Shown here: one piece after another, positions 1 through 60,254 of the stretch
How positions within the stretch are numbered: position 1 is the first letter of the stretch
Layout of the letters: the number at the start of each line of letters is the position of its first letter
Assembly (NCBI GenBank): GCA_013697635.1
Contig: JACCWM010000057.1
Coordinates: 1 to 60,254, forward strand
Reading direction: 5' to 3'
Length of the DNA stretch: 60,254 bases
DNA from: Lujinxingiaceae bacterium
GTDB taxonomy: Bacteria; Myxococcota_A; Bradymonadia; Bradymonadales; Bradymonadaceae
Program-made: the position numbers and the translations under genes
Notes under the pieces: model-generated
Seen by the model: the letters and a program-made list of their open reading frames with translations, nothing else
Databases searched by the model: none
Told to the model about the DNA's origin: nothing

Positions 1-493
1 ATCTGAAACGGAGCCTGGGGGCTTGTCCCCCCAGGCGATCCGTCGGCCTCCCGATGGCCACGCGGTCTTGCGGTGGGCAGGTCGTCGGCATCCCTGATCC
101 CTTGATGGTGGGCGGCCCGTCGGCTCCCCTGACCCCCCGACAGCCCGCCTGCCACGGGGGCGTTTCTGGACCCGGTTCAGCCCTGCCGACGAACCACCGG
201 CGTTTCTGGACCCGGTTCAGCCCTGCCGACACGAACCAGCGGCGTTTCTGGACCCGGTCCAGCCCTGCCGACACGAACCACCGGCGTTTCTGGACCCGGT
301 CCGGCCCTGCTGGAAAAAATGCCCGCGTTTCTGGGCCGGGTCCAGACGCGCTGATAAAAACCGCCGGCATTTCTGGACCGGGTTCAGAAACGCCGGCAAA
401 AAATGCCAGAATTCTGGGCCAGGTCCAGACTCGCTGGCAAAAAGTATGAAAAGGGTTGGCCTGCGCCTAAAAATCACCCGCCCCAATCGCCGG
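1..493. other. Non-coding region downstream of antiporter gene, filled by a minisatellite
   Basis: No convincing gene is seen here. An open frame runs through part of it on each strand, but both are made of the repeat itself and have no ribosome-binding site. The region lies beyond the 3' end of the minus-strand antiporter gene and is dominated by the 41-42 bp repeat annotated separately. The first 150 bases are GC-rich and contain nothing I recognise. Confidence 0.6.
160..440. repeat. 41-42 bp tandem minisatellite with internal palindrome
   Basis: The core CGTTTCTGGA or a close variant recurs at about 161, 201, 243, 285, 326, 368 and, more degenerate, 407, giving a period of 40-42 bases. 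Each unit holds CTGGACCCGGTYCAG; in the unit near 250 it is a perfect inverted repeat, CTGGACC-C-GGTCCAG. The left copies are almost identical and the right copies have drifted. A longer near-palindrome covers about 364-398 (GCCGGC at each end, CTGG/TTCAG in the middle) and could form a cruciform or RNA hairpin ending the minus-strand antiporter transcript. No spacer-like unique segments separate the units, so this is not a CRISPR array. Confidence 0.85.
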
Positions 494-3091
494 CTAGCTG
501 ACGGCCGTCTTGTCGATGCCTGGCTTGTTGGCGTTGTGGGCGTTGCCCGAGCCGGGGGTGGGGCCCTGTGCGCCAGGCTCTTCGACGTCGCCGTTGTCGC
601 GGGCGAGGTCCTTGAGCACTTCGATGATCTCGCTCTTGACGTGGTTTGAGGCCAGGGCGCGTGCGTCGGTGATGTGGCTGACGATCTGGCCGAGCTCGGC
701 GAAGCGCTGCAGATGGTCTTGGAGTGAGACATCCTCCGGGCTGAGCAACAAGAACACCAGGTGGATCGGGTGCTCGGCATGCTCGCGCAGGCTCAAGCCC
801 TTCTCGCTGGTCGCGACGAAGACCAGGGTCTTGAGCACATGGGGGGTGCGCGCGTGAGCCAGGATGACGCCCTGGGAGGCCTCGGTGGTAAAGCCGGTCT
901 GCTCGCTGACCACCGCCGCGGTGACCTCTTTGAGGCGGCGCTCATCGGACTCAAAGCGTGTGGCGAGCATGTAGCTGACGGCCTCCTCGTAGTCGGTTGC
1001 CGGGATGTTCAAGGCGATGCGCTCGGGGCGAAACAGATCCTGGGTCGAGACGCTCGAAGGCAAAGGTGTCAACATGGGCGAGCTCTCCATCTGGGCGGGA
1101 AACAAGAAGACCATGTTTTGGTCGCCCAGCTCGCTGACCTTGCTCGGCAGGCGCTCGAGCTCGGCCGACCAGGCGACCGTGCCCTTTCGCGCGGCCAGAA
1201 AGATCACCAGATCGTTGGCTTCGATGCGCTTGCTCAGTGTCTTGAGCAAGTCCTCGAAGTTGAGAAATCCCACGAAGGTTGAGGTCACCTCGGGCTTGAT
1301 CGCGTCAAAGCGCGAGCGCATGCGCCGCATGTCGTCTTGCAGACACAGGCCCGTGCACAGTGCGCCCAGGGCGTTGGTAATACGCTTGATCGCGCGCACA
1401 GCGAGGATAAAGCCCGGGTGGTGCTCGATATGGGGCGGAAAGACCACGACGACGCGCTGGGTCGTATTGATCGGCTGCTTGAGCCGACAGATGAAGATCT
1501 GCTGTTCGGACTCGTCGAGCAGCTGGTCGGTGATCCGGCCAAAGGTGCCCTTTTGCTGGCTCTCGGGGCCTTGCCAGCCGACGACGACGTCCGAGATGCG
1601 CCGCTCGATGATCGCGCGCGCAATGCCCGTGGCCGGGTTGTGCGCCACCCGGGTGACCGGCACGACGGGCACCTCGGCGCTCGCGCCGTGGATGACGGAG
1701 TTGGAGAGCATCTTCTCGGCGTTGGCCACGCGCAAGGTGGTCTCCTCGTCGTCGGGAACGACCGCCAGCGGGTAGACGGGCTCCTCGCTGCCGTGCTCGC
1801 GCAAGATGAAGGTAAAATCGAGCAGCGAGCGCGCCGTGGCCGCATAAGCCATTGGAATCAGAATGCGCTGGGGTGCCTCGACGGGTGCATCGCCCCTGGC
1901 CTGCTCCTCTTTGATCGCGAGGCGTCGGCCGTATTTTTCGGCCACCATCGGGGCCACAAAGCAGGTCACCGCGATCATCACGATCGTGCCGTTGAGCACG
2001 GCCTCGTTGAACAGCCCGACGTCGTAGGCGACGAGCACCACGGCCAGCGTTGCCGCGGCCTGCGCCACGCTCAGACTGTAGATCACCATGCCTTCTTCCG
2101 GGCTGTAATTGAGGATGCGCTGGGTGATCATGGCGGCGAGCCACTTGGTGCTCAGCGCCGTGAGCACCATGGCCGCGGCGACGATCAGCGCCTCGGTGCC
2201 GGCGAAAAGCACGCGCACGTCGACGAGCATGCCCACCGAGATCAAGAAGAAGGGGATGAACAGCGCGTTGCCGACGAACTCGATGCGGTTCATCAACGTG
2301 CTGCTCTCGGGAATCAGGCGATTGAGCGCGAGCCCGGCCAGGAAGGCCCCGATGATCGCCTCGACGCCGGCCACCTCGGAGAGAAACGCCGCCAAAAACA
2401 CCGCCGCGAGCACGAAGACGTACTCGCGCACGCCCTCGCTGCCCACGATGCGAAAAAACCAGCGGCCGACCTTGGGTAAGCCCCAAAAGAGCAAGAATGT
2501 GTAGATGCTCAGACCGGTGCCCAGCCGAATCCAGAAGGCCGCATCAAGCTCGCCGCGTGTTGCGCCCATGACCACGGCCAGCACGAGCAAGGCCGCGGTG
2601 TCGGTGATGATCGTGCCACCCACGGCGGTGGTCACCGAGCTCGCCTTGGACAGCCCCAGCTTGCTGATCACCGGATAGCCAAGCAGCGTATGCGAGGCGA
2701 ACATGCTGGCGAGCAAGACGGCGACCATGAAGTCAAAACCCAGGATGTAGTAGGCCACCGCCGTTCCCACCGACTGGGGGATGATGAAGGTGATGATCCC
2801 AAAGACGATGCTGTGGTTTTTGTACTTGAGGAAGCGGTTGAGATCGATCTCGAGGCCGGCCGTGAACATGATGTAGAGCAGGCCCACCGTGCCCAGAAGC
2901 CGAAAAGTCTGGTCGCGCTCGAGCAGACCGATGGCGTTGGGGCCGACCACGGCGCCGGCGATCAGCAGACCGATGATCCCGGGCAACTTGAGCTTACCGA
3001 CGAGCATCGGCGCTACAAGAATCATCAGCATGACCAGCGCAAAGGTGAGCACCGGGTCGGTTATCGGGATCTGAAAGTGTGAAGCGTGCAT
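494..3091 (-). CDS. CPA2-type cation/proton antiporter with Usp-like and PTS-IIA-like tail
   Basis: The 865-residue product has about 400 N-terminal residues of hydrophobic helices typical of Kef/CPA2 monovalent cation:proton antiporters, including GIIGLLIAGAVVGPN near residue 40. From about residue 410 the protein is soluble. RILIPMAYAATARSLLDF resembles the start of a universal-stress-protein fold, and residues about 690-830 resemble a PTS EIIA type-2 domain. The motif GVILAHARTPHV keeps the His of the phosphorylatable PHA motif but replaces its Pro with Ala. The start is placed at ATG 3091 because the frame upstream is not protein-like and the helices begin just after. It is divergent from the antiporter operon at 3352. 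Exact ion specificity (K+ or Na+) cannot be read from the sequence. Confidence 0.85.
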   Translation of the reverse strand: MHASHFQIPITDPVLTFALVMLMILVAPMLVGKLKLPGIIGLLIAGAVVGPNAIGLLERDQTFRLLGTVGLLYIMFTAGLEIDLNRFLKYKNHSIVFGIITFIIPQSVGTAVAYYILGFDFMVAVLLASMFASHTLLGYPVISKLGLSKASSVTTAVGGTIITDTAALLVLAVVMGATRGELDAAFWIRLGTGLSIYTFLLFWGLPKVGRWFFRIVGSEGVREYVFVLAAVFLAAFLSEVAGVEAIIGAFLAGLALNRLIPESSTLMNRIEFVGNALFIPFFLISVGMLVDVRVLFAGTEALIVAAAMVLTALSTKWLAAMITQRILNYSPEEGMVIYSLSVAQAAATLAVVLVAYDVGLFNEAVLNGTIVMIAVTCFVAPMVAEKYGRRLAIKEEQARGDAPVEAPQRILIPMAYAATARSLLDFTFILREHGSEEPVYPLAVVPDDEETTLRVANAEKMLSNSVIHGASAEVPVVPVTRVAHNPATGIARAIIERRISDVVVGWQGPESQQKGTFGRITDQLLDESEQQIFICRLKQPINTTQRVVVVFPPHIEHHPGFILAVRAIKRITNALGALCTGLCLQDDMRRMRSRFDAIKPEVTSTFVGFLNFEDLLKTLSKRIEANDLVIFLAARKGTVAWSAELERLPSKVSELGDQNMVFLFPAQMESSPMLTPLPSSVSTQDLFRPERIALNIPATDYEEAVSYMLATRFESDERRLKEVTAAVVSEQTGFTTEASQGVILAHARTPHVLKTLVFVATSEKGLSLREHAEHPIHLVFLLLSPEDVSLQDHLQRFAELGQIVSHITDARALASNHVKSEIIEVLKDLARDNGDVEEPGAQGPTPGSGNAHNANKPGIDKTAVS

Positions 3092-3351
3092 CGATGCCCT
3101 CGTCCAGAGACAGGCCCGCCTGTGGACGCGCCAGGCGGCCACACGGCAAGGGCACGGTTTTTTGTCCCGTTCGCCCAAAGGATGCAATAATGCCCGGGCA
3201 AGCCGCCCGCACGCAAGGGGCTGGGTTGAGAAATAACCTTGACCGCAACACCTTTTTGCAGATTTAGTGAGCCGTTGATCCTTGCGAGAATCTTTCCCAC
3301 TGGCACATCCCAGAGCCGCCAGGGCTGGGCGCGGCCGTGCAATGGAAGATA

Positions 3352-4695
3352 ATGAAACCATTGAACTTAAAGAGCATTTCGCGCCGAGCACTGGGGCCCT
3401 TGCTGGCCTGCGCCTTTGGCGCGCTCTGGGGCGCGCCGGCCTGGGCGGTGACCGCGGATGCCAATGGCGACCAATCCCGCGTGCTGGTGCTTTTGGCCGT
3501 GGTCGCCGGCGCCTACCTGATCTCCTATTTGCTCTTGGGCTGGCTGACGCGCCGCTTTGGCCTGGTCATGGGCGTTCAATACATCCTGCTTGGCATCGCG
3601 ATCGGCCCGGCCTTTAGCGTGCTCGACAGCGCAACGCTGGCAGGCTTCGAGCCCCTGGTGGCGCTGGCTGTGGGCGCCATGGGAATGCTGGCCGGCCTCG
3701 AGTTCAACGTTCGCCGATTGGCCGTCCAGGAGGGCCGCGCGCTCAAGATCGCCTCGCTTGTCACCGTGGCCACGCTCTTGCTCGTCGTGGGTGTGCCCAT
3801 GCTGTTCTTGCACACCCAGCTTGGCGCCGAGAATCTGTGGCGCTGGATGCCGATCGTGTTGGGCATCGGCGCCATCTCACTGGTCGCCGACCCCCGCCAC
3901 CTGGCCGGTCTGCTCAGCTACTTCGAGGTCGACAATCCGGTCTCGGAGCTGGCCAATAACGTCAATTGGCTTTGCACCGTGCTCGCTGTGCTCGTCTTTG
4001 GGATCTTGTTTTGCGCCTACAATCCCGGCACCACAATCCTCGCCGAGCACCTGGGCTGGGTGCAATGGCTGGTGGCCCATATCGCGGTGGGCACGATCTT
4101 GGGCACGATCTGCGGCGCGCTGGTCCAACTTCGCCCCGATGACGAGCGCCTGATGACGATTCTCATCGGCACCGTCGTCTTGGCCAGCGGGCTGGCCTAC
4201 ACGACGACGCTCTCGCTGGTGTTCGTCAATTTCATCGCCGGCTTTGTGATCATCAACATGTCCGACGAAGCGATGCGCGTGCAACGCATGTTCGTCAACC
4301 TCGAGCGTCCGCTGTACGTGATCTTGCTCTTCTTTGTCGGCACGGGCCTGGTCTGGAACGTATCGGTCTGGGTCTATGTGCTCGTGCTCGTTTATCTCGT
4401 GTTGCGCTATCTGGGGCGCTGGGCGGGCGTGATGCTCTATCGCCCCTCGGTCTCGGGATTTCGCCCCGATCCCGGCATTCACCGCGCGCTCTGGGCGCCC
4501 GGCGGACTGTCCGCAGCGATGATCCTCGACTTCTTCGGCGTCTTTGGCGAGGTGCTCTACGCTGATGCAGCGATGACCGGCTTCATTGCCGTCTTGATCG
4601 CCAGCGAGATTGTGGCCTTCATCCTGGCGCGTGGCTGGGTCATCGACATCAGCGACGTCACCTCGGATCGACGCGATCGCAAGCGAGGCCAGTGA
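3352..4695 (+). CDS. Cation/proton antiporter membrane protein
   Basis: A 447-residue, almost entirely hydrophobic protein of the CPA2 antiporter type. It begins with a signal-like segment (LLACAFGALWGAPAWA), followed by about a dozen membrane helices with Gly-rich turns such as MGMLAGLEFNV. It has no RCK/TrkA-N or other large soluble tail, unlike its two neighbours. ATG 3352 is preferred over GTG 3337 because GGAAG lies just upstream, though the spacing is short. The stop codon overlaps the next gene as TGATG at 4693-4697, so the two are probably translationally coupled. It may act with the fusion protein downstream as a two-subunit antiporter; that pairing is inference from the overlap. Confidence 0.78.
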   Translation: MKPLNLKSISRRALGPLLACAFGALWGAPAWAVTADANGDQSRVLVLLAVVAGAYLISYLLLGWLTRRFGLVMGVQYILLGIAIGPAFSVLDSATLAGFEPLVALAVGAMGMLAGLEFNVRRLAVQEGRALKIASLVTVATLLLVVGVPMLFLHTQLGAENLWRWMPIVLGIGAISLVADPRHLAGLLSYFEVDNPVSELANNVNWLCTVLAVLVFGILFCAYNPGTTILAEHLGWVQWLVAHIAVGTILGTICGALVQLRPDDERLMTILIGTVVLASGLAYTTTLSLVFVNFIAGFVIINMSDEAMRVQRMFVNLERPLYVILLFFVGTGLVWNVSVWVYVLVLVYLVLRYLGRWAGVMLYRPSVSGFRPDPGIHRALWAPGGLSAAMILDFFGVFGEVLYADAAMTGFIAVLIASEIVAFILARGWVIDISDVTSDRRDRKRGQ

Positions 4696-7600
4696 TGCGC
4701 CATTTGTTGACCATGGTCATCCTGACTACCCTGATGGGTATTGGGCACTTCCTGGCGAACTCGCACGGCATCGCCTGGTCGTCGGCCCATACGCTGGTGG
4801 CCGTAGGCTTTTTGGTGCTCGTGGCCTTCTCGATTGGCGAGGTCTTTCGCCGGTTCGGGCTGCCGGCGCTGCTGGGCTACATCACGGTGGGCGTCTTGTT
4901 TGGCCCAAGCCTGGCCGCCCAGCTTCCCTTCGAATCTCCGCTGGCGATCATCACGGCCGACGTGCTCGCCGATATGCGTGTGGTCAACGTGCTCGTCGTC
5001 GGCGTGATCGGCATGCTCGCTGGCGGCAAGTTTCGCATCAGCGAGCTGGCCGGCAACGTGCGTCTGCTGCTCGTGCTGACCTTTGCGATCCTGGTGCTCG
5101 TCGTACCGCTCACGGTGGTGAGCGTGCTCGCCCTGGCTCAGCTCTTTCCGCAGTCGCTGAGTTTTGTCGCAGACCTGCCCCTGGCCAGCCAGGTGATCGT
5201 CGCGCTGTTCTTCGGCGTGATCGCCTTTGGACTTAGCCCGAGCACCACGGTCGCGGTGATCCAGGAGCTGCGCGCGCGCGGGCCGCTCTCCACGGTCGTT
5301 TTGGGCGTCGTCTTGCTTGGCGAGGTGGTGCTCTTCGCCGTCTTTGCGCTCCTGCTGGCCGTCTCGCGCTATGTGCTCGGCCCGGAGGTCGTGACTTTTG
5401 GCCTGATCGCAAGCCATGTGCCGATCGTGTTCATCGATCTGGCGCTGGCCATCTTGCTGGGCGCAAGCGTGGGCATCCTCTCGGTGCTCTATTTGACCTA
5501 TGTCAAAAAGGAGCCCCTGCTCTTTACGCTGGTCGTCATCTTCGTGGCCTACTATGCCGCCTGGGCTCTGGGCGCCGAGGCACTGCTCACCTTTCTGGTC
5601 GCCGGCTTCTTTGTTCAAAACGCCTCCTCGCAGGGCGACGAGTTGGTGCGCTCGCTCGAGCGCATCGGCATGCCCGTCTTCGTCGTCTATTTTGCGCTGG
5701 TCGCAGCACAGCTCGATCTGGAGGCCGCCGCCGGCTACCTGCCCCTGGTGCTGGGCTTGATCTTTGCGCGCGTGGTTGGCCTTCATTTCGCCACGCGCCT
5801 GGCTGCACGAAAAGCCCTGGAGACCAACCGCTCCTACGACTTTCTGCACGTCACCTTCCTCGCTCAAGACGCCGTGGTGCTCGTGCTGGCCGGCGTGGTT
5901 GCCGCGAATTTCCCAGGCTGGGGCGCAGACTTTCAAAACGTGATCATGGCCACGGTCATCGCCTATCTCATCGGCGGCCCGATCTTGCTCAAGCTGGCCC
6001 TGGACCGCGCCGGCGAGACCCAGGGTGCGCGCCGGCGCATCATCGAAGAGATGGAATACCGCGTCGAGGACAGCGAGGGGGCAGTCGATCTCGATCTGCA
6101 AGCCCAGCTTCCCGATCCCGACTTCGCCGACGCCTGGCTGCGCGGTCGCATCGAGGATCTCAAAGAGGCCTTGATCGAGCTCGACGGCCAATGGGTGCGC
6201 ACACCGCTCTTGGAGCAGCGTGACCACCTGCTGAGTTTTTTGGCCGAGGTACACACCTCATTTGACGAGGTCGTCGAACGCCTCCATACCCACCTCACCG
6301 CCGGCCAGGCCAACGACCATCTCGAGGCGATGCCAGAGCTCGTATGGGAGCTGCAAAAGCGCTTGACCAGCCGCTTGCACCCGCTGCTCGAGAACCTGCT
6401 CGCAAAGCCCAGCGTGGCCGTGCCGGCGAGCTCGATGGAGGCCTTCCTCGAGGCGATTCGCTCGCTCGAGGATACCCAGAGCATCTACAAGGTCGAGCGT
6501 GAGCAGGAGCTCGTCGAGAGTCGAGCCGATGACGGTCGCCTGCTCGACTTCGTCAAGCGCTTGCGCCGCGTGCGCCGACGGCTGCGAGGACCGGGCTATC
6601 GCAGCGTGCCGCTGGGACGGCTCTGGCGCTATTATGTGGAGCTTGCGCTGCCGACAAGCTTTGCGCGCGATACACCCCAGCTTGCCATCCAGCACGAGCT
6701 GTTCTGGCGTGAGATGTGGCGCCATTTGAAGCTGCTCGACGCCTTGTTTGGCGATCTCAATCGCGCGCTCGCGGCCCCGGCGCCCGAGGTCGCGCCCGAT
6801 CTTGTCGTCCCCAACGACTCCGATGACGACGAGTCCCTCGCTGCGGCGTCAACGACGATCGCCGCGCCAACGCCCAAGAACGCCCGCATCAAGCAGCACC
6901 TCGACGAGTTTAGTGCGACCACCCAGGAGCGCCATGACGAACTCGTCGATCTGCTCAATCGCTCGACCGAGGTCGCCTTGCACCGCTATGGGCGCGGTGT
7001 CGCGCGCGCCTACACGGCCTTTCTAGGCGGCGCGGCGCGCGCTGGAACCAGCGAGCTGCCCGCCTTTCGCTACCGTCCGGCGACGCGCTTCGATCAAGCG
7101 CGTCGCGCCGAGGCGCGCATCACCGAGCGCCTCGCGCGCCAGTTGAACACCGTTGCAGGCTACCGCGGCTGGATTCTACTCGATCACGAGCGCGCGCTCT
7201 TCGTGCAGTGGTTCCAGCTCTACAAGATGCGGGTGGGCCGCGTCGCCCACAGCCTCGTGGAGAGTCGCGGCCAGCACGAGCTCGACGAGCTCGGTGCACG
7301 CTGTCAGGCGGCGACCCGTCAGGCCGGCGCCGACTGGCCGGCGATCTTCGAGGAGCAGCTTCGACCCTTGCTCATCGCCCATCGGCGCACCGTGGAGAAT
7401 GCGCTCTCCCAGCTTCACCAGGGCGTCGGTACCCGCGTGCTCATTGACATCGTTGAGGCCCGCGTTGCCCGTCTGCCAATGATCATCGACGTGCTCGCTC
7501 AGGAATCCGAGCGCACGATCGTGTCGGCGTCGAGCTTCGCGCTGCCGCTTCGCCACTGGGTCGTCACTCGGCTCAGCCGCGAGTTGGCGCTTCGCTTTGT

Positions 7601-9245
7601 CGAGTTCAATGAGCGCGGCGGCGCGATCCTGATCGCCCACCTCAACGCGCTGGAAAACGTCGCCCAGATCCTCGAGTTCAACCTGCTCACGGCTGGCCGA
7701 GATCGCTCCAGCGACGCCAGCGAAGCAAACAGCTTCGCGACCAACGGGCTCGAGCGCGCTCAAAAGCTCGTGACCCAGGCCCAGAACCAGCTTCGCCACG
7801 ACGGCGCCGAGTTCGAGGCATGGATCCAACGCGAGATCGACGCCATCGCGCGCGCCACCTTCTCGCCGCTCATTGAGCGCCGCCTGGGCGAGATTCAGCG
7901 CGAATTGGCCCGCTTTGAGGCCTCCTCCTTCATCGCACGCGGCGAAAACTGGGCCAGCGAGTATCTGCGGCCGCTGGCCCGGCGCCTGCGCACCACCGGA
8001 GAGCACACCCGAGGCTATTGGAACGAAATCCTCGCCGATTTGCGCACGATGCTCGGACGCGAGGAAAAGATCGCCCAGCGCATCGACATCCGCGAGCGCC
8101 TCTACGCCGGTGAGCCGGCCGTCTCCTCGCTTGCGCCATCGATCTACCGGCGCCTCTTTACCCCCGTGCCGCTGGACATCCCGGACTTCTACGTGGCGCG
8201 GCCCCAGATCGAGCAGCGCTGCATGGAGGCCATCGCCCAGTGGTTCGAGGGCAGCCAACACAGCATCTTGATCACGGGCAACCGCGGCCTGGGCAAGCGC
8301 ACCCTGGTTCATCATCTCGTGCCCACGGGCATCTACGGCGTCTACAGCGAGCTTGCCGACGATCAATTCATGACCATCCGTCTCTCGGAGCACATCCGCA
8401 CTGAAGGCGACCTCTGCCGCCAGCTGGCCCCCCTGCTCGGCGGCGAGAGCGAGGCTGTGCTCGACGATCTCGACAGCTTCGCCGCCCGGCTGGCCGAGCG
8501 CAGCGGCCAGCGCCGCATCGTGATCATTGAAAACGGCGAGAAGATCTACACGCGCACCTCGGCCGGGCTGGCCATGTGCCGGCGTTTCTTGCGCATGGTA
8601 TCGAGCACCAGCCACCACACGCTCTGGATCGTGGTCATGGGCACGCCGGCCGCAACCCTGCTTGAGAGCATGGTCGGGCTGCACGACTACTTCACCCACA
8701 GCCTGGCGATCGAGCCGCTCACGAGCTCCGAGATCGAACAGATGATCATGGCCCGCCATCAGGTCAGCGGTTATATGCTGGACTTCCAGCCGCGCCAGTT
8801 GGGCCGGCTGCAGCGTCTGCGCAGACCCTTTTTGGGCACGACCGTGCGCCAACCACCCAGCGAATTCTTCGAGCTGCTCACCGAGCAGTGCCACGGCAAC
8901 CCGCACCTGGCCCTGCTCTACTGGCTGCGCGCGATCGCCCTCGACCCACTCGACGACATGCGCATCAGCGTCATGGCGCTGCATGCCCAGAATCTCCACC
9001 TGATCGACGAACTCTCACTGATCAAGAAGCTCATTTTGGCGCTGCTCGCTCAACACGGATCGCTGACACCTCTGCAGTTGCACCAGGTCATTCACCATTC
9101 TCTCGATGAGATCCACGTCGAGCTCGAACACCTGGCTCGGCTGGGTTTTGTGGAAATCTTGGCCGAAACCCTGGAGAATTACCGCCTGCGCGCCCTGGCC
9201 GCCCCGCTCGTCACCCACGAGCTCGGACAACGAAACCTGATCTAG
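4695..9245 (+). CDS. Antiporter / long helical region / P-loop NTPase fusion protein
   Basis: A 1516-residue protein. Residues 1 to about 415 are a CPA2-like antiporter membrane domain (FRRFGLPALLGYITVGVLFG near residue 55). Residues about 430-1130 are hydrophilic, Leu/Glu/Arg-rich and predicted mainly helical or coiled coil. Residues about 1165-1400 form a P-loop NTPase: Walker A GNRGLGKRT near 1195, and a Walker B-like strand RRIVIIEN near 1275 in which Glu-Asn replaces the usual Asp-Asp/Glu. A sensor-like LWIVVMGTP and a CHGNPHLALLYWL helix follow, as in STAND/AAA ATPases. The last 80 residues look like a winged helix (LTPLQLHQVIHHSLDEI). The ATG overlaps the upstream stop; GTG 4692 is an alternative start. 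I know of no characterised protein with this architecture. Confidence 0.82.
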   Translation: MRHLLTMVILTTLMGIGHFLANSHGIAWSSAHTLVAVGFLVLVAFSIGEVFRRFGLPALLGYITVGVLFGPSLAAQLPFESPLAIITADVLADMRVVNVLVVGVIGMLAGGKFRISELAGNVRLLLVLTFAILVLVVPLTVVSVLALAQLFPQSLSFVADLPLASQVIVALFFGVIAFGLSPSTTVAVIQELRARGPLSTVVLGVVLLGEVVLFAVFALLLAVSRYVLGPEVVTFGLIASHVPIVFIDLALAILLGASVGILSVLYLTYVKKEPLLFTLVVIFVAYYAAWALGAEALLTFLVAGFFVQNASSQGDELVRSLERIGMPVFVVYFALVAAQLDLEAAAGYLPLVLGLIFARVVGLHFATRLAARKALETNRSYDFLHVTFLAQDAVVLVLAGVVAANFPGWGADFQNVIMATVIAYLIGGPILLKLALDRAGETQGARRRIIEEMEYRVEDSEGAVDLDLQAQLPDPDFADAWLRGRIEDLKEALIELDGQWVRTPLLEQRDHLLSFLAEVHTSFDEVVERLHTHLTAGQANDHLEAMPELVWELQKRLTSRLHPLLENLLAKPSVAVPASSMEAFLEAIRSLEDTQSIYKVEREQELVESRADDGRLLDFVKRLRRVRRRLRGPGYRSVPLGRLWRYYVELALPTSFARDTPQLAIQHELFWREMWRHLKLLDALFGDLNRALAAPAPEVAPDLVVPNDSDDDESLAAASTTIAAPTPKNARIKQHLDEFSATTQERHDELVDLLNRSTEVALHRYGRGVARAYTAFLGGAARAGTSELPAFRYRPATRFDQARRAEARITERLARQLNTVAGYRGWILLDHERALFVQWFQLYKMRVGRVAHSLVESRGQHELDELGARCQAATRQAGADWPAIFEEQLRPLLIAHRRTVENALSQLHQGVGTRVLIDIVEARVARLPMIIDVLAQESERTIVSASSFALPLRHWVVTRLSRELALRFVEFNERGGAILIAHLNALENVAQILEFNLLTAGRDRSSDASEANSFATNGLERAQKLVTQAQNQLRHDGAEFEAWIQREIDAIARATFSPLIERRLGEIQRELARFEASSFIARGENWASEYLRPLARRLRTTGEHTRGYWNEILADLRTMLGREEKIAQRIDIRERLYAGEPAVSSLAPSIYRRLFTPVPLDIPDFYVARPQIEQRCMEAIAQWFEGSQHSILITGNRGLGKRTLVHHLVPTGIYGVYSELADDQFMTIRLSEHIRTEGDLCRQLAPLLGGESEAVLDDLDSFAARLAERSGQRRIVIIENGEKIYTRTSAGLAMCRRFLRMVSSTSHHTLWIVVMGTPAATLLESMVGLHDYFTHSLAIEPLTSSEIEQMIMARHQVSGYMLDFQPRQLGRLQRLRRPFLGTTVRQPPSEFFELLTEQCHGNPHLALLYWLRAIALDPLDDMRISVMALHAQNLHLIDELSLIKKLILALLAQHGSLTPLQLHQVIHHSLDEIHVELEHLARLGFVEILAETLENYRLRALAAPLVTHELGQRNLI

Positions 9246-9257
9246 AGCGAGCCCGCC

Positions 9258-10028
9258 ATGACCGATCCAAGCCTGACCGCCTCGCATCCGACCTACGTGA
9301 TCTTGTTGTTGTTGGTCCTTGCCGTGCTGATCACCCGTTTCTTGGCGCTGCTCGGGCGCATGGAGGGCGCGCACCGGCTTCGCCGCTGGCTGCCGCTGCT
9401 CTTTGTCGTGGTCTGGACCACGGTGCTGGCCACCAGCGCCCTCGCTTTTGCCAGCGACGGCCTTCAAATGCAGCTGGTGCTCGTGCTCTTCTTTCTTACC
9501 GTCGCCGTGGCGGCATCGCTGGGGTGGCTGCGAAGCCTGGTTGCCGGGATCGTGCTCATCTGGGAGCAGCGCATCCATATCGGCGACAGCATCCGCGCTG
9601 GCGACGTCCAGGGCGAGGTCGTCGCGATCGGCATGCGATCTGTGCGTGTTCGCGACCCCGACGGCGTCTTGCATGAGCTTCCCCATGAACTGCTCATGAA
9701 CCAACCGCTGGCCACACACTCGCGCTCCGGCGAGGTGGTCTGCGACATCGCATTTGTGATTCCCAACTCGATCAACCCCGAACGTGCCCTCGAATTGGCG
9801 CGCGAAGCCGCATCGTTGACGCCGCTGGCCTCACCGCGCCACCGCCCGGAAGCCTTCATGCTCGACGAATCCGGCCCGGGCCAGCCCATCCGCTGCAGCG
9901 TGCGGGGCTACGCGTTTTCGCCCCAGTACCGTGATCACTACCGAAGCGACGTGCTCGCCCGCCTTCACCTCGCGCTGCGTCCTCTGGAGGCTGAGATTCA
10001 GTCCAACATTGCACTAATTGAAGAGTAG
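9258..10028 (+). CDS. MscS-family mechanosensitive channel
   Basis: A 256-residue protein with three or four N-terminal membrane helices, a pore-like helix (AVAASLGWLRSLVAGIVL) and the MscS beta-domain signature GDSIRAGDVQGEVVAIGMRS followed by VRVRDPDGVLHELPHELLM. The length is close to E. coli MscS (286). It starts 12 bases after the antiporter-NTPase gene, so it is almost certainly in the same operon. MscS channels open under membrane tension and release ions during hypo-osmotic shock. Linkage to two antiporters therefore suggests a shared role in turgor or ion balance. Confidence 0.88.
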   Translation: MTDPSLTASHPTYVILLLLVLAVLITRFLALLGRMEGAHRLRRWLPLLFVVVWTTVLATSALAFASDGLQMQLVLVLFFLTVAVAASLGWLRSLVAGIVLIWEQRIHIGDSIRAGDVQGEVVAIGMRSVRVRDPDGVLHELPHELLMNQPLATHSRSGEVVCDIAFVIPNSINPERALELAREAASLTPLASPRHRPEAFMLDESGPGQPIRCSVRGYAFSPQYRDHYRSDVLARLHLALRPLEAEIQSNIALIEE

Positions 10029-10145
10029 TCATTTTTACCATGTCGCATTAAAGTCTCCCCAAAGCGGTGTTAGCGCCTGCACCTTGTGAATCTGCGCCAG
10101 AGCGCGGATTGCCGACCATTCTCTGGCAGTTGGAGATTGATCTCT

Positions 10146-11279
10146 ATGCCACGCCCCATTCGTGCCCTGCTCGTTGGCTTGACAATCGCAGTAGAGAAAG
10201 CCCTCGTCGCCCAGATGAATCCGCTCGGTTTCGACTTCATCACTGCCTCGGCTCAGGGGACCAGCGGCGTCGAAGGTGCACTTGTCGGCGCACCTGTCGA
10301 TGTCATCGTGCTCGACGCCGGTGAGGATCAGGGCGCCGCCCTCGAGCTGCTTGGGCGTTGCAAGGAGCTCTTGCCGGGCTGCCCGGTGATCATGCAAGCC
10401 TCGCCAGCGCAGGCCGGGCTACTGCTCGAAGCGCTTCAATCTGGGCTCGACATCTCGATCGTGCGCATCGACGACGATCAAGTTTGCGCTCAACTGCTCG
10501 GCGCCACGATGCAACGCTTGCTTTGCTCGCCGGATCAGGCCCATCGCAGCTTGCAGATTCGCCACGCCGACAAGATGCAGACCGTCGGACGGATGACCGG
10601 CGGAATAGCTCATGATTTCAACAACTTGCTCACGATCATCACCAGTTACTGCTACTTGTTGATGACCGAGCTCACAGAAGATGACGACACCCTTCGGCCC
10701 AGCATCGACAAGATCTTGCACGCCACCGAGCGTGGGTCCATGCTCTCGCGCCAGCTCATGTCGCTTGGCCGCGCTCAGGCGATGACCAATGAGCCCTTTT
10801 CGTTGAGCGCGATGATTGGAAAAATGGAGCCGCTGCTCCAACAGCTCTTTGGCAAGAAGCTGACCTTGGCCTTCGACCTGGCCGGCGAGTTGCCGCTCAT
10901 CAGCTGTGACCGCGCAAGCCTTGAGCAGGCCGTCTTGAGCCTTGTGGCAAACGCGGCCGACGCCATGCCCGACGGGGGTCAGCTCGACGTCGAGACCAAG
11001 CTTGTCAGCGTCGAGGACGAACTGCTCGCTTGTGATGGGAGTATCGCAGCGGGAGACTACGTCGTGTTGCGAGTTCGTGACAGCGGCCACGGCATCGGCG
11101 ACGCGATTCGCGCTCGCATCTTCGAGCCGTTTTTCTCGACCAAAGCGGCGGCTGCGGGCAGTGGGCTGGGGTTGGCAAGCGTGATGGGCATCGTCAAGCA
11201 GTGCGAGGGCCACATCCACTTGCAAAGCGCGCCCGAGCAGGGCAGCGAGTTCACGATCTATTTGTCCAAACCGAGCTGA
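10146..11279 (+). CDS. Sensor histidine kinase with degenerate N-terminal receiver
   Basis: A 377-residue soluble kinase. Residues 1 to about 125 resemble a response-regulator receiver: a candidate phospho-acceptor Asp in VDVIVLDAGED is present, but the first strand reads ALLVG and lacks the usual acidic pair. The dimerisation/phospho-acceptor helix contains GGIAHDFNNLLTIITSY with the His near residue 160. The ATPase domain shows the N box (AVLSLVANAADAMPDGG), G1 (DSGHGIGD), the F box (IFEPFFSTK) and G2 (GSGLGLASV). There are no membrane helices. ATG 10146 is preceded by GGAG ten bases upstream. It lies 117 bases after the MscS gene on the same strand, so it may be co-regulated. No partner regulator is seen in the window. 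Confidence 0.87.
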   Translation: MPRPIRALLVGLTIAVEKALVAQMNPLGFDFITASAQGTSGVEGALVGAPVDVIVLDAGEDQGAALELLGRCKELLPGCPVIMQASPAQAGLLLEALQSGLDISIVRIDDDQVCAQLLGATMQRLLCSPDQAHRSLQIRHADKMQTVGRMTGGIAHDFNNLLTIITSYCYLLMTELTEDDDTLRPSIDKILHATERGSMLSRQLMSLGRAQAMTNEPFSLSAMIGKMEPLLQQLFGKKLTLAFDLAGELPLISCDRASLEQAVLSLVANAADAMPDGGQLDVETKLVSVEDELLACDGSIAAGDYVVLRVRDSGHGIGDAIRARIFEPFFSTKAAAAGSGLGLASVMGIVKQCEGHIHLQSAPEQGSEFTIYLSKPS

Positions 11280-11282
11280 GCG

Positions 11283-13424
11283 TCAGGGCAACTGGCGCGC
11301 TACCTCTTCCTGGTAGAAGAGCAGCCCGCCCAGACTCTTTCGCCGAATATGCGAGAGCCTACCCAACAACTCCTCGAACTGGGCCAAAAACGCGCGCAGC
11401 CAGCTGCTGTCGAGCTCATGAGCGTAGAGGGTCTCAGCACTCAACAAGGGCTGCGGCATCAAGACCTGAGCGAGCTGCGCGTCGCGGGCGATGTTGTTCA
11501 ACAGCGGCATGCGCCAGCCAGCCGCCTGATCAAGCTCGTTTTCCACCTCGCCGTAGATGCGAATCAACTCGTCGAAGACAAAGTCGACCTGCTCCTCGTC
11601 GAGCTCGCCGCTGTTGAGCGCAGCGAGCACCTGGCCCAGTCGAGACTGGGTGACACGAAGGCGGCGGGTCATTTCCTGGGTGACCAGGTGAAAGCGATAG
11701 CGGGTGAGCAGCTCCTCGCGCATGCTCTCGTCGAGCTGCAAGGAGATCCGGTAGTGGATCACGAACACGTCGCGGTCGAGCGCTCCAAACCACTGGCGGT
11801 CTTGTTCCATCTCGGAGAACACCTGGCTGAACAGCTCTTGGGCATCGCTGGGTCGATACTTCTCGCCGCGAAAGACGAAGGTCTTGCCCCAGCTGAGCTG
11901 CTCGCCGATGACCGACTCGAGCAGTTGGAGCTCTTCGATGCGCCCTTTGAAGGTGCCCATGAAGCTGCGAAGCTCGTCGCCATAGAGTCGTCGCCACTGG
12001 TCATCGAGCTTGTCCGAAGCGGCGGCGTGCTCGGCCTCGACCTCGCCGATGAGCGTGTCGAGATCGCCAGGCTCGATAAAGCGATTGTCGTACATGCCCA
12101 GATACTTCTGGTCGAAGATGATCTCGGCGTGTTCGTCGTCGATGAAGGTCTGAACCATGCGCGGCTCGACGAGCATGGTGTCGTCGTGGCCAAGATGCAG
12201 GCCCATCTCGCGCGTCATGCGCTCGCGAGAAGCCTGCGGGTTGGCAAAGAGCAACCAGGGTGTTCTGGGGTCGATCGCGCTTGGCACATAGTCGCGCTTG
12301 GCGTTGGCCTCGCGCTCGGCATAGCTCGGATGCGAGGCCCAGATCGAGGCAACGCTGGCGCGCGACTCGACAAACAGCGCGCTGGGCGCCTCTCCATCGG
12401 CCGGCGGCGCCGGTGGAATACCCAGGCTGGGATCGTTTTTGGCGACACGCATGAAATCCATCGCCCGGCTGTGATGGTAGAACACATCGCGCGTAAAGAG
12501 CTGCTGGTCGGCGGCCTGATGCAAATCGTAATAGGTCTGCATCATGCACTGGTGGGCGTAGTCGGTCTTGAGCAAGGCGTGCACGATCGCGTCGCTGCCC
12601 GTGACGCTCACCGCCACGCGATCGGCGTGAAACTCCATCTGACGCGAGAGCGCGACGTCGAGCATCGTGATCAACTTCAGGCAGCCGCCCATCGCGCGGC
12701 GCACAAGCCAGACCATCACCGAGAGCACATAGGCAAGCCCCAGCACCCCAAAGTAGCGCTCACGCCAGCGCGCCAGGTACTCGTCGCTGCGATCGCGCCC
12801 GTGCACCATGTTGTGCAACACCGAGTGCACCAGGTAGACGTAATTGTTCAGCCGCATCGAGCGCTGCGAGAAGTGGCCAAACTCATGGGCGAGCACGGCC
12901 TTGAACTCCGAGAGGTTGAGGCTGTTGACCAGCCCAAGCCCGATGAGCAAATTCTTCTTCACCGGCCAGAACAGGCTCAAAACCGAGCTGTCGAAGAACA
13001 CCCCGGCGTTAACCTCGGGACAGATATAGACCCGATAAGGCATCGCCGCGCCGGTGCGCGTGCAAAGCTCGTTCAAAAAAGCGAACAGCTGCGGCTCGTC
13101 TGCCGCCGTGATCTCCAGATAGCCGCTGCGATCGGCGCGCTGGCGCTTGAACAGGCCCTTGAGCAAGAAGAGAAACACGATCAGCGTCGCCGCACCCACG
13201 CCTGCAAACAAGCTCCAAAACAGGGCATCGCCCGCGCTGCTCGCGTTGTAGTGGAACAGGATGAACAGCAGATAGGTTGCGCCCGCCAGCACGCTCAGAT
13301 AGAAGCCCAGAAACAAGAACAGCCCAACCAGCACACCAAACGCGTAGAGCTGGTATGCGCCGTTGAGACCTGCCGGCGTCGAGACAGGGGGTTGGGGGTT
13401 TGGGATAGTTTTTTGAACGTGCAT
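11283..13424 (-). CDS. Membrane-bound M48-family zinc metallopeptidase
   Basis: A 713-residue protein with two N-terminal membrane helices (LYAFGVLVGLFLFLGFYLSV and a second pair near residue 70), then a zinc protease core with HEFGH in VLAHEFGHFSQRS and the third-ligand Glu in SRQMEFHADRVA. A further membrane pair lies between them. The C-terminal 350 residues are soluble and helical, much longer than in HtpX, and of unknown role. The start is secure: GGGAGG lies about 8 bases before ATG 13424. The gene converges on the histidine kinase with three bases between stops. It is probably a quality-control protease acting on membrane proteins; substrates are unknown. Confidence 0.88.
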   Translation of the reverse strand: MHVQKTIPNPQPPVSTPAGLNGAYQLYAFGVLVGLFLFLGFYLSVLAGATYLLFILFHYNASSAGDALFWSLFAGVGAATLIVFLFLLKGLFKRQRADRSGYLEITAADEPQLFAFLNELCTRTGAAMPYRVYICPEVNAGVFFDSSVLSLFWPVKKNLLIGLGLVNSLNLSEFKAVLAHEFGHFSQRSMRLNNYVYLVHSVLHNMVHGRDRSDEYLARWRERYFGVLGLAYVLSVMVWLVRRAMGGCLKLITMLDVALSRQMEFHADRVAVSVTGSDAIVHALLKTDYAHQCMMQTYYDLHQAADQQLFTRDVFYHHSRAMDFMRVAKNDPSLGIPPAPPADGEAPSALFVESRASVASIWASHPSYAEREANAKRDYVPSAIDPRTPWLLFANPQASRERMTREMGLHLGHDDTMLVEPRMVQTFIDDEHAEIIFDQKYLGMYDNRFIEPGDLDTLIGEVEAEHAAASDKLDDQWRRLYGDELRSFMGTFKGRIEELQLLESVIGEQLSWGKTFVFRGEKYRPSDAQELFSQVFSEMEQDRQWFGALDRDVFVIHYRISLQLDESMREELLTRYRFHLVTQEMTRRLRVTQSRLGQVLAALNSGELDEEQVDFVFDELIRIYGEVENELDQAAGWRMPLLNNIARDAQLAQVLMPQPLLSAETLYAHELDSSWLRAFLAQFEELLGRLSHIRRKSLGGLLFYQEEVARQLP

Positions 13425-13626
13425 GGAAACGACCTCCCAAGGATTTGGACCACAAGGGCCACCTGGGAAAGCCCACCAGCTTTGGACAGCAGGGCTTCCA
13501 TCGCGCTAACTTACGGACTGCGATTAAAAAAACGATAACATCGCTTTATTATTTCATCAAAATTTTTCACTACCGCTGGATCAGATCGGAGGCCTTGCAA
13601 GCCTGCAGCGCACTGCGAGTGCATTA
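13425..13626. other. AT-rich intergenic spacer, probable promoter of the M48 protease
   Basis: About 200 bases, with an AT-rich stretch at 13520-13570 that stands out against the GC-rich surroundings. It probably carries the promoter for the minus-strand protease gene. No unambiguous -35/-10 pair or operator could be fixed by eye. Confidence 0.35.
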
Positions 13627-14043
13627 TCAAGGAGTCCGGGCGACGACCTTCATCTCGATCGAGATGTGCGGATGGGGCAATTGGTAGACGGCCACGGTGG
13701 TGCGGGTCGGTCCACTGGCGGCGTCAAAGTAGCGATTATAAATCGCGTTATACCCCGAAAAATCATCCATACTGAGTAAAAATGTGCTCACATCGACGAC
13801 ATGTTCCAGATCGGCGCCCGCTTCTTGCAGAATAATCCGAATGTTCTCGAGCACGGCCTGGGTTTGCACGGCGATGTCACGGCTAACCACGCCGGCCTCG
13901 TCGATTGTTACACCGGCAAAGGAATTGTCGGCGCGCCGCGAGGAGACCCCGGAGACAAAAATCAGCTCACCGACGCGGCGTGCGTGCGGATAGTGAGCCA
14001 GCGCCTGGGCGCGGTCGTTGAGGATGTAGGCCTGGGTCTTCAT
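13627..14043 (-). CDS. 2-aminomuconate deaminase (RidA/YjgF family)
   Basis: A 138-residue RidA-fold protein. Diagnostic stretches are GELIFVSGVSSRRADN, DIAVQTQAVLENIRIIL and GPTRTTVAVYQLPHPH. The SSRR..N and QLPHPH features match 2-aminomuconate deaminases (NbaF/AmnD type) rather than generic imine deaminases. The enzyme would hydrolyse 2-aminomuconate to 4-oxalocrotonate and ammonia. ATG 14043 is 17 bases after the stop of the dehydrogenase that would make its substrate, so the two form an operon. The family assignment is strong; the substrate rests on the sequence features and this neighbour. Confidence 0.82.
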   Translation of the reverse strand: MKTQAYILNDRAQALAHYPHARRVGELIFVSGVSSRRADNSFAGVTIDEAGVVSRDIAVQTQAVLENIRIILQEAGADLEHVVDVSTFLLSMDDFSGYNAIYNRYFDAASGPTRTTVAVYQLPHPHISIEMKVVARTP

Positions 14044-14060
14044 CGTAGTCGCTCCAAAGG

Positions 14061-15518
14061 CTAGAGTTTCACACAGACGTTCTTGAGTTCGGCATAGAAA
14101 TCCAGCGAGTGACGACCGCCCTCGCGTCCGATGCCGCTGCGCTTGACCCCGCCAAAGGGCGTGCGCAGATCGCGCAGAAACCAGCTGTTGATCCAGACGA
14201 TGCCGACCTGCATCTGGGCGGCCAGCCGGTGGGCCCGGCTCAGATCCTGGGTCCAGATCGCCGCACACAAACCGTAGTCGCTGTCATTGGCCATCTGCAC
14301 GGCCTGCTCCTCGCTGTCAAAGGGCTGGATATGGCAAACCGGGCCGAAGATCTCCTCGCGAACGCAGCGCGCCTGCTCGCCCAGCCCGGTCCAGATCGTC
14401 GGCTCGACAAAGCTGCCCGCAGAAAGCTCGCCATCGAGCGTTGCCGCGCGCCCACCACAGACCACGCGCGCGCCCTCGGCCTCGGCCAGCGCAAAGTAGC
14501 CCAGCACCTTGTCGCGATGGGCGGCCGAGATCAAGGGCCCCATCTCGGTGCTCTGCTCGCGTGGATCGCCCAGCTTCAAGGCCCGCGCACGCTCGGCCAG
14601 CGTCTCGACGAAGCGATCGAAGATCGGGCGCTCGACATAGACGCGCTCCGAGCACAGGCACACCTGCCCGCAGTTGGAGAAAACCGAGCGCAAGGTGCCC
14701 TCGATCGCCTTGTCAAAATCGGCGTCGGCAAAGACCACCGCCGCATTCTTGCCCCCGAGCTCAAAGGACAAACTCTTTAAGCTGGGCGCGGCCGCCTCCA
14801 TGATCGCCGTGCCGGTTCGCGACTCGCCAGTAAAGGTGATCGCCGCGACCTGGGCATGGCGCACCAGCGCCTCGCCGGCCCCGTTGGGCCCAAAGCCCTG
14901 CACGACGTTGTAGACGCCCGGCGGAACGCCGACGGCGTTCATCACCTCGGCCAAGAGCGCGGCGCTCGTCGGCGTCTCCTCGGAGGGCTTGACGACCACC
15001 GTGTTGCCGCAGGCCAGCGCCGGCGCAACTTTCCAGGTCAAGAGCAACAGCGGCAAGTTCCATGGCGAGATCACGCCGACCACGCCCAGCGGCTCGCGCA
15101 GCACGTAGTTGATCGCGCCCAGGCCATCGGGCGTATCGCTGAGAAACGACTCGCTGGCCGCGCCCCGGCCCAGCGAGGCAAAAGCGCGAAAGTTCGCCGC
15201 CCCGCGCGGAATGTCGACCTGGCTGGCAAAGCGGCGCGGCTTGCCCGTATCGGCGATCTCGGCCTCCAAGAACTCCTCGAAGCGTGCCATGATCCCGTCG
15301 GCCACGGCCTCGAGCAGATCGAGGCGACTGGCCAGCGTCATCTGGCTCCAGGGGCCGTGCAGCGCGCGGCGCGCAGCCGCCACTGCGCGCTCCACATCGG
15401 CCGCCTCACCGCGAGCGACCTGGGAGATCGCAGCGCCCGTGGCCGGATTGGTATTGCTAAACCAGCCTTCGCTGGCCGAATCGACGAACACGCCGTCGAT
15501 GAAGTGTCGGATAAACAT
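14061..15518 (-). CDS. 2-aminomuconic semialdehyde dehydrogenase (ALDH superfamily)
   Basis: A 485-residue NAD(P)+-dependent aldehyde dehydrogenase of normal family length. It shows the cofactor-binding ISPWNLPLLLLTWKVAPALA, the Glu motif FELGGKNAAVVF, and the catalytic Cys motif NCGQVCLCSERVYVE near residue 283. It most resembles the 2-hydroxymuconic/2-aminomuconic 6-semialdehyde dehydrogenase branch, and the deaminase next in the operon supports aminomuconate as product. The pair would carry two consecutive steps of 3-hydroxyanthranilate (tryptophan-kynurenine) or 2-aminophenol breakdown. The dioxygenase and later enzymes are not adjacent. Confidence 0.85.
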   Translation of the reverse strand: MFIRHFIDGVFVDSASEGWFSNTNPATGAAISQVARGEAADVERAVAAARRALHGPWSQMTLASRLDLLEAVADGIMARFEEFLEAEIADTGKPRRFASQVDIPRGAANFRAFASLGRGAASESFLSDTPDGLGAINYVLREPLGVVGVISPWNLPLLLLTWKVAPALACGNTVVVKPSEETPTSAALLAEVMNAVGVPPGVYNVVQGFGPNGAGEALVRHAQVAAITFTGESRTGTAIMEAAAPSLKSLSFELGGKNAAVVFADADFDKAIEGTLRSVFSNCGQVCLCSERVYVERPIFDRFVETLAERARALKLGDPREQSTEMGPLISAAHRDKVLGYFALAEAEGARVVCGGRAATLDGELSAGSFVEPTIWTGLGEQARCVREEIFGPVCHIQPFDSEEQAVQMANDSDYGLCAAIWTQDLSRAHRLAAQMQVGIVWINSWFLRDLRTPFGGVKRSGIGREGGRHSLDFYAELKNVCVKL

Positions 15519-15548
15519 GGCAGCACCCCTTGGGCCAACGCTTGCGGG

Positions 15549-16253
15549 TCAATCCTCGTCGAGCAAACTCATCTGAGCGCCGCCGGCCTCGGGCTGATCG
15601 CGCTCCTTGGCGGCGTTCTCAGGTTTTGGGCGGCGCTTCTTATCCGGTGGCCAGCCGCCGATTGGACGAAGATCGCCGATGCGGCTGAGCCGAAAGACGC
15701 GCTCGTCGCGGCGAAGATGGCAGTAGGCGTGCAAATAGGTCTCGGCCTCGAGGCTTATCGGCGTGATCCGCCGATGCGTCAGCTCGCCGCGCCCCCGGCT
15801 GTAGTAATCCATGTCGAGATCGAGGTTGCCGGCAACCGCCCAGCGGATCAGCTCGACCTGACTGCTCGAAGACGCGATCTCTTCGGCCTCGCCGGGAGCC
15901 TTTGCCGACCAGTCGGGATCGATCGCGCTGCCGATCCACAGCAGCATCTCGTAGGCCTCCACCTCGATGTCCATGACCTCTTTGGGTCCGAAGGTCGAGA
16001 GCGTCTTTCGCAGCACGGCCTCGAGCGGGCGCTGCGAGGCGCGCGTGCCGCCATGCTCGCGCAGGTTCTCGAGGATCAGGCAGGCCAGCGCCACCACGCC
16101 GCGCTCGTCGGGGGTGCGCAACAACACGTCGCCGGGCCCGTCCGGAAAGCTGAGCTCGTCGTCGGCGTCGGCGTTGCGTGGCGCAGCCCGGCGCAGGCGC
16201 TCGGCGATGCGCCCGCGGATGGTGGGGATTTGGATGGGACCGTCACTTGCCAC
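15549..16253 (-). CDS. WYL-domain protein
   Basis: A 234-residue protein whose residues about 140-205 match a WYL domain: LDMDYYSRGRGELTHRRI, then the strand LEAETYLHAYCHLRRDERVF and LSRIGDL. WYL domains bind nucleic acids or nucleotide ligands and regulate transcription or defence systems. The N-terminal half is mostly helical. No clear helix-turn-helix was recognised there, so this may be a stand-alone sensor. The C-terminus is low-complexity and charged. It is followed upstream, 12 bases away, by the pentapeptide-repeat gene on the same strand, so they are probably co-transcribed. Confidence 0.75.
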   Translation of the reverse strand: MASDGPIQIPTIRGRIAERLRRAAPRNADADDELSFPDGPGDVLLRTPDERGVVALACLILENLREHGGTRASQRPLEAVLRKTLSTFGPKEVMDIEVEAYEMLLWIGSAIDPDWSAKAPGEAEEIASSSSQVELIRWAVAGNLDLDMDYYSRGRGELTHRRITPISLEAETYLHAYCHLRRDERVFRLSRIGDLRPIGGWPPDKKRRPKPENAAKERDQPEAGGAQMSLLDED

Positions 16254-16265
16254 GATCGCTACTCC

Positions 16266-17033
16266 TCAGGAGCTCTTCGGGCCTTTGCCCTCATCGAAGG
16301 TCGTGCCCTCGAGCGTGGCGCCGCCAAACTCGGCGTCGCTCAAATCGGCACCCGTGAAGTCGGCCTCCTGCAAGTCGGCGCCGGCAAAGTCCGCACCGCT
16401 CAGATCAGCGTTGGCGAAGACCGTGAAGCTGGCGTCGGCGCCCGAGATGTCGGCGCCGATCAAGATCGCGCCTTCGAACTTCGACTCCGAGAGCGTGGCC
16501 CCCGAGAGATCGGCGTCTTCGAACTGCGTGCGGCTGGCGTTGACGTTCATCAACACCGCGCCCGAGCAGTCCGCGCCGGTGAAGTTGGCGCGCTCGAAGT
16601 TCGCCGACTCGAAGTAGCCACCGGCGAGCGTGGCCTCCTCGAAGGTCGCCTCGCTCAGATCGGCGTTGGGCGCGCGCGCTCCGGCCATGTCGGCACGGGT
16701 AAAATCAGCGCCCTTGCAGCTTGCGCCCTCGAGCACGGCGCCGGCCATGTCCGCCTCGGTGAGATTGGCACCCTCGAGCTTGGCACCGATCAAGATCGCG
16801 CCGGCAAGCGAGGCGCCCTGCAGATTGGCCTTGGTTAGATCGGCGTTCTCGAGCTTGGCGCCCGAGAGATCGGCGCCCTCGAACTTCGCGCCGCCAAGCT
16901 TGGCATCGCACAGATCCATGCCCGCCAGATCAATGCCCGTGAGGTCTTCGCCAGCGGCGATCAGTGCCTCGAGCTCCTCGAGCGATTCGATGACCGGAAA
17001 ATCCTCGTTGTCCTGCTCTTCATTGTTCGACAT
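16266..17033 (-). CDS. Pentapeptide-repeat protein
   Basis: A 255-residue protein built almost wholly of A(D/N)LXX pentapeptides from about residue 35 to 245, for example GADLSGAKLENADLTKANLQ. Such repeats fold as a right-handed quadrilateral beta-helix about 40 coils long. The N-terminal 35 residues are acidic and probably unstructured. Some members mimic DNA and protect gyrase (Qnr, MfpA), but most have no known role, and nothing here shows gyrase binding. The gene lies between WYL and coiled-coil protein genes on the same strand. Confidence 0.88.
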   Translation of the reverse strand: MSNNEEQDNEDFPVIESLEELEALIAAGEDLTGIDLAGMDLCDAKLGGAKFEGADLSGAKLENADLTKANLQGASLAGAILIGAKLEGANLTEADMAGAVLEGASCKGADFTRADMAGARAPNADLSEATFEEATLAGGYFESANFERANFTGADCSGAVLMNVNASRTQFEDADLSGATLSESKFEGAILIGADISGADASFTVFANADLSGADFAGADLQEADFTGADLSDAEFGGATLEGTTFDEGKGPKSS

Positions 17034-17088
17034 GAATCACTCCTTAAGCGCGGGGTCGGGTGGGGCACATCTAAAAGACGCCACACTC

Positions 17089-17505
17089 TTACCCCTCGTC
17101 GCCGCCCTTGTCGACCTTGGAGAGATCTTCTGCCTTTTGAAGCTCACGAAACTCGCTCTCGAGCGCAGCCTCGTCGGGATCAACCAGCCCGCTCTGGCGA
17201 AAACTCTCCAGCAAAGCCTCGGCGCGCTCGACCTCCTGGCCGCTGGGCTGGCGGCTTCTGCGCCGAAGCACGGACTTGTCCATCGCGATCACCTCGAGCT
17301 CGAATCCAACCTCCTTGTGGCGCGCGCGAAGCTGCACGAAGCGCTCGCGCGCCTGATCGGCGAGCTCGCTGATGCCCTTCTCCTCGGCCAGACGCACGCG
17401 CTGCTGCCAGGTGGGCAACTCGTTCTCCAGACTTTGTTTTTCCTGCTCGAGCTTTTTCTCGCGCTGGACCAGTAGGGTCATCTCTTCGCGAATCACTGCG
17501 TCCAT
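17089..17505 (-). CDS. Short coiled-coil protein of unknown function
   Basis: A 138-residue, highly charged protein with a long predicted coiled coil (REKKLEQEKQSLENELPTWQ and onward to about residue 85). It has no membrane segment, signal or catalytic motif. ATG 17505 is preferred over the long upstream extension because it has GGAGAGG at good spacing and the extension is not protein-like. It is first in a likely three-gene minus-strand operon with the pentapeptide and WYL genes, divergent from ychF. Confidence 0.7.
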   Translation of the reverse strand: MDAVIREEMTLLVQREKKLEQEKQSLENELPTWQQRVRLAEEKGISELADQARERFVQLRARHKEVGFELEVIAMDKSVLRRRSRQPSGQEVERAEALLESFRQSGLVDPDEAALESEFRELQKAEDLSKVDKGGDEG

Positions 17506-17745
17506 ATCTGCCTCTCCTTCGCCATGTCCTGGTATCGGCCGGGCCGAACTCTTGTGTCTATCGACACCGTCTAAGTTAAGCACCGCCCTGTGAGCACGCA
17601 TTGCGCCTTGCCACGCCCACTCAATTTCACTAAAGAGTCGCTTCAGCTCGCAGCACTTACGAGGATTAACGCACCGCCTCGAAGCGTTGTACAGCGCCTT
17701 TTCCACAGGCCAACTTCTTCGGCTCTCCAGCGCAGTGATCAAGAC

Positions 17746-18840
17746 ATGAGTGTTTCAGCAGGTATTGTCGGGCTTCCCAACGTCGGAAAATCCACGATTT
17801 TCAACGCCTTGACCCAGGCCGGCGCCCAATCGGCGAACTATCCATTTTGCACGATCGACCCCAACGTGGGCGTGGTGCCGGTGCCCGATTCGCGCCTGCA
17901 GCTCATCGAAAAGCACTGCCCGGCTCAAAAGATCATTCCCGCGATCGTCGAGATCGTCGACATCGCCGGCTTGGTGCGCGGCGCCTCGCAGGGCGAAGGC
18001 TTGGGCAACAAGTTTTTGGCCAATATCCGCGACGTCAGCGCGATCTTGCATGTCGTTCGCTGCTTCGAGGACGAGAACGTCGTGCACGTCGAGGGCGGCG
18101 TCAACCCACGCCGCGACGTCGAAGTGATCGACACCGAGCTGATCTTGGCGGATCTGCAAACGGTCGAAAAGCGCCTGGACAAGGCTCGCCGCGCCGCCAA
18201 GGGCCAGGACAAAAGTGAGGTGGGTCGCGTCGACGTGCTCGAGCGTGTCTTTGCCGCCCTCGACCAGGGCGTGCCCGCGCGCGCCGTCAAGCTCACCGCT
18301 GTTGAGCGCGCCTTGCTCAAAGACAGCCACCTGCTCACCGACAAGCCGGTCTTGTTCATCGGCAACATCAGCGAGAACGACCTTGACGCCCAGTCGCCCC
18401 ACGTCGCCGCCCTGCGCGAGCTTGCCGCCGAGCACAACAGCAACGTCGTGCTGGTCTGCGGCTCGATCGAGGCCGAGCTCAGCGAGCTCAGCAAGGACGA
18501 ACAACTCGAGATGCTCGAAGGCCTGGGCATCAGCGAGCCCGCCCTCAACGTCTTGATCCGCGCCTCCTACGGCCTGCTCGGCCTGCAAAGCTTCTTTACC
18601 GCCGGCGAGCAGGAGATCCGCGCCTGGACGATCCCCGTGGGCGCCACCGCACCTCAGGCCGCCGGCGTCATCCACACCGACTTCGAAAAGCGCTTCATCC
18701 GCGCCGAGGTCTACACTGTGGGCGATCTGCAGACCCACCAAAACGAAGCCGGCATCCGCGCCGCCGGCCGCCTGCGCCTCGAAGGCAAAGAATACGTCGT
18801 GCTCGACGGCGACATCATGCACATCCGCCACAACGCCTGA
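17746..18840 (+). CDS. ychF: YchF/OLA1-type P-loop ATPase
   Basis: A 364-residue protein, matching the usual YchF length (363 in E. coli). Walker A GLPNVGKS is at residue 9; the G3-type motif [17 protein letters not shown] follows; the G4-equivalent position reads NISENDLD, as in this ATP-preferring Obg-like family. The C-terminal TGS-like domain ([20 protein letters not shown] and [15 protein letters not shown]) is complete. YchF binds ribosomes and affects translation and oxidative-stress responses. The start ATG 17746 gives the standard N-terminus MSVSAGIVG. Confidence 0.96.
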
Positions 18841-18841
18841 G

Positions 18842-18880
18842 CAAAAAGACCTCCCCACGCGTGGCCAGGCATGGGGAGGT
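18842..18880 (-). terminator. Rho-independent terminator of the gamma-glutamylcyclotransferase gene
   Basis: Perfect 9-bp arms ACCTCCCCA (18849-18857) and TGGGGAGGT (18872-18880) flank a 14-base loop. Read on the minus strand the hairpin is followed at once by CTTTTT (18843-18848 complement), the expected U tract. On the plus strand no T-run follows, so it mainly serves the minus-strand gene ending at 18915, with ychF ending just beyond it. Confidence 0.8.
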
Positions 18881-18914
18881 GGCGCGTCGCGCCGGTGGGG
18901 CCTTATCTTGCTGC

Positions 18915-19415
18915 CTACACGCCCAAGATCCTGCGATTCTCGATCGCACGGCCCACATCCGGATCGCTCAAGGCCTCGATCGCGCGCAGCCGCCCGATGT
19001 AATCGATCGCCAGCCTGTGCTCGAGCGCGCCGTAAATCACAAAATCCTTGTACCAGTCAAACGGCGCCAACCCCTCGTCGATGTGGCTCGCGGAGGCGAC
19101 GTATAAAAACCCCTCGACGGCCCCCAGCAAGCTCGTCACCGAGACGGTTGCCTGCTCGTAGCCGCTGCCCAATCCCTCGGCAAGATCGAGCCGGCGCTTC
19201 TCGGCGTGCGCGATCTCAAAGAGCACGCCGTTGACCAAGCCGCCGGGCTCGAGCACCACGTTGCACTTGGCCGAGCCGTCGGCGCCGCGCTTGTGAAAGC
19301 GCAGCGACCAGCCGTGCAGCTCGGCTGGGCCGATCGGGCGCGCCGAAGGCACGCGCCCACGTAGCCGGTTGGAGAGCATGTTGGAGCCGTAGGCAAAGTA
19401 GGTCAGAACTGTCAT
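18915..19415 (-). CDS. Gamma-glutamylcyclotransferase-like protein
   Basis: A 166-residue protein beginning TVLTYFAYGSNMLSNRL, the YGSN substrate-loop motif of the gamma-glutamylcyclotransferase (GGCT/AIG2) fold. Length and later segments (VNGVLFEIAHAEKRRLDLAE and APFDWYKDFVIYGA) fit small bacterial members. It probably cleaves gamma-glutamyl peptides to 5-oxoproline or acts on a similar gamma-glutamyl amine. ATG 19415 was chosen because homology starts there; the frame upstream overlaps non-coding sequence. A clear terminator follows it. Confidence 0.82.
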   Translation of the reverse strand: MTVLTYFAYGSNMLSNRLRGRVPSARPIGPAELHGWSLRFHKRGADGSAKCNVVLEPGGLVNGVLFEIAHAEKRRLDLAEGLGSGYEQATVSVTSLLGAVEGFLYVASASHIDEGLAPFDWYKDFVIYGALEHRLAIDYIGRLRAIEALSDPDVGRAIENRRILGV

Positions 19416-19471
19416 GAACATCGCGCCCGCTGTCAAAGAGAGTCTGCCCATAGAACGCGCCGAGAGGCCGC

Positions 19472-22111
19472 TTAATCCTGGCGAGGCAGGTTTCGCACCG
19501 TGACCGGCTTTGGCGGCAACACGCCCACTGCGCTGCTTCCAAGTTGACCGTGGGCGTTGTGGCCCCAGCAAGAGGCTCGTTGTGTGTTGTCGAGCGCGCA
19601 GCTCGACTCGGCCGTGGCCGCGATCGAGACCGCATTGCTCACCCCAACGACGGCGACCGGCGAGCGGACAAAGCCGAGATTGCCTGCGCCAAGCTGGCCG
19701 TAATTGTTGAGGCCCCAGCAGCTGACCGTGCCACCGGTCAGCAGCGCGCAGGCGTGTTGGCGACCGGCCGTCAGATCCGTGGCACTCGTGGCCAGCACCA
19801 CCGGCAGCGGCGCCAGGGAGCGAATCGCGGGCGACTCCGAGCCAGCCCCGAGTTGACCCTGACTATTTTGGCCCCAGCAATAGACGTTGGGCGCGCTGCT
19901 CTCGACCAACGCGCAGCTGAAGTCCAGGCCGGCAACGACCTGGCTTGCGCTGGCGGGCAGCGCCACCTCCGCCGGCGCACTGCGCGAGAGCTCCGTACCG
20001 TCGCCGAGCTGGCCCTGACTATTTCGGCCCCAGCAATAGACCTTTTGATCGTGAATCGCACAGCCATGCATGTTGCCGGCGGACAACGAAGACATCGGTC
20101 CAAGACCCGAGAGCAGGCCATGGCCTGCGATCACGTTCGTGGTCTCCCGGCCGAGCTGGCCCTCATTGTTATGCCCCCAGCAGACGACGTTTTTGCCCGC
20201 GTCGAGCGCGCAGCTATGACCGTTGCCCGCGCTCAGCTCACTCAAAGCCGACGGCACGTCGGCCAGTGCAGGCACCGGGTCGGGATCGCCAATGAGTGCG
20301 GCCGTGGCTTCGGTTCGGCCAAGCTGGGCGCTGTTGTTTCGGCCCCAACAATAGGTCTTGCCCGTTACGGCCACGGCACAGGTGTGCAATTGGCCAAGCG
20401 CATAGTCGGCGGGCGCGACGTCCTCGGGCCAGAGCACGCCCTCGGGTTTTGCGCGCGAGTCGAAGCTGCCATCGCCCAGCTGGCCGAAGTCGTTGAGCCC
20501 CCAGCAGGCGAACTGGCGTGGCTCGCCGTGGCGCGCGCACATGTGCTTCTCCCCGGCGCGAAGCTCGTGCACCGCCCCGAGTTCAACCTCGAGCGCCACG
20601 AGGCTGACGCTGGACTCACCATTGCCGAGCTGACCGCTGGCGTTGTTGCCCCAGCAGGCCACTTTACCGTTCTCGAGCGCCGCGCAGACCTGAAAGAGAC
20701 CGGAATCGATCTGCGTGGCGGCCACGCCACCCAGATCGATCTCCAGGGGATCACCAATTTGCGCCGGAGCGGGCGCGCCAAGCACGTGAAAACCGTTGTG
20801 GCCCCAGCAAAAAACCTTGCCCTCGAGAGTGCGCGCGCAGGTGTGATCGAGGCCCGTAGCCACCTCGACCACGCCCGCCAGATTCTGAGCGCTGGACTGA
20901 AACCCGCTATTCTTGCCCCGACAAACCAGCTCGCCAGGCTCGACGATGACGCAGGTGTGTTCGTGGAAGGGGGCAATGTCAAGCGCGCGCGACTCCTTCA
21001 AGATCGGCGGGTAGATGTCGCTGACCTGGCCTGATTCGCTGAGCTGGCGCGCGAGGTTGTCACCCCAGCAAAAGACCCGCTCGTCGGCCATGATCGCGCA
21101 GCTCTGACGTATCCCGGAGCGCACCTTTTTGGCCGAGCCGGCCTGCTCCAACAGCTCATCGAGCCGAGATGGCTCACGCGCCGCGCTGGAGACACCGTTG
21201 CCGGTCATTCCATTGACGTTTCCTCCCCAGCACCACACGGCCCCACCGCTTGGCCCCTCTTCCAGAGCGCAGGCATGGTGCGCACCGGCGGAGACGCTCG
21301 TGATCGTGGCCTCGATCGGCACCTTGATCGGCAATGGCGAGCGCAGCATCTCGGCTCCCTGGCCCAACTCTCGCACGGCGTTTCGTCCCCAACACCACAG
21401 CTCACCGCCGACGCGCACGGCGCAACTAAAATAGTAGCCGACGCTGACATCGAGCGCGTCGTGGATGCCCGAGACGGCCACCGGCGTGCGACTCGCGACG
21501 AACGTGCCGTTTCCGAGCTGGCCGAAGGTGTTGTCGCCCCAACAAACCACGCCGCCACCGGCACGCAGCGCGCAGGAATGATCGGCCTGTGTTGACACAC
21601 GAACCACCGAGTCACAGCGATCCTCGCTGCAAATGCCGGCTGGACCACAGGTTCCGCCACAGCACAGATCGGGCGAAACGCTGCGATTGTACTCGCAGCC
21701 GTTGGCGATCTGGCCATCGCAGTCGACGAAGTCTTGCGTGCACTGCTCGATTGCACACACGCCGCCGGTGCACTGCGCCGTGGCGTTGGCCGGCGCGCAC
21801 ACCGAGCCGCAGCCGCCGCAATGTTCCAGGCTATCGAGCTTCGTCTCGCAGCCGTTGTCCGGGTTCTCGTCGCAGTCGCCATAGCCTCGCGGACAGTGCG
21901 AATCGCTGGCGTCACTGTCCGAATCGACGTCGTGTCCGGGCGTGTCGCTGCCGGGCGTATCGCTGCCGGGCGTATCGCTGTCGCCGCGCGCGTCGATGCC
22001 ATCGGCAAAAGACATTTTCTGGGGGTCTTCGATGCATCCACCGATAAAAACAACCAGGCTAAGACCCATCCAAACCAACCAATTATATCGCATCGATGCC
22101 TGTCGTCTCAT
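19472..22111 (-). CDS. RCC1-repeat lipoprotein with Cys-rich N-terminal module
   Basis: An 879-residue secreted lipoprotein. The signal peptide ends in the lipobox IGGC (Cys26). A low-complexity DTPGSDTPGSD linker follows, then a Cys-rich region with GDCDENPDNGCETKLDSLEH and CGGCGSVC, a module common in deltaproteobacterial surface proteins. The rest holds 14 RCC1-type repeats with the core CWGxNxxGQLGxG. Two repeats are degenerate (RELGQG, CRGKNSGFQ). Fourteen repeats fit two seven-bladed propellers. GGAGG lies 8 bases before ATG 22111. It is probably displayed on the outer membrane; its partner is unknown. Confidence 0.88.
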   Translation of the reverse strand: MRRQASMRYNWLVWMGLSLVVFIGGCIEDPQKMSFADGIDARGDSDTPGSDTPGSDTPGHDVDSDSDASDSHCPRGYGDCDENPDNGCETKLDSLEHCGGCGSVCAPANATAQCTGGVCAIEQCTQDFVDCDGQIANGCEYNRSVSPDLCCGGTCGPAGICSEDRCDSVVRVSTQADHSCALRAGGGVVCWGDNTFGQLGNGTFVASRTPVAVSGIHDALDVSVGYYFSCAVRVGGELWCWGRNAVRELGQGAEMLRSPLPIKVPIEATITSVSAGAHHACALEEGPSGGAVWCWGGNVNGMTGNGVSSAAREPSRLDELLEQAGSAKKVRSGIRQSCAIMADERVFCWGDNLARQLSESGQVSDIYPPILKESRALDIAPFHEHTCVIVEPGELVCRGKNSGFQSSAQNLAGVVEVATGLDHTCARTLEGKVFCWGHNGFHVLGAPAPAQIGDPLEIDLGGVAATQIDSGLFQVCAALENGKVACWGNNASGQLGNGESSVSLVALEVELGAVHELRAGEKHMCARHGEPRQFACWGLNDFGQLGDGSFDSRAKPEGVLWPEDVAPADYALGQLHTCAVAVTGKTYCWGRNNSAQLGRTEATAALIGDPDPVPALADVPSALSELSAGNGHSCALDAGKNVVCWGHNNEGQLGRETTNVIAGHGLLSGLGPMSSLSAGNMHGCAIHDQKVYCWGRNSQGQLGDGTELSRSAPAEVALPASASQVVAGLDFSCALVESSAPNVYCWGQNSQGQLGAGSESPAIRSLAPLPVVLATSATDLTAGRQHACALLTGGTVSCWGLNNYGQLGAGNLGFVRSPVAVVGVSNAVSIAATAESSCALDNTQRASCWGHNAHGQLGSSAVGVLPPKPVTVRNLPRQD
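21941..21985. repeat. 15-bp tandem repeat encoding (DTPGS)n linker
   Basis: Three near-identical 15-base units (CGTATCGCTGCCGGG and variants) lie in frame inside the RCC1 lipoprotein gene just after the lipidated N-terminus. They encode repeated Asp-Thr-Pro-Gly-Ser. Copy-number change would keep the frame and alter only the length of the spacer between membrane anchor and folded domains. Confidence 0.75.
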
Positions 22112-22319
22112 TCTTGGAGCCTCCACAGCGCAGGGCTCAATGGGCGGGCCTTGGCGCAAAGCCAGAGTATCGCGGGACGCGCGCGACCGCAAATCCCCAT
22201 GAAGTGGCCGCTTGCTTCGGCTCAACGTCTTGAAGGCGTTAGATTTTGCTGCTAAATGTGCTCTGGTCAGCGGGCAACTCGCCCACCATTTCGAGCAAGC
22301 CAAGGTAAGGTACAGTTCA

Positions 22320-23069
22320 ATGAAAGCAATATTTCGGGCCACCACGCAGCACTCCATGGCGTGGACCTTTTGTGCACTCTTCATTCCGTGGGTCATTTTG
22401 GTCGCGATCATCACCGGAGGTCGTTTTCCCAACGGCTTTAATCGCCCCGTGATCCGCTTCTGGGGCCGCACGATGCTCTGGATCTCGGGCATCAAGCTCG
22501 AGCTCGACGGCTGCGAGGCCCTCGATCGCCGCGAGGCCCGCGTGATCACCTTCAACCACGCCTCCACGCTCGATGTCTTCATCATGGCCGCGCTGCTGCC
22601 GCCGGGCGGCGTGCCCGTGGTCAAGCGCGAGATCGTCTTCATCCCCTTTATCGGCTGGGGCATCTATTTCATGGATTTCGTGCGCCTGGACCGGCGAAAC
22701 CGCGATCGCGCCGTCGCCTCGCTCGAGCAGGCCGCGGCACGCATTCGCGACAACGCCGTGACCGTGATGATCGCCCCCGAAGGCACGCGCACCAGCACGC
22801 GCGACCCGGCGCCCTTCAAGCTGGGAGCGATTCGCCTGGCCGAGTACTCCGGCGCCCCGATCATCCCGCTGGTCATCGACGGCGCCGCCGAGCTCTGGCC
22901 GCGCGACCAGATCTACTGCACGCCGGGCACCGTGCGCATTCGACTGCTCGAGCCGATCACAAGCCAGGTGTTCGCCTCCGAGAGCGCGCAACAGGTCGCC
23001 GAGGCCTTGCGCGAGCGCTACCGCGAAGACCTGGGCGTGGCCAACGCCCAGATCTCGCACGCCGCCTGA
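22320..23069 (+). CDS. plsC: 1-acyl-sn-glycerol-3-phosphate acyltransferase (PlsC-like)
   Basis: A 249-residue protein with an N-terminal membrane helix (FCALFIPWVILVAIITGG) and the acyltransferase motifs in order: NHASTLD (HX4D) near residue 80, FMDFVRLDRRNRDRA, APEGTRTS, and APIIPLVI. It would transfer the second acyl chain to lysophosphatidic acid at the inner membrane. ATG 22320 gives the normal length; the frame upstream is an extension without support. It is divergent from the RCC1 lipoprotein. Narrower substrate specificity cannot be read, so the symbol is a family-level call. Confidence 0.85.
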   Translation: MKAIFRATTQHSMAWTFCALFIPWVILVAIITGGRFPNGFNRPVIRFWGRTMLWISGIKLELDGCEALDRREARVITFNHASTLDVFIMAALLPPGGVPVVKREIVFIPFIGWGIYFMDFVRLDRRNRDRAVASLEQAAARIRDNAVTVMIAPEGTRTSTRDPAPFKLGAIRLAEYSGAPIIPLVIDGAAELWPRDQIYCTPGTVRIRLLEPITSQVFASESAQQVAEALRERYREDLGVANAQISHAA

Positions 23070-23097
23070 CACCCCTGGGCTTGCGCAATCAGGGTGT
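23069..23097. other. Intergenic hairpin between plsC and allB
   Basis: ACACCCCTG and CAGGGTGT form an 8-bp stem with one bulged C just after the plsC stop. No T-run follows on the plus strand, so it is not a standard intrinsic terminator, but it may stabilise the 3' end of the plsC message. Confidence 0.4.
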
Positions 23098-23109
23098 GGG
23101 CGCTATATC
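23081..23109 (+). promoter_or_regulatory. Possible promoter of the uricolytic operon
   Basis: TTGCGC (23081-23086) and TATATC (23104-23109) are separated by 17 bases and lie about 60 bases before the allantoinase start. The -35 match is poor and the -10 moderate, so this is only a suggestion. Confidence 0.3.
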
Positions 23110-23169
23110 CATCTGATCTGCCGTCCGCTTCTGGCATCGTCGCCTCCAAGTTTCCCGTGTGCAAAAGCC

Positions 23170-24516
23170 ATGGCCAAACAAGTGATCATCAAGAGCCGTC
23201 GCGTCGTCACGCCCGAGGGCGTGCGTGAGGCGGCGATCATCATCGAGGATGGGCGCATCAGCGAGCTCGTCTCGCCGGGCTCACTTTCCGATCACGCCGT
23301 GATCGAGGATTGGGGTGATCTGGCGATTTTGCCCGGCCTGGTCGACCCCCACGTGCACATCAACGAGCCCGGGCGCACAGCGTGGGAAGGTTTTGAGACG
23401 GCCACCGCCGCAGCGGCCGCCGGCGGCATCACCACCCTCGTTGACATGCCGCTGAACAGCTCGCCGGTGACGACCACGCGCGCGGCCCTGCAGGAAAAAA
23501 TCGCCGCAAGCCAGGGCAAGCTGCGCGTGGATTGCGGCTTTCACGCCGGCCTCGTGCCCGGCAACGAAGCACAGATCGAGGCCCTGCTCGACGCCGGCGT
23601 GCTCGGCGTCAAAGCGTTTCTGTGCCACTCGGGCATCGACGATTTCCCAAACGCCACCGAGCGCGAGCTTCGGGCCGTGATGGGCCTTTTGGCCGAGCGC
23701 AACGTGCCCCTGCTCGTGCACGCCGAGCTCAGCGGCGAGGCGCCCGACGCCAGCGGCCAAGATCCCAGAAGCTATGCTGCCTATTATGCCTCGCGGCCGC
23801 CGGCCTGGGAGCTTCGCGCGATCGAGCTGCTCATCGGCCTGTGCCGCGAATTTGGCACCCACGTCCACATCGTGCACCTGGCCACCGGTCAGGCCGTCGC
23901 GATGCTCGAGGCCGCTCGCGACGAGGGCCTGGCGATAAGCGTCGAGACCTGCCCGCACTATCTGTACTTTGCGGCCGAACAGATCCCCGACGCCGACACG
24001 CGCTTCAAGTGCGCACCACCGATGCGCGACGAGGCCAACCGCGACGCCCTCTGGCGCGCCCTGCAAGCCGGCGTCATCGATCTGATCGCCTCGGACCACT
24101 CGCCGAGCACGCCGGCGCTCAAAGAGATAGAGAGCGGCAATTTGCAAAAAGCCTGGGGCGGGATCGCCTCACTCGAGCTCGGCATCTCGATCGTCTGGAC
24201 CGAGGCCCAGAGGCGCGGGGCAAGCCTCGAAGATCTCGTCAAGTGGATGAGCCTCGAGCCGGCGCGCCTCGTGCACCTCGATCACCAGGTCGGCGCGATC
24301 GCCCCCGGTCGCCTGGCCAACCTGGTAGTCTTCGACGAGGCCGCAAGCTTTGTCGTCGACGGCCAAAAACTGCACCAACGCCATAAAATCACCCCCTATG
24401 ACACACAGCGCCTGCGCGGCGTGGTCCAGGCCACGTACCTGCGCGGCCAGAAAATCTATGCAAACGGCCAGCTCGTCGGACCACCGAGCGGCGCGATCTG
24501 CACCACGAGACCCTGA
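23170..24516 (+). CDS. allB: Allantoinase
   Basis: A 448-residue cyclic amidohydrolase that opens allantoin to allantoate. Metal ligands are visible in GLVDPHVHINEPGRTAWEGF (HxH), a carbamylatable-Lys region GVLGVKAFLCHSG, later His residues in VHIVHLATG and ETCPHYLYF, and the Asp in ASDHSPS. The CAPPMRDEANRDALWRAL segment is typical of allantoinases rather than dihydroorotases or hydantoinases. It is first gene of a run with allantoicase, OHCU decarboxylase and HIU hydrolase. Confidence 0.93.
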   Translation: MAKQVIIKSRRVVTPEGVREAAIIIEDGRISELVSPGSLSDHAVIEDWGDLAILPGLVDPHVHINEPGRTAWEGFETATAAAAAGGITTLVDMPLNSSPVTTTRAALQEKIAASQGKLRVDCGFHAGLVPGNEAQIEALLDAGVLGVKAFLCHSGIDDFPNATERELRAVMGLLAERNVPLLVHAELSGEAPDASGQDPRSYAAYYASRPPAWELRAIELLIGLCREFGTHVHIVHLATGQAVAMLEAARDEGLAISVETCPHYLYFAAEQIPDADTRFKCAPPMRDEANRDALWRALQAGVIDLIASDHSPSTPALKEIESGNLQKAWGGIASLELGISIVWTEAQRRGASLEDLVKWMSLEPARLVHLDHQVGAIAPGRLANLVVFDEAASFVVDGQKLHQRHKITPYDTQRLRGVVQATYLRGQKIYANGQLVGPPSGAICTTRP

Positions 24517-24528
24517 GGAGTAGCGCCC

Positions 24529-25542
24529 ATGCAACAGCCCATCATCACCGCATCTTTTGCCGGCCTCGTCGACCTCGCCAGTGAGCGCCTTGGCGGCAAA
24601 GCCCTGGCCACGAGCGACGATTTCTTCGCCGAGAAGGAGAACCTTCTCAAGGCCGGGCGCGGCGTCTTCATCGCCGACAAGTACACCGACCGCGGCAAGT
24701 GGATGGACGGCTGGGAGTCTCGCCGAAAGCGCGTGCCCGGCCACGACTGGTGCATCATCCGCCTGGGCGTGCCCGGCGTGGTGCGAGGCGTTGACATCGA
24801 CACCAACCACTTTTTGGGCAACCACCCGCCCTACGCATCGATCGAGGGCTGCATCGTCGAGGGCGTCAACGCCGACGAGAAGGTTCTGAGCGAGCAGAAC
24901 TGGACGCAGATTCTGGCCAAATCACCGCTCAACGCCGGCTCCCAGAACCTCTTTACGATCACCGCCGAGCAGGCCTTCACCCACCTTCGCCTCAACATCT
25001 ACCCCGACGGCGGCGTCGCGCGCTTTCGCGTCTACGGCGACGTCGTCGCGCAGTGGCGCCCGGTCGCCGGCGCCGATCTGGTCGATCTCGTCGCGGTCGA
25101 AAACGGCGGGCGCGCCGTGGCCTGCTCCGATATGTTTTTCAGCAACATGCAAAACCTGATCATGCCCGGCCGCTCCGAGAACATGGGCGACGGCTGGGAG
25201 TCGCGCCGCCGCCGTGGGCCCGGCCACGACTGGGTGATTTTGGCACTTGGCCATCAAGGCACGATCGAGTGCATCGAGGTCGACACCAACCACTTCAAGG
25301 GGAACTACCCCGATCGCTGCTCGATCGAGGCCTGCTACGCCCCCGGCCAGAGCATCGACGCGCTGAACTGGCCGCAGTTCGACTGGCAAGAAATCTTGCC
25401 CCAGACCAAGCTCGAAGCCCACGCCCGCCGCAACTTTGGCACCGAGCTCACCGCACATGGCCCCTTCACCCACGTGCGCCTCAACATCTACCCCGACGGC
25501 GGCGTCAGCCGCCTTCGCATCCACGGCAGGATCGCTTCGTGA
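24529..25542 (+). CDS. alc: Allantoicase
   Basis: A 337-residue protein made of two tandem allantoicase (jelly-roll) domains, each with the hallmark GWESRRKR/GWESRRRR plus GHDW and VDIDTNHFLGN/VEVDTNHFKGN motifs, and ending LNIYPDGGV. It hydrolyses allantoate to ureidoglycolate and urea. GAGGAG lies before ATG 24529, 12 bases after allB. The two domains share a 30-base identical DNA stretch (24988-25017 and 25477-25506). Its stop overlaps the next start. Confidence 0.94.
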   Translation: MQQPIITASFAGLVDLASERLGGKALATSDDFFAEKENLLKAGRGVFIADKYTDRGKWMDGWESRRKRVPGHDWCIIRLGVPGVVRGVDIDTNHFLGNHPPYASIEGCIVEGVNADEKVLSEQNWTQILAKSPLNAGSQNLFTITAEQAFTHLRLNIYPDGGVARFRVYGDVVAQWRPVAGADLVDLVAVENGGRAVACSDMFFSNMQNLIMPGRSENMGDGWESRRRRGPGHDWVILALGHQGTIECIEVDTNHFKGNYPDRCSIEACYAPGQSIDALNWPQFDWQEILPQTKLEAHARRNFGTELTAHGPFTHVRLNIYPDGGVSRLRIHGRIAS

Positions 25543-26048
25543 TCACCACCCTCGACGCACTCAACAAGCTGCCTGCCGCTGACGCCCTGGACGCCTTCTC
25601 GCTTTGCTGCGGCGCGCGCGCCTGGGCCATCGAAATGGTGCGCCGCAGGCCCTACGCCTCCAAGCAGGTGTTGCTCGAGACGGCCGACGCCGTCTGGAGC
25701 TCGCTCAGCCCCGAGGACTGGCGCGAGGCCTTTACCCACCACCCCAAGATCGGCGACATCGACGATCTGCGCGCCAAGTTCTCCTCGACCAGCGCCTGGG
25801 CCGAGGGCGAGCAGAGCAGCGTCAATGAGGCCAACGAGGCCGTGCTCCAGCGACTGGCGCAAGGTAACGCCGTCTACGAGGTGAAGTTCGGCTTCATCTT
25901 CATCGTGTGCGCCACCGGCAAGAGCGCAGCCGAGATGGCCGACCTGCTCGAGAGCCGCCTGCCCAACGACCCCGACACCGAGCTTGCCATCGCCGCCGAA
26001 GAGCAGCGCAAGATCACCCGCATTCGCCTCGAAAAACTAATGCCCTAG
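25539..26048 (+). CDS. uraD: OHCU decarboxylase
   Basis: A 169-residue enzyme that decarboxylates 2-oxo-4-hydroxy-4-carboxy-5-ureidoimidazoline to S-allantoin. The catalytic His is in HHPKIGDID; the C-terminal signature FGFIFIVCATGKSAAEM and a SSVNEANEAVLQRL helix match the family. Translation probably starts at GTG 25539, overlapping the allantoicase stop by four bases (GTGA). The frame is open further upstream only because it shadows allantoicase. Confidence 0.93.
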   Translation: MITTLDALNKLPAADALDAFSLCCGARAWAIEMVRRRPYASKQVLLETADAVWSSLSPEDWREAFTHHPKIGDIDDLRAKFSSTSAWAEGEQSSVNEANEAVLQRLAQGNAVYEVKFGFIFIVCATGKSAAEMADLLESRLPNDPDTELAIAAEEQRKITRIRLEKLMP

Positions 26049-26063
26049 AAAATCAGGAGAACC

Positions 26064-26414
26064 ATGATGAAGAGCCCCATCACCTCCCACGTGCTCGACA
26101 CCGCTCTTGGACGCCCGGCGGCCGGCATTGAGGCCGTGCTCGAATACGAAGTAAGCTTGAACGTCTGGAACGAGCTCGCCCGCAGCATCACCAACGACGA
26201 CGGCCGCATCACCGACCTGCTCCCCCCCGGCGAGCCCGCCCAACCCGGCTCCTACCGCCTCACCTTCAACGTCGCCCCCTACCTGCACGCCACCAACACC
26301 CCCGGCTTCTACAGCCAGATCCCGATCATCTTCACCCTCACCGACCCCGCCGCCCACTACCACATCCCCCTGCTCCTCAGCCCCTTCGGCTACTCGACCT
26401 ACCGCGGCAGCTAA
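26064..26414 (+). CDS. uraH: 5-hydroxyisourate hydrolase (transthyretin-like)
   Basis: A 116-residue transthyretin-related protein that converts 5-hydroxyisourate to OHCU. It has ITSHVLDTALGRPAAG at the start, a central TYRLTF-type strand (SYRLTFNV), HYHIPLLLSPFGYSTY, and ends in the diagnostic YRGS. AGGAGA precedes ATG 26064. It is last in the operon and converges on pssA. Uricase, which makes its substrate, is not in the window. Confidence 0.95.
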   Translation: MMKSPITSHVLDTALGRPAAGIEAVLEYEVSLNVWNELARSITNDDGRITDLLPPGEPAQPGSYRLTFNVAPYLHATNTPGFYSQIPIIFTLTDPAAHYHIPLLLSPFGYSTYRGS

Positions 26415-26466
26415 AGCGAGCGGCGAGTGTATCGGGCAACCTCTTTTGTGGCGCTGGAGCGGTTTT

Positions 26467-27102
26467 TTAGGGTTTTGGAACCCGCAGCCGCTCGCTGATC
26501 ATGGCGCTGCCGCTAAGGGCGAACATTAAGGTGAGTGGGTGGAAGGTCCACGGGCCGATCTCGTAGAAGCCAAACCAGAGGTCGGGGCCAAAGCTGCCGC
26601 CGCCGAAGGCGCCAGCCAGGACGAAGACGAGCAGCAAGCTCGTCGGGATCGGCGTGCCCTCGTAGTACTTGACCTTGCCGGATTCGTCGGCCATGGCGGC
26701 GGCCGTGACGTTGAAGCGGGCCAGACGAGCGATGCCGCAGGTCACGAAGTAGATCAGGATCGCCACGTCCCAGCCGCCGCGCATGCCCAGGGTGTAGGCG
26801 ATCACGGCCGGGGCCACGCCAAAGGAGACGATGTCGGCCAGCGAATCGAGATCGGCGCCCAGCGGGGAGTGCTTGCGGCGCCAGCGGGCCACATAGCCGT
26901 CGAAAAAATCGAGCACCAGGGCGGCGGGCAAGAGCGCAAAGGCCAGCCACAGAAAGTAGGCGTGCTTCTCGTCGAGGTAATTGAGACAAAAGAAAATCGC
27001 GGCCGTGCCGCAAGCCGCGTTGCCCAGCGTTAAGAAGTCCGCCAGGGCGAAGGAGCGCACCATCGAAAAGTGTTTCTTGCCGTTCGGCTTGCCATCAGAC
27101 AT
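26467..27102 (-). CDS. pssA: CDP-diacylglycerol--serine O-phosphatidyltransferase
   Basis: A 211-residue membrane protein with the CDP-alcohol phosphatidyltransferase signature: DFFDGYVARWRRKHSPLGAD then LDSLADIVSF, giving the D(x2)DG(x2)AR(x8)G(x3)D(x3)D pattern. It has about six helices. It makes phosphatidylserine, the precursor of phosphatidylethanolamine. The product start MSDGKPNGKKHFSMVRSF fits type-II PssA enzymes. It lies three bases after the stop of the membrane protein gene upstream on the minus strand. Confidence 0.9.
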   Translation of the reverse strand: MSDGKPNGKKHFSMVRSFALADFLTLGNAACGTAAIFFCLNYLDEKHAYFLWLAFALLPAALVLDFFDGYVARWRRKHSPLGADLDSLADIVSFGVAPAVIAYTLGMRGGWDVAILIYFVTCGIARLARFNVTAAAMADESGKVKYYEGTPIPTSLLLVFVLAGAFGGGSFGPDLWFGFYEIGPWTFHPLTLMFALSGSAMISERLRVPKP

Positions 27103-27105
27103 CGA

Positions 27106-28626
27106 TTAATTCTTCCCAACTTGGGCGTAGCTACTGTTGGACACACCAACCGAATCAAAATCAAAGGCCATCTCGCCGCCCAGCTCGCGAGCCAGCCTGC
27201 GGTCGAACTCCGCAAGGTCGGACTCGGCCAGAGTAAGCTGTTCTTCGTCCGATGAGAAGACCGTCTTTCCAAAGACGACATTCTCGGCCGCCGCCTGGCG
27301 CGCCATGGTCGCGTCGCGAAGCTGCTCGGCGATGCGCGGGAACACGTAGAGCGTGCGCCCGTCCTCGGAGACCTCGACGTCGCCCTCGAAGTCGTTGAGA
27401 AACTGCGTGCCTTGCGGATCGGGCAGGGCCTCGGCGTCCACCGGCAGCGCGACGCCATTGGCCGCCGACATGAACACGGCCTCGAGCATCGCCCGGCGCG
27501 CGTTCTCCTGCTCGGCGACGGCCAGCGCACGCTTGCGCTGAATGCTGCGGATGATCGGGATCGAGAAGAACATCAGGCTGAACACCAGCGGCACCCAGCC
27601 CAGGCCGATCACCACAGCGAGCTGCAACTCGGCGGCCATCGTCAAGACCACGGCCGACATCGTCAGGTTGAAGCCGTTGAAGATCGAGATCCAGGTGTTG
27701 GCCGAGCCCTTGTTGCCCGTCAAAGGCGCCACGCCCACCTGGCGCTGCCACACCGGCGGCAAGTCCGCCGAGGAGCCGGTGGCCGTATCGGTGGCCACGG
27801 TCACGCGCAGATCATCGAAGGTGTAGACCAGCGTGCCGGCATCGCTGACGTCGATATCGCCGCTGTAGCGCATCACGCTGGCGGTCAGGGCGTTCTCGGA
27901 GGCCTCGAGGCTCAGGCCCGTGCGCGAGGCCCACTCGGCGGCCGTGATCCGGCCGCGGCGGCTGCGCACGAACTGAGCAAAGGCGCGCTCGGCGGCCAGC
28001 GGATCGCCCTTGATCGCCGGGCCGAATACGTAGTCGAAGATGCGCTGGTAGACCGGCTTGTCGGTCTTCTTGCGTGGGGCGCGCTGGCTTCGCCCCATGC
28101 CCATGCCCCGGCCCATGCCCCGGCCGCCGCGTTGGCCGTCGAAGAGGCTGATCCAGAAGAAGAACTCCAGCACGCGCAAAAACAGATGAAAGGGCAGCAA
28201 GAAGAGCTGGCCGCCGCCGCGGTTGTTGTCCTGGGAGGCCGAGGCCGCCATGCCGGCGATTGCGACAGCGAGCAACAGCAGCAAGAAGAGCGCCGTGTAG
28301 CCCACCAGGGTGACCATGATCCAGATCTTGAAGAAGTAGGTAAACGCCGCCCACAGCTTCTGCTTGAACTTGTGCCAGGCGCGCGCGCGATCCTCGCCGC
28401 GGCGCTTGAGCTTGGGATCGAATCGGTACAAGAGGTTGCCATCGTCGTCGACGTCGAGGTGACTCGTGTAATGCGTCAGCATGTGACGCATCACGTTTTC
28501 AGTCTCGTCGAGCGGCAGGCCGGTATCGGCCGAAACGTCGCCGCCCGTGGCGACACCCTGGCGCTTTTTCAAGCTCTCCAGGATGCGATCTTCGAATTCG
28601 AACTGGGAAAATGCCTGCTTGACCAT
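27106..28626 (-). CDS. Membrane protein with three internal winged-helix-like repeats
   Basis: A 506-residue protein of unknown function. Three related modules are visible: residues about 10-70 (TGLPLDETENVMRHML then VDDDGNLLYRF), about 215-280 (TGLSLEASENALTASVMR then VSDAGTLVYTFDD), and about 385-440 (GDVEVSEDGRTLYVFP). Between them are membrane helices (about residues 100-185 and 305-365). The spacing TGLs.e.aenaL...GdidVsddGtLvY suggests a wHTH-like unit ending in a beta hairpin. ATG 28626 is chosen because homology between modules starts soon after. It probably shares a transcript with pssA. Confidence 0.75.
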   Translation of the reverse strand: MVKQAFSQFEFEDRILESLKKRQGVATGGDVSADTGLPLDETENVMRHMLTHYTSHLDVDDDGNLLYRFDPKLKRRGEDRARAWHKFKQKLWAAFTYFFKIWIMVTLVGYTALFLLLLLAVAIAGMAASASQDNNRGGGQLFLLPFHLFLRVLEFFFWISLFDGQRGGRGMGRGMGMGRSQRAPRKKTDKPVYQRIFDYVFGPAIKGDPLAAERAFAQFVRSRRGRITAAEWASRTGLSLEASENALTASVMRYSGDIDVSDAGTLVYTFDDLRVTVATDTATGSSADLPPVWQRQVGVAPLTGNKGSANTWISIFNGFNLTMSAVVLTMAAELQLAVVIGLGWVPLVFSLMFFSIPIIRSIQRKRALAVAEQENARRAMLEAVFMSAANGVALPVDAEALPDPQGTQFLNDFEGDVEVSEDGRTLYVFPRIAEQLRDATMARQAAAENVVFGKTVFSSDEEQLTLAESDLAEFDRRLARELGGEMAFDFDSVGVSNSSYAQVGKN

Positions 28627-28694
28627 GGTTTTCGACTGGATCTTCGCTGAAAAAAATAAAATGAGGGGCGGAAAAGCTGCCTTCATAACGCCTG

Positions 28695-29459
28695 TCAGGG
28701 CTCAAAACTTCCGTGGCGGCCGGCCCCGCCGGCAAAGCGCGCCGCGCCGGCCAGGGTCTCGTGCTCGAGCGCGGCGAGGCCACGTCGAAACTCGTTTGCC
28801 ATGGCCTGGTCGAACTCCAGGCCACCGGACTCATAGGCTGACAGACGGTCGTTGCGCATACAAGTCTGTGGAAACGTAGCGATTTGAGCGGCCAGCGCCT
28901 CGGCCGCCCCGCGCGCGCAGCCTTTGGGAACCACCCGGTTGGCCAGGCCGATCGTCAGCGCCTCCTCGGCGCCCACGGCCCGGCCCGTCAAGATCAGGTC
29001 CAAGGCGCGCGCCAAGCCCACAAGCCTTGGCAGGCGCACGGTGCCGCCGTCGATGAGCGGCACGCCAAAGCGCCGGCAGAACACGCCGAAGGTGGCGTCC
29101 TCTTCGGCCACGCGTAGATCGCACCAGAGCGCAAGCTCGAGCCCACCCGCCACGGCGTGGCCGGCCACCGCCGCGATCACCGGCTTTTGCAAGAGCATGC
29201 GCGTGGGGCCCATCGGGGCGTCGCCCTCGGCCTGCACAACGTTTCCCTGCCCGGCGGCAAAGGCCTTCAAATCGGCGCCGCTGCAAAAGGTGCCAAACTC
29301 GCCCCAGAGCACGCCGACCTTGGCCTCGTCGTCGGCATCGAAGGCGCGAAAGGCCTCGGCCAGCGCCAGGGCGCTGGCCCGATCGACGGCGTTTCGCGCC
29401 TCGGGCCGCGACAAGATCACGGTGGTCACGGCCCCATTTTTCTCAACACGTACACTCAT
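28695..29459 (-). CDS. Crotonase / enoyl-CoA hydratase family protein
   Basis: A 254-residue crotonase fold. Oxyanion-hole segments are FCSGADLKAF and AGHAVAGGLELALWCDL, the latter carrying the first catalytic-type Glu. The second Glu of classical hydratases (normally in QPE before the GG-T-R-L segment) is absent: the region reads FGVFCRRFGVPLIDGGTVRL. So it may be a hydratase with one acid residue, an isomerase, or a hydrolase. ATG 29459 yields the usual short N-terminus. It is in the minus-strand run downstream of pdxA, 46 bases away. Confidence 0.82.
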   Translation of the reverse strand: MSVRVEKNGAVTTVILSRPEARNAVDRASALALAEAFRAFDADDEAKVGVLWGEFGTFCSGADLKAFAAGQGNVVQAEGDAPMGPTRMLLQKPVIAAVAGHAVAGGLELALWCDLRVAEEDATFGVFCRRFGVPLIDGGTVRLPRLVGLARALDLILTGRAVGAEEALTIGLANRVVPKGCARGAAEALAAQIATFPQTCMRNDRLSAYESGGLEFDQAMANEFRRGLAALEHETLAGAARFAGGAGRHGSFEP

Positions 29460-29505
29460 GCCCAAACCCTTCGAAGCCTGCCTGCATGCAGTCCATGTCA
29501 TGCAC

Positions 29506-30546
29506 TCAAAAATATTGGTTCACCTTGATGCGCTCGGCCATCTGGATCGCGCTCAGCAAGGCGTAGCGCATCGAGCCGGCATCGGCGATGCCCTTGCCGG
29601 CGATGTCGTAGGCCGTGCCATGATCGACCGAGGTGCGCACGATCGGCAAGCCCAGCGTGAAGTTGGCCGATTGCCCAAAGTGCAGCAGCTTGAGCGGGAT
29701 CAGCCCCTGATCGTGGTACATGCAGATCACGGCATCAAAGGGCGCATGCTCCTTGCCGTAGCGCGCAAAGAGCGTATCGGCCGGCAAGGGCCCGACGATC
29801 TCGGCACCCATGAGGCTGCCCTCGCGGCGAAGCTCCTCGAGCGCCGGCGCAATGATCTCGATCTCCTCGTTGCCCATCGCGCCGCCCTCGCCGGCGTGCG
29901 GATTGAGCGCGCACACGCCGATGCGCGGGCGCTCGATGCCAAAGAGGCGCGCCAGATCCTTGACCGTGGTCGTAATCGTCGACTGAATCGCTCGACCGGA
30001 CACGAGCGTCGAGACGTCGGCAAGCGCCACGTGCGTGGTCACCAGCGCCACGCGCAGGCGCGCCCCGGCGAGCATCATCACGACCTCGGGGGCTTTGAAA
30101 TGCGCGGCCAGAATCTCGGTGTGGCCGACCACGGGCTTTCCGATCGTCTGAAAGAGCTCCTTGGTCCAGGGCGCGGTCACGATCGCGTCGAGCTTGCGAA
30201 CGGCGACGGCATTGAGCGCCCCGATCAGCGCCTCGAGCTGCACCATCGCCGCGCGCGCGTCGTGGCGGCCGGTGGGCAGCGTGCTCAAATCGAGCTGCGG
30301 GCAGACTTCGACCACGGTTATCGTGTCGGCCTCGATCGAGTCGAGCGTCATCTGGGGTCGAAAATAGGCGCGCAGCGGCCGGTAATTGGGCACCAGCCGG
30401 CTCAAGCGCTGGTCCTCGCGCTCGAGCACCTCGATGCTGCCAAAGATCACCGCGCGCACGTCCTCGGGAAGTGGCTCCTGAAGCGTCTTGAGGATCACCT
30501 CCGGTCCGATGCCGCCCGGATCTCCGATGCTGATTCCGATATTCAT
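29506..30546 (-). CDS. pdxA: 4-hydroxythreonine-4-phosphate dehydrogenase
   Basis: A 346-residue enzyme of pyridoxal-phosphate synthesis (DXP-dependent route), oxidising 4-phosphohydroxy-L-threonine. It has the N-terminal SIGDPGGIGPEVILK, the metal-binding His in GHTEILAAHF, ALNPHAGEGG, and the C-terminal MYHDQGLIPLK and VRTSVDHGTAYDIAG. Start ATG 30546 gives the standard N-terminus. The surA-pdxA order is conserved in many proteobacteria and is kept here. Confidence 0.94.
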   Translation of the reverse strand: MNIGISIGDPGGIGPEVILKTLQEPLPEDVRAVIFGSIEVLEREDQRLSRLVPNYRPLRAYFRPQMTLDSIEADTITVVEVCPQLDLSTLPTGRHDARAAMVQLEALIGALNAVAVRKLDAIVTAPWTKELFQTIGKPVVGHTEILAAHFKAPEVVMMLAGARLRVALVTTHVALADVSTLVSGRAIQSTITTTVKDLARLFGIERPRIGVCALNPHAGEGGAMGNEEIEIIAPALEELRREGSLMGAEIVGPLPADTLFARYGKEHAPFDAVICMYHDQGLIPLKLLHFGQSANFTLGLPIVRTSVDHGTAYDIAGKGIADAGSMRYALLSAIQMAERIKVNQYF

Positions 30547-30648
30547 GCTGGTTCCCGCTCGTAGAGTAGATAGCGATGCGCCGCCTGCCCCCGCTTGGCC
30601 GGCTTCGATCAAAAACCTAAGCGCCGCCACCGACAAGCGGACCGCGCA

Positions 30649-31647
30649 TCAGTATTTCACTTCGACGAACGAGCGGTTCTTGAGGTTTTGCAGGTAGATC
30701 TCGAGCTGGCGCTCCATGGCGCGCTGCTGCAGTTCGCCGCGAATTTGGGCCTTCTTCTCGTCGGCATCGGCGCTGGCGCGCTCCTCGCGGGCGGTGACCT
30801 TGATGATGTGAAAGCCAAACTGGGTCTCGACCACCGCCGAGAGCTCGCCTGGCGCCACGGCAAAGGCGGCCTTCTCAAAGGTCGGATCGAGCTCGCCGCG
30901 GCGAAAGGTGCCCAGATCTCCGCCACTGGCCGCGCCCGGGCCCTCGCTGTGCTCGCGGGCGAGCGTGGCGAAATCCTCGCCAGCGCGCAGGCGGCCGAGC
31001 AGATGCTCGGCGCGGGCAAATGCCTCACGCGCGTCGGCGCGCTCGGCCGAGGCCGGCTTGATCAAAATATGGCTGACCGTCAAGAATGTCTCGCCGGCGC
31101 CGGCTGCGCCAAAGCGCTGGCGATAGGCCGCGTCAACCTCGGCATCGGCGATGTTGATCTGGCTGCCCACGCGCACGTTGATCAGGCGAATCTTGAGCAG
31201 ATTCTCGCGCACCACCTCGCGGTAATCCTTGGGATTGAGGCCGTACTGAGCCAAGGTGGCGTTAAAATCGGCCTCGGTCATCCCCTGTTGCTGGCGCGTG
31301 TAGGCCAGCCACTGATCGACCTCCTCGTCGCTGATCCGCAGATCGAGCTTCTTGGCCTCCTCGAGCAAGAGCTTGCGCTCGACCAGATCGTCGAGCGCCT
31401 CACGCATGATCCGCTCGCGCTGGACGCGATCTTCGAGCACGGCCGGGTTGGTGCCGCGCTGCAAGACGAAGGGCGTCAACGACTGGCGAAGGTCGTGCAA
31501 GGTGACGATCTCGTCGTTGATGCGCGCCACGATGCGATCGATCGTCGCCGCCTCGGCCGCAGCCGGCGCAAACGCCATCTGCAAGCCGCTGATCGCCATC
31601 GAGAGCGCGATCAAGAGCAGGACGATCTTCATGAGATATCGTTTCAT
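30649..31647 (-). CDS. surA: SurA-like periplasmic peptidyl-prolyl isomerase
   Basis: A 332-residue exported chaperone. It has a signal peptide (KIVLLLIALSMAISG ... AAAEA), a helical SurA N-terminal domain (DRIVARINDEIVTLHDLRQS), and one parvulin domain near residues 175-270 (LTVSHILIKPASAER then GGDLGTFRRGEL and FGFHIIKV). E. coli SurA has two parvulin domains, so this is the short form. It folds outer-membrane proteins in the periplasm. It precedes pdxA, as in many genomes. Confidence 0.88.
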   Translation of the reverse strand: MKRYLMKIVLLLIALSMAISGLQMAFAPAAAEAATIDRIVARINDEIVTLHDLRQSLTPFVLQRGTNPAVLEDRVQRERIMREALDDLVERKLLLEEAKKLDLRISDEEVDQWLAYTRQQQGMTEADFNATLAQYGLNPKDYREVVRENLLKIRLINVRVGSQINIADAEVDAAYRQRFGAAGAGETFLTVSHILIKPASAERADAREAFARAEHLLGRLRAGEDFATLAREHSEGPGAASGGDLGTFRRGELDPTFEKAAFAVAPGELSAVVETQFGFHIIKVTAREERASADADEKKAQIRGELQQRAMERQLEIYLQNLKNRSFVEVKY

Positions 31648-31684
31648 AGAGACTTTTGTGGGCAAGAGTTTGAGGGCAAAGGTG

Positions 31685-32704
31685 TCAGTCAGCGCCTTGG
31701 GGCGCCGCAGTGGGCATATTTCGCACGGGCAAATTCGGAATCTTTTCAAAGCGTTGGGGCAGCGCCTGGGGTGGCGACTCAAGCTTCTCGAGCGCGCTGT
31801 GAAACGTTTCCACCTTGGCCGAACGCATCAGCTCTTCAATAAATTCGCCGCGCGCGGCCTGGCGCTTCTCCTCGAAGAGCTGCGCGCGGATCTCGCGCGA
31901 GGCCTCGTCGAGCGAGCGCACCTGGCCGGGGCGCTTCTCGATGATCATGGTGAGCTGCCAGCCGCCCTCGATCGCATAGGGCTCGGAGAGCTCGCCGACC
32001 TCGGCCAGGGCGAAGGCCACGCGCGAGAGCTGCGCGCGAGCAGGCTCGCTCTCGTTGGGTCGCAAGAGCCCGGCGTCACCGCCGTTTTCGGCCGTCAGTC
32101 GATCCGTGGAATGACGATGGGCGAGCAGACGAAAGTCCTGAACGCGCGCCTCGCGGCTGTCGTGCTCGCGGCTCTCGAAGCGCTCGCGCAGGCTGGCGGC
32201 CTCGGACTCGCTGTCGAGCACGATCACGGCCGCGCGGCGCTGCTCGGGTTGAGCAAACTCGCTGGCGTTGGCGCGGTAGCGCTGCTCGACGGCCGCCTCG
32301 TCGATCTCGCGCATGCTGACGCGCTCGCGCAATTGATCGTTGAGCATCTGGCGCACCATGACCTCTTTCATCGCATGCAAAACGGCTGGATCTTGTCCGT
32401 AGCCACGCTTCTCGGCCTCGTCGGCCAGCACTTCGAATTGCACCACGTTGGCCAGGTACTCCTGTTTGCGCTCGGTCGTGGCATAGCGCGCTCGCGCAAA
32501 CGGCGCCAATCCATTGATCCGACGCTCGAACTCGCCAAGGGTAATCACCTCGCCATTGACGATCGCTACGGCCGCCTGGCCCTGCTCGTCGCTGCTACCG
32601 GGCTTTGTGCGCGTGACGTTGGCCTCCACCTCGGAGGGCTTCTCCGGCGCGCAGGCAACGCCGAGCGTGCACAAAATGGCAAAGCCAAGAATGGGTCGGA
32701 TCAC
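31685..32704 (-). CDS. PpiC/SurA-like peptidyl-prolyl isomerase lipoprotein
   Basis: A 339-residue lipoprotein if started at GTG 32704: the signal FAILCTLGVAC gives a lipobox Cys18. The N-terminal chaperone-like domain reads VAIVNGEVITLGEFERRI. A degenerate parvulin domain lies near residues 190-290 (RRAAVIVLDSESEA ... GGDAGLLRPNE ... GGWQLTMIIEKR). The open frame continues upstream with no ATG in a good context and no signal, so GTG is favoured. It sits between mfd and surA on the same strand and probably works with SurA in the periplasm. Confidence 0.78.
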   Translation of the reverse strand: MIRPILGFAILCTLGVACAPEKPSEVEANVTRTKPGSSDEQGQAAVAIVNGEVITLGEFERRINGLAPFARARYATTERKQEYLANVVQFEVLADEAEKRGYGQDPAVLHAMKEVMVRQMLNDQLRERVSMREIDEAAVEQRYRANASEFAQPEQRRAAVIVLDSESEAASLRERFESREHDSREARVQDFRLLAHRHSTDRLTAENGGDAGLLRPNESEPARAQLSRVAFALAEVGELSEPYAIEGGWQLTMIIEKRPGQVRSLDEASREIRAQLFEEKRQAARGEFIEELMRSAKVETFHSALEKLESPPQALPQRFEKIPNLPVRNMPTAAPQGAD

Positions 32705-32792
32705 GCGGCTCTCGGGGCTCAAATTACGAATGCTTTCGAGGCGAAACCACCTTGCGGTTCCACGTGCTGTTCTCGCATAACATAGCTTCCAC

Positions 32793-35700
32793 TTACAAGC
32801 CCAACAAGGCATTGAGCACCTCGCGCGAGGTCTGCAAGGGGCGCGCGGACTCGTCGGGCTTGAGCGTGAAGATCAGCTTCATATCCGACGTCAGCCGCCA
32901 GCGCCCACGCGTCTCGTGAACCAGATCGACCACGCGCGCCGGATCGAGGGTGGTCGAGGCGTCGAGCTCAATGCTGATCGCGTTGATCCCCGCGTCGAGG
33001 CGGCGCGCGCGCAGCAAGCGCAGGTTGACCTTGATCGCGATCACGTCGCGCAGATTGCGCACCTCGTCGGGCGGCGTGCCGAAGCGATCGCTCATCTCGC
33101 CGTAGATGTCGAAGAGCTCGTCTTGCGAGCGCGCCAGCGAGAAGCGCTTGTAAAACATCAGGCGAAGCGAGGTGGCCGGCACATAATCGTCGGGGATGTA
33201 GGCCTCCACGGCGATGTTGACCTCCGGCTCGATGTCCTCGTCAAAGCTCTGGCCACGGATATCGTTGACCGCCTCCTCGAGCAGCTCCGAGTAGAGATCG
33301 AGGCCGACGGCGGCCACATGCCCGCTCTGATCGTCGCTGAGCATGTTGCCCGCGCCGCGGATCTCCAGATCGTAGCTGGCCACCTGAAAGCCGCTGCCCA
33401 GCTCGGTGTGGGTCTGGATCACCTCGAGGCGCTTCTCGGCGTCGGCGGGCAGCTTGCCCTTGGCCGGCACGAGCAAATAGGCAAAGGCGCGCTCCTTGCC
33501 ACGGCCGACGCGCCCGCGCAGCTGATAGAGCTGCGAGAGCCCGAAGAGCTCGGCGTGGTTGACGATGATCGTATTGGCGTTGGGGATGTCCAGCCCGCTC
33601 TCGATGATGCTCGAGCAGACCAGCACGTTGACCTCGTTTCGCACGTAGGAGAGCATCACCTCCTCGAGCTTGTTCTCGACCATCTGGCCGTGGGCCACGG
33701 CGATGCGCGCCTCGGGCAACAGGCCTCGTAGATGCGTGGCCATCTCCTCGATCGTCTGAACGCGGTTGTGCACAAAGAACACCTGGCCGCCGCGGGCGAG
33801 CTCGCGCATGGTGGCCTCGCGCACGATCCCGTCGCTGAACTTGGCGACGTGGGTTCGCACCGACAGACGGGCATGGGGCGGCGTGGCGATGATCGAGAGA
33901 TCGCGAATGCCCAGCATGCTCATCTGCAGCGTGCGCGGAATCGGCGTGGCCGTGAGCGTGAGCACGTCGACGTTGGTGCGCATCTGCTTGATACGCTCCT
34001 TGTGGATCACGCCAAAGCGCTGCTCCTCGTCGATCACCAACAGGCCCAGGTCGCGAAAGACCACGTCCTTGGAGAGCAGGCGGTGCGTGCCGATGAGCAC
34101 GTCGACCTTGCCGTCGGCGGCGTCATCGATGATCTGCTTGACCTCCTTGGTGGAGCGAAAGCGATTGAGCGCCTCGACGCGCGCGCCAAAGTCCTTCATG
34201 CGCTTTTGAAACGAGATGTAGTGCTGCTCGCACAACAAGGTCGTGGGCACGAGCACGGCCACCTGCTTGCCATCCATGACGGCCTTCATCGCCGCGCGGA
34301 TGCCCACCTCGGTCTTGCCAAAGCCGACATCACCACAGACCAGCCGATCCATCGGGCGCGGGCGCACCATGTCGTCGATCACGTCCTCGATCGCGTCGCC
34401 CTGATCGGGGGTCTCCTCAAAGGGAAAGGCCGCCTCGAACTCGCGGTAGAAGTCGTCGGGCGGACTAAAGGCCGTGCCCCGGCTCATCTCGCGCTTGGCA
34501 TAGAGGGCGAGCAGATCGCCTGCGACCGCGCGGATGTTCTCCTTGACGCGCTCCTTGACCTTGTCCCAGCGCGTACCCCCGAGCTTGTCCAGGCGAAGTC
34601 CCTCGGTCTGGCCCACGTACTTTTGCACGCGGCCCAGCCGGTAGACCGGCACATAGAGCTTGTCGCCGTCGGCGTACTCGAGGTGCAAGAAATCATTGCC
34701 CACGCCCTCGACGCTCAAATGAACAAGCCCGCGGTAGCGCCCGATGCCAAAGTCGACGTGCACCACGGCGTCGCCGGCGTCGAGATCGCGAAAGTGGCTG
34801 ATCGCGGCGTGCTCGACGATCGTCTTCTTGGTGTGCGTGACCACGCGATCACCAAAGAGCTCGGCGCCCGAGATCACGCACAAGCTCAGCGGCTCGCAGC
34901 GAAAGCCGCTGGACAAGTCGGCATGGTAGAGCTCGATCACGCCGGCCGGCGGCGGCACCGGCTCGGAGACGTCGACCGGTGTGGGAAGGGCCATGGCCTC
35001 CTCGCCCAAACTCTCGAGCAGGCTGGCCAGGCGCTCGAGCTGCCCGCTGCCCCGGCAGGCAAAGCAGATGCGCCCGTATTGCTCCTTCCACTGGGGCAGG
35101 CGCTCAGCGATCGCGCGAAGAGTCTGCTCGATGCCCTGGTGCTGCTTTCGCAACATGATCACATCGGTGTTCTGGCGGGCACGAAACTCGAAGCTCGCCT
35201 CCTCGGGCGCGGGGGCAAAGCCCAGCTCGCCCTCGCTCAAGGTGGTGGTCACCCCGCGCCACTCCAGGCGCTGGGAGCGCTCGGTGACAAAGCGCACCAT
35301 CTGCTCGGGGCCCCGGTAGTAATCCTCGAGCGCAAAGACGAACTCGCCGGCATCGAGCGCGCCAAGGCGCTCCTCCTCGCGGGTTTGCCACAAGGCGGCG
35401 GCCGCCTCGACCACGCCCTGCGGGTCGACGAGCACGACCAGCGCGTCCTCGGGGATGTAGTCGAACAGATCGGCCATCTCGCGGTGCAAGGCCGGCGAGA
35501 GCGCCTCAATGCCGATAAAGTGCATGCCGGCCTGCAAATCCGCGAGCACCTCGCGCAGCTTCTTGCTTGCGACCGTGAGTTCTTGGGCCAACTGGCGAAG
35601 CCGGGTGGTGGCAAAGAGCAGCGCCTCGTTGTCGAGCACCTCCTGGCGCACCGGAAAGATCGTGCACTCGCTGCGAATCTCCAGGCTGCGCTGAGTCTGG

Positions 35701-36413
35701 GGATCGAAGAGGCGCACCTCAGCCACGTCGTCGCCCCAGCGCTCCAGGCGAAACGGAGAGGCCTCCAGCGGGCTGAAGATGTCGACGATGTCGCCGCGAA
35801 GCGCGAACGTGCCCGGGTCCTCGACCACGGGCACCTCGCTAAAGCCCAGCGCCGTCAAATGCGCGCGCAGCTCATCGTTGGTCACCACGTCGTTGACCGC
35901 ATAGCTTCGCGCGTAGCCGGCCATGGCCTCGGGGCTCATCGACTTTCGCAGCGCGGCGCCCACAGAGCTCACCGTAAAGCGCGGCCGCCGCGACCGCGTG
36001 AGCTTGTAGAGCGTGGTCAAGCGCTGCATCGAGAGGCGTCGATCGAGCGAGGCGCCGTGAAACGGCCCGACGTCGAACTCGGGAAACAGCGCCACCTCGT
36101 CGAGCAGGCTTGTGGGCTCGTCGTTGGCTTCGCTGTCGAGGGCGAAGAGCGCCAGATCGGCGGCCAGCGTCTGGGCGTCGTTGGCGTCGGCCGTCACGAT
36201 CACCAGCGGGCGCTCCAGCCTGCGGCTCAAATCGGCCATCACGCAGGCCCGAAAGCCGCCGCTTGCGCCGCGGACCTGCACGTGGGCCTGGCCGCGCTCG
36301 ATCGCCTCGCTCAAGGCATCGATCGGATAGCGGCTGGTGAGCTGCGCGGCATCGTCGCTTGCGAGCGCCATGCTCGAGCGGGCGAGCGCCTCTGGGTGTT
36401 CGGATCGTTCCAT
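32793..36413 (-). CDS. mfd: Transcription-repair coupling factor
   Basis: A full-length 1206-residue Mfd. It has N-terminal UvrB-like domains (to about residue 370), the RNA-polymerase-interacting domain (DAVVHVDFGIGRYRGLVHL, VPVYRLGRVQKYVG) near 545-610, the RecG-like translocase with Walker A GDVGFGKTEV near 695, DEEQRFG near 795, the TRG-type GRVGRGKERAFAYL near 970, and the C-terminal TRCF domain. It removes RNA polymerase stalled at lesions and recruits UvrA. It appears to head the mfd-PPIase-surA-pdxA run. Confidence 0.97.
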   Translation of the reverse strand: MERSEHPEALARSSMALASDDAAQLTSRYPIDALSEAIERGQAHVQVRGASGGFRACVMADLSRRLERPLVIVTADANDAQTLAADLALFALDSEANDEPTSLLDEVALFPEFDVGPFHGASLDRRLSMQRLTTLYKLTRSRRPRFTVSSVGAALRKSMSPEAMAGYARSYAVNDVVTNDELRAHLTALGFSEVPVVEDPGTFALRGDIVDIFSPLEASPFRLERWGDDVAEVRLFDPQTQRSLEIRSECTIFPVRQEVLDNEALLFATTRLRQLAQELTVASKKLREVLADLQAGMHFIGIEALSPALHREMADLFDYIPEDALVVLVDPQGVVEAAAALWQTREEERLGALDAGEFVFALEDYYRGPEQMVRFVTERSQRLEWRGVTTTLSEGELGFAPAPEEASFEFRARQNTDVIMLRKQHQGIEQTLRAIAERLPQWKEQYGRICFACRGSGQLERLASLLESLGEEAMALPTPVDVSEPVPPPAGVIELYHADLSSGFRCEPLSLCVISGAELFGDRVVTHTKKTIVEHAAISHFRDLDAGDAVVHVDFGIGRYRGLVHLSVEGVGNDFLHLEYADGDKLYVPVYRLGRVQKYVGQTEGLRLDKLGGTRWDKVKERVKENIRAVAGDLLALYAKREMSRGTAFSPPDDFYREFEAAFPFEETPDQGDAIEDVIDDMVRPRPMDRLVCGDVGFGKTEVGIRAAMKAVMDGKQVAVLVPTTLLCEQHYISFQKRMKDFGARVEALNRFRSTKEVKQIIDDAADGKVDVLIGTHRLLSKDVVFRDLGLLVIDEEQRFGVIHKERIKQMRTNVDVLTLTATPIPRTLQMSMLGIRDLSIIATPPHARLSVRTHVAKFSDGIVREATMRELARGGQVFFVHNRVQTIEEMATHLRGLLPEARIAVAHGQMVENKLEEVMLSYVRNEVNVLVCSSIIESGLDIPNANTIIVNHAELFGLSQLYQLRGRVGRGKERAFAYLLVPAKGKLPADAEKRLEVIQTHTELGSGFQVASYDLEIRGAGNMLSDDQSGHVAAVGLDLYSELLEEAVNDIRGQSFDEDIEPEVNIAVEAYIPDDYVPATSLRLMFYKRFSLARSQDELFDIYGEMSDRFGTPPDEVRNLRDVIAIKVNLRLLRARRLDAGINAISIELDASTTLDPARVVDLVHETRGRWRLTSDMKLIFTLKPDESARPLQTSREVLNALLGL

Positions 36414-36788
36414 GGATTTTTGCAGGGGTGCTCGTTAGGGAAGTTGGCCTAAAAACGCGCCGGGCCAGACGGTGTAGTCGCCCGCGCGCCTCCTTGTCAA
36501 ACAGCGCACAAACCCCGCACCCATCGACCACACGATGGCCCAATGCTTGCAAACTACTTGAACCGAGCAAGACGCCCGGTCAGCACGCCACACACAACGC
36601 CTTGCCCGCTCGAGATATTCACCATCTGCACCCTTCGAGCCCGCGCACTGAGCAATGAAGTTGATCTTTGGATTTGAAGCCGCTACGGTAGTTCCAACAT
36701 GTCGTCATGAGATTGCCTGGTAAGTCACTTCCCAACACGGGTTGATTGCCACAGAGCATGAAGACAATAGCCACACATTGAGGACGTC
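36414..36788. other. Intergenic region between mfd and the pilin locus
   Basis: 375 bases between divergent genes. It should hold the mfd promoter on the minus strand and the pilin promoter on the plus strand. A weak sigma-54-like GG-N10-GC site lies at 36669-36684. No RNA gene or repeat was recognised in the remainder. Confidence 0.5.
36669..36684 (+). promoter_or_regulatory. Weak sigma-54-like site upstream of first pilin
   Basis: TGGATTTGAAGCCGCT keeps the exact GG-N10-GC spacing but departs from consensus TGGCAC and TTGC. It is about 105 bases before ATG 36789. I list it because the neighbouring sites are better matches; alone it would be unconvincing. Confidence 0.25.
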
Positions 36789-37016
36789 ATGAACCTGGTC
36801 CCCCAAAAATCACATGGTGTTGTTCGGCTCGTCGCTGCGGCCCGCCAGGCGTTGGGTCGCTTCCATCACGACGAAGCCGGCGTCGCGGCAACCGAGTACA
36901 TCATCGTCTTTACCCTGATCACTTTCGGATCGACCATCGCGCTGCTTGCGACGGCCGCTCACGTTAAAGGCTACCGGGACTTTCTCGTCTGGTGGCTCTC
37001 TCACCCGGCCATCTGA
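36789..37016 (+). CDS. Flp/Fap-type pilin-like protein (type IVb prepilin)
   Basis: A 75-residue small prepilin. A hydrophilic leader of about 30 residues ends in HHDEAGVAATEYIIVF, the Flp-type class-III signal with ATEY, where prepilin peptidase would cut after the Gly. A single hydrophobic helix (IIVFTLITFGSTIALLATAA) follows. The mature part ends RDFLVWWLSHPAI, more aromatic than in the second pilin, so it could be a minor pilin. Flp pilins form Tad-type adhesive fibres. The Tad assembly ATPase, secretin and TadB/C genes are not in the window. Confidence 0.82.
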   Translation: MNLVPQKSHGVVRLVAAARQALGRFHHDEAGVAATEYIIVFTLITFGSTIALLATAAHVKGYRDFLVWWLSHPAI

Positions 37017-37052
37017 GCAAGGTGGCTAAGGGATCGAATCTATTGCCGAAGT

Positions 37053-37068
37053 TGGCATAGAGTTTGCT
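37053..37068 (+). promoter_or_regulatory. Sigma-54-dependent promoter of the second Flp pilin
   Basis: TGGCATAGAGTTTGCT matches the -24/-12 consensus TGGCAYRNNNNTTGCW at every defined position, with GG at 37054-37055 and GC at 37066-37067. Transcription would start near 37079, leaving a leader of about 83 bases before ATG 37162. That leader contains a 6-bp hairpin GCTGAG/CTCAGC at 37087-37101. Pilin genes in related bacteria are known to use sigma-54. Confidence 0.8.
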
Positions 37069-37161
37069 GTTAGTAAGTGTTGCGTAGCTGAGAGGCTCAG
37101 CAACTTGTTTGACCCAAACCGTTGGTCGAAGGGCCATCATATCAACCAGAGGAGGTATGCA

Positions 37162-37350
37162 ATGCAAGCTCTCACGAACCTGTTGATCGCGTTTCACTCG
37201 GACGAAGACGGCGCCACCGCCACGGAATACATCATTCTCTTGATTCTCATTGCGTGCTTCGTCATCGCACTGGTCAAGATCTTCGGCGAGACCATTGGCG
37301 AGAAGTTCACCTCGGCCAATGACAAGGTTGTCAGCGACGTTACGTTCTAA
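37162..37350 (+). CDS. flp: Flp-type major pilin candidate
   Basis: A 62-residue prepilin: short leader MQALTNLLIAFHSDEDG, then ATATEYIILLILIACFVIAL, the classical Flp signature with cleavage after Gly. The mature part of about 45 residues ends in a short polar segment. GGAGG lies six bases before ATG 37162. A sigma-54 promoter precedes it and a strong terminator follows at 37466, so it is likely an abundant monocistronic message. Confidence 0.88.
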   Translation: MQALTNLLIAFHSDEDGATATEYIILLILIACFVIALVKIFGETIGEKFTSANDKVVSDVTF

Positions 37351-37465
37351 CGTCTTGTCGGTGTTTCGTGGCTTGAGGCCTCAGGCTTCCTTGCTGCATA
37401 CCGGCCTGTTTCGAGATGCTTCCTTAACCCTTTAATGAAGCGCTCGAATCGACAACGTGTTTGAT

Positions 37466-37505
37466 AAAAAGCGCGCCAGGTTCTCCTGGCGCGCTTTTGT
37501 TTTTG
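37466..37505 (+). terminator. Strong rho-independent terminator after the Flp pilin
   Basis: A perfect 10-bp GC-rich stem, GCGCGCCAGG (37471-37480) and CCTGGCGCGC (37485-37494), encloses a TTCT loop. AAAA lies before it and TTTTGTTTTTG after it. The A/T flanks extend the stem and make it work on either strand. It lies 115 bases after the pilin stop. Confidence 0.92.
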
Positions 37506-37530
37506 TTGCATTCGGTGGTTTTTGGGCCGC

Positions 37531-37546
37531 TGGCATGGCCTGTGCG
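37531..37546 (+). promoter_or_regulatory. Possible sigma-54 promoter of prepilin peptidase
   Basis: TGGCATGGCCTGTGCG has a perfect -24 half (TGGCAT) and GG-N10-GC spacing (GG 37532-37533, GC 37544-37545); the -12 half is weaker (GTGC). It lies just past the pilin terminator and 200 bases before the peptidase start. Confidence 0.45.
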
Positions 37547-37745
37547 TTTGAAGCCCTGGGCGAGCTCACCCCTGCCCGCTGTCGCATGTTGTCCTACACT
37601 ACCCCACAGATCGGATTCGATCTGGGGATCGATGACCTCACCTTGCCCACTTTTTCGTGACAACTTGTCGCAGGGGTGACAGGCTTTGGCGAGTCGAGTA
37701 AAAAAACATGGTCACAACGAGACTTTGTTCAATGAGAAGGCAGCA

Positions 37746-38351
37746 ATGAGTGGTCTGGCGAAAATGGAGTTGTGGGCCCAACTGCTCGTGTTGATCCCGC
37801 TGGGCGCGACCTTGGCCGTGGCGGCGTTCACCGATGCGCGCGAGCGCAAGGTCTACAACTGGTTGACCTACCCGATGTTCGTCGTCGGCCTGCTCGTGCA
37901 CACGATCCTGGTCGGCTGGTCGGGGCTGGGCTGGGGCCTGCTCGCTGGCTTGGTTGCCTTGGTGCTGGGAATCTTGATGTTGCCCCTGGGCTGGATGGGT
38001 GGTGGCGACACCAAGCTCTTGGCCGTCGTCGGCGCTTTTCTGGGCATTCAGGGTCTGGGCGAGATTTTCTTCTACAGTGTTTTGTGCGGCGCGCTGCTCG
38101 GGCTGACGATGGCCCTGATCAACGGCTATCTGTGGCACATGCTCAAACGCATGTACGTCTTTCTTCGCGGCCTGGTGCGTAGCGTCATGTACAGTTCGAC
38201 GGCCGTGGTCGAAAAGCTCGAGAAAGACCCGCGCTCGCATATCCCCTTCGCCGTGGCTATCTTCGCCGGAGGGGTTTTGGCCTGGAGCGACGCTTTCTTT
38301 GCCTGGCCGAACCTGTTGGAGATGTTCTTGACGGCCTACAGGCTCAATTAA
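37746..38351 (+). CDS. Type IV prepilin peptidase (CpaA/TadV-like, A24 family)
   Basis: A 201-residue protein with about six membrane helices and the two aspartates of A24 proteases: TDARERKVYNWLTYP near residue 33 and the GGGDTKLLA motif near residue 93. There is no N-terminal methylase domain, as in CpaA-type peptidases dedicated to Flp pilins. GAAGG precedes ATG 37746. It would cut the leader from the two pilins just upstream. Confidence 0.88.
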   Translation: MSGLAKMELWAQLLVLIPLGATLAVAAFTDARERKVYNWLTYPMFVVGLLVHTILVGWSGLGWGLLAGLVALVLGILMLPLGWMGGGDTKLLAVVGAFLGIQGLGEIFFYSVLCGALLGLTMALINGYLWHMLKRMYVFLRGLVRSVMYSSTAVVEKLEKDPRSHIPFAVAIFAGGVLAWSDAFFAWPNLLEMFLTAYRLN

Positions 38352-38355
38352 GCCC

Positions 38356-39501
38356 ATGACGACGTACACACCGTGGGACTACCTGATCATCGGGGCCGGT
38401 GTCAGTGGCCTGGCGATGGGCTGGCGGCTGGCCCAACGCGGCCATCGCGTGCTGATCCTTGAGCGCGAGCAGGCCGGCAGCGGCGCCAGCCGCGCTGCCG
38501 GCGGAATGCTCGCGCCCACGGCCGAGGTCAAGTTCGAAGAAGAAGCTCTGCTGCGCCTTGGCCAACTCAGCCTCGAGCTCTACCCGAGCTTTGTCGCTGA
38601 GCTTGAGCAGGCCGCCGCCATGAGCGTCGACTACCGCAGCGAGGGCACGCTCGTCGTCGGCCTGGACCGCGACGACGTCGAGGCGCTCGATCACATCCAT
38701 CGCTACCACAAGGAGCTCGGCCTGGCAGCCGAGCGCCTCACGGCTGAGGCCGCCCGCAAGCGCGAGCCCGGTCTCTCACCCAATGTGCAGGCCGCCTTGT
38801 ACTGCCCGGCCGATCACCAGCTCGACCCGCGCCGCCTGGTCGAGGCGCTGGCGATCGCCTTCGAGCGAGCCGGCGGCACCCTGCTCGAGCATACGCCCGT
38901 GGCCGAGATCGTGTGCGAGGGCGCGCGCGTGTGCGCCGCACTGGCCGCCGACGGGCGGCGCTTCGAGGCCGGCGAGATCGTGATCGCCGCCGGCGCCTGG
39001 ACGCGCACGCTTCGAGGCCTGGCGCCCGAGCACATGCCTCACGTGCGCCCGGTGCGCGGTCAGATGATCGCCATCGCGCTGGGCGAGCCCGCGCTTTGTC
39101 GCCACGTGATCCGCGGGCCGGATGCCTACCTCATTCCTCACACCAGCGGCCAACTGATCATCGGCGCGACCAGTGAGGAGATGGGTTTTGACGCGCGGCT
39201 GACCGCCGGCGGCGTCTTCGAGTTGCTGCGCGGCGCCTGGGAGATGCTGCCGGGCATCTATGACAGCGCGCTGCTCGACATGTGGACGGGCTTTCGCCCG
39301 GTTTCCCTCGACGGTGCACCGATCCTTGGCCCCTCGCCGCACATCGAGGGCTTGTGGTTTGCCGTCGGCCACGGGCGAAATGGCATCTTGCTCGCGCCGA
39401 TCACGGCCCAACTGATGGCCGATGCCCTCGAGAGCAAGCAGAGCTCTGGGGCGATGGCCGCCTTTCTGCCCGATCGCTTTCGACGGCGCCAGAAGCGCTA
39501 G
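38356..39501 (+). CDS. thiO: Glycine oxidase ThiO (thiamine biosynthesis)
   Basis: A 381-residue FAD-dependent amine oxidase. It has the dinucleotide-binding motif DYLIIGAGVSGLAMGWRLA, the ThiO-typical GASRAAGGMLAPTAE, HVRPVRGQMIAI, and a C-terminal FAVGHGRNGILLAP that contacts the flavin. ThiO makes the iminoacetate used for the thiazole of thiamine. It starts four bases after the prepilin peptidase stop, so it may be co-transcribed, though the functions are unrelated. thiD lies 10 kb away. Confidence 0.87.
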   Translation: MTTYTPWDYLIIGAGVSGLAMGWRLAQRGHRVLILEREQAGSGASRAAGGMLAPTAEVKFEEEALLRLGQLSLELYPSFVAELEQAAAMSVDYRSEGTLVVGLDRDDVEALDHIHRYHKELGLAAERLTAEAARKREPGLSPNVQAALYCPADHQLDPRRLVEALAIAFERAGGTLLEHTPVAEIVCEGARVCAALAADGRRFEAGEIVIAAGAWTRTLRGLAPEHMPHVRPVRGQMIAIALGEPALCRHVIRGPDAYLIPHTSGQLIIGATSEEMGFDARLTAGGVFELLRGAWEMLPGIYDSALLDMWTGFRPVSLDGAPILGPSPHIEGLWFAVGHGRNGILLAPITAQLMADALESKQSSGAMAAFLPDRFRRRQKR

Positions 39502-39577
39502 AGCGGATAGTGATTGCTAAAATGTGGTCGTTATTGGAATGTGCACCGGTGTTGCAGTCCCTCACGGAGTTTGATCC

Positions 39578-40483
39578 ATGATCGCAAAGAACCTCACCCG
39601 ATGCCTGATCACCGCCGCGCTGACCCTGGCGAGCGCCACGGCCTTTGGCCAGGCGCTCGACCCCACCGAGCTTCCCGACTTTGCCCGCGGCGTGCGTCCG
39701 GCCGGCATGGGCGAAGCCTACACGGCGGTCGCCAGCGGCACGGGCGGCATCTACCACAATCCCGCCGGCGTCGCGCGCACGGTGATGTACTCGCTCGAAG
39801 GCTTGTTCGAGTACACGCCCTCGGGCAGCCTGCTCAACGCCGCCGTCGTCGACAGCCGCACCAACCCGGTGATCGCCGCCGGCGCCGCCTACAGCTACTT
39901 TTTCGGGCGCGGCGAGCTCTCGCATCTGGCCGGACACGATATTCGCCTCGCGGTGGGCGTGCCGGTGGTGCCCGAGCGCGTCTCGATCGGCATCGGCGGG
40001 CGCTACCTGATCTTGCGCGACAGCTCCGGCGAGAAGACGGTCAACATCGTCCAGGCCTTTACCCTCGATGCCGGTGTGATCTTTCGCGTCGTCGATCTCG
40101 TGCACCTGGGCGTAGCCGGCCAGAACCTGATCGATCCCTGCGACAATGCCGCTCTTTGTCGCGGCATGGCGCCCACAACGATCACCGGCGGCGTGGCTGT
40201 CGGGCGCGAGACGAGCTTTGTCTTATCCGGTGATGTCGGCTTCGATCTGACCTCGCTCGAAGATCCCGTGCTCAATTTCGGCGTCGGAGCCGAGTACTTG
40301 ATCGCCAACGTCGTCCCACTGCGCGTGGGATTCAAGCACCGCGGTGCCGTCGATCACAACTACCTCACCTTGGGCGGTGGCTGGCGCTCTCCGAGCGCGG
40401 GCGTCGATCTTTCCTACCAACATGATTTGCAAAGAAGCAGCGAAGTAGGGTATATCGCTGGCTCGTTTTCGTTGTACTTCTGA
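39578..40483 (+). CDS. PorV/PorQ-like outer-membrane beta-barrel protein
   Basis: A 301-residue exported protein: signal peptide to about residue 24 (LASATAFGQA), then GVRPAGMGEAYTAVASGTGG and YHNPAGVA, the opening motif of PorV/UPF0164 barrels related to FadL. Alternating strands follow, and the protein ends in Phe, as expected for BAM-inserted barrels. PorV proteins act in type IX secretion in Bacteroidetes, but the family is wider and no other T9SS gene is seen here, so the role is open. Confidence 0.8.
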   Translation: MIAKNLTRCLITAALTLASATAFGQALDPTELPDFARGVRPAGMGEAYTAVASGTGGIYHNPAGVARTVMYSLEGLFEYTPSGSLLNAAVVDSRTNPVIAAGAAYSYFFGRGELSHLAGHDIRLAVGVPVVPERVSIGIGGRYLILRDSSGEKTVNIVQAFTLDAGVIFRVVDLVHLGVAGQNLIDPCDNAALCRGMAPTTITGGVAVGRETSFVLSGDVGFDLTSLEDPVLNFGVGAEYLIANVVPLRVGFKHRGAVDHNYLTLGGGWRSPSAGVDLSYQHDLQRSSEVGYIAGSFSLYF

Positions 40484-41045
40484 GCTCGAGCTCCTCACCG
40501 GAGCCGTTGTGGGCCAGGCGTAAAATGTTGCGTGGTGACCAAGGTCGCCGCGTGTCTTTGCGCCGTGCGACACCGCAATCGATCGCGCCTTGGCCTTGAT
40601 TCAGGCAAAAGCGCGCGGCAATGTGAACCATACAAGCCTGCCTGATGTGCCTCGAGCCACCGCGTCGATCGAGCGGTGATCACTTTGACGGCGGCAAATC
40701 TTGGAACAAGACGTGGCCTCGCGGCTTGCGAGGCGCCCGAGTGTTGTCGTTGCACCGTGTGCCACGCGTGCCCCGCACACTGCGCCGGCAAGCCTGACAG
40801 GCGATGCTTAAATCAACAGCTGTTTTACTGGAGAAGATCACTTTGACCACACCGCATCAAAGAGAAAAGACGAACGCGTTTTGCACGGCCAGGCTTCGAG
40901 GGGAATGCCTCGTTTTTGCACGATTTGGCGACCAGGGCGACACGCCTCCCAAAAATTGCGGGGAAGTTAATTTGCCGACAGCGTGTTTTCCAATCACCCG
41001 TGCGTGTAGCTCGTCAGCACTGTAGCCAAGAGGGGTGCACCAATT
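40484..41045. other. 562-base intergenic region and leader of the sigma-factor gene
   Basis: No gene, tRNA or repeat is recognised. A short hairpin, CGAGG (40897-40901) and CCTCG (40908-40912) followed by TTTTT, lies 130 bases before the sigma-factor start and could be a weak terminator or attenuator. A 73-codon frame across it lacks a ribosome-binding site and protein character. Confidence 0.45.
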
Positions 41046-42089
41046 ATGGCAACTCAAAACTCAAAGCACCAAGACACTGCTTCCAGAAGCAAAGTGGAAG
41101 TTCTCATCGAAAAAAAGAAAAACGGACGCGCGATCGCCCTCGACGCCAAGTCGTTGGATGCGGCTTCGAATCTCTTCGGGGATTTGAGCTTGCCCATGAT
41201 GCGCGGCAGCGGCCTGAACCTGCCGGCCAGCACCGATCCGTTGACCGCCTATCTCGCTCGCCTCAATTACATCGAACCACTTGCCGCCGAAGAGCAGCAG
41301 GCACTGGCGGAGCGCTACGTCACCGACAACGACGTCAACGCTGCCAAGATGCTGATTCTGACCAACCTTCGCCTGGTCGTAAAGCTCGCCAGGGAGTATC
41401 AGCGCCGCTGGACCAACCTGCTCGACCTGATCCAGGAGGGCAACGTCGGCCTCTCGGAGGCCGTCACCCGCTATGATCCCTATCGCGGCGTCAAATTCAC
41501 CAGCTATGCCCAGTATTGGATTCGGGCGATGATCCTCAACTACCTGATGAATCATCTGCACCCGGTCAAGATCGGCAGCTCCCGCGCTGGGCGCAAGCTC
41601 TTCTACAACCTCAAGAAGGCGCGCCGCGAGTTGATACGCCAGGGCCACAGCAACCCCACCCCCGCGCTCATCGCCGAGTATCTCGACGTTGACGAGCGCG
41701 AAGTCGTGCGCGTCGCCGCACAACTCGACGCCCCCCCGGTCTACCTCGATGCCCAGGCCCCCGGCCATGAAAAGACGACCATCGGCGAGCTGATGCAATC
41801 CGATATGGCCGATCCCGAGGAGCTCGCAGCAGACCGCGATCTCACCATGCGCCTTCGCACCACGATCCAGGCCTACGGCGACAGGCTCGCCGACGATCGG
41901 GAGCGCGCAATCTGGTTTGAGCGCATGATCGCCGAGGATCCCAAGAGCCTCGTCGAACTCGGCGACAACTGGGGCGTCTCCAAAGAGCGCATCCGCCAGG
42001 TCGAAGTCCAGATCCGCGAGGACTTCAAGAAGTTCCTCTTCGACCGTCTCGGTGAAGACGTCCGCATGGACTTTCTAGAGCGCATGTAA
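41046..42089 (+). CDS. RpoH-like (sigma-32 family) RNA polymerase sigma factor
   Basis: A 347-residue group-3-type sigma factor. Region 1.2-like DPLTAYLARLNYIEPLAAEE starts near residue 64. Region 2 contains LILTNLRLVVKLAREYQ, LLDLIQEGNVGLSEAV and KFTSYAQYWIRAMIL. Region 4 has the DNA-binding helix-turn-helix WGVSKERIRQVEVQIREDFK. The N-terminal 60 residues are extra compared with E. coli RpoH (284), as in some multi-sigma deltaproteobacteria. It may direct heat-shock or developmental genes; which cannot be told. Confidence 0.9.
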   Translation: MATQNSKHQDTASRSKVEVLIEKKKNGRAIALDAKSLDAASNLFGDLSLPMMRGSGLNLPASTDPLTAYLARLNYIEPLAAEEQQALAERYVTDNDVNAAKMLILTNLRLVVKLAREYQRRWTNLLDLIQEGNVGLSEAVTRYDPYRGVKFTSYAQYWIRAMILNYLMNHLHPVKIGSSRAGRKLFYNLKKARRELIRQGHSNPTPALIAEYLDVDEREVVRVAAQLDAPPVYLDAQAPGHEKTTIGELMQSDMADPEELAADRDLTMRLRTTIQAYGDRLADDRERAIWFERMIAEDPKSLVELGDNWGVSKERIRQVEVQIREDFKKFLFDRLGEDVRMDFLERM

Positions 42090-42122
42090 CGGCTTGTTTT
42101 AGAGCTTCGAGGGGATTTGAGG

Positions 42123-42168
42123 CGCGCGCGCTACGGTCGAAAGATCGTGTCGCGCGCGTTTTCTTTTT
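42123..42168 (+). terminator. Rho-independent terminator after the sigma-factor gene
   Basis: An 8-bp CGCGCGCG/CGCGCGCG outer stem (42123-42130, 42151-42158) is extended by CTACGGTC/GATCGTGT with one mismatch around a GAAA loop. TTTTCTTTTT follows. It lies between convergent sigma-factor and lgt genes. Confidence 0.92.
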
Positions 42169-42176
42169 CGCCCAGG

Positions 42177-43190
42177 TCAGGCTTCGGTGTCCGGCTTCAG
42201 GGCTCGCCCATTGCGCCACAGCAGGTAGGCACAGCCGACAATCAATGGCAGGCTGATCCACTGGCTGGTCGACAACGCCAAGAGCCCACCGCGTACGTCG
42301 TCGCGCAAAAACTCGACGCCGAAGCGACAGACACCGTAGAGCAGTCCGCCGGTCAAGATCAGCTGGCCGTCAAAGCGCTTTCTGGGTCGGACGTAGAAGT
42401 AGACGACCAAAAAGATTGCGAGTGCGTAGGCGCTCTCGATGAGCTGCGTGGGATAGACCGGCAGGCTCGTGCGCAGGCCGGCAATCCACTGCGCGCTGAG
42501 CAGCTCATGGTGGTGCTCAAAATGGTGTTGGTAGGCCAGTGAGCCCGTTGGAAACTGCACGCCCATCCAGTCGATCTCGCAGATACCGCCAAAGCAGCAG
42601 CCAGCCAAGAAACAGCCGAGCCGGCCAAAGAACAGCCCGATGAAAATACCGTAGCCGCCGGCATCCATCACGCGCACCGCCGGCACGGAGTAGCGCTTCA
42701 AATAGAAGTAGGCAAATGCCGCACACCCCAGCAGGCCGCCGTAGACGGTCAGTCCGCCGGCCCAAAACTTCACCCAGCGAAAGCAGTCCTGTTGGGGATA
42801 ACACAGACCCTCTTCGACCCGGCAGATCGCGCCGATGTCCATGCCACGCGCCTGCGCGCCGAGACATTGCTGGTTGGTCTCGCACAGCGCGCCGGCGGCG
42901 AGGCTCTTGCCCTCGAGGGCGAAGGTATCGAGGCACAGATTGACGTAGTCGAAGAAGAATCCGTCGAGCAACACATGGGCTGCGCGCGAGCCGAGCACAC
43001 CGATGATCAGCATCCAGATCGCGAAATCGACGAACTGCTGGTGGCCAAGGCCTGCCTGGCGAACGTCGCGGTAGGCGATCCAGCAGGCGACCAAAAAACC
43101 GAGCATGATGCCGGCAAAGTAGCTCGAGAGCGTAAAATGCAGCGCCCCGTCGAGGCCGACCCAGGAGCTATTAAAGAGTGTAGGATACAT
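42177..43190 (-). CDS. lgt: Prolipoprotein diacylglyceryl transferase
   Basis: A 337-residue multi-pass protein. Lgt features: YFAGIMLGFLVACWIAYRD at the start, FWAGGLTVYGGLLGC, and the signature FGRLGCFLAGCCFGGICEID, plus VYPTQLIESAYAL. It is longer than typical Lgt (about 290) because of a Cys-rich segment near residues 80-125 (five Cys, e.g. CETNQQCLGAQ). It transfers diacylglycerol from phosphatidylglycerol to lipobox Cys residues, the first step of lipoprotein maturation. lspA follows upstream on the same strand. Confidence 0.87.
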   Translation of the reverse strand: MYPTLFNSSWVGLDGALHFTLSSYFAGIMLGFLVACWIAYRDVRQAGLGHQQFVDFAIWMLIIGVLGSRAAHVLLDGFFFDYVNLCLDTFALEGKSLAAGALCETNQQCLGAQARGMDIGAICRVEEGLCYPQQDCFRWVKFWAGGLTVYGGLLGCAAFAYFYLKRYSVPAVRVMDAGGYGIFIGLFFGRLGCFLAGCCFGGICEIDWMGVQFPTGSLAYQHHFEHHHELLSAQWIAGLRTSLPVYPTQLIESAYALAIFLVVYFYVRPRKRFDGQLILTGGLLYGVCRFGVEFLRDDVRGGLLALSTSQWISLPLIVGCAYLLWRNGRALKPDTEA

Positions 43191-43226
43191 ACCAGATCCT
43201 GAGCGCGCCGGGGCTCCAAAGCGAAC

Positions 43227-43979
43227 TCAGGCCTTTGGGCTTGCCGCGTCTTCTTCGGGCTCGACCTGGCCGCGCGAACGAATCGTGTCGCGGATGATCT
43301 CGATGAGCATCAAGCCCACGCCCACACAGATCAAAGCGTCGGCCACGTTGAAGGTTGGCCAGCGGTAGGCGTCGGTGTACTTCCACAAGATGAAGTCGAT
43401 CACGTAGCCAAAGCGAATGCGGTCGATGAAGTTACCCACGGCGCCGGCGGCGATCAGGCTCAGGCCCCACATCAAGATCTGCTGGCGAAGGAACACGCCG
43501 CGCAACAAGAGCAAGATGATGATCACAGCGAGCAGGCTGACGACGACGAAAAACGGGCGTCGAAACTGTGAATCGCTGTTTGAAAGCAGGCCAAAGGCCG
43601 CGCCCGGGTTTCGCGTGTACTGAAAATCGAAGTATCCCTCGATCACCACCACCTCGCGCTGGGTGACCTCAATGGTCTCGCCAGCACTCAGCGTCGTCTT
43701 TGGCGAGACGTAGCTGCCGTCGGGGTTTCGGGTGTGATTGCCTGCAATGCGCTCGATCTCTGCTGGCGAATTGGCCTTGAAGGTCTCGGCCAAAAACTCC
43801 TGGAGCGGTTTACCCTCGGCCTCGGGCGGAATCTCGAGCACGATGTTGTGCGAGAAGTGCCCGGGTCGCTGGCTGGCGAGCCAGTCGGAGGCGTACATCT
43901 TGCTCCACTGGTCGACAAAGACAAAAACCAGCAAGATGGTCAAGAACTGGGCGTATTTCAGGGCGCTTTCACGATTCAT
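43227..43979 (-). CDS. lspA: Lipoprotein signal peptidase with an extra periplasmic insertion
   Basis: A 250-residue LspA (usual length about 165). Motifs: VDQWSKMYASDW after helix 1, NPGAAFG, the catalytic-Asp motif GAVGNFIDRIRFGYVIDF, and the second Asp in FNVADALI. Between helix 1 and the NPGAAFG motif there is an insertion of about 70 residues (EIPPEAEGKPLQEFLAETF onward) placed in the periplasm. It cleaves signal peptides of diacylated lipoproteins. It sits between lgt and ileS. Confidence 0.92.
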   Translation of the reverse strand: MNRESALKYAQFLTILLVFVFVDQWSKMYASDWLASQRPGHFSHNIVLEIPPEAEGKPLQEFLAETFKANSPAEIERIAGNHTRNPDGSYVSPKTTLSAGETIEVTQREVVVIEGYFDFQYTRNPGAAFGLLSNSDSQFRRPFFVVVSLLAVIIILLLLRGVFLRQQILMWGLSLIAAGAVGNFIDRIRFGYVIDFILWKYTDAYRWPTFNVADALICVGVGLMLIEIIRDTIRSRGQVEPEEDAASPKA

Positions 43980-43992
43980 CGATCAATCCTAC

Positions 43993-46836
<2,844 letters not shown>

Positions 46837-46965
46837 GGTGGCACTCCTGAAGATCTTTCACATGCAAGGGTCGTTCGAGCCGCAGTGCAGCTCGAACACA
46901 AAGCGCGCTTATCTAACACAGCGCCACGCTATGGGCAATTGGCACGGGCGGCAACACAATTAGGC

Positions 46966-47838
46966 CTAAAGGCGCGCCTTGAGCTCCGGATAGCACTGTT
47001 CATAGGCCGCCCGGTCGCTCACGCACTCGCTGAGCTCGCCGGACCACGCCGCCGCGCTCCAGATCAGCGCGCCCAGCGCGCCCGCGGCCAGCACCCAGAT
47101 CACGTGGCTGGTGGCCGGGTGGCGATGCGGCTTAAGCCGTGAGGCCAGCACCAACGTGATCAACGCCCCCGAGATCAGCCCGCCCAGATGCGCGGCGTTG
47201 TCCATCGGGATGCCGTCCAAGAAACCGATACCCAGGCCCAGCACCACCCACGGCATCAGCCCCACCGTCAGCGCCTTCGATACGCGCGCGGGCAACATCT
47301 TTCGGTATTTGTATCCGAAGACCAGCAGGCCGCCGACCAGGCCGTAGATCGCGCCCGACGCTCCGCCCGAGGGCACGGCGTTGAAGTAGTAGCTCGAAAG
47401 CGAGGCGATGGTGCCGCTGAGCACGTAGAGCACAAACAGGCGGCGCGCGCCGTAAAAGCGCTCGAGGATCGGCCCCAGGATGAACAGCCCGTAGCCGTTG
47501 AAGAGGATGTGCAAGATGTCCAGATGCACGAACTGGCTGGTCCAAAGCCGCCACCACTGGCCGGCCTCGATGTGCACGTTGACCTTCATGCCCGTGTAGA
47601 ACACCAGCTGCTCGGCGTTGTAAACGGCCGTCGAGATGTCCGTGTCGGGCACAAAGACGAGCAATCCGTAGAACTTCGCCCCGACCCAGAAGACCACGTT
47701 GATCGCGAGCAGCCACCACGTCAGCTTGACGTCGCGACTCATGATGTGCGCCAGCGAGGCCTCGCGCCCGATCGTGTCGAGGTAGGCGTCGGCATCGCGC
47801 TCGAGACCAACCACCTGTGCAGTGTTCGACGTGGTCAT
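46966..47838 (-). CDS. Rhomboid-family intramembrane serine protease
   Basis: A 290-residue protein with about 45 N-terminal cytoplasmic residues and six or seven helices. Family features: WWRLWTSQFVHLDILHILFN with the conserved Asn, the catalytic Ser in GGASGAIYGLVGG, and the catalytic His in AAHLGGLISG. It cleaves transmembrane substrates within the bilayer. The gap of 129 bases to ileS suggests its own expression or a loose operon. Confidence 0.9.
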   Translation of the reverse strand: MTTSNTAQVVGLERDADAYLDTIGREASLAHIMSRDVKLTWWLLAINVVFWVGAKFYGLLVFVPDTDISTAVYNAEQLVFYTGMKVNVHIEAGQWWRLWTSQFVHLDILHILFNGYGLFILGPILERFYGARRLFVLYVLSGTIASLSSYYFNAVPSGGASGAIYGLVGGLLVFGYKYRKMLPARVSKALTVGLMPWVVLGLGIGFLDGIPMDNAAHLGGLISGALITLVLASRLKPHRHPATSHVIWVLAAGALGALIWSAAAWSGELSECVSDRAAYEQCYPELKARL

Positions 47839-47844
47839 GAAATT

Positions 47845-48672
47845 CTACTCGTTCTCTTCAGGCAATATGCCACCAGCAGTGCTTCGAACAATGACCGGGC
47901 GCCCGCGCCCAATGTTGGCGCGCCGCCGGTGAAGCAAATCATTGAGGTAGCGCCGGGCTCCGAGCGCTGCCTCCATCGGTGCCAGCCCATCGACCAGCCC
48001 CGCCAAAATCGCGCTGGCGAGCTGGCAGCCCGTGCCCCGAACGTCTTGCTCAATGGGCAAGAGCGCCTCGAGCAGCCGCGCGCCATCGGCGTCGGCCCAC
48101 GCATCGGTCAGTACAAAGTCGGCTTGGCCGACCAAATGTCCACCTTTCAACAGCACCGCCTTGGCCCCGAACTGGCGAAGGCTCGCTGCCGCCTCGAGCA
48201 TCGCGTCGTGCGTTTGAATCGTGCGCCCCAACAGGCGCTCGGCCTCCGGCACGTTGGGCGTGAGCACCGCGACAAAGGGGTGGAGCAGGCCGGCCGCGCT
48301 GAGCACCGCCTCGTTTGCGCTCAAGAGATGGCCGCCATCGCCGCTGGCCATCACCGGATCGAGCACCACGGGCACGTGTGCACAATTGGCGAGAAAGGCG
48401 CACACGGCTTCAACGGTTGTCACAGCCGGTAACATTCCCAGTTTGACGCCCTCGATCGCCACGTCCTCGGCCAGAGCGCGAAGCTGTTCGCCTAAGACTT
48501 CGCCCGACATGGCCTCGAAGCCGCCAACGCCGCAGGTGTTTTGCCAGACAACGGCCGTAATCGCCGAGAGGCCGTGGTAGCCAAAGTCGCGAAAGACTTG
48601 CAGGTCGGCTTGGATTCCGGCGCCGCCGCTGGGGTCGGTGCCGGCAATGGTGAGGAGGCACTTGGGGGACAT
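47845..48672 (-). CDS. thiD: Hydroxymethylpyrimidine/phosphomethylpyrimidine kinase
   Basis: A 275-residue ribokinase-fold enzyme. It has TIAGTDPSGGAGIQADLQ at the start, VVLDPVMASGDGGHLLS, LTPNVPEAERLLG, and the anion-hole motif DVRGTGCQLASAI with the catalytic Asp replaced in context (RGTGCQ instead of HGTGCT). It phosphorylates HMP and HMP-P in thiamine synthesis. ATG 48672 is preferred to an upstream start because family homology begins there. It precedes the rhomboid gene by six bases. Confidence 0.9.
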   Translation of the reverse strand: MSPKCLLTIAGTDPSGGAGIQADLQVFRDFGYHGLSAITAVVWQNTCGVGGFEAMSGEVLGEQLRALAEDVAIEGVKLGMLPAVTTVEAVCAFLANCAHVPVVLDPVMASGDGGHLLSANEAVLSAAGLLHPFVAVLTPNVPEAERLLGRTIQTHDAMLEAAASLRQFGAKAVLLKGGHLVGQADFVLTDAWADADGARLLEALLPIEQDVRGTGCQLASAILAGLVDGLAPMEAALGARRYLNDLLHRRRANIGRGRPVIVRSTAGGILPEENE

Positions 48673-48728
48673 GGCAGCCGTCGTGGGGTCGGTAACCTGG
48701 GCAAGGACGCCCATGTTACGAAGAGATT

Positions 48729-49682
48729 CTACAACTTCAAGATCGTCGCCGAGCGATCCAACATCGTCTGATCAACTCCCAACGCCCGAAACGTCTCTAA
48801 ATTTCGCTGCAACGGATTCTCGATGCGCCGAAGCGCCATCGCCCGTGCAAACCCAAGCTGCGGCACGAACACCAGCGGCGAGACGGGGATCGGAAAGTCG
48901 CTGCCGAGCAGAATGCGCTCGCGGGCGAGCTCGTGCTTGAGCACGGTGTGGATGTAGGGAAAGCGGGCCATCGAGGCCATCGCCGAGATGTCGCCGTAGA
49001 GCTTGGGATACTCAGCGAGCATGGCAAGCCAGGTCTGAATGTCGTCTTTGAGCAGGTGCAAGACCCCGCCGCCGGCGCAGTGGGCGGCGATCACCGTTGC
49101 GCCCTCCTCGAGCGCCGGGCGAAGCAGCTCGGGCTTGCCAAAGCGCTGGTCGATCACCGGCAGCGCGTGCTCAAACGAGGTGTGGCTCAAGAGCGGGATG
49201 CCAAGCTCGCCCATGCGCCGCCAAAATGGGCGGTAGGCGTCGTTTGAGGGGTCGAAGCCCTGCGTGTTCGGCAGCAGCTTGATCGCCGCCGATCCGGCGC
49301 GCGTGACCCGCTCGAGCTCGGCTATCGCGTCCTTTCGCTGGGGGTTGACCGAGCAGATCGGGATCAGCCGGTCGGACTGCGAGCACACGTCCAGACAATA
49401 GTCGTTGGACACATAGAGGTGCGTGCGCGCCTTGTCGTATTCGCCGTTTTGGTCGTAGACGGCGTCAAAGGCCAGCATGCCGATCGCGTCCAGATCGCTG
49501 TCCGTGACCCATTCGATGAGCTTGTCGCGATAGGCCTCGTCGATGCGCTCGCGCTCGACGTTTTGCAGCTTGAGCACGCGCGAGAGCATAAAGTACATCA
49601 TGCCCGTAGAGAGCTTGGGGCTGACATAGCAGCCGTTGGCCTCGTTCATGGCGATCAGATGGACGTGCAGGTCGATGAGCAT
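48729..49682 (-). CDS. Amidohydrolase-family metal-dependent hydrolase
   Basis: A 317-residue TIM-barrel amidohydrolase of the amidohydrolase-2 (ACMSD-like) type. Metal ligands: HxH in MLIDLHVHL, the His in LLSHTSFEHA, the His in AAHCAGGG, and the Asp in LGSDFPIP. Substrate is unknown; members decarboxylate or hydrolyse aromatic-derived acids. A link to the aminomuconate genes at 13.6-15.5 kb is tempting, since ACMSD belongs to tryptophan breakdown, but the distance is large and the sequence does not decide. Confidence 0.78.
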   Translation of the reverse strand: MLIDLHVHLIAMNEANGCYVSPKLSTGMMYFMLSRVLKLQNVERERIDEAYRDKLIEWVTDSDLDAIGMLAFDAVYDQNGEYDKARTHLYVSNDYCLDVCSQSDRLIPICSVNPQRKDAIAELERVTRAGSAAIKLLPNTQGFDPSNDAYRPFWRRMGELGIPLLSHTSFEHALPVIDQRFGKPELLRPALEEGATVIAAHCAGGGVLHLLKDDIQTWLAMLAEYPKLYGDISAMASMARFPYIHTVLKHELARERILLGSDFPIPVSPLVFVPQLGFARAMALRRIENPLQRNLETFRALGVDQTMLDRSATILKL

Positions 49683-49820
49683 GGACTTCGCCGGCTGTCG
49701 TGCGGTTAGGTGAGGCCGGGGTAGGCCTCGTAGTGAACAAATCTATTGTACAAAGACTATGTGAGGTCCATCATAAACGGCGGTCGGCCCGCAGATTTTG
49801 CCGCGCAGGAGCGCCAGTAC

Positions 49821-51263
49821 GTGATACCCGCCTCAGCAGTAAACACCACAATAGATCGCCAGGCCAGCTTCACGCTCATGTTGCTCTGCGCGGTAGTCTT
49901 CTTGTCCGTGGTCAACGGCACGATGGTCAACGTCGCCCTGCCGATCATCGGCCAGGCCTTCCAGGTCACCGAGGGCACCTATGGCTGGATCGTCACCGGC
50001 AACGCCCTGGCCTTTGGCATCTTCAACGCCGTGCACGGCCGCTTGGCCGACATCGTCGGTATCCGCCGCCTCTATCTACTCGGCATCGTGATCTTTGGCG
50101 CAACGTCGGTGCTCGTCGCCCTCTCGCCGACGATCGAGATCGCGATCGCGCTGCGCGTGTTCCAGGGCGCGGGCAGCGCCGCGATTCCGGCCCTGGGCGC
50201 CATGATCGTGGTTCGCAGCTTCCCGCCTTCCAAGCGCGGCGCCGCGATGGGCCTGATTCTTGGCTCGGTCGGCGTCGCCGCAAGCCTTGGACCGTTTCTG
50301 GGCGGCCTGCTCGTCCAAATCAGCGGCTGGCGCGCCGTTTTTCTCTTTACCAGCGTCGTTTTGCTCGCTGTGCCCGTCGGCCTCAAGCTGCTCCCCAAGA
50401 GCCTCGATGAGCGCATCCCTCAAAAATTCGACGTGCTCGGCGCCTTGCTGCTCGGCATCGGCGTTACCGCCCTGCTCTACAGCTTCAACGTCATCGAGCG
50501 CCTGGGCTTTGGCGCCACCTTCGCTGCGCTGATCGCGATCGGAGTGCTTGGCCTGGCGGCCTTCGGCTGGCGCATCAGCCACACCCCCGAGCCCTTTGCC
50601 CACCCCGATCTCTTTCGCAACACCGGCTTTGTCACGATCACGGCCGTGGCCTTTCTCTCCAACGCCACGCGCTTTGGCACGATCGTCCTGGTCCCGATCT
50701 TTCTCATCGAGGTCAACGGCCTGGCTCCGGTCTGGGTCGGCCTCGTGCTGTTGCCGGGCGCCCTGATGATCGCCGCAATCTCGCCACTCTCCGGCAAGCT
50801 CTCCGATCGCATCGGCGCGCGCCGCCCCGTAGCCGCCGGCATGCTCCTGCTCGTCGCCGGCAACCTCGTCACCGCTTGTTTCGCCGGCGGCAACGTGCTC
50901 GGCGTCACCATCGGCATGGCCCTCTACGGCATGGGCTTCGCCCTGCTCCAGAGCCCGCTCGTCGCCTCGGTCACCCGCGTGCTCGCGCCCCAACGCGCCA
51001 GCGGCGGCATGGGCATCTTCATGATGATCTTCTTTCTCGGCGGCGCCTTCGGCGTCGCCCTGAGCGTCACCGCCGTCGAGCTGCAAAGCCGCGAGGCAGC
51101 GAGCTGGCTGGGATTTTCGTTAGGCGCCGGCGCCCCCTATTCCAACGCGGTCTTGACGCTCACGGGCCTGGCACTGCTCGGGCTCTTGATGCTGCCGGGG
51201 CTGCCAAGCACGCCCGGCGTCGAGGTTGAGAACGCGGCCGATGCGGTCGACGGGCAGAGCTAA
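49821..51263 (+). CDS. MFS drug/proton exporter, DHA2 family
   Basis: A protein of about 480 residues with 12-14 helices. DHA2 features: FLSVVNGTMVNVALPIIGQA in helix 1, motif A GRLADIVGIRRLYLLG between helices 2 and 3, and motif C-like GVAASLGPFLGGLL in helix 5. GTG 49821 is proposed because AGGAG lies ten bases upstream and the N-terminus then has a normal length. The open frame extends to TTG 49746, so the start is uncertain. Substrate unknown; EmrB/QacA-type exporters pump hydrophobic compounds. Confidence 0.87.
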   Translation: MIPASAVNTTIDRQASFTLMLLCAVVFLSVVNGTMVNVALPIIGQAFQVTEGTYGWIVTGNALAFGIFNAVHGRLADIVGIRRLYLLGIVIFGATSVLVALSPTIEIAIALRVFQGAGSAAIPALGAMIVVRSFPPSKRGAAMGLILGSVGVAASLGPFLGGLLVQISGWRAVFLFTSVVLLAVPVGLKLLPKSLDERIPQKFDVLGALLLGIGVTALLYSFNVIERLGFGATFAALIAIGVLGLAAFGWRISHTPEPFAHPDLFRNTGFVTITAVAFLSNATRFGTIVLVPIFLIEVNGLAPVWVGLVLLPGALMIAAISPLSGKLSDRIGARRPVAAGMLLLVAGNLVTACFAGGNVLGVTIGMALYGMGFALLQSPLVASVTRVLAPQRASGGMGIFMMIFFLGGAFGVALSVTAVELQSREAASWLGFSLGAGAPYSNAVLTLTGLALLGLLMLPGLPSTPGVEVENAADAVDGQS

Positions 51264-51268
51264 AGAAC

Positions 51269-51301
51269 GCCTCCCCGATCGGGAGGCTCGCAAAAAGGAG
51301 G
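51269..51301 (+). promoter_or_regulatory. Hairpin beside the ribosome-binding site of the small membrane protein
   Basis: GCCTCCC (51269-51275) and GGGAGGC (51281-51287) form a perfect stem. The left arm also complements the ribosome-binding site GGAGG at 51297-51301. Two alternative structures are therefore possible, one leaving the site free and one hiding it. No T-run follows, so it is not a standard terminator of the exporter gene. Confidence 0.4.
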
Positions 51302-51307
51302 TAGCGC

Positions 51308-51592
51308 ATGTCGCGACGCGAAGCACTGGGGCGCAATCGAAGGGTGGCCGGGCCGGTTGGCACGATGATCCCGCTGGTCCTCGGCTTGATCGGGATGATT
51401 TTGGCCGCCTGGTTCGCCTACGGCAGGTTTACCCACCCGGCGCGTGTCATGGGAAGCACGGTGCTCGAGTGTCCGCGGACCTCGCTCTCGGTCGAGCAGC
51501 GAGACGGGTTGTACGTCGTCCATGGCTGCGGTCGCAGGTTGTACGCCCGCTGCGAAGGTGGGCAGTGCGTGGATGCCGACGCGGCGCGATAG
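51308..51592 (+). CDS. Small single-pass membrane protein with Cys-rich tail
   Basis: A 94-residue protein. A basic N-terminus (SRREALGRNRRVAG) is followed by one hydrophobic helix (MIPLVLGLIGMILAAWFAYG) and an exported domain with paired cysteines: VLECPRTSLSVEQ, VVHGCGRRLYARCEGGQC. The HGCGRRLYARC pattern recurs in small deltaproteobacterial exported proteins, though I know no function. GGAGG precedes ATG 51308, so it is real despite its size. It follows the exporter by 44 bases. Confidence 0.72.
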   Translation: MSRREALGRNRRVAGPVGTMIPLVLGLIGMILAAWFAYGRFTHPARVMGSTVLECPRTSLSVEQRDGLYVVHGCGRRLYARCEGGQCVDADAAR

Positions 51593-51644
51593 CCGTGGAC
51601 GAGTCGGATCTTGTAGGCGGTGGCGATGGCCGCGCCGATGCCGA

Positions 51645-54600
51645 TCAGTCCTTTGGGAGGCGGCGCAGTAGAACTTGAGACCAGTAGCCGAGCGTAGGGA
51701 CAAGGGAGGCAAACACGACATGCTCGCCATCAAACGAGAGCGAAGGGCTCAGGCTGGCGTCCTCGTTCGCGGCGCCGTCGGCGCTCTGGGTCAAGTGGTG
51801 GATCGCACCGCTCTCGATGCTCTTGCGGTAGCTGCGCTTTCGAAAGGGGGTGGTGGTTCCGGCCACGAGGTTTGTCGCCTCGGATTCGAAGACCGCGTAT
51901 CTAGCGTCGGCTGAGAGCGCGGCCTTGCCGCTCAGGGCGTTGGCGTCAACGCCTTCCTCGTTGCTGCTTACGAGCAGTAGCTGCCCGCTCTCGAGGTCTT
52001 TTCGGTAGACACGCGCTTGGATAACCATGGGGGAGGAGACAAGGTTTGTGGCGCGCGTCCCAAAGAGCACGTAGCGCCCGTTCGATGAGATTGATGGGTT
52101 TTCACCGCTCCAATTGGCGTCGACTCCGTCGGCGCGCTGGCTCGCGACCTCGATCTCCCCGCTCTCGAGATCCCTTCGGTAGACGCGCGCGACGTTATAA
52201 AAAAAACCGTCAATCGTAATCCTCGTCGTCGCGCTGACATACGCAACGTATCGTCCATCGGCCGAGATCGAGGGCGCTGCACCGCCGCCGTATGCGTTCT
52301 CGGACTCGGCGCCATAGCTCACGAGGAGCACCTCTCCACTCTCAAAATCCCTGCGGTAAACTTCGGCGCTCCGGATGCCGGTGGCGTCGACGAGGTTTGA
52401 CGCCGTGGAGGCAAAAGCGGCGTACCTTCCGTCCGACGAGAGCGAGGCGGCCCAGCTGGAGTTGTTGGCTACGGCGCCATCAGGAGCCTGAGCCACGAGA
52501 AGGATCTCCGCGCTCTCGACGTCCTTTCGGTAGAGTCTCTCCATGACCGAACTCGCCCCGGCCACCAGGTTTGTCGCCGAGGAGATGAAGATCACGTATC
52601 TGCCGTCGGAGGAGATCGCGGCCACCTGGGCCTGAGCGTTGGCATCGACGCCGGCTGCGCTCTGGCTGACCGGGCGAATTTCCCCGCTCTCGAGATCCTT
52701 GCGGTAGATGCGATTGCGGTGCACGTCGGTGGCACCAACCATAAAATTTCTCGCCGCCGACTCAAAGGCCACGTACTTGCCATCGGACGAGATCTTCGCC
52801 TCGACGCTGCTGCTGTCGCCGCTTGCACCCCCGAAGCTCTCGCTCGCGAGCACTCTTTTGTTGTTGGCGAGATCTTTGCGGTGGATGTGCCATGGGCCCG
52901 TGGGGACGCCGTCCACCGATGCTTGCAGGGCCGAGTTGAATGCCACGTATCGTCCATCCGACGAGAGCGAGGGTGTGTAGATGCGATAGGTACCATCGCC
53001 TCCGGCGTAGAGTTCACTGACGACGACGTTCTCCTGGCTCTCGAGATCTTTGCGGTAGATGCGCCATCTGGGAGTTGCGGCGCCTGCCACGAGGTTGGTC
53101 GCCCCGGTGAAGAACACGACAGATTTACCATCGGCCGAGATCGAGGCACCGTAGCTGTGATTGTCGGCGGTGGTACCTTCGGCGCTCTGGCTGACGAGCA
53201 GGAGCTCGCCGCTCTCGAGGTCTTTTCGGTAAATACGAAAGATGGGGGCGTCGGTGCCGGGCACAAGGTTTGAGGCCACAGAGCTAAAGCTCACATACCT
53301 ACCCCCGGAGGCGATCGAAGCGTCGGAGCAGTTGGCGTTTACGTCGTCTCCCTCGGCCGTCTCACTCACGTGGAGGAGCTCCCCGGTCTGCAAATTCTTG
53401 CGATAAATGCGCGCTCTGCTGACACCCCCCGCGACGAAATTTGTGGCAAGAGATCCAAAGACCACAAACTTGCCGTCAGGCGAATAGCGCGGACCACCGC
53501 TGGCAAAGTCGGCCTCGCTGCTGCCGGCACGCTGGCTTAGCAAGATGACCTCACCGCTCTCGAGATCCTTGCGGTAGACATGCCAGCGACCGGTGGTGGT
53601 CGTGGCGCCGTCGACGAGATTTGTCGCCAGGGATTGAAAGCTTACATAGCGCCCATCGGGCGAAATCGAGGCCTCCCCGCTGTTCGCGTTGGCGTGAACT
53701 CCGCTGTGGCTCTGGCTGACGAGCAGGATTTCACCGCTCTCGAGGTCCTTGCGATAGAGCCGCCACTGGTTTGGCGTGGTCGTGCCTTCGACAAGATTCG
53801 ACGCCGCAGAAGTAAATGCGATGTACCGGCCATCGGCCGAAAGCGAGGGGCCGTCGGACTCGGAGTTGGCCGGCATACCGGCCGCCGTGCTGGTCGCAAG
53901 ATACGCCGAGCCATTGCGGTCGACGACGACGATCTGAGAGGCCGCAATGAACCAGGCGATTCTTTGCCCATCGGCGCTGATGGCTGGCGCCTTGTTGAGA
54001 ACGCCGATCTCACCGAGCCGCCAGCCCGAGACTGTGCTCATCGCCGAAGCCTTGTAGTTCAACCGGATGCTTATGGGACCATGGCTCGTCGAGCATGAAA
54101 ACTCCTGTATGCCGTCAACGGCGCTCAGGGGCAGGTCGATGAGCAATCGGTTTTCGACGAGCGTCGCGTTGTCAGCGAGCGTGGCGCATGCAAAGTGGGC
54201 CGCAGCCTCACCTTGCTCCACAAGGGAGAAGCCATACCACCTGCCCGCGGTGAGGCCATCGACAGCGATCGTGCGGCTTTGGCCGTCACTCACAATCTCG
54301 GGGCTGGTCTGGCCGAGCAACACCGGGTAGCCCGGCAAAAAGGCGATCGAAACACTGTCATCGGTCACAAAAGAATGCTCTTGACCGTACTCAATGCCGG
54401 TGTTGGTCGCAGCATATGCGCGTACGTAATAGTCGGTCCCCAGGGCGAGGTTCGTCACATCGCTTCGGAACCCGCCGGCGCCAGAGGCGCCCCCGAGGGC
54501 GATGCAAGTTCCCGTCGGGAACCTGGGGTTTTCGCTCGTTGCATAGCAGAAGCCGTGGTCGACCACCCTTCGCCCCGCAAACTCTCTGAGCCGCCCGTGA

Positions 54601-54893
54601 AACGTTGCCTGCGTGGCCTCAACGTCGCTGATGGAGTCGGTCTCGACCAACGCCTCGCCAGCGACCGCGTCGGGTCCGACATCGAGACCAGCCACCCGCG
54701 TGTCCTCGGCCGCATCGAAGACGTCCTCCACGGCAGCATCCTCCACGGCAGCGTCCGCCTCACCGACATCGCCACGATCCTCCCCACCGGCCTCACCGCC
54801 GCAAGCCCACACCCCAGAGCACAAAAGCGCGACGAATCCTAGCCGCTGCAGAATCGACGAGCAGCGAGAATAACCCTCCATTGGCATGTCCAT
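51645..54893 (-). CDS. PD40/WD40-like beta-propeller lipoprotein
   Basis: A 1082-residue secreted lipoprotein. The signal LGFVALLCSGVWAC gives lipidated Cys31, followed by an acidic Ala/Asp linker (AAVEDAAVEDVFDAAED). Residues about 90-165 look like a fibronectin-like module (DYYVRAYAATNTGIEYG). From about residue 290 there are about 13 TolB/PD40-type blades, each with SxDGRYVAFxSxATNLV and RIYRKDLESGELLLVSQS. The repeats are very similar to each other, suggesting recent duplication. The start among nearby ATGs is uncertain. Probably a cell-surface protein of unknown partner. Confidence 0.85.
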   Translation of the reverse strand: MDMPMEGYSRCSSILQRLGFVALLCSGVWACGGEAGGEDRGDVGEADAAVEDAAVEDVFDAAEDTRVAGLDVGPDAVAGEALVETDSISDVEATQATFHGRLREFAGRRVVDHGFCYATSENPRFPTGTCIALGGASGAGGFRSDVTNLALGTDYYVRAYAATNTGIEYGQEHSFVTDDSVSIAFLPGYPVLLGQTSPEIVSDGQSRTIAVDGLTAGRWYGFSLVEQGEAAAHFACATLADNATLVENRLLIDLPLSAVDGIQEFSCSTSHGPISIRLNYKASAMSTVSGWRLGEIGVLNKAPAISADGQRIAWFIAASQIVVVDRNGSAYLATSTAAGMPANSESDGPSLSADGRYIAFTSAASNLVEGTTTPNQWRLYRKDLESGEILLVSQSHSGVHANANSGEASISPDGRYVSFQSLATNLVDGATTTTGRWHVYRKDLESGEVILLSQRAGSSEADFASGGPRYSPDGKFVVFGSLATNFVAGGVSRARIYRKNLQTGELLHVSETAEGDDVNANCSDASIASGGRYVSFSSVASNLVPGTDAPIFRIYRKDLESGELLLVSQSAEGTTADNHSYGASISADGKSVVFFTGATNLVAGAATPRWRIYRKDLESQENVVVSELYAGGDGTYRIYTPSLSSDGRYVAFNSALQASVDGVPTGPWHIHRKDLANNKRVLASESFGGASGDSSSVEAKISSDGKYVAFESAARNFMVGATDVHRNRIYRKDLESGEIRPVSQSAAGVDANAQAQVAAISSDGRYVIFISSATNLVAGASSVMERLYRKDVESAEILLVAQAPDGAVANNSSWAASLSSDGRYAAFASTASNLVDATGIRSAEVYRRDFESGEVLLVSYGAESENAYGGGAAPSISADGRYVAYVSATTRITIDGFFYNVARVYRRDLESGEIEVASQRADGVDANWSGENPSISSNGRYVLFGTRATNLVSSPMVIQARVYRKDLESGQLLLVSSNEEGVDANALSGKAALSADARYAVFESEATNLVAGTTTPFRKRSYRKSIESGAIHHLTQSADGAANEDASLSPSLSFDGEHVVFASLVPTLGYWSQVLLRRLPKD

Positions 54894-55117
54894 TCTTCAA
54901 TCGGAGTCGAGGCGCTGGAGGCACCGGATCCTCGGCCCCCCTTGCGCTGGTTGTCAGTGAACAACACTCTCGCAGTGATGCGACGCCACGTAAAGGCCCA
55001 CGTCTTCGGGGTGCTCCCCAATTTCGCGGCCCAAGAAACAAACACCTACCTGGCAGAAGGCTCAGGGAGGCGATGGGCTTTCAATCGCGCGCAGGGCGCG
55101 GTGCTTTGTTCAGGCGC

Positions 55118-55978
55118 CTAGACGCGCTCTTCCTCGACCGCGAGGAGGGACTCGAGATCGGGTTCGTCGGCGATCGGCAGCGGGTCGTGGTTTGGGGCGT
55201 CGTCTGTGGCGTTGGGGATGGCCGGGTCGGTGGTGCTCTCGGTGGTGCGCTGTTCGCCGGGGCGCGTCTTGGCGGCGCGGGCTTCGGCGGCCTGGAGGTT
55301 AGAGAGCAGGCGGCGGCGATCGTCGGCGGGGATGTCGATCAGGTTGAGCGTGGAGAGCAGGGTATTGATCACCTGAATCCAGCGGATGCGCGCCATGCGA
55401 AGGTCGTTGGCGCTGACGCGCGTCTCGTCGGTGTCGCCCCTCAAGGTCGAGCGCTCGGAGACCAGCTCGCCCATGACGGCGGCGTTTTCGAGCCAGGAGT
55501 CGAGGACTTGCTCGAGGTTCTGGGCGCCCATTTGGATCTGGCTGAGGACGTCGCGAATGGCCGGCGTGGCGCGCTCGGCGACGCGCACGGCGTTACCGGA
55601 CTGGTCGAGATAGCTCATCATGTTGATCGAAAGCCCTTCGGGCAAGAGGCTGTCGCGCGCCGCGATGAAGGGGGCGGCGAGCTCGGGGCTGGCGGCGCAG
55701 TCGGCCGCAGATTCCAGGCCGCGGTACATGCCACGCGCGACGCGGTCGTGGATCTGATCGCGGCGAGCGAGCTCGGCGATGATCTCCTGGAGGCGCTGGC
55801 GCAGCTCACCCTCGTCGCGCGAGAGCTTGACCAGGTTGGTCTTGGCAGCCTGGATGAGCACGATGAGGGCGGCGGTCAGAGCGTTGCGCTCGAGAATCGC
55901 GCGACGCACCGGGTTGTTGAGCAGGTCTTTGCTGACGGCGATCATTCCGGAGGTGGTGAGGCTTGCGCGGCTGGACAT
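55118..55978 (-). CDS. Helical protein of unknown function
   Basis: A 286-residue protein I do not recognise. It is mostly helical and soluble, with one mildly hydrophobic helix (ALTAALIVLIQAAK) and charged helices such as LRQRLQEIIAELARRDQ and LSQIQMGAQNLEQVLD. The C-terminal 50 residues are acidic and low in complexity. ATG 55978 has AGGAG at good spacing and is preferred over the longer frame. It has no signal, metal site or P-loop. Confidence 0.68.
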   Translation of the reverse strand: MSSRASLTTSGMIAVSKDLLNNPVRRAILERNALTAALIVLIQAAKTNLVKLSRDEGELRQRLQEIIAELARRDQIHDRVARGMYRGLESAADCAASPELAAPFIAARDSLLPEGLSINMMSYLDQSGNAVRVAERATPAIRDVLSQIQMGAQNLEQVLDSWLENAAVMGELVSERSTLRGDTDETRVSANDLRMARIRWIQVINTLLSTLNLIDIPADDRRRLLSNLQAAEARAAKTRPGEQRTTESTTDPAIPNATDDAPNHDPLPIADEPDLESLLAVEEERV

Positions 55979-56916
55979 GTCTTGCTCCTGTCGTTGGGTA
56001 ATGCCTGAAAGAATAGCCGACCCAACCAATGCACCAAAGGACGCAAAAACGCGCGACTTCAACGAGGCGGGACAGCAAACGTGAGGTTCCCCATACGACA
56101 TACAAGAACCCAGTACGCAAAAGCTGCCAATCGTCACATCTTTTGTCAAGCGCTCCAAAGCACAATTCTTAGCAACCGCCCCCAGATCCCCAAAACAACC
56201 TCGACCTGCCGCTCGAGCACTCCCGAAAACTTTTGACCCGCAGCGAAGTTCCCCGCACGCACTCCCGAGAGCCCCCTTGCCCTCTCGAACCCCCTAAAAA
56301 CAAAGCTTTTTTTCTCGCATCGACTATCGACCCGACCCCAAAATGCTCCTGAGCACCCCGGACCCGCATCGCTGCGCCATTTTGACCCCGCTCACGACCA
56401 TCTTTGACCCGGACCGACAGCGGATCGAGCACTCCGGACATCTTCGACCCCCACCTCCGTCCGCCTCCAGAGGTCTCCCGACTCCTCGCGACTCACCTCC
56501 GTCCGCCCCCCGAGCACGCCGCCCTGCTCGCCAGCAGCCTCAATCCGCCTCTCGAGAACGCCGCCCTCCTCAAAACACCTATGCAGCCGCCCCCAGAATG
56601 CTCTCGACTCCTCACATGGCGGGTCAATCCGCCTCGATAATGTTTTCGGGGCATGCGTTGGACGCGTCGAGGCGCAAAGGACGTGGAACAGCAAGCGTGG
56701 CGTAGGGGCCAACATCAGATGGTGGCTGGTTCAGCGCCAGGATACCATCACGGCACCGAGGAGGAGATCGCTGAGCTGAATTCCCGACGGTGTTTTAGTG
56801 AAGCGCTCTGCTTGGCGTTACCCGGATGATCGTCGAGCGTGGTAAACTCCAAAACTGACGTTACGCGCCATGAGATTTTTTGACTCGCCCAAACCGTTCT
56901 GAAACTTTAGAAGTAC
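55979..56916. other. 938-base gene-poor region with degenerate repeats
   Basis: No intact gene. The stretch 56160-56640 is dominated by drifting copies of a 42-base unit (listed separately). Both strands stay open there only because the unit length is a multiple of three. From 56700 to 56910 nothing is recognised, but it must contain the junction that removed the front of the ATPase gene. Confidence 0.6.
56390..56640 (-). repeat. 42-bp tandem repeat array
   Basis: Read on the minus strand, about six units start GGCGGA-TTGAGG or GGCGGA-CGGAGG and repeat every 42 bases, with GAGGAG and a CGGngtgCTC segment inside. The translated plus strand gives a 14-residue repeat (HLRPPPEVSRLLAT, HLRPPPEHAALLAS, SLNPPLENAALLKT); the minus strand gives RRTEVSREESGDLW and RRIEAAGEQGGVLG. 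Earlier and more decayed units reach to about 56190. The period equals that of the array at 160-440, but the unit sequence differs. Confidence 0.75.
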
Positions 56917-57435
56917 ATGGGCGAGACGGCCGCCAAATTGCGGCTCGTCTTCGAGGCGATGGCGCGCCAACGCGGTGTGTATCTCTTCGACGAATTCGAT
57001 GCTATCGGCTCGCAACGGGCCGCTACAAACGACGTCGGTGAGATTCGGCGAGTGCTCAATAGTTTTTTGCAACTGCTCGAAGACGAGGAGTCGACGAGCC
57101 TGGTGATCGGTGCGACCAATCACGTCGAGATGCTCGACCACGCGCTCTTTCGCCGCTTCGACGATGTCATTCGCTATGAGAACCCCGACGCTCGCCACGC
57201 CATCGAGATGATCCAGAACTACCTCGCGCCCTTCGCGCTCGAGGAGCTGGACTGGCAAACCCTTGGCGCCCTGGCCGAAGGCATGAGTTTTGCCGAGATT
57301 CGCCGCGCCTGCGAGGACGCCGCGAAAGACATGGTCATGGAAGACCGGCCGCACCTCGTCACCGCCGATCTCGTTTTGGCCTTGCAAGAGCGTTATAACT
57401 CCCTTCACCACAGCGCCCAATCTTCGCAATCATAG
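56911..57435 (+). pseudogene. 5'-truncated AAA ATPase, IetA-like
   Basis: About 174 residues of an AAA ATPase that should be about 350. The remaining part starts at KYMGETAAKLRLVFEAM, just after where the Walker A region would be, and keeps Walker B (GVYLFDEFDAIG), the sensor region (LVIGATNH), the Arg finger region (ALFRRFDDVIRY) and the helical C-terminal domain. A TAG stop lies directly before KYM in this frame and no Walker A is found upstream. This arrangement with the next gene resembles the IetA/IetS pair (ATPase plus subtilisin-like protease). As it stands it cannot bind ATP normally. Confidence 0.75.
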
Positions 57436-57461
57436 TGACCTAACCGGGGGAGCCAGCAGTC

Positions 57462-57929
57462 ATGGCAGACAATTCGAGACAGTTGAAACACTTCGTTCTC
57501 GCGAACACCGCAAGCTCGCATCCCTACGCCTACGTGGGCAGCGGCGGCTCCGCTGATTTTCAATGGACCAAGCCTCGCGCTCACGGAGTCGGGATTCTCG
57601 CTCAGATTCAGACTGTGAAGGCAGAACTCGAAGAGCTTGAGGAGCGGCGCAAACATCAAGGTCTGACTGATGTCAGCGCAGACCTCATCGAGTTTCGGGT
57701 GGAGATCACCCGCGCGCTTCCACTGGATAGCTTTGAGGATCTTCGAGCTGGAATCGAACTCGTCTCGTTCAAGATCGATGCAAGCGACTCGTCCTTTGGC
57801 ATCGCGACGGTTCATGTTCCCGAAGGAAAACTGGCTAAGTTCGAAGCCAAGCTCGAAGACTTCCTTAATCCAGACAAGGACTCCGCGAAGAGCGGCAATC
57901 CGCGGCCCTTACCTCGTCTATGGGCATGA
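57462..57929 (+). pseudogene. 3'-truncated subtilase N-terminal part, IetS-like
   Basis: A 155-residue open frame 26 bases after the ATPase remnant. It starts RQLKHFVLANTASSHPYAYV and contains KPRAHGVGILAQIQ, FEDLRAGIELVSFKID and ATVHVPEGKLAKFEAKLEDF. In my recollection these match the N-terminal region of the S8-family proteases paired with such ATPases. The frame ends soon after KSGNPR at about 57905, without any of the Asp/His/Ser catalytic motifs. The protease body has been lost, apparently where the minus-strand Sel1 gene now abuts. Confidence 0.6.
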
Positions 57930-58461
57930 GATGGCCCTTCTTGAGGCGCAAACCGACGCTGACGCAGGCTTCACCCGAGCCGTGACGGCATCCGTCAAGG
58001 AACAGGCGCAGCGCGCGTGCCTCGTCCACTTCGACGCCCACACCGTGCAGATAGAGCATCGCCAAATTGTTGCATCCGTCACCGTATTTTTGCTCGCAAG
58101 CATACGCATATAAGGTGCGCGCAGCGTCGAGATCGATGTGAACGCCCAGGCCCTCAGCCCAGGTGAGCGCGAGATTGTAGCAAGCCAATGCGTGGCCGCG
58201 CTGACAGCCCTTTCGAAAATAGGCGTGGGCCATCAAGAAATCGCCCGGCCGCTTTCGTTTGGCGTAAAACATCCCCGTCTCATGACAGCCCCGATCTGAC
58301 CAGCAGCGGACCGCTGGCACGACCTTCTTGCCGGCTGGCTCTCCGAGTGCCTCGGATTCTTGCGCCAACGGATGCGTTTGGGGCAAAGTCGCCGGCCCGC
58401 TGCTGCAAGCGCTTGCCAGAACTAGCCCGGCCAAGCTGATTCCAAGCCACCATGCTTTCAT
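57865..58461 (-). CDS. Sel1-repeat lipoprotein, possibly with altered C-terminus
   Basis: A 198-residue lipoprotein: signal LAGLVLASAC with Cys19, then Sel1/TPR-like repeats (YFRKGCQRGHALACYNLALT, YACEQKYGDGCNNLAMLYLH, LFLDGCRHGSGEACVSVGLR), each with conserved Cys pairs as in HcpA-type beta-lactamase-like proteins. GAGGAG precedes ATG 58461. The last 25 residues (PIDEVRAADCRSSRSPCLD) no longer look repetitive and overlap the truncated protease gene, so the true C-terminus may have been cut by the same rearrangement. Confidence 0.8.
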   Translation of the reverse strand: MKAWWLGISLAGLVLASACSSGPATLPQTHPLAQESEALGEPAGKKVVPAVRCWSDRGCHETGMFYAKRKRPGDFLMAHAYFRKGCQRGHALACYNLALTWAEGLGVHIDLDAARTLYAYACEQKYGDGCNNLAMLYLHGVGVEVDEARALRLFLDGCRHGSGEACVSVGLRLKKGHLMPIDEVRAADCRSSRSPCLD

Positions 58462-58622
58462 CGTTCTCCTCGCAGGCTCGCACCGTGGGCAAAGTCATCA
58501 CAGAACGACCACCCGCAGTGCTTGTTCCAAGGTGCTAGCTGTTAGGGAAACGGACCGTGAGACGCGCACGGCCCTGCTATTGTGTGGCATTGGCCAGGGG
58601 AGCCGTGCGTCGCAGCCCGTAA

Positions 58623-59540
58623 CTACCCTGGCGTGCCGTCGGCCATGGTGTCGTCGAGTTTTTGATCGTCGATCGCGGCCGGGCGTTTGTGGACGCCGAA
58701 ATAGTACATTGTGGCGGCGCCGGTCATGAACATGATCAGGCTGTAGATGCCGCCGGGGAGGGCCATCTCGCCCTGGCGTAGGATCGACGTCGCGATCACG
58801 ATGGCGAGCGTGCCGTTTTGGATTCCGGACTCGATCGAGATCGAGATCGCCTGCGGGGTCTTGAGGGCGAGCAGGCGCGCGCTGCCAAAGCCGATGAGCA
58901 TCATGATGATGTTCAAGGCAGCGGTGACGCCGCCGAGCGCGAGGAAGTGCTCGCGCAAGCCGTCGCGGTTGGCCAGGATCACGCCGGCCACGATCAGGGT
59001 GAAGATGATCGTCGAGCCCAGGCGCGCCGGGCGCTCCATGCGCTGGGCAAAGGCCGGCTTGAAGTGGCGCACGATCATGCCCAGCAGCACCGGCAACAGC
59101 GTGACCCCGGCGATCTGTCCGATCGTCTGCCCCAGCGGCACGTTCACCTCGCGCGACTCGCCCATGAAATAGTCCAGCGAAAGGACCAGGATCACCGGCA
59201 GAGTGAGCACCACCACCAGGCCGCTGATCGCCGTCAAGGTGATCGAGAGCGCCGTATCGCCGCGCGCCACGTAGGTGATCAGATTCGAGGTCACGCCACC
59301 TGGACAACAGGCGATCAGCATCAATCCCACCGCCATCGCCGGCGAAAGCTCAAAGGCAATCGCCAGCCCAAAGGCCACCACCGGCAAGAGCACGAGCTGA
59401 TTGAAAAGCCCGATTGCCACGGCCCTTGGAAAGACGACCACGCGTCTGAAATCGCCCACCACAAGCGACAAGCCCACACCCAACATGATGATGAACAACG
59501 ACAGGGGCAGGACCACCGACGTCAAAATGCTCTCTTCCAT
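58623..59540 (-). CDS. Bile acid:sodium symporter (BASS) family transporter
   Basis: A 305-residue membrane protein with about ten helices. BASS features: LMLIACCPGGVTSNLITYVA in the first crossover region and IESGIQNGTLAIVIATSIL in the second, with the ESGIQNG motif close to the canonical E(x)GxQN sodium site. These carriers import organic anions with Na+, but bacterial members have varied substrates such as pantoate or pyruvate-like acids. ATG 59540 is preferred over GTG 59546. Confidence 0.88.
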   Translation of the reverse strand: MEESILTSVVLPLSLFIIMLGVGLSLVVGDFRRVVVFPRAVAIGLFNQLVLLPVVAFGLAIAFELSPAMAVGLMLIACCPGGVTSNLITYVARGDTALSITLTAISGLVVVLTLPVILVLSLDYFMGESREVNVPLGQTIGQIAGVTLLPVLLGMIVRHFKPAFAQRMERPARLGSTIIFTLIVAGVILANRDGLREHFLALGGVTAALNIIMMLIGFGSARLLALKTPQAISISIESGIQNGTLAIVIATSILRQGEMALPGGIYSLIMFMTGAATMYYFGVHKRPAAIDDQKLDDTMADGTPG

Positions 59541-59648
59541 GATCACAGCCCTCGATTTGGAGGTTCAAGCCAACCTGAAGACGTAAAACACGGCTGCGTT
59601 GCCAACGCAAGACGTCTGACCCTGCGCGCTCGCTGTTCAACAATGCCA

Positions 59649-59755
59649 ACGGAAACGGAAAACGGAAACGAAAACGGAAACGGAAACGGAGACGGAAACG
59701 GAAACGTAAACGTAAACGGAAACGGAAACGTAAACGGAAACGGAAACGGAAACGG
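59649..59755. repeat. Hexanucleotide (ACGGAA)n microsatellite
   Basis: About 17-18 copies of ACGGAA with some ACGTAA, ACGAAA and ACGGAG variants lie between dnaX and the BASS gene. It is entirely intergenic; a frame through it would encode only Asn-Gly repeats. It is likely variable in copy number by slippage. Confidence 0.92.
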
Positions 59756-59767
59756 CCCTGTTTGGCG

Positions 59768-60254
59768 CTACTCGTCGAAGAGCTTGACTTGGACGCGGGG
59801 GTCTTCGGCGTCGAAGAGCTCCTGGGCGGCTTTGATGGTGGGGTTTTGGCGGATCTCTTCGATGAGGTTGTTGCGCCGGCGCAGGGTGTCCTCGTCGCGT
59901 TGTTGGGCGAGGGTGGTGTGGGCTGGGGGTTCGTCGTCGGTGAGGCGGCGCTCGATTTGGAGGCGGTAGGTGGGGCCGAAGTGGTGTTGGATGGTGGCCT
60001 GAATCATGGCGAGGCGCGGTTGATCCTCGGCGAAGGACATGTGGGCGTCGAGGAAGGAGAGGCGCACGAGGTCGGCGTCGAATTGCTCGAGGTAGGCGTG
60101 CTCGCAGATGCCGGCGGTGGGCATCTCCTGGTTTTGGCGGAGCTGGTGGACGAGGTATTTCCAGCGGGCTTGGGGGTCGGTGGGGGGGGCGTCTTCGTTC
60201 ACGTTCTCGATCACGTTCTCGATCACGTTCTCGATCACGTTCTCGATCACGTTC
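59768..60254 (-). CDS. dnaX: DNA polymerase III gamma/tau subunit, C-terminal part (partial)
   Basis: The last 160 or so residues of a gene running off the window's end. The segment WKYLVHQLRQNQEMPTAGIC then LVRLSFLDAHMSFAED and IQHHFGPTYRLQIERR resembles the C-terminal tau region of bacterial DnaX. The upstream visible part is a repeated IENV linker and an acidic NEDAPP segment. The clamp-loader ATPase domains would lie outside the window. The identification is fair rather than certain, because this region is poorly conserved. Confidence 0.62.
   Translation of the reverse strand, partial: NVIENVIENVIENVIENVNEDAPPTDPQARWKYLVHQLRQNQEMPTAGICEHAYLEQFDADLVRLSFLDAHMSFAEDQPRLAMIQATIQHHFGPTYRLQIERRLTDDEPPAHTTLAQQRDEDTLRRRNNLIEEIRQNPTIKAAQELFDAEDPRVQVKLFDE
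60196..60254. repeat. 12-bp tandem repeat inside the dnaX-like gene
   Basis: GTTCTCGATCAC repeats about 4.5 times up to the window end and encodes (Ile-Glu-Asn-Val)n on the minus strand. The array stays in frame and lengthens a linker before the C-terminal domain. It may continue outside the window. Confidence 0.9.

Follow-up and report, generated by a model that had tools for sequence, protein, structure and literature searches.

Gene organisation at the locus

The window analysed here, a stretch of 60,254 nucleotides of contig JACCWM010000057.1 from a Lujinxingiaceae bacterium, contains an open reading frame that runs from position 4695 to 9245 of the forward strand and encodes 1516 residues without interruption. 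An initial annotation had reported an antiporter and an NTPase in this single frame but not its surroundings, in which the fusion gene was found to be the middle one of three, between those for a membrane protein (UPanti) and an MscS-family channel. The features of the region are the following:

494..3391, minus strand: divergent neighbour, CPA2-type exchanger with Usp and PTS EIIA-2
3337..4695, plus strand: UPanti, 452-aa membrane protein, acid-less antiporter paralogue (hhalign; position in relatives)
4695..9245, plus strand: fusion protein, 1516 aa, with antiporter domain, helical region, AAA+ NTPase and winged helix
4782..6029, plus strand: antiporter domain, residues ~30-445 (PF00999; AlphaFold model)
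6030..8123, plus strand: cytosolic helical region, residues 446-1143 (AlphaFold model, long helices)
8124..9014, plus strand: ORC/Cdc6-type AAA+ NTPase (AAA_22; AlphaFold model; motif counts)
9015..9242, plus strand: C-terminal winged-helix domain, last 76 residues (secondary structure of the model)
9258..10028, plus strand: MscS-family channel protein, 256 aa (PF00924; family profile; gene adjacency)

The gaps or overlaps between the genes of the operon are short, the stop codon of UPanti overlapping the start of the fusion gene (TGATG). The gene on the minus strand lies probably outside the operon; genes of this exchanger, Usp and PTS EIIA-2 type often adjoin the operon in the same family.

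Full-length homologues of the fusion with 33-42% identity were recovered from 13 genomes of the family that had been assembled independently, some of them single-contig genomes. A single-sequence scan of genome contigs gave no relative, but an alignment scan did; the homologue in the isolate Lujinxingia vulgaris runs up to the end of its contig. As the full-length architecture recurs in many independent assemblies, the frame is not a product of chance and an assembly join can be ruled out. The antiporter domain and the P-loop NTPase module are genuine and stand together in one conserved protein, as first annotated, and the proposed search for other proteins of this architecture and their gene neighbours revealed the conserved operon.

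UPanti holds the same position in relatives and has a signal-peptide-like N-terminus. Its family aligned with the antiporter family of the fusion with an hhalign probability of 97.6 (E 4.2e-12), and PF00999 was matched by 2 of 16 family members. No conserved Asp or Glu was detected at the TM5 site among 41 UPanti sequences, and the sequence profile of the family matched no solved structure. The product of the third gene was identified by PF00924 (E 8.7e-15; 55 bits vs. a cut-off of 20.2), a beta domain preceded here by hydrophobic helices in keeping with the pore helix of the superfamily, and its family profile matched the structures of MscM, MscK and MscS with E values from 1e-19 to 1e-15.

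Domains of the fusion protein

The Pfam Na_H_Exchanger family (PF00999) was matched at residues 43-428 of the fusion (E 3.3e-12; 46.4 bits vs. a cut-off of 26.2) and in 12 of the 14 members of its antiporter family. The AlphaFold model contains two crossed discontinuous helices, with breaks at 177/182 and 387/393, as in the NhaA-type fold. The sequence profile of the antiporter matched no solved structure but its predicted structure did, with VIA Z scores of 33.6 for NapA (rmsd 3.7 over 377 residues), about 31 for SOS1, SLC9C1 and NhaP1 (31.1 for MjNhaP1) and 25.6 for KefC. A conserved acid at the putative ion-binding position, E210 (nt 5322-5324), lies in the TM5-equivalent helix and is Asp or Glu in 38 of 39 sequences, its equivalence to Asp157 of NapA being set by sequence context and not by residue-level superposition; R359 is invariant (39/39). 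In one fusion (L051) the acid is lost while the NTPase is intact, so that transport may not be essential.

The domain had been annotated as a CPA2 antiporter without the RCK (KTN) domain of known members. Its antiporter nature was confirmed by PF00999 and the fold, and Pfam detected no RCK/KTN domain in the fusion, which has an AAA+ NTPase in its place. As to the CPA2 class, neither TIGR00932 (CPA2) nor other NCBIfam antiporter models matched the fusion; its structure resembles CPA1- and CPA2-type proteins alike, and a CPA2 rather than a CPA1 assignment is not established in view of the missing TIGR00932 match.

Residues 446-1143 are almost purely helical in the model, in agreement with the approximately 700 helical residues first noticed. 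This region is conserved inside the fusion class; in two relatives of the SLC12 type it can be detected only weakly.

The NTPase and the winged helix together occupy residues 1144-1516. AAA_22 was matched above cut-off at residues 1187-1319 (E 1.5e-6), a region that includes the Walker A motif GNRGLGKRT (residues 1195-1203, nt 8277-8303) and the Walker B motif RRIVIIEN (residues 1273-1280, nt 8511-8534). Residues 699-1046 of the model matched ORC/Cdc6 proteins (VIA Z about 16; Foldseek E about 1e-6), with rmsd of 3.4-3.5 for the best-fitting cases, in which about 245-256 residues were aligned, and the features of the ORC/Cdc6-like clade are present, namely AAA+ core, Walker A and B, lid and winged helix. 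Among the closest folds are ORC/Cdc6, TnsC, NSF D2 and RuvB, whereas STAND/NB-ARC structures rank below ORC/Cdc6. The protein itself scored under the cut-off of nSTAND6 (18.8 vs. 27.7 bits), although several relatives match NACHT or nSTAND models, NACHT in some of them above cut-off. The P-loop NTPase was therefore confirmed by its AAA+ fold and AAA_22, and its former description as STAND/AAA-like proved right but broad, the ORC/Cdc6 type being the closest.

The atypical Walker B pointed out previously is a feature of the whole family, in which position 1279 (Glu in the fusion) is Asp or Glu in 72 of 74 sequences and the second catalytic acid is mostly absent, a rarity compatible with slow switching. 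The Walker A position is Lys or Arg in 73 of 75 sequences, with Arg in 17 and neither residue in two; thus, some members may no longer hydrolyse nucleotide. The motifs of the nucleotide site are kept in most members, including those without any antiporter.

The suspected winged-helix end was also recovered in the AlphaFold model, with weak profile matches to winged helices of the ArsR/MarR type. Its net charge of -2 makes binding to origins or other DNA unlikely; in relatives the charge ranges from -7 to +7 and is not uniformly basic.

A constant NTPase-MscS pair with exchangeable front ends

The NTPase family was found in 135 of 379 sampled Myxococcota genomes. An MscS gene lies directly downstream on the same strand in 68 of the 75 NTPase genes examined; three of the seven exceptions sit at contig ends, and two loci (L039 and L126) have no MscS gene nearby. 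In the 6.2-Mb genome of the window only eight genes encode an MscS domain, and the two NTPase-family genes detected there each adjoin one of them. Distances between NTPases and between their MscS partners were correlated (Spearman 0.64; shuffled maximum 0.13), with a contribution of shared ancestry, and the correlation with distances of the housekeeping gene YchF was 0.50 (shuffled maximum 0.31).

Within the family, 20 of 21 genomes carry the NTPase system, which is degenerate in one of these genomes. Members of the lineage are for the most part saline (PMC7460792), and L. vulgaris is among the named relatives. The fusion appears to be common among the saline predatory Bradymonadales, as does the NTPase-MscS pair across much of the Myxococcota.

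This pair is the constant part of the system, whereas the front ends exchange. One front end is the antiporter fusion with the acid-less paralogue upstream. Another is of the SLC12/amino-acid-permease type, detected by PF00324 with E values of 1e-40 to 1e-42 in four loci, an SLC12 domain being found at E 1.4e-4 in one locus. A third consists of a signal peptide, a periplasmic coiled-coil and a membrane module, and a fourth of soluble helices. The association of a constant ATPase-channel pair with different ion-transport or membrane modules suggests a switch for ion balance.

A putative nucleotide-dependent switch and its comparison with known systems

From the computed domains, folds and gene order, the conservation of the acid and of the nucleotide motifs, the near-constant pairing of NTPase with MscS and the variety of front ends that replace one another, we infer that the operon may encode a nucleotide-dependent switch by which a module for ion transport or sensing is connected with an MscS channel in ion and osmotic homeostasis, a reading to which we give an even chance. 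The antiporter domain would exchange a cation, putatively Na+ or K+, for protons, and the acid-less paralogue would probably pair with it in a hetero-dimer as a regulatory or structural partner. Through the helical region the antiporter would be joined to the ORC/Cdc6-like AAA+ NTPase, which could bind and hydrolyse nucleotide as a slow switch and, by contact with the channel encoded by the adjoining gene, couple it to the state of the front end. Ion exchange would in this way be coordinated with the opening of the channel during osmotic or ionic change.

A broader proposal, more tentative and in our opinion somewhat likelier to be wrong than right, is that of a modular machine in which an ORC/Cdc6-like NTPase gates MscS according to the state of whichever front end is present (antiporter hetero-pair, SLC12-type transporter, periplasmic sensor or soluble helices), so that a single complex would combine transport with nucleotide state and with the release of solutes in an emergency. 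The management of ion content and cell volume is a task shared by antiporters, SLC12-type cotransporters and mechanosensitive channels. If the proposal is true, there would be a switch, open to direct testing, between the uptake or exchange of ions and the release of solutes, an initiator-type AAA+ ATPase would have been put to the control of membrane transport, and large proteins with only generic domain matches in family libraries would gain a function.

The NTPase could instead be a factor for assembly, localisation or turnover of the channel and the transporter. The presence of remodelling AAA+ proteins among its closest folds and the adjacent, probably co-translated genes agree with this, but the NTPase is permanently fused to a transporter and full pairs of catalytic acids are rare, both of which point to a switch more than to a processive remodeller and make such a factor unlikely.

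A role in anti-phage programmed death, where the NTPase would sense infection and open the MscS channel or the antiporter to depolarise the cell, seems rather improbable. Defence systems often employ NTPases of the ORC/STAND clade, several relatives match NACHT or nSTAND models, and the combination of a variable front end with an unchanging NTPase-effector pair is reminiscent of a sensor, switch and effector arrangement. However, the system is near-universal in the family instead of patchy, no plasmid or phage matches were found, and PADLOC, which covers systems described up to 2023, gave only weak matches (best E 0.0077), which makes phage defence less likely. In addition, the distances partly track those of YchF, the front ends are ion transporters and not recognisable pathogen sensors, and two comparative surveys of STAND conflict systems name no MscS, mechanosensitive channel or antiporter. 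Osmotic or ion control thus fits better than the infection-triggered leakage that had been considered beside it.

We consider it very unlikely that the transporter is a sensor (transceptor) whose NTPase and winged helix signal to DNA or a regulator, with MscS merely co-regulated: the ORC/Cdc6-like fold and the C-terminal winged helix would allow it, but a DNA-binding regulator is disfavoured by the charge of that domain, and the NTPase-MscS pairing survives a complete change of front end. An antiporter of the usual kind with a long autoinhibitory tail, as in SOS1 or SLC9C1, and a vestigial NTPase is just as unlikely. SOS1 and SLC9C1, both with large cytosolic regulatory parts, are among the best structural matches, and some members lack the standard Walker A lysine, but the nucleotide site is kept in most members, even antiporter-free ones, and the MscS pairing would be left unexplained.

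No published description of the putative switch was found in a literature search that covered mostly open-access sources without bioRxiv preprints, so this absence is weak evidence. To our knowledge, there is no bacterial case of one NTPase family tying antiporters and SLC12-type cotransporters to the same channel type.

The fusion shares with NapA, NhaP and KefC (PF00999) the membrane fold, two discontinuous helices and the conserved acid and arginine; unlike them, it continues in the cytosol for about 1070 residues, the last of which form an AAA+ NTPase, and its operon includes an acid-less paralogue and an MscS gene. SOS1 and SLC9C1 likewise have an extensive regulatory part in the cytosol behind the antiporter fold; theirs contains cyclic-nucleotide-binding-like domains, whereas in the fusion this part is an AAA+ NTPase and an MscS gene adjoins. 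With ORC1/Cdc6, and also with TnsC and more distantly NB-ARC/CED-4, the fusion has AAA+ core, lid and winged helix in common, but in contrast to ORC1/Cdc6 its NTPase is membrane-tethered, has Glu at the Walker B position, carries a winged helix that is not uniformly basic and probably has no link to DNA replication.

The third gene belongs to the same superfamily as MscS, MscK and MscM, here as a separate gene paired with the NTPase. The 1100-aa relatives have the layout of MscK (signal peptide, periplasmic and membrane helices) but are split from the channel; as only the layout is alike, and no sequence or profile match of this front end to MscK or MscM was detected, its candidacy as an MscK homologue was rejected. 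A precedent for nucleotide acting on an MscS-family channel is given by the cyclic-nucleotide-gated bCNG channels, which carry their cyclic-nucleotide-binding domain in the same polypeptide, whereas in the operon described here the channel is paired with a separate NTPase protein.

Fusion frame and predicted folds

The features around the fusion gene (coordinates of the whole stretch) were as follows.

3337-4695, + strand: upstream antiporter paralogue gene, its stop overlapping the fusion start (TGATG)
4695-9245, + strand: fusion gene, an open frame of 1516 residues
Fusion residues 43-428: Na_H_Exchanger, Pfam, above the curated cut-off
Fusion residues 1187-1319: AAA_22, Pfam, above the curated cut-off
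9258-10028, + strand: MscS-superfamily gene (PF00924), with profile matches to MscM, MscK and MscS structures

The two Pfam domains bear out the initial annotation, which had placed an antiporter domain and a P-loop NTPase in one 1516-residue frame, and the P-loop (GNRGLGKRT, residues 1195-1203), the atypical Walker B (RRIVIIEN, residues 1273-1280), the roughly 700 helical residues between both domains and the winged-helix end were all found where it had claimed. A search for the same architecture recovered full-length relatives with 33-42% identity from 13 additional genomes within the same family; elsewhere in the class, relatives were shorter or more diverged. Several full-length relatives sit in single-contig genomes, and the isolate Lujinxingia vulgaris TMQ2 carries a relative, its contig stopping within the gene. 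An assembly error joining two genes is thus excluded.

The AlphaFold model of the antiporter (residues 1-700, 16 sequences, mean pLDDT 77.9) contained two broken helices, with breaks at 177/182 and 387/393, and was matched by VIA-align to NapA (Z 33.6, rmsd 3.7, 377 residues), SOS1 and SLC9C1 (Z about 31), MjNhaP1 (Z 31.1) and KefC (Z 25.6). For residues 446-1516 (AlphaFold, 15 sequences, mean pLDDT 79.7), the domain arrangement is unreliable because pTM was low (0.52). Within this model, residues 699-1046 (protein 1144-1491) matched ORC1, Cdc6 and ORC2 structures by VIA-align (Z about 16; the best-fitting entries had rmsd 3.4-3.5 across about 245-256 residues) and by Foldseek (E about 1e-6), with TnsC, NSF, CED-4 and plant NB-ARC receptors likewise among the structure matches, so that the P-loop region is predicted to adopt an NTPase fold of the ORC/Cdc6 type.

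At the TM5 site (E210 in the window), 30 of 39 antiporter-fusion sequences had D, 8 had E and one had N; R359 was invariant. At the position of the Walker A lysine, 56 of 75 NTPase sequences had K, 17 had R and 2 had another residue; of 74, 72 had D/E as the Walker B acid, only 30 a second acid directly after it, and 73 the lid arginine R1354. This pattern fits a nucleotide-binding switch in which hydrolysis would be slow or, in some members, absent.

Operon and NTPase-MscS pairing

The MscS gene starts 12 bases after the fusion stop. The order paralogue-fusion-MscS is repeated across the family and is looser across the order and phylum; in several distant members other genes intervene between paralogue and fusion. 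The paralogue family aligned with the antiporter family (hhalign probability 97.6, E 4.2e-12), and PF00999 matched 2 of 16 of its members. No conserved acid was found at the TM5 site across 41 paralogue sequences, and therefore the upstream product is most likely a non-transporting antiporter paralogue. CPA antiporters function as dimers; a hetero-dimer of paralogue and fusion is possible.

Divergent from the operon lies a gene for a CPA2-type exchanger with Usp and PTS EIIA-2 domains (494-3391, - strand), which often adjoins the operon within the same family. A 42-base tandem repeat of about 6 copies (159-443) overlaps the end of this antisense gene's neighbourhood.

When 379 Myxococcota genomes were searched with a profile built from the NTPase region (alignment A6, E 1e-8), 135 contained relatives. 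Loci were picked from the match list by frame length and contig room, irrespective of neighbours. Inspection of these neighbourhoods, as the initial annotation had proposed, revealed an MscS-domain gene immediately 3' on the same strand for 68/75 NTPase genes; the seven exceptions include three contig ends and two cases with an MscS gene 2-3.5 kb downstream. With 8 MscS domains in the 6.2 Mb of the window's genome, this adjacency is far above chance. NTPase and MscS distances correlated at 0.64 (shuffled maximum 0.13), a value inflated by shared genome ancestry. The window's genome carries a second pair at C148 (L061:7906-12267, - strand).

At L043:4894-9426 / L086:4894-9426 a fusion whose Walker A is destroyed (GEPGHPPAS) stands in tandem with an adjacent NTPase and MscS pair, and a fusion in L051 (7753-11805) has lost the antiporter acid and retains NTPase motifs and the MscS gene.

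Exchangeable front ends

Ahead of the helical region and the NTPase, four kinds of front end occur.

Antiporter
SLC12/amino-acid-permease-type transporter (L125, L131, L132, L136), with an MscS gene next
Signal peptide with a long coiled coil plus membrane helices (protein length about 1100-1250 residues)
Soluble helices (L064, L144)

The C148 protein (1114 aa) belongs to the third kind: besides the NTPase it has a signal peptide, a coiled coil and membrane helices, and the MscS gene follows it. NTPase and MscS form the constant part; what varies is an ion transporter or a membrane/periplasmic module. Two antiporter-NTPase fusions (L127:4748-10456 and L129:5135-10903) have an additional 400-500 residues N-terminal of the antiporter domain. 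Related antiporter genes without fused NTPase occur in L058, L059 (9023-11772, a tandem pair) and L060, and possibly represent the ancestral state.

Proposed function and known systems

We take the NTPase as a putative switch that would couple the front-end state to the MscS channel, in the service of ion or osmotic homeostasis. This purpose is suggested by the identities of the front ends, by the near-universal presence of the system in a mainly saline lineage (PMC7460792) and by the divergent second antiporter gene that often adjoins the operon. A role in defence is less likely, as there was little sign of mobility, plasmid and phage searches gave no matches, distances agreed moderately with those of the housekeeping gene YchF, and PADLOC gave no confident match. 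Every part falls in a known superfamily. Neither the fusion nor the NTPase-MscS pair was found described in the literature searched, whose coverage was incomplete, or by word search in two surveys of STAND systems. Regulated transporters or channels are already known as a kind of system, within which we rate the fusion and the NTPase-MscS pair as new.

Follow-up and report, generated by a model that had tools for sequence, protein, structure and literature searches.

Does the 1-kb stretch at positions 56911 to 57929, near the end of a contig from a Lujinxingiaceae bacterium, hold the remains of an IetAS module, and if so, how were its two ends lost? The window analyzed here is the whole stretch of 60,254 nucleotides (GenBank assembly GCA_013697635.1, contig JACCWM010000057.1), and a preliminary description made from its letters alone had read the locus as a decayed AAA ATPase plus subtilase pair, front and back missing around a well-preserved middle, and as the mark of a former defense island. 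In intact IetAS pairs, the AAA ATPase IetA serves as antitoxin or controller and the subtilisin-like protease IetS as toxin; such pairs stabilize plasmids and islands and are listed as an antiphage system, and a 2020 paper is said to include IetAS among the defense systems. The locus described below (Table 1) is very probably a dead, truncated copy of this module.

Table 1. Features of the locus, with the state of IetS in related loci
Feature	Position or locus	Strand	Remark
Divergent left neighbor, family without Pfam match	55118..56158	-	best homologue in the defense island of genome G013
In-frame TAG	56908..56910	+	abuts the homologous stretch; left break at ~56911
ietA remnant	56911..57435	+	residues 161-334 of G018 IetA, KYMGE position to stop
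Spacer	57436..57461	+	26 bp (24 bp in G018); ribosome-site-like GGGGGAG at 57446-57452 (by eye)
ietS remnant	57462..57929	+	residues 1 to ~152 of 848; no catalytic residue
Right junction zone	57898..57916	.	ietS homology (+) and Sel1-repeat homology (-) both stop
Sel1-repeat lipoprotein-like gene	57865..58461	-	ends mid-repeat; Pfam Sel1 E=6.2e-11
Relatives: no IetS	L041, L107
Relatives: short N-terminal IetS piece	L044, L115
Relatives: IetS with in-frame loss of ~170-719	L078
Relatives: IetS interrupted by stops or changes of frame, part of them possibly sequencing errors	L050, L073, L089, L093, L102

The ATPase frame, which encodes 174 residues up to a stop codon at 57433-57435, is of the IetA type by profile. 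PADLOC assigned it to IetA (PDLC02196, E=1.9e-43, profile positions 162-325 of 374), far ahead of TRIP13 (E=3.3e-11) and with a match to DolB also weaker, and a profile of homologous IetA proteins matched at 2.1e-78 (positions 160-323 of 328). The Pfam match to the AAA domain (E=5.6e-16) begins at position 37 of the 131 in the profile, which leaves the domain without its front. As the preliminary description had stated, KYMGETAAK begins right behind a stop codon. Homology to the IetA of G018, the nearest relative and a member of the same family, begins at 56911-56914, and the identity to residues 161-334 of that protein is 72% (73% in the search of the phylum). The N-terminal 160 residues, including Walker A, are absent, so that the frame is not a complete ATPase, and a profile search with IetA positions 1-159 gave no convincing match anywhere in the window. 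The start does lie after Walker A, but the earlier wording that it lies exactly past this motif was loose, since residue 161 is located 25 residues beyond T136, with which Walker A ends in the intact IetA of G018. Beyond the Pfam match, the remnant carries what we take to be Walker B (DEFD), the motifs ATN and RRFD, and the lid, and its KYMGE/RYMGE position presumably corresponds to the pore loop 1 site of p97-like ATPases. An ATG is present within the frame at 56917.

The downstream frame comprises 155 residues, of which the codons after approximately 57904-57914 are without homology. Taken alone, it showed no Pfam match, no PADLOC match, and no recognizable protease feature, and its link to the subtilases runs solely via full-length IetS homologues. 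It was matched at 5e-19 over positions 1-142 of 828 by a profile built from 61 intact IetS proteins of other genomes, and it is 48% identical to residues 1-152 of G018 IetS (153 columns). In G018, an intact pair consists of IetA (334 aa), a 24-bp gap, and an 848-aa protein that is recognized as IetS by PADLOC (2e-42) and contains Peptidase_S8 (Pfam) at residues 281-624. The ietS frame, ending at around residue 152, stops ahead of this domain; an IetS is thus present next to IetA as an N-terminal piece only, and the subtilisin-like protease domain with its catalytic triad was not found. The earlier statement that the protease gene ends after its N-terminal domain was right in that no catalytic motif is reached, whereas the frame in fact stops inside the N-terminal region and not at its end. 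Profiles, gene order, the 26-bp spacing, and the intact same-family pair in G018 together bear out a truncated IetA/IetS pair with both front and back lost, leaving IetA 161-334 and IetS 1 to ~152.

AlphaFold2 was used to model the ietS piece with 48 homologues. The model was of middling quality (pLDDT 74, pTM 0.54) and consisted of one helix followed by a beta-alpha-beta-beta-alpha unit; its fold matches were weak (best Z 6.1), with no subtilisin pro-peptide among the matches listed, and no solved structure related by sequence to the piece was found. In a model of residues 61-650 of G018 IetS (pLDDT 83), for which fold searches returned subtilisins over the protease domain, a second beta-alpha-beta unit is predicted at ~184-247, adjoining the protease; according to these models, the remnant would retain the first such unit only, the second lying outside it. 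A profile of the subtilisin pro-peptide (I9) gave 0 matches in 49 N termini. The notion that the ietS piece acts as a free, pro-peptide-like inhibitor is weighed down by the missing I9 match, the weak fold matches, and the absence of the protease-adjacent unit.

Homologues of full length are the rule. IetA matches (E<=1e-20) occurred in 33 of the 377 genomes of the phylum, the present one included. Among 109 IetA homologues (80 kept of 151 related genome_contigs loci plus 29 loci from the phylum), 108 are full length (>=295 aa), and the remaining one (175 aa) is cut by its contig end; the possibility that full-length homologues are as short as these frames therefore does not apply. The ietS piece found matches in 14 of 356 genomes, again counting the present one. 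In 12 of these the matched open frame measures 826-1014 aa; the two short exceptions are the frame in this genome (161 aa) and one of 267 aa in G175. In the plasmid collection, the ietA piece matched 854 records, the best of them under 60-80% identity, and the ietS piece had no match.

The missing parts were sought in the genome itself, a 6.2-Mb draft in 213 contigs, and were not found. Apart from itself, the ietA remnant matched seven AAA genes (27-35% identity), the N-terminal part of IetA matched 8 places by weak AAA similarity of 30-45% identity only, and the ietS piece matched nothing besides itself. The protease part of IetS likewise gave no match, an empty result that shows little without a positive control; the identical search method with the short N-terminal part of ietS did recover IetS in the 14 genomes mentioned above.

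The surviving middle is well preserved, in line with the preliminary description. A set of 100 IetA proteins has 50 columns with 95% conservation; the remnant keeps 49 of them and violates one (L to M), while in a leave-one-out comparison 36 of the 100 intact genes depart in at least one of these columns. At codon positions 1 and 2, remnant and G018 are about equally far from six intact outgroups; GC3 is 0.75 and 0.61 for the two remnant frames vs 0.72 and 0.64 for the G018 copy, and neither short frame contains an internal stop or frameshift. With the middle unaccelerated and 49 of 50 columns kept, the loss appears to have been sudden and recent. Nothing points to a long period of neutral drift; either the frames were truncated recently or constraint on them persists. 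The term decayed therefore suits the ends; it does not suit the middle, where extra substitutions are absent, and a gradual in situ decay of the pair is not favored for the same reason.

The right end of the remnant coincides with the end of a second gene. DNA homology to G018 stops at 57904 and protein homology by 57914; the Sel1 protein has 198 residues, yet 10 of the 14 alignments to family members listed for it end at residues 182-188 and none extends further, and its final ~11-12 codons are antisense ietS sequence. That both genes end in one zone points to a deletion or rearrangement junction, and a single junction seems to have cut both. We infer that the remnant is nonfunctional, recent, and made by deletion; the nature of the event (deletion, insertion, or misassembly) is read from the sequence of this one genome. 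One or two rearrangements, probably deletions by end joining, would have struck ietAS. On the left, the promoter side and the N-terminal half of ietA with Walker A would have been lost, and on the right, all of ietS past approximately residue 152, with the 3' end of the Sel1 gene cut at the same point; the leftover could then neither hydrolyze ATP nor cut protein.

Among the competing explanations, the strongest, although clearly the less probable one, is that the 1-kb piece is a foreign ietAS fragment captured by illegitimate recombination, e.g., after DNA uptake. Sharp ends and an undamaged middle fit such a single event, the composition is close to that of the intact G018 copy (GC3), and no further sign of mobile elements or defense systems was seen in the flanks; a simple insertion, however, should leave the remainder of the Sel1 gene to the left of the piece, where none of the listed open reading frames is Sel1-like by eye, and the best homologue of the left neighbor lies near ietA in G013. 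An assembly error, in which a 1-kb ietAS unitig was misjoined at both sides, appears improbable: it would suit a draft of this many contigs and two sharp ends, but needs two misjoins around 1 kb within a 60-kb contig, and neither a long repeat at the junctions (none in 55000-60254) nor any other ietAS piece in the assembly was detected.

Truncation of a former module also has to be set against readings in which the frames still work or are something else. The two short frames may still be under selection, given the very well kept middle, the ATG at 56917 in the ietA frame, and the ribosome-site-like sequence before ietS. That they were retained as a working mini-module, e.g., one that binds the IetA or IetS of an incoming IetAS and so blunts it, is nevertheless highly unlikely. 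The absence of internal stops and frameshifts, the unaccelerated rate, and the existence of relatives with a full-length IetA and a broken or missing IetS speak for it; against it stand the IetA fragment without Walker A, the fact that this is a single case, the position outside the remnant of the protease-adjacent domain, where a subtilisin pro-peptide would sit, and the lack of a promoter pattern (sigma-70 type, 55900-58700: 0 found, 0.5 expected, a count that says little for this phylum). No better odds can be given to its decoy version, a selected anti-addiction relic whose IetA fragment (pore loop, Walker B, arginine region, and lid) and IetS N-domain would bind incoming IetAS partners and blunt their toxicity. 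Assignment of the ATPase frame to another AAA family (TRIP13, DolB, or p97-like) is in effect refuted: TRIP13 and DolB profiles do match and p97 is among the best solved relatives of G018 IetA, but IetA leads TRIP13 by 32 orders of magnitude in E value, the best matches are IetA proteins, and an IetS N terminus follows downstream at the usual spacing.

The surroundings do not show that the locus marks a former defense island. PADLOC gave no match for five neighboring genes (48729-49682, 49746-51263, 51645-54893, 55118-56008, and 57865-58461), Pfam identified a bile-acid-symporter-like transporter, an amidohydrolase, an MFS transporter, a PD40 protein, and housekeeping genes in the neighborhood, and no tRNA was found. 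When 16 genes of the window (SBF, Sel1, the left neighbor, and 13 more) were compared with 18 regions taken from relatives, no flank arrangement was shared with an iet site, and no sister genome with matching flanks, in which an intact copy at the same site could be sought, was found. The sole hint comes from G013, whose contig C22 carries the best homologue of the left neighbor (46% identity, 21021-21806) about 10 kb from a full-length IetA (9971-10453), divergent in both genomes, together with DarT, a macro-domain DarG-like gene, an N6 methylase, and HsdR, i.e., a defense island. The left-neighbor family occurs in 8 of 21 genomes of the family, with 5 copies in the present one, and since it is multicopy in some genomes, this co-location is suggestive only.

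Known pairs share the same layout. Like IetAS, a toxin-antitoxin module of pTiC58 and a PADLOC defense system, the remnant has the IetA profile, the IetS N terminus, the order of ATPase before protease, and a short spacer; unlike it, the remnant lacks Walker A and the entire protease domain and is not a working member. According to PMC5006074, SgiAT of SGI1 is a working pair of an ATPase antitoxin and a subtilisin-like toxin, whose identity to the pTiC58 proteins is 50% (IetA) and 36% (IetS), and PMC8562856 describes a Mycoplasma AAA/subtilisin pair as behaving likewise, deletion of the ATPase alone being reported as lethal. IetAS is counted as antiphage with an unknown mechanism in PMC11878078 and PMC9958689. 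To judge from such descriptions, SgiAT (Salmonella genomic island 1) and TA132/3 (Mycoplasma mycoides capri) follow the same logic of an ATPase antitoxin before a subtilisin-like toxin, and both are intact and tested, unlike the remnant. From the activities given in the cited papers for SgiAT, the mycoplasma pair, and IetAS, a copy without Walker A and protease is predicted to be inert. No report of a truncated IetAS was among the papers listed for IetA, IetS, and IetAS. The locus records that an IetAS module was lost, and both break points can be read in the sequence; as a truncated copy of a known system, it is an ordinary find and leaves the understanding of IetAS unchanged.

Loss of the protease half is fairly frequent among relatives. 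A single complete IetS frame is present at 63 of the 80 genome_contigs loci, and 73 are assessable, as L045, L062, L064, L076, and L092 run off their contigs and L055 and L079 end too close to the contig end; IetS is broken or absent in 10 of the 73 (Table 1). IetA is full length in nine of these ten, the IetA of L050 being cut by the contig end, and in 0 of the 109 homologues is IetA truncated save the contig-end one. In the phylum set, IetS of L012 (G175) stops after approximately profile position 165, and L014, L023, L027, and L036 have no IetS profile match within 1.5 kb, L036 showing by eye a short frame resembling the start of IetS behind IetA. In L012 and L078, IetS is lost after ~165-170, and the remnant resembles them in its cut IetS; L012 differs from it by a full-length IetA with Walker A, and L078 by its P-loop, written GSPGTGKT. 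The loss pattern agrees with toxin-antitoxin logic without being significant evidence of it: a difference of this kind is expected at roughly the 6-15% level (arithmetic estimate), because the search required the C-terminal half of IetA and because the length of IetS is about five times that of the remainder of IetA, and the asymmetry was rejected as such evidence.

In L078 (3143-3898), an IetS-like frame joins ~31-170 to 719-827 without the protease domain, beside a 328-aa IetA. L120 (6162-8940, G013 C22) encodes a full-length IetA and no IetS; DarT and the DarG-like macro-domain gene come next, with overlaps of 4 bp, and the arrangement is a possible IetA-DarTG operon; among the scanned loci, DarT matched in L120 only, plus L089 at a distance. 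The arrangement of IetA followed by DarTG without IetS in G013 (L014) is unlike the remnant in having a full-length IetA with Walker A. In L107 (5509-7833), IetA without IetS precedes genes that by eye are transglycosylase- and nucleotidyltransferase-like.

Tandem arrays of 41-43 nt, differing in sequence from place to place, lie within ~1 kb of 8 of 15 loci of the left-neighbor family, the window included (55118-56158 and 56452-56571; further L161, L162, L164, L168, L169, L171, and L172). Control loci carried them in 0 of 20 cases for SBF and in 1 of 20 for Sel1, this one being the window's own array; the association has a Fisher p of 2e-5 without the window, the loci not being independent. 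A second array of 42 nt, with ~5.5 copies, occupies positions 159-443 at the opposite end of the window, and short arrays with 6-nt (AACGGA) and 12-nt units are found near the contig end (59648-59755 and 60195-60254).
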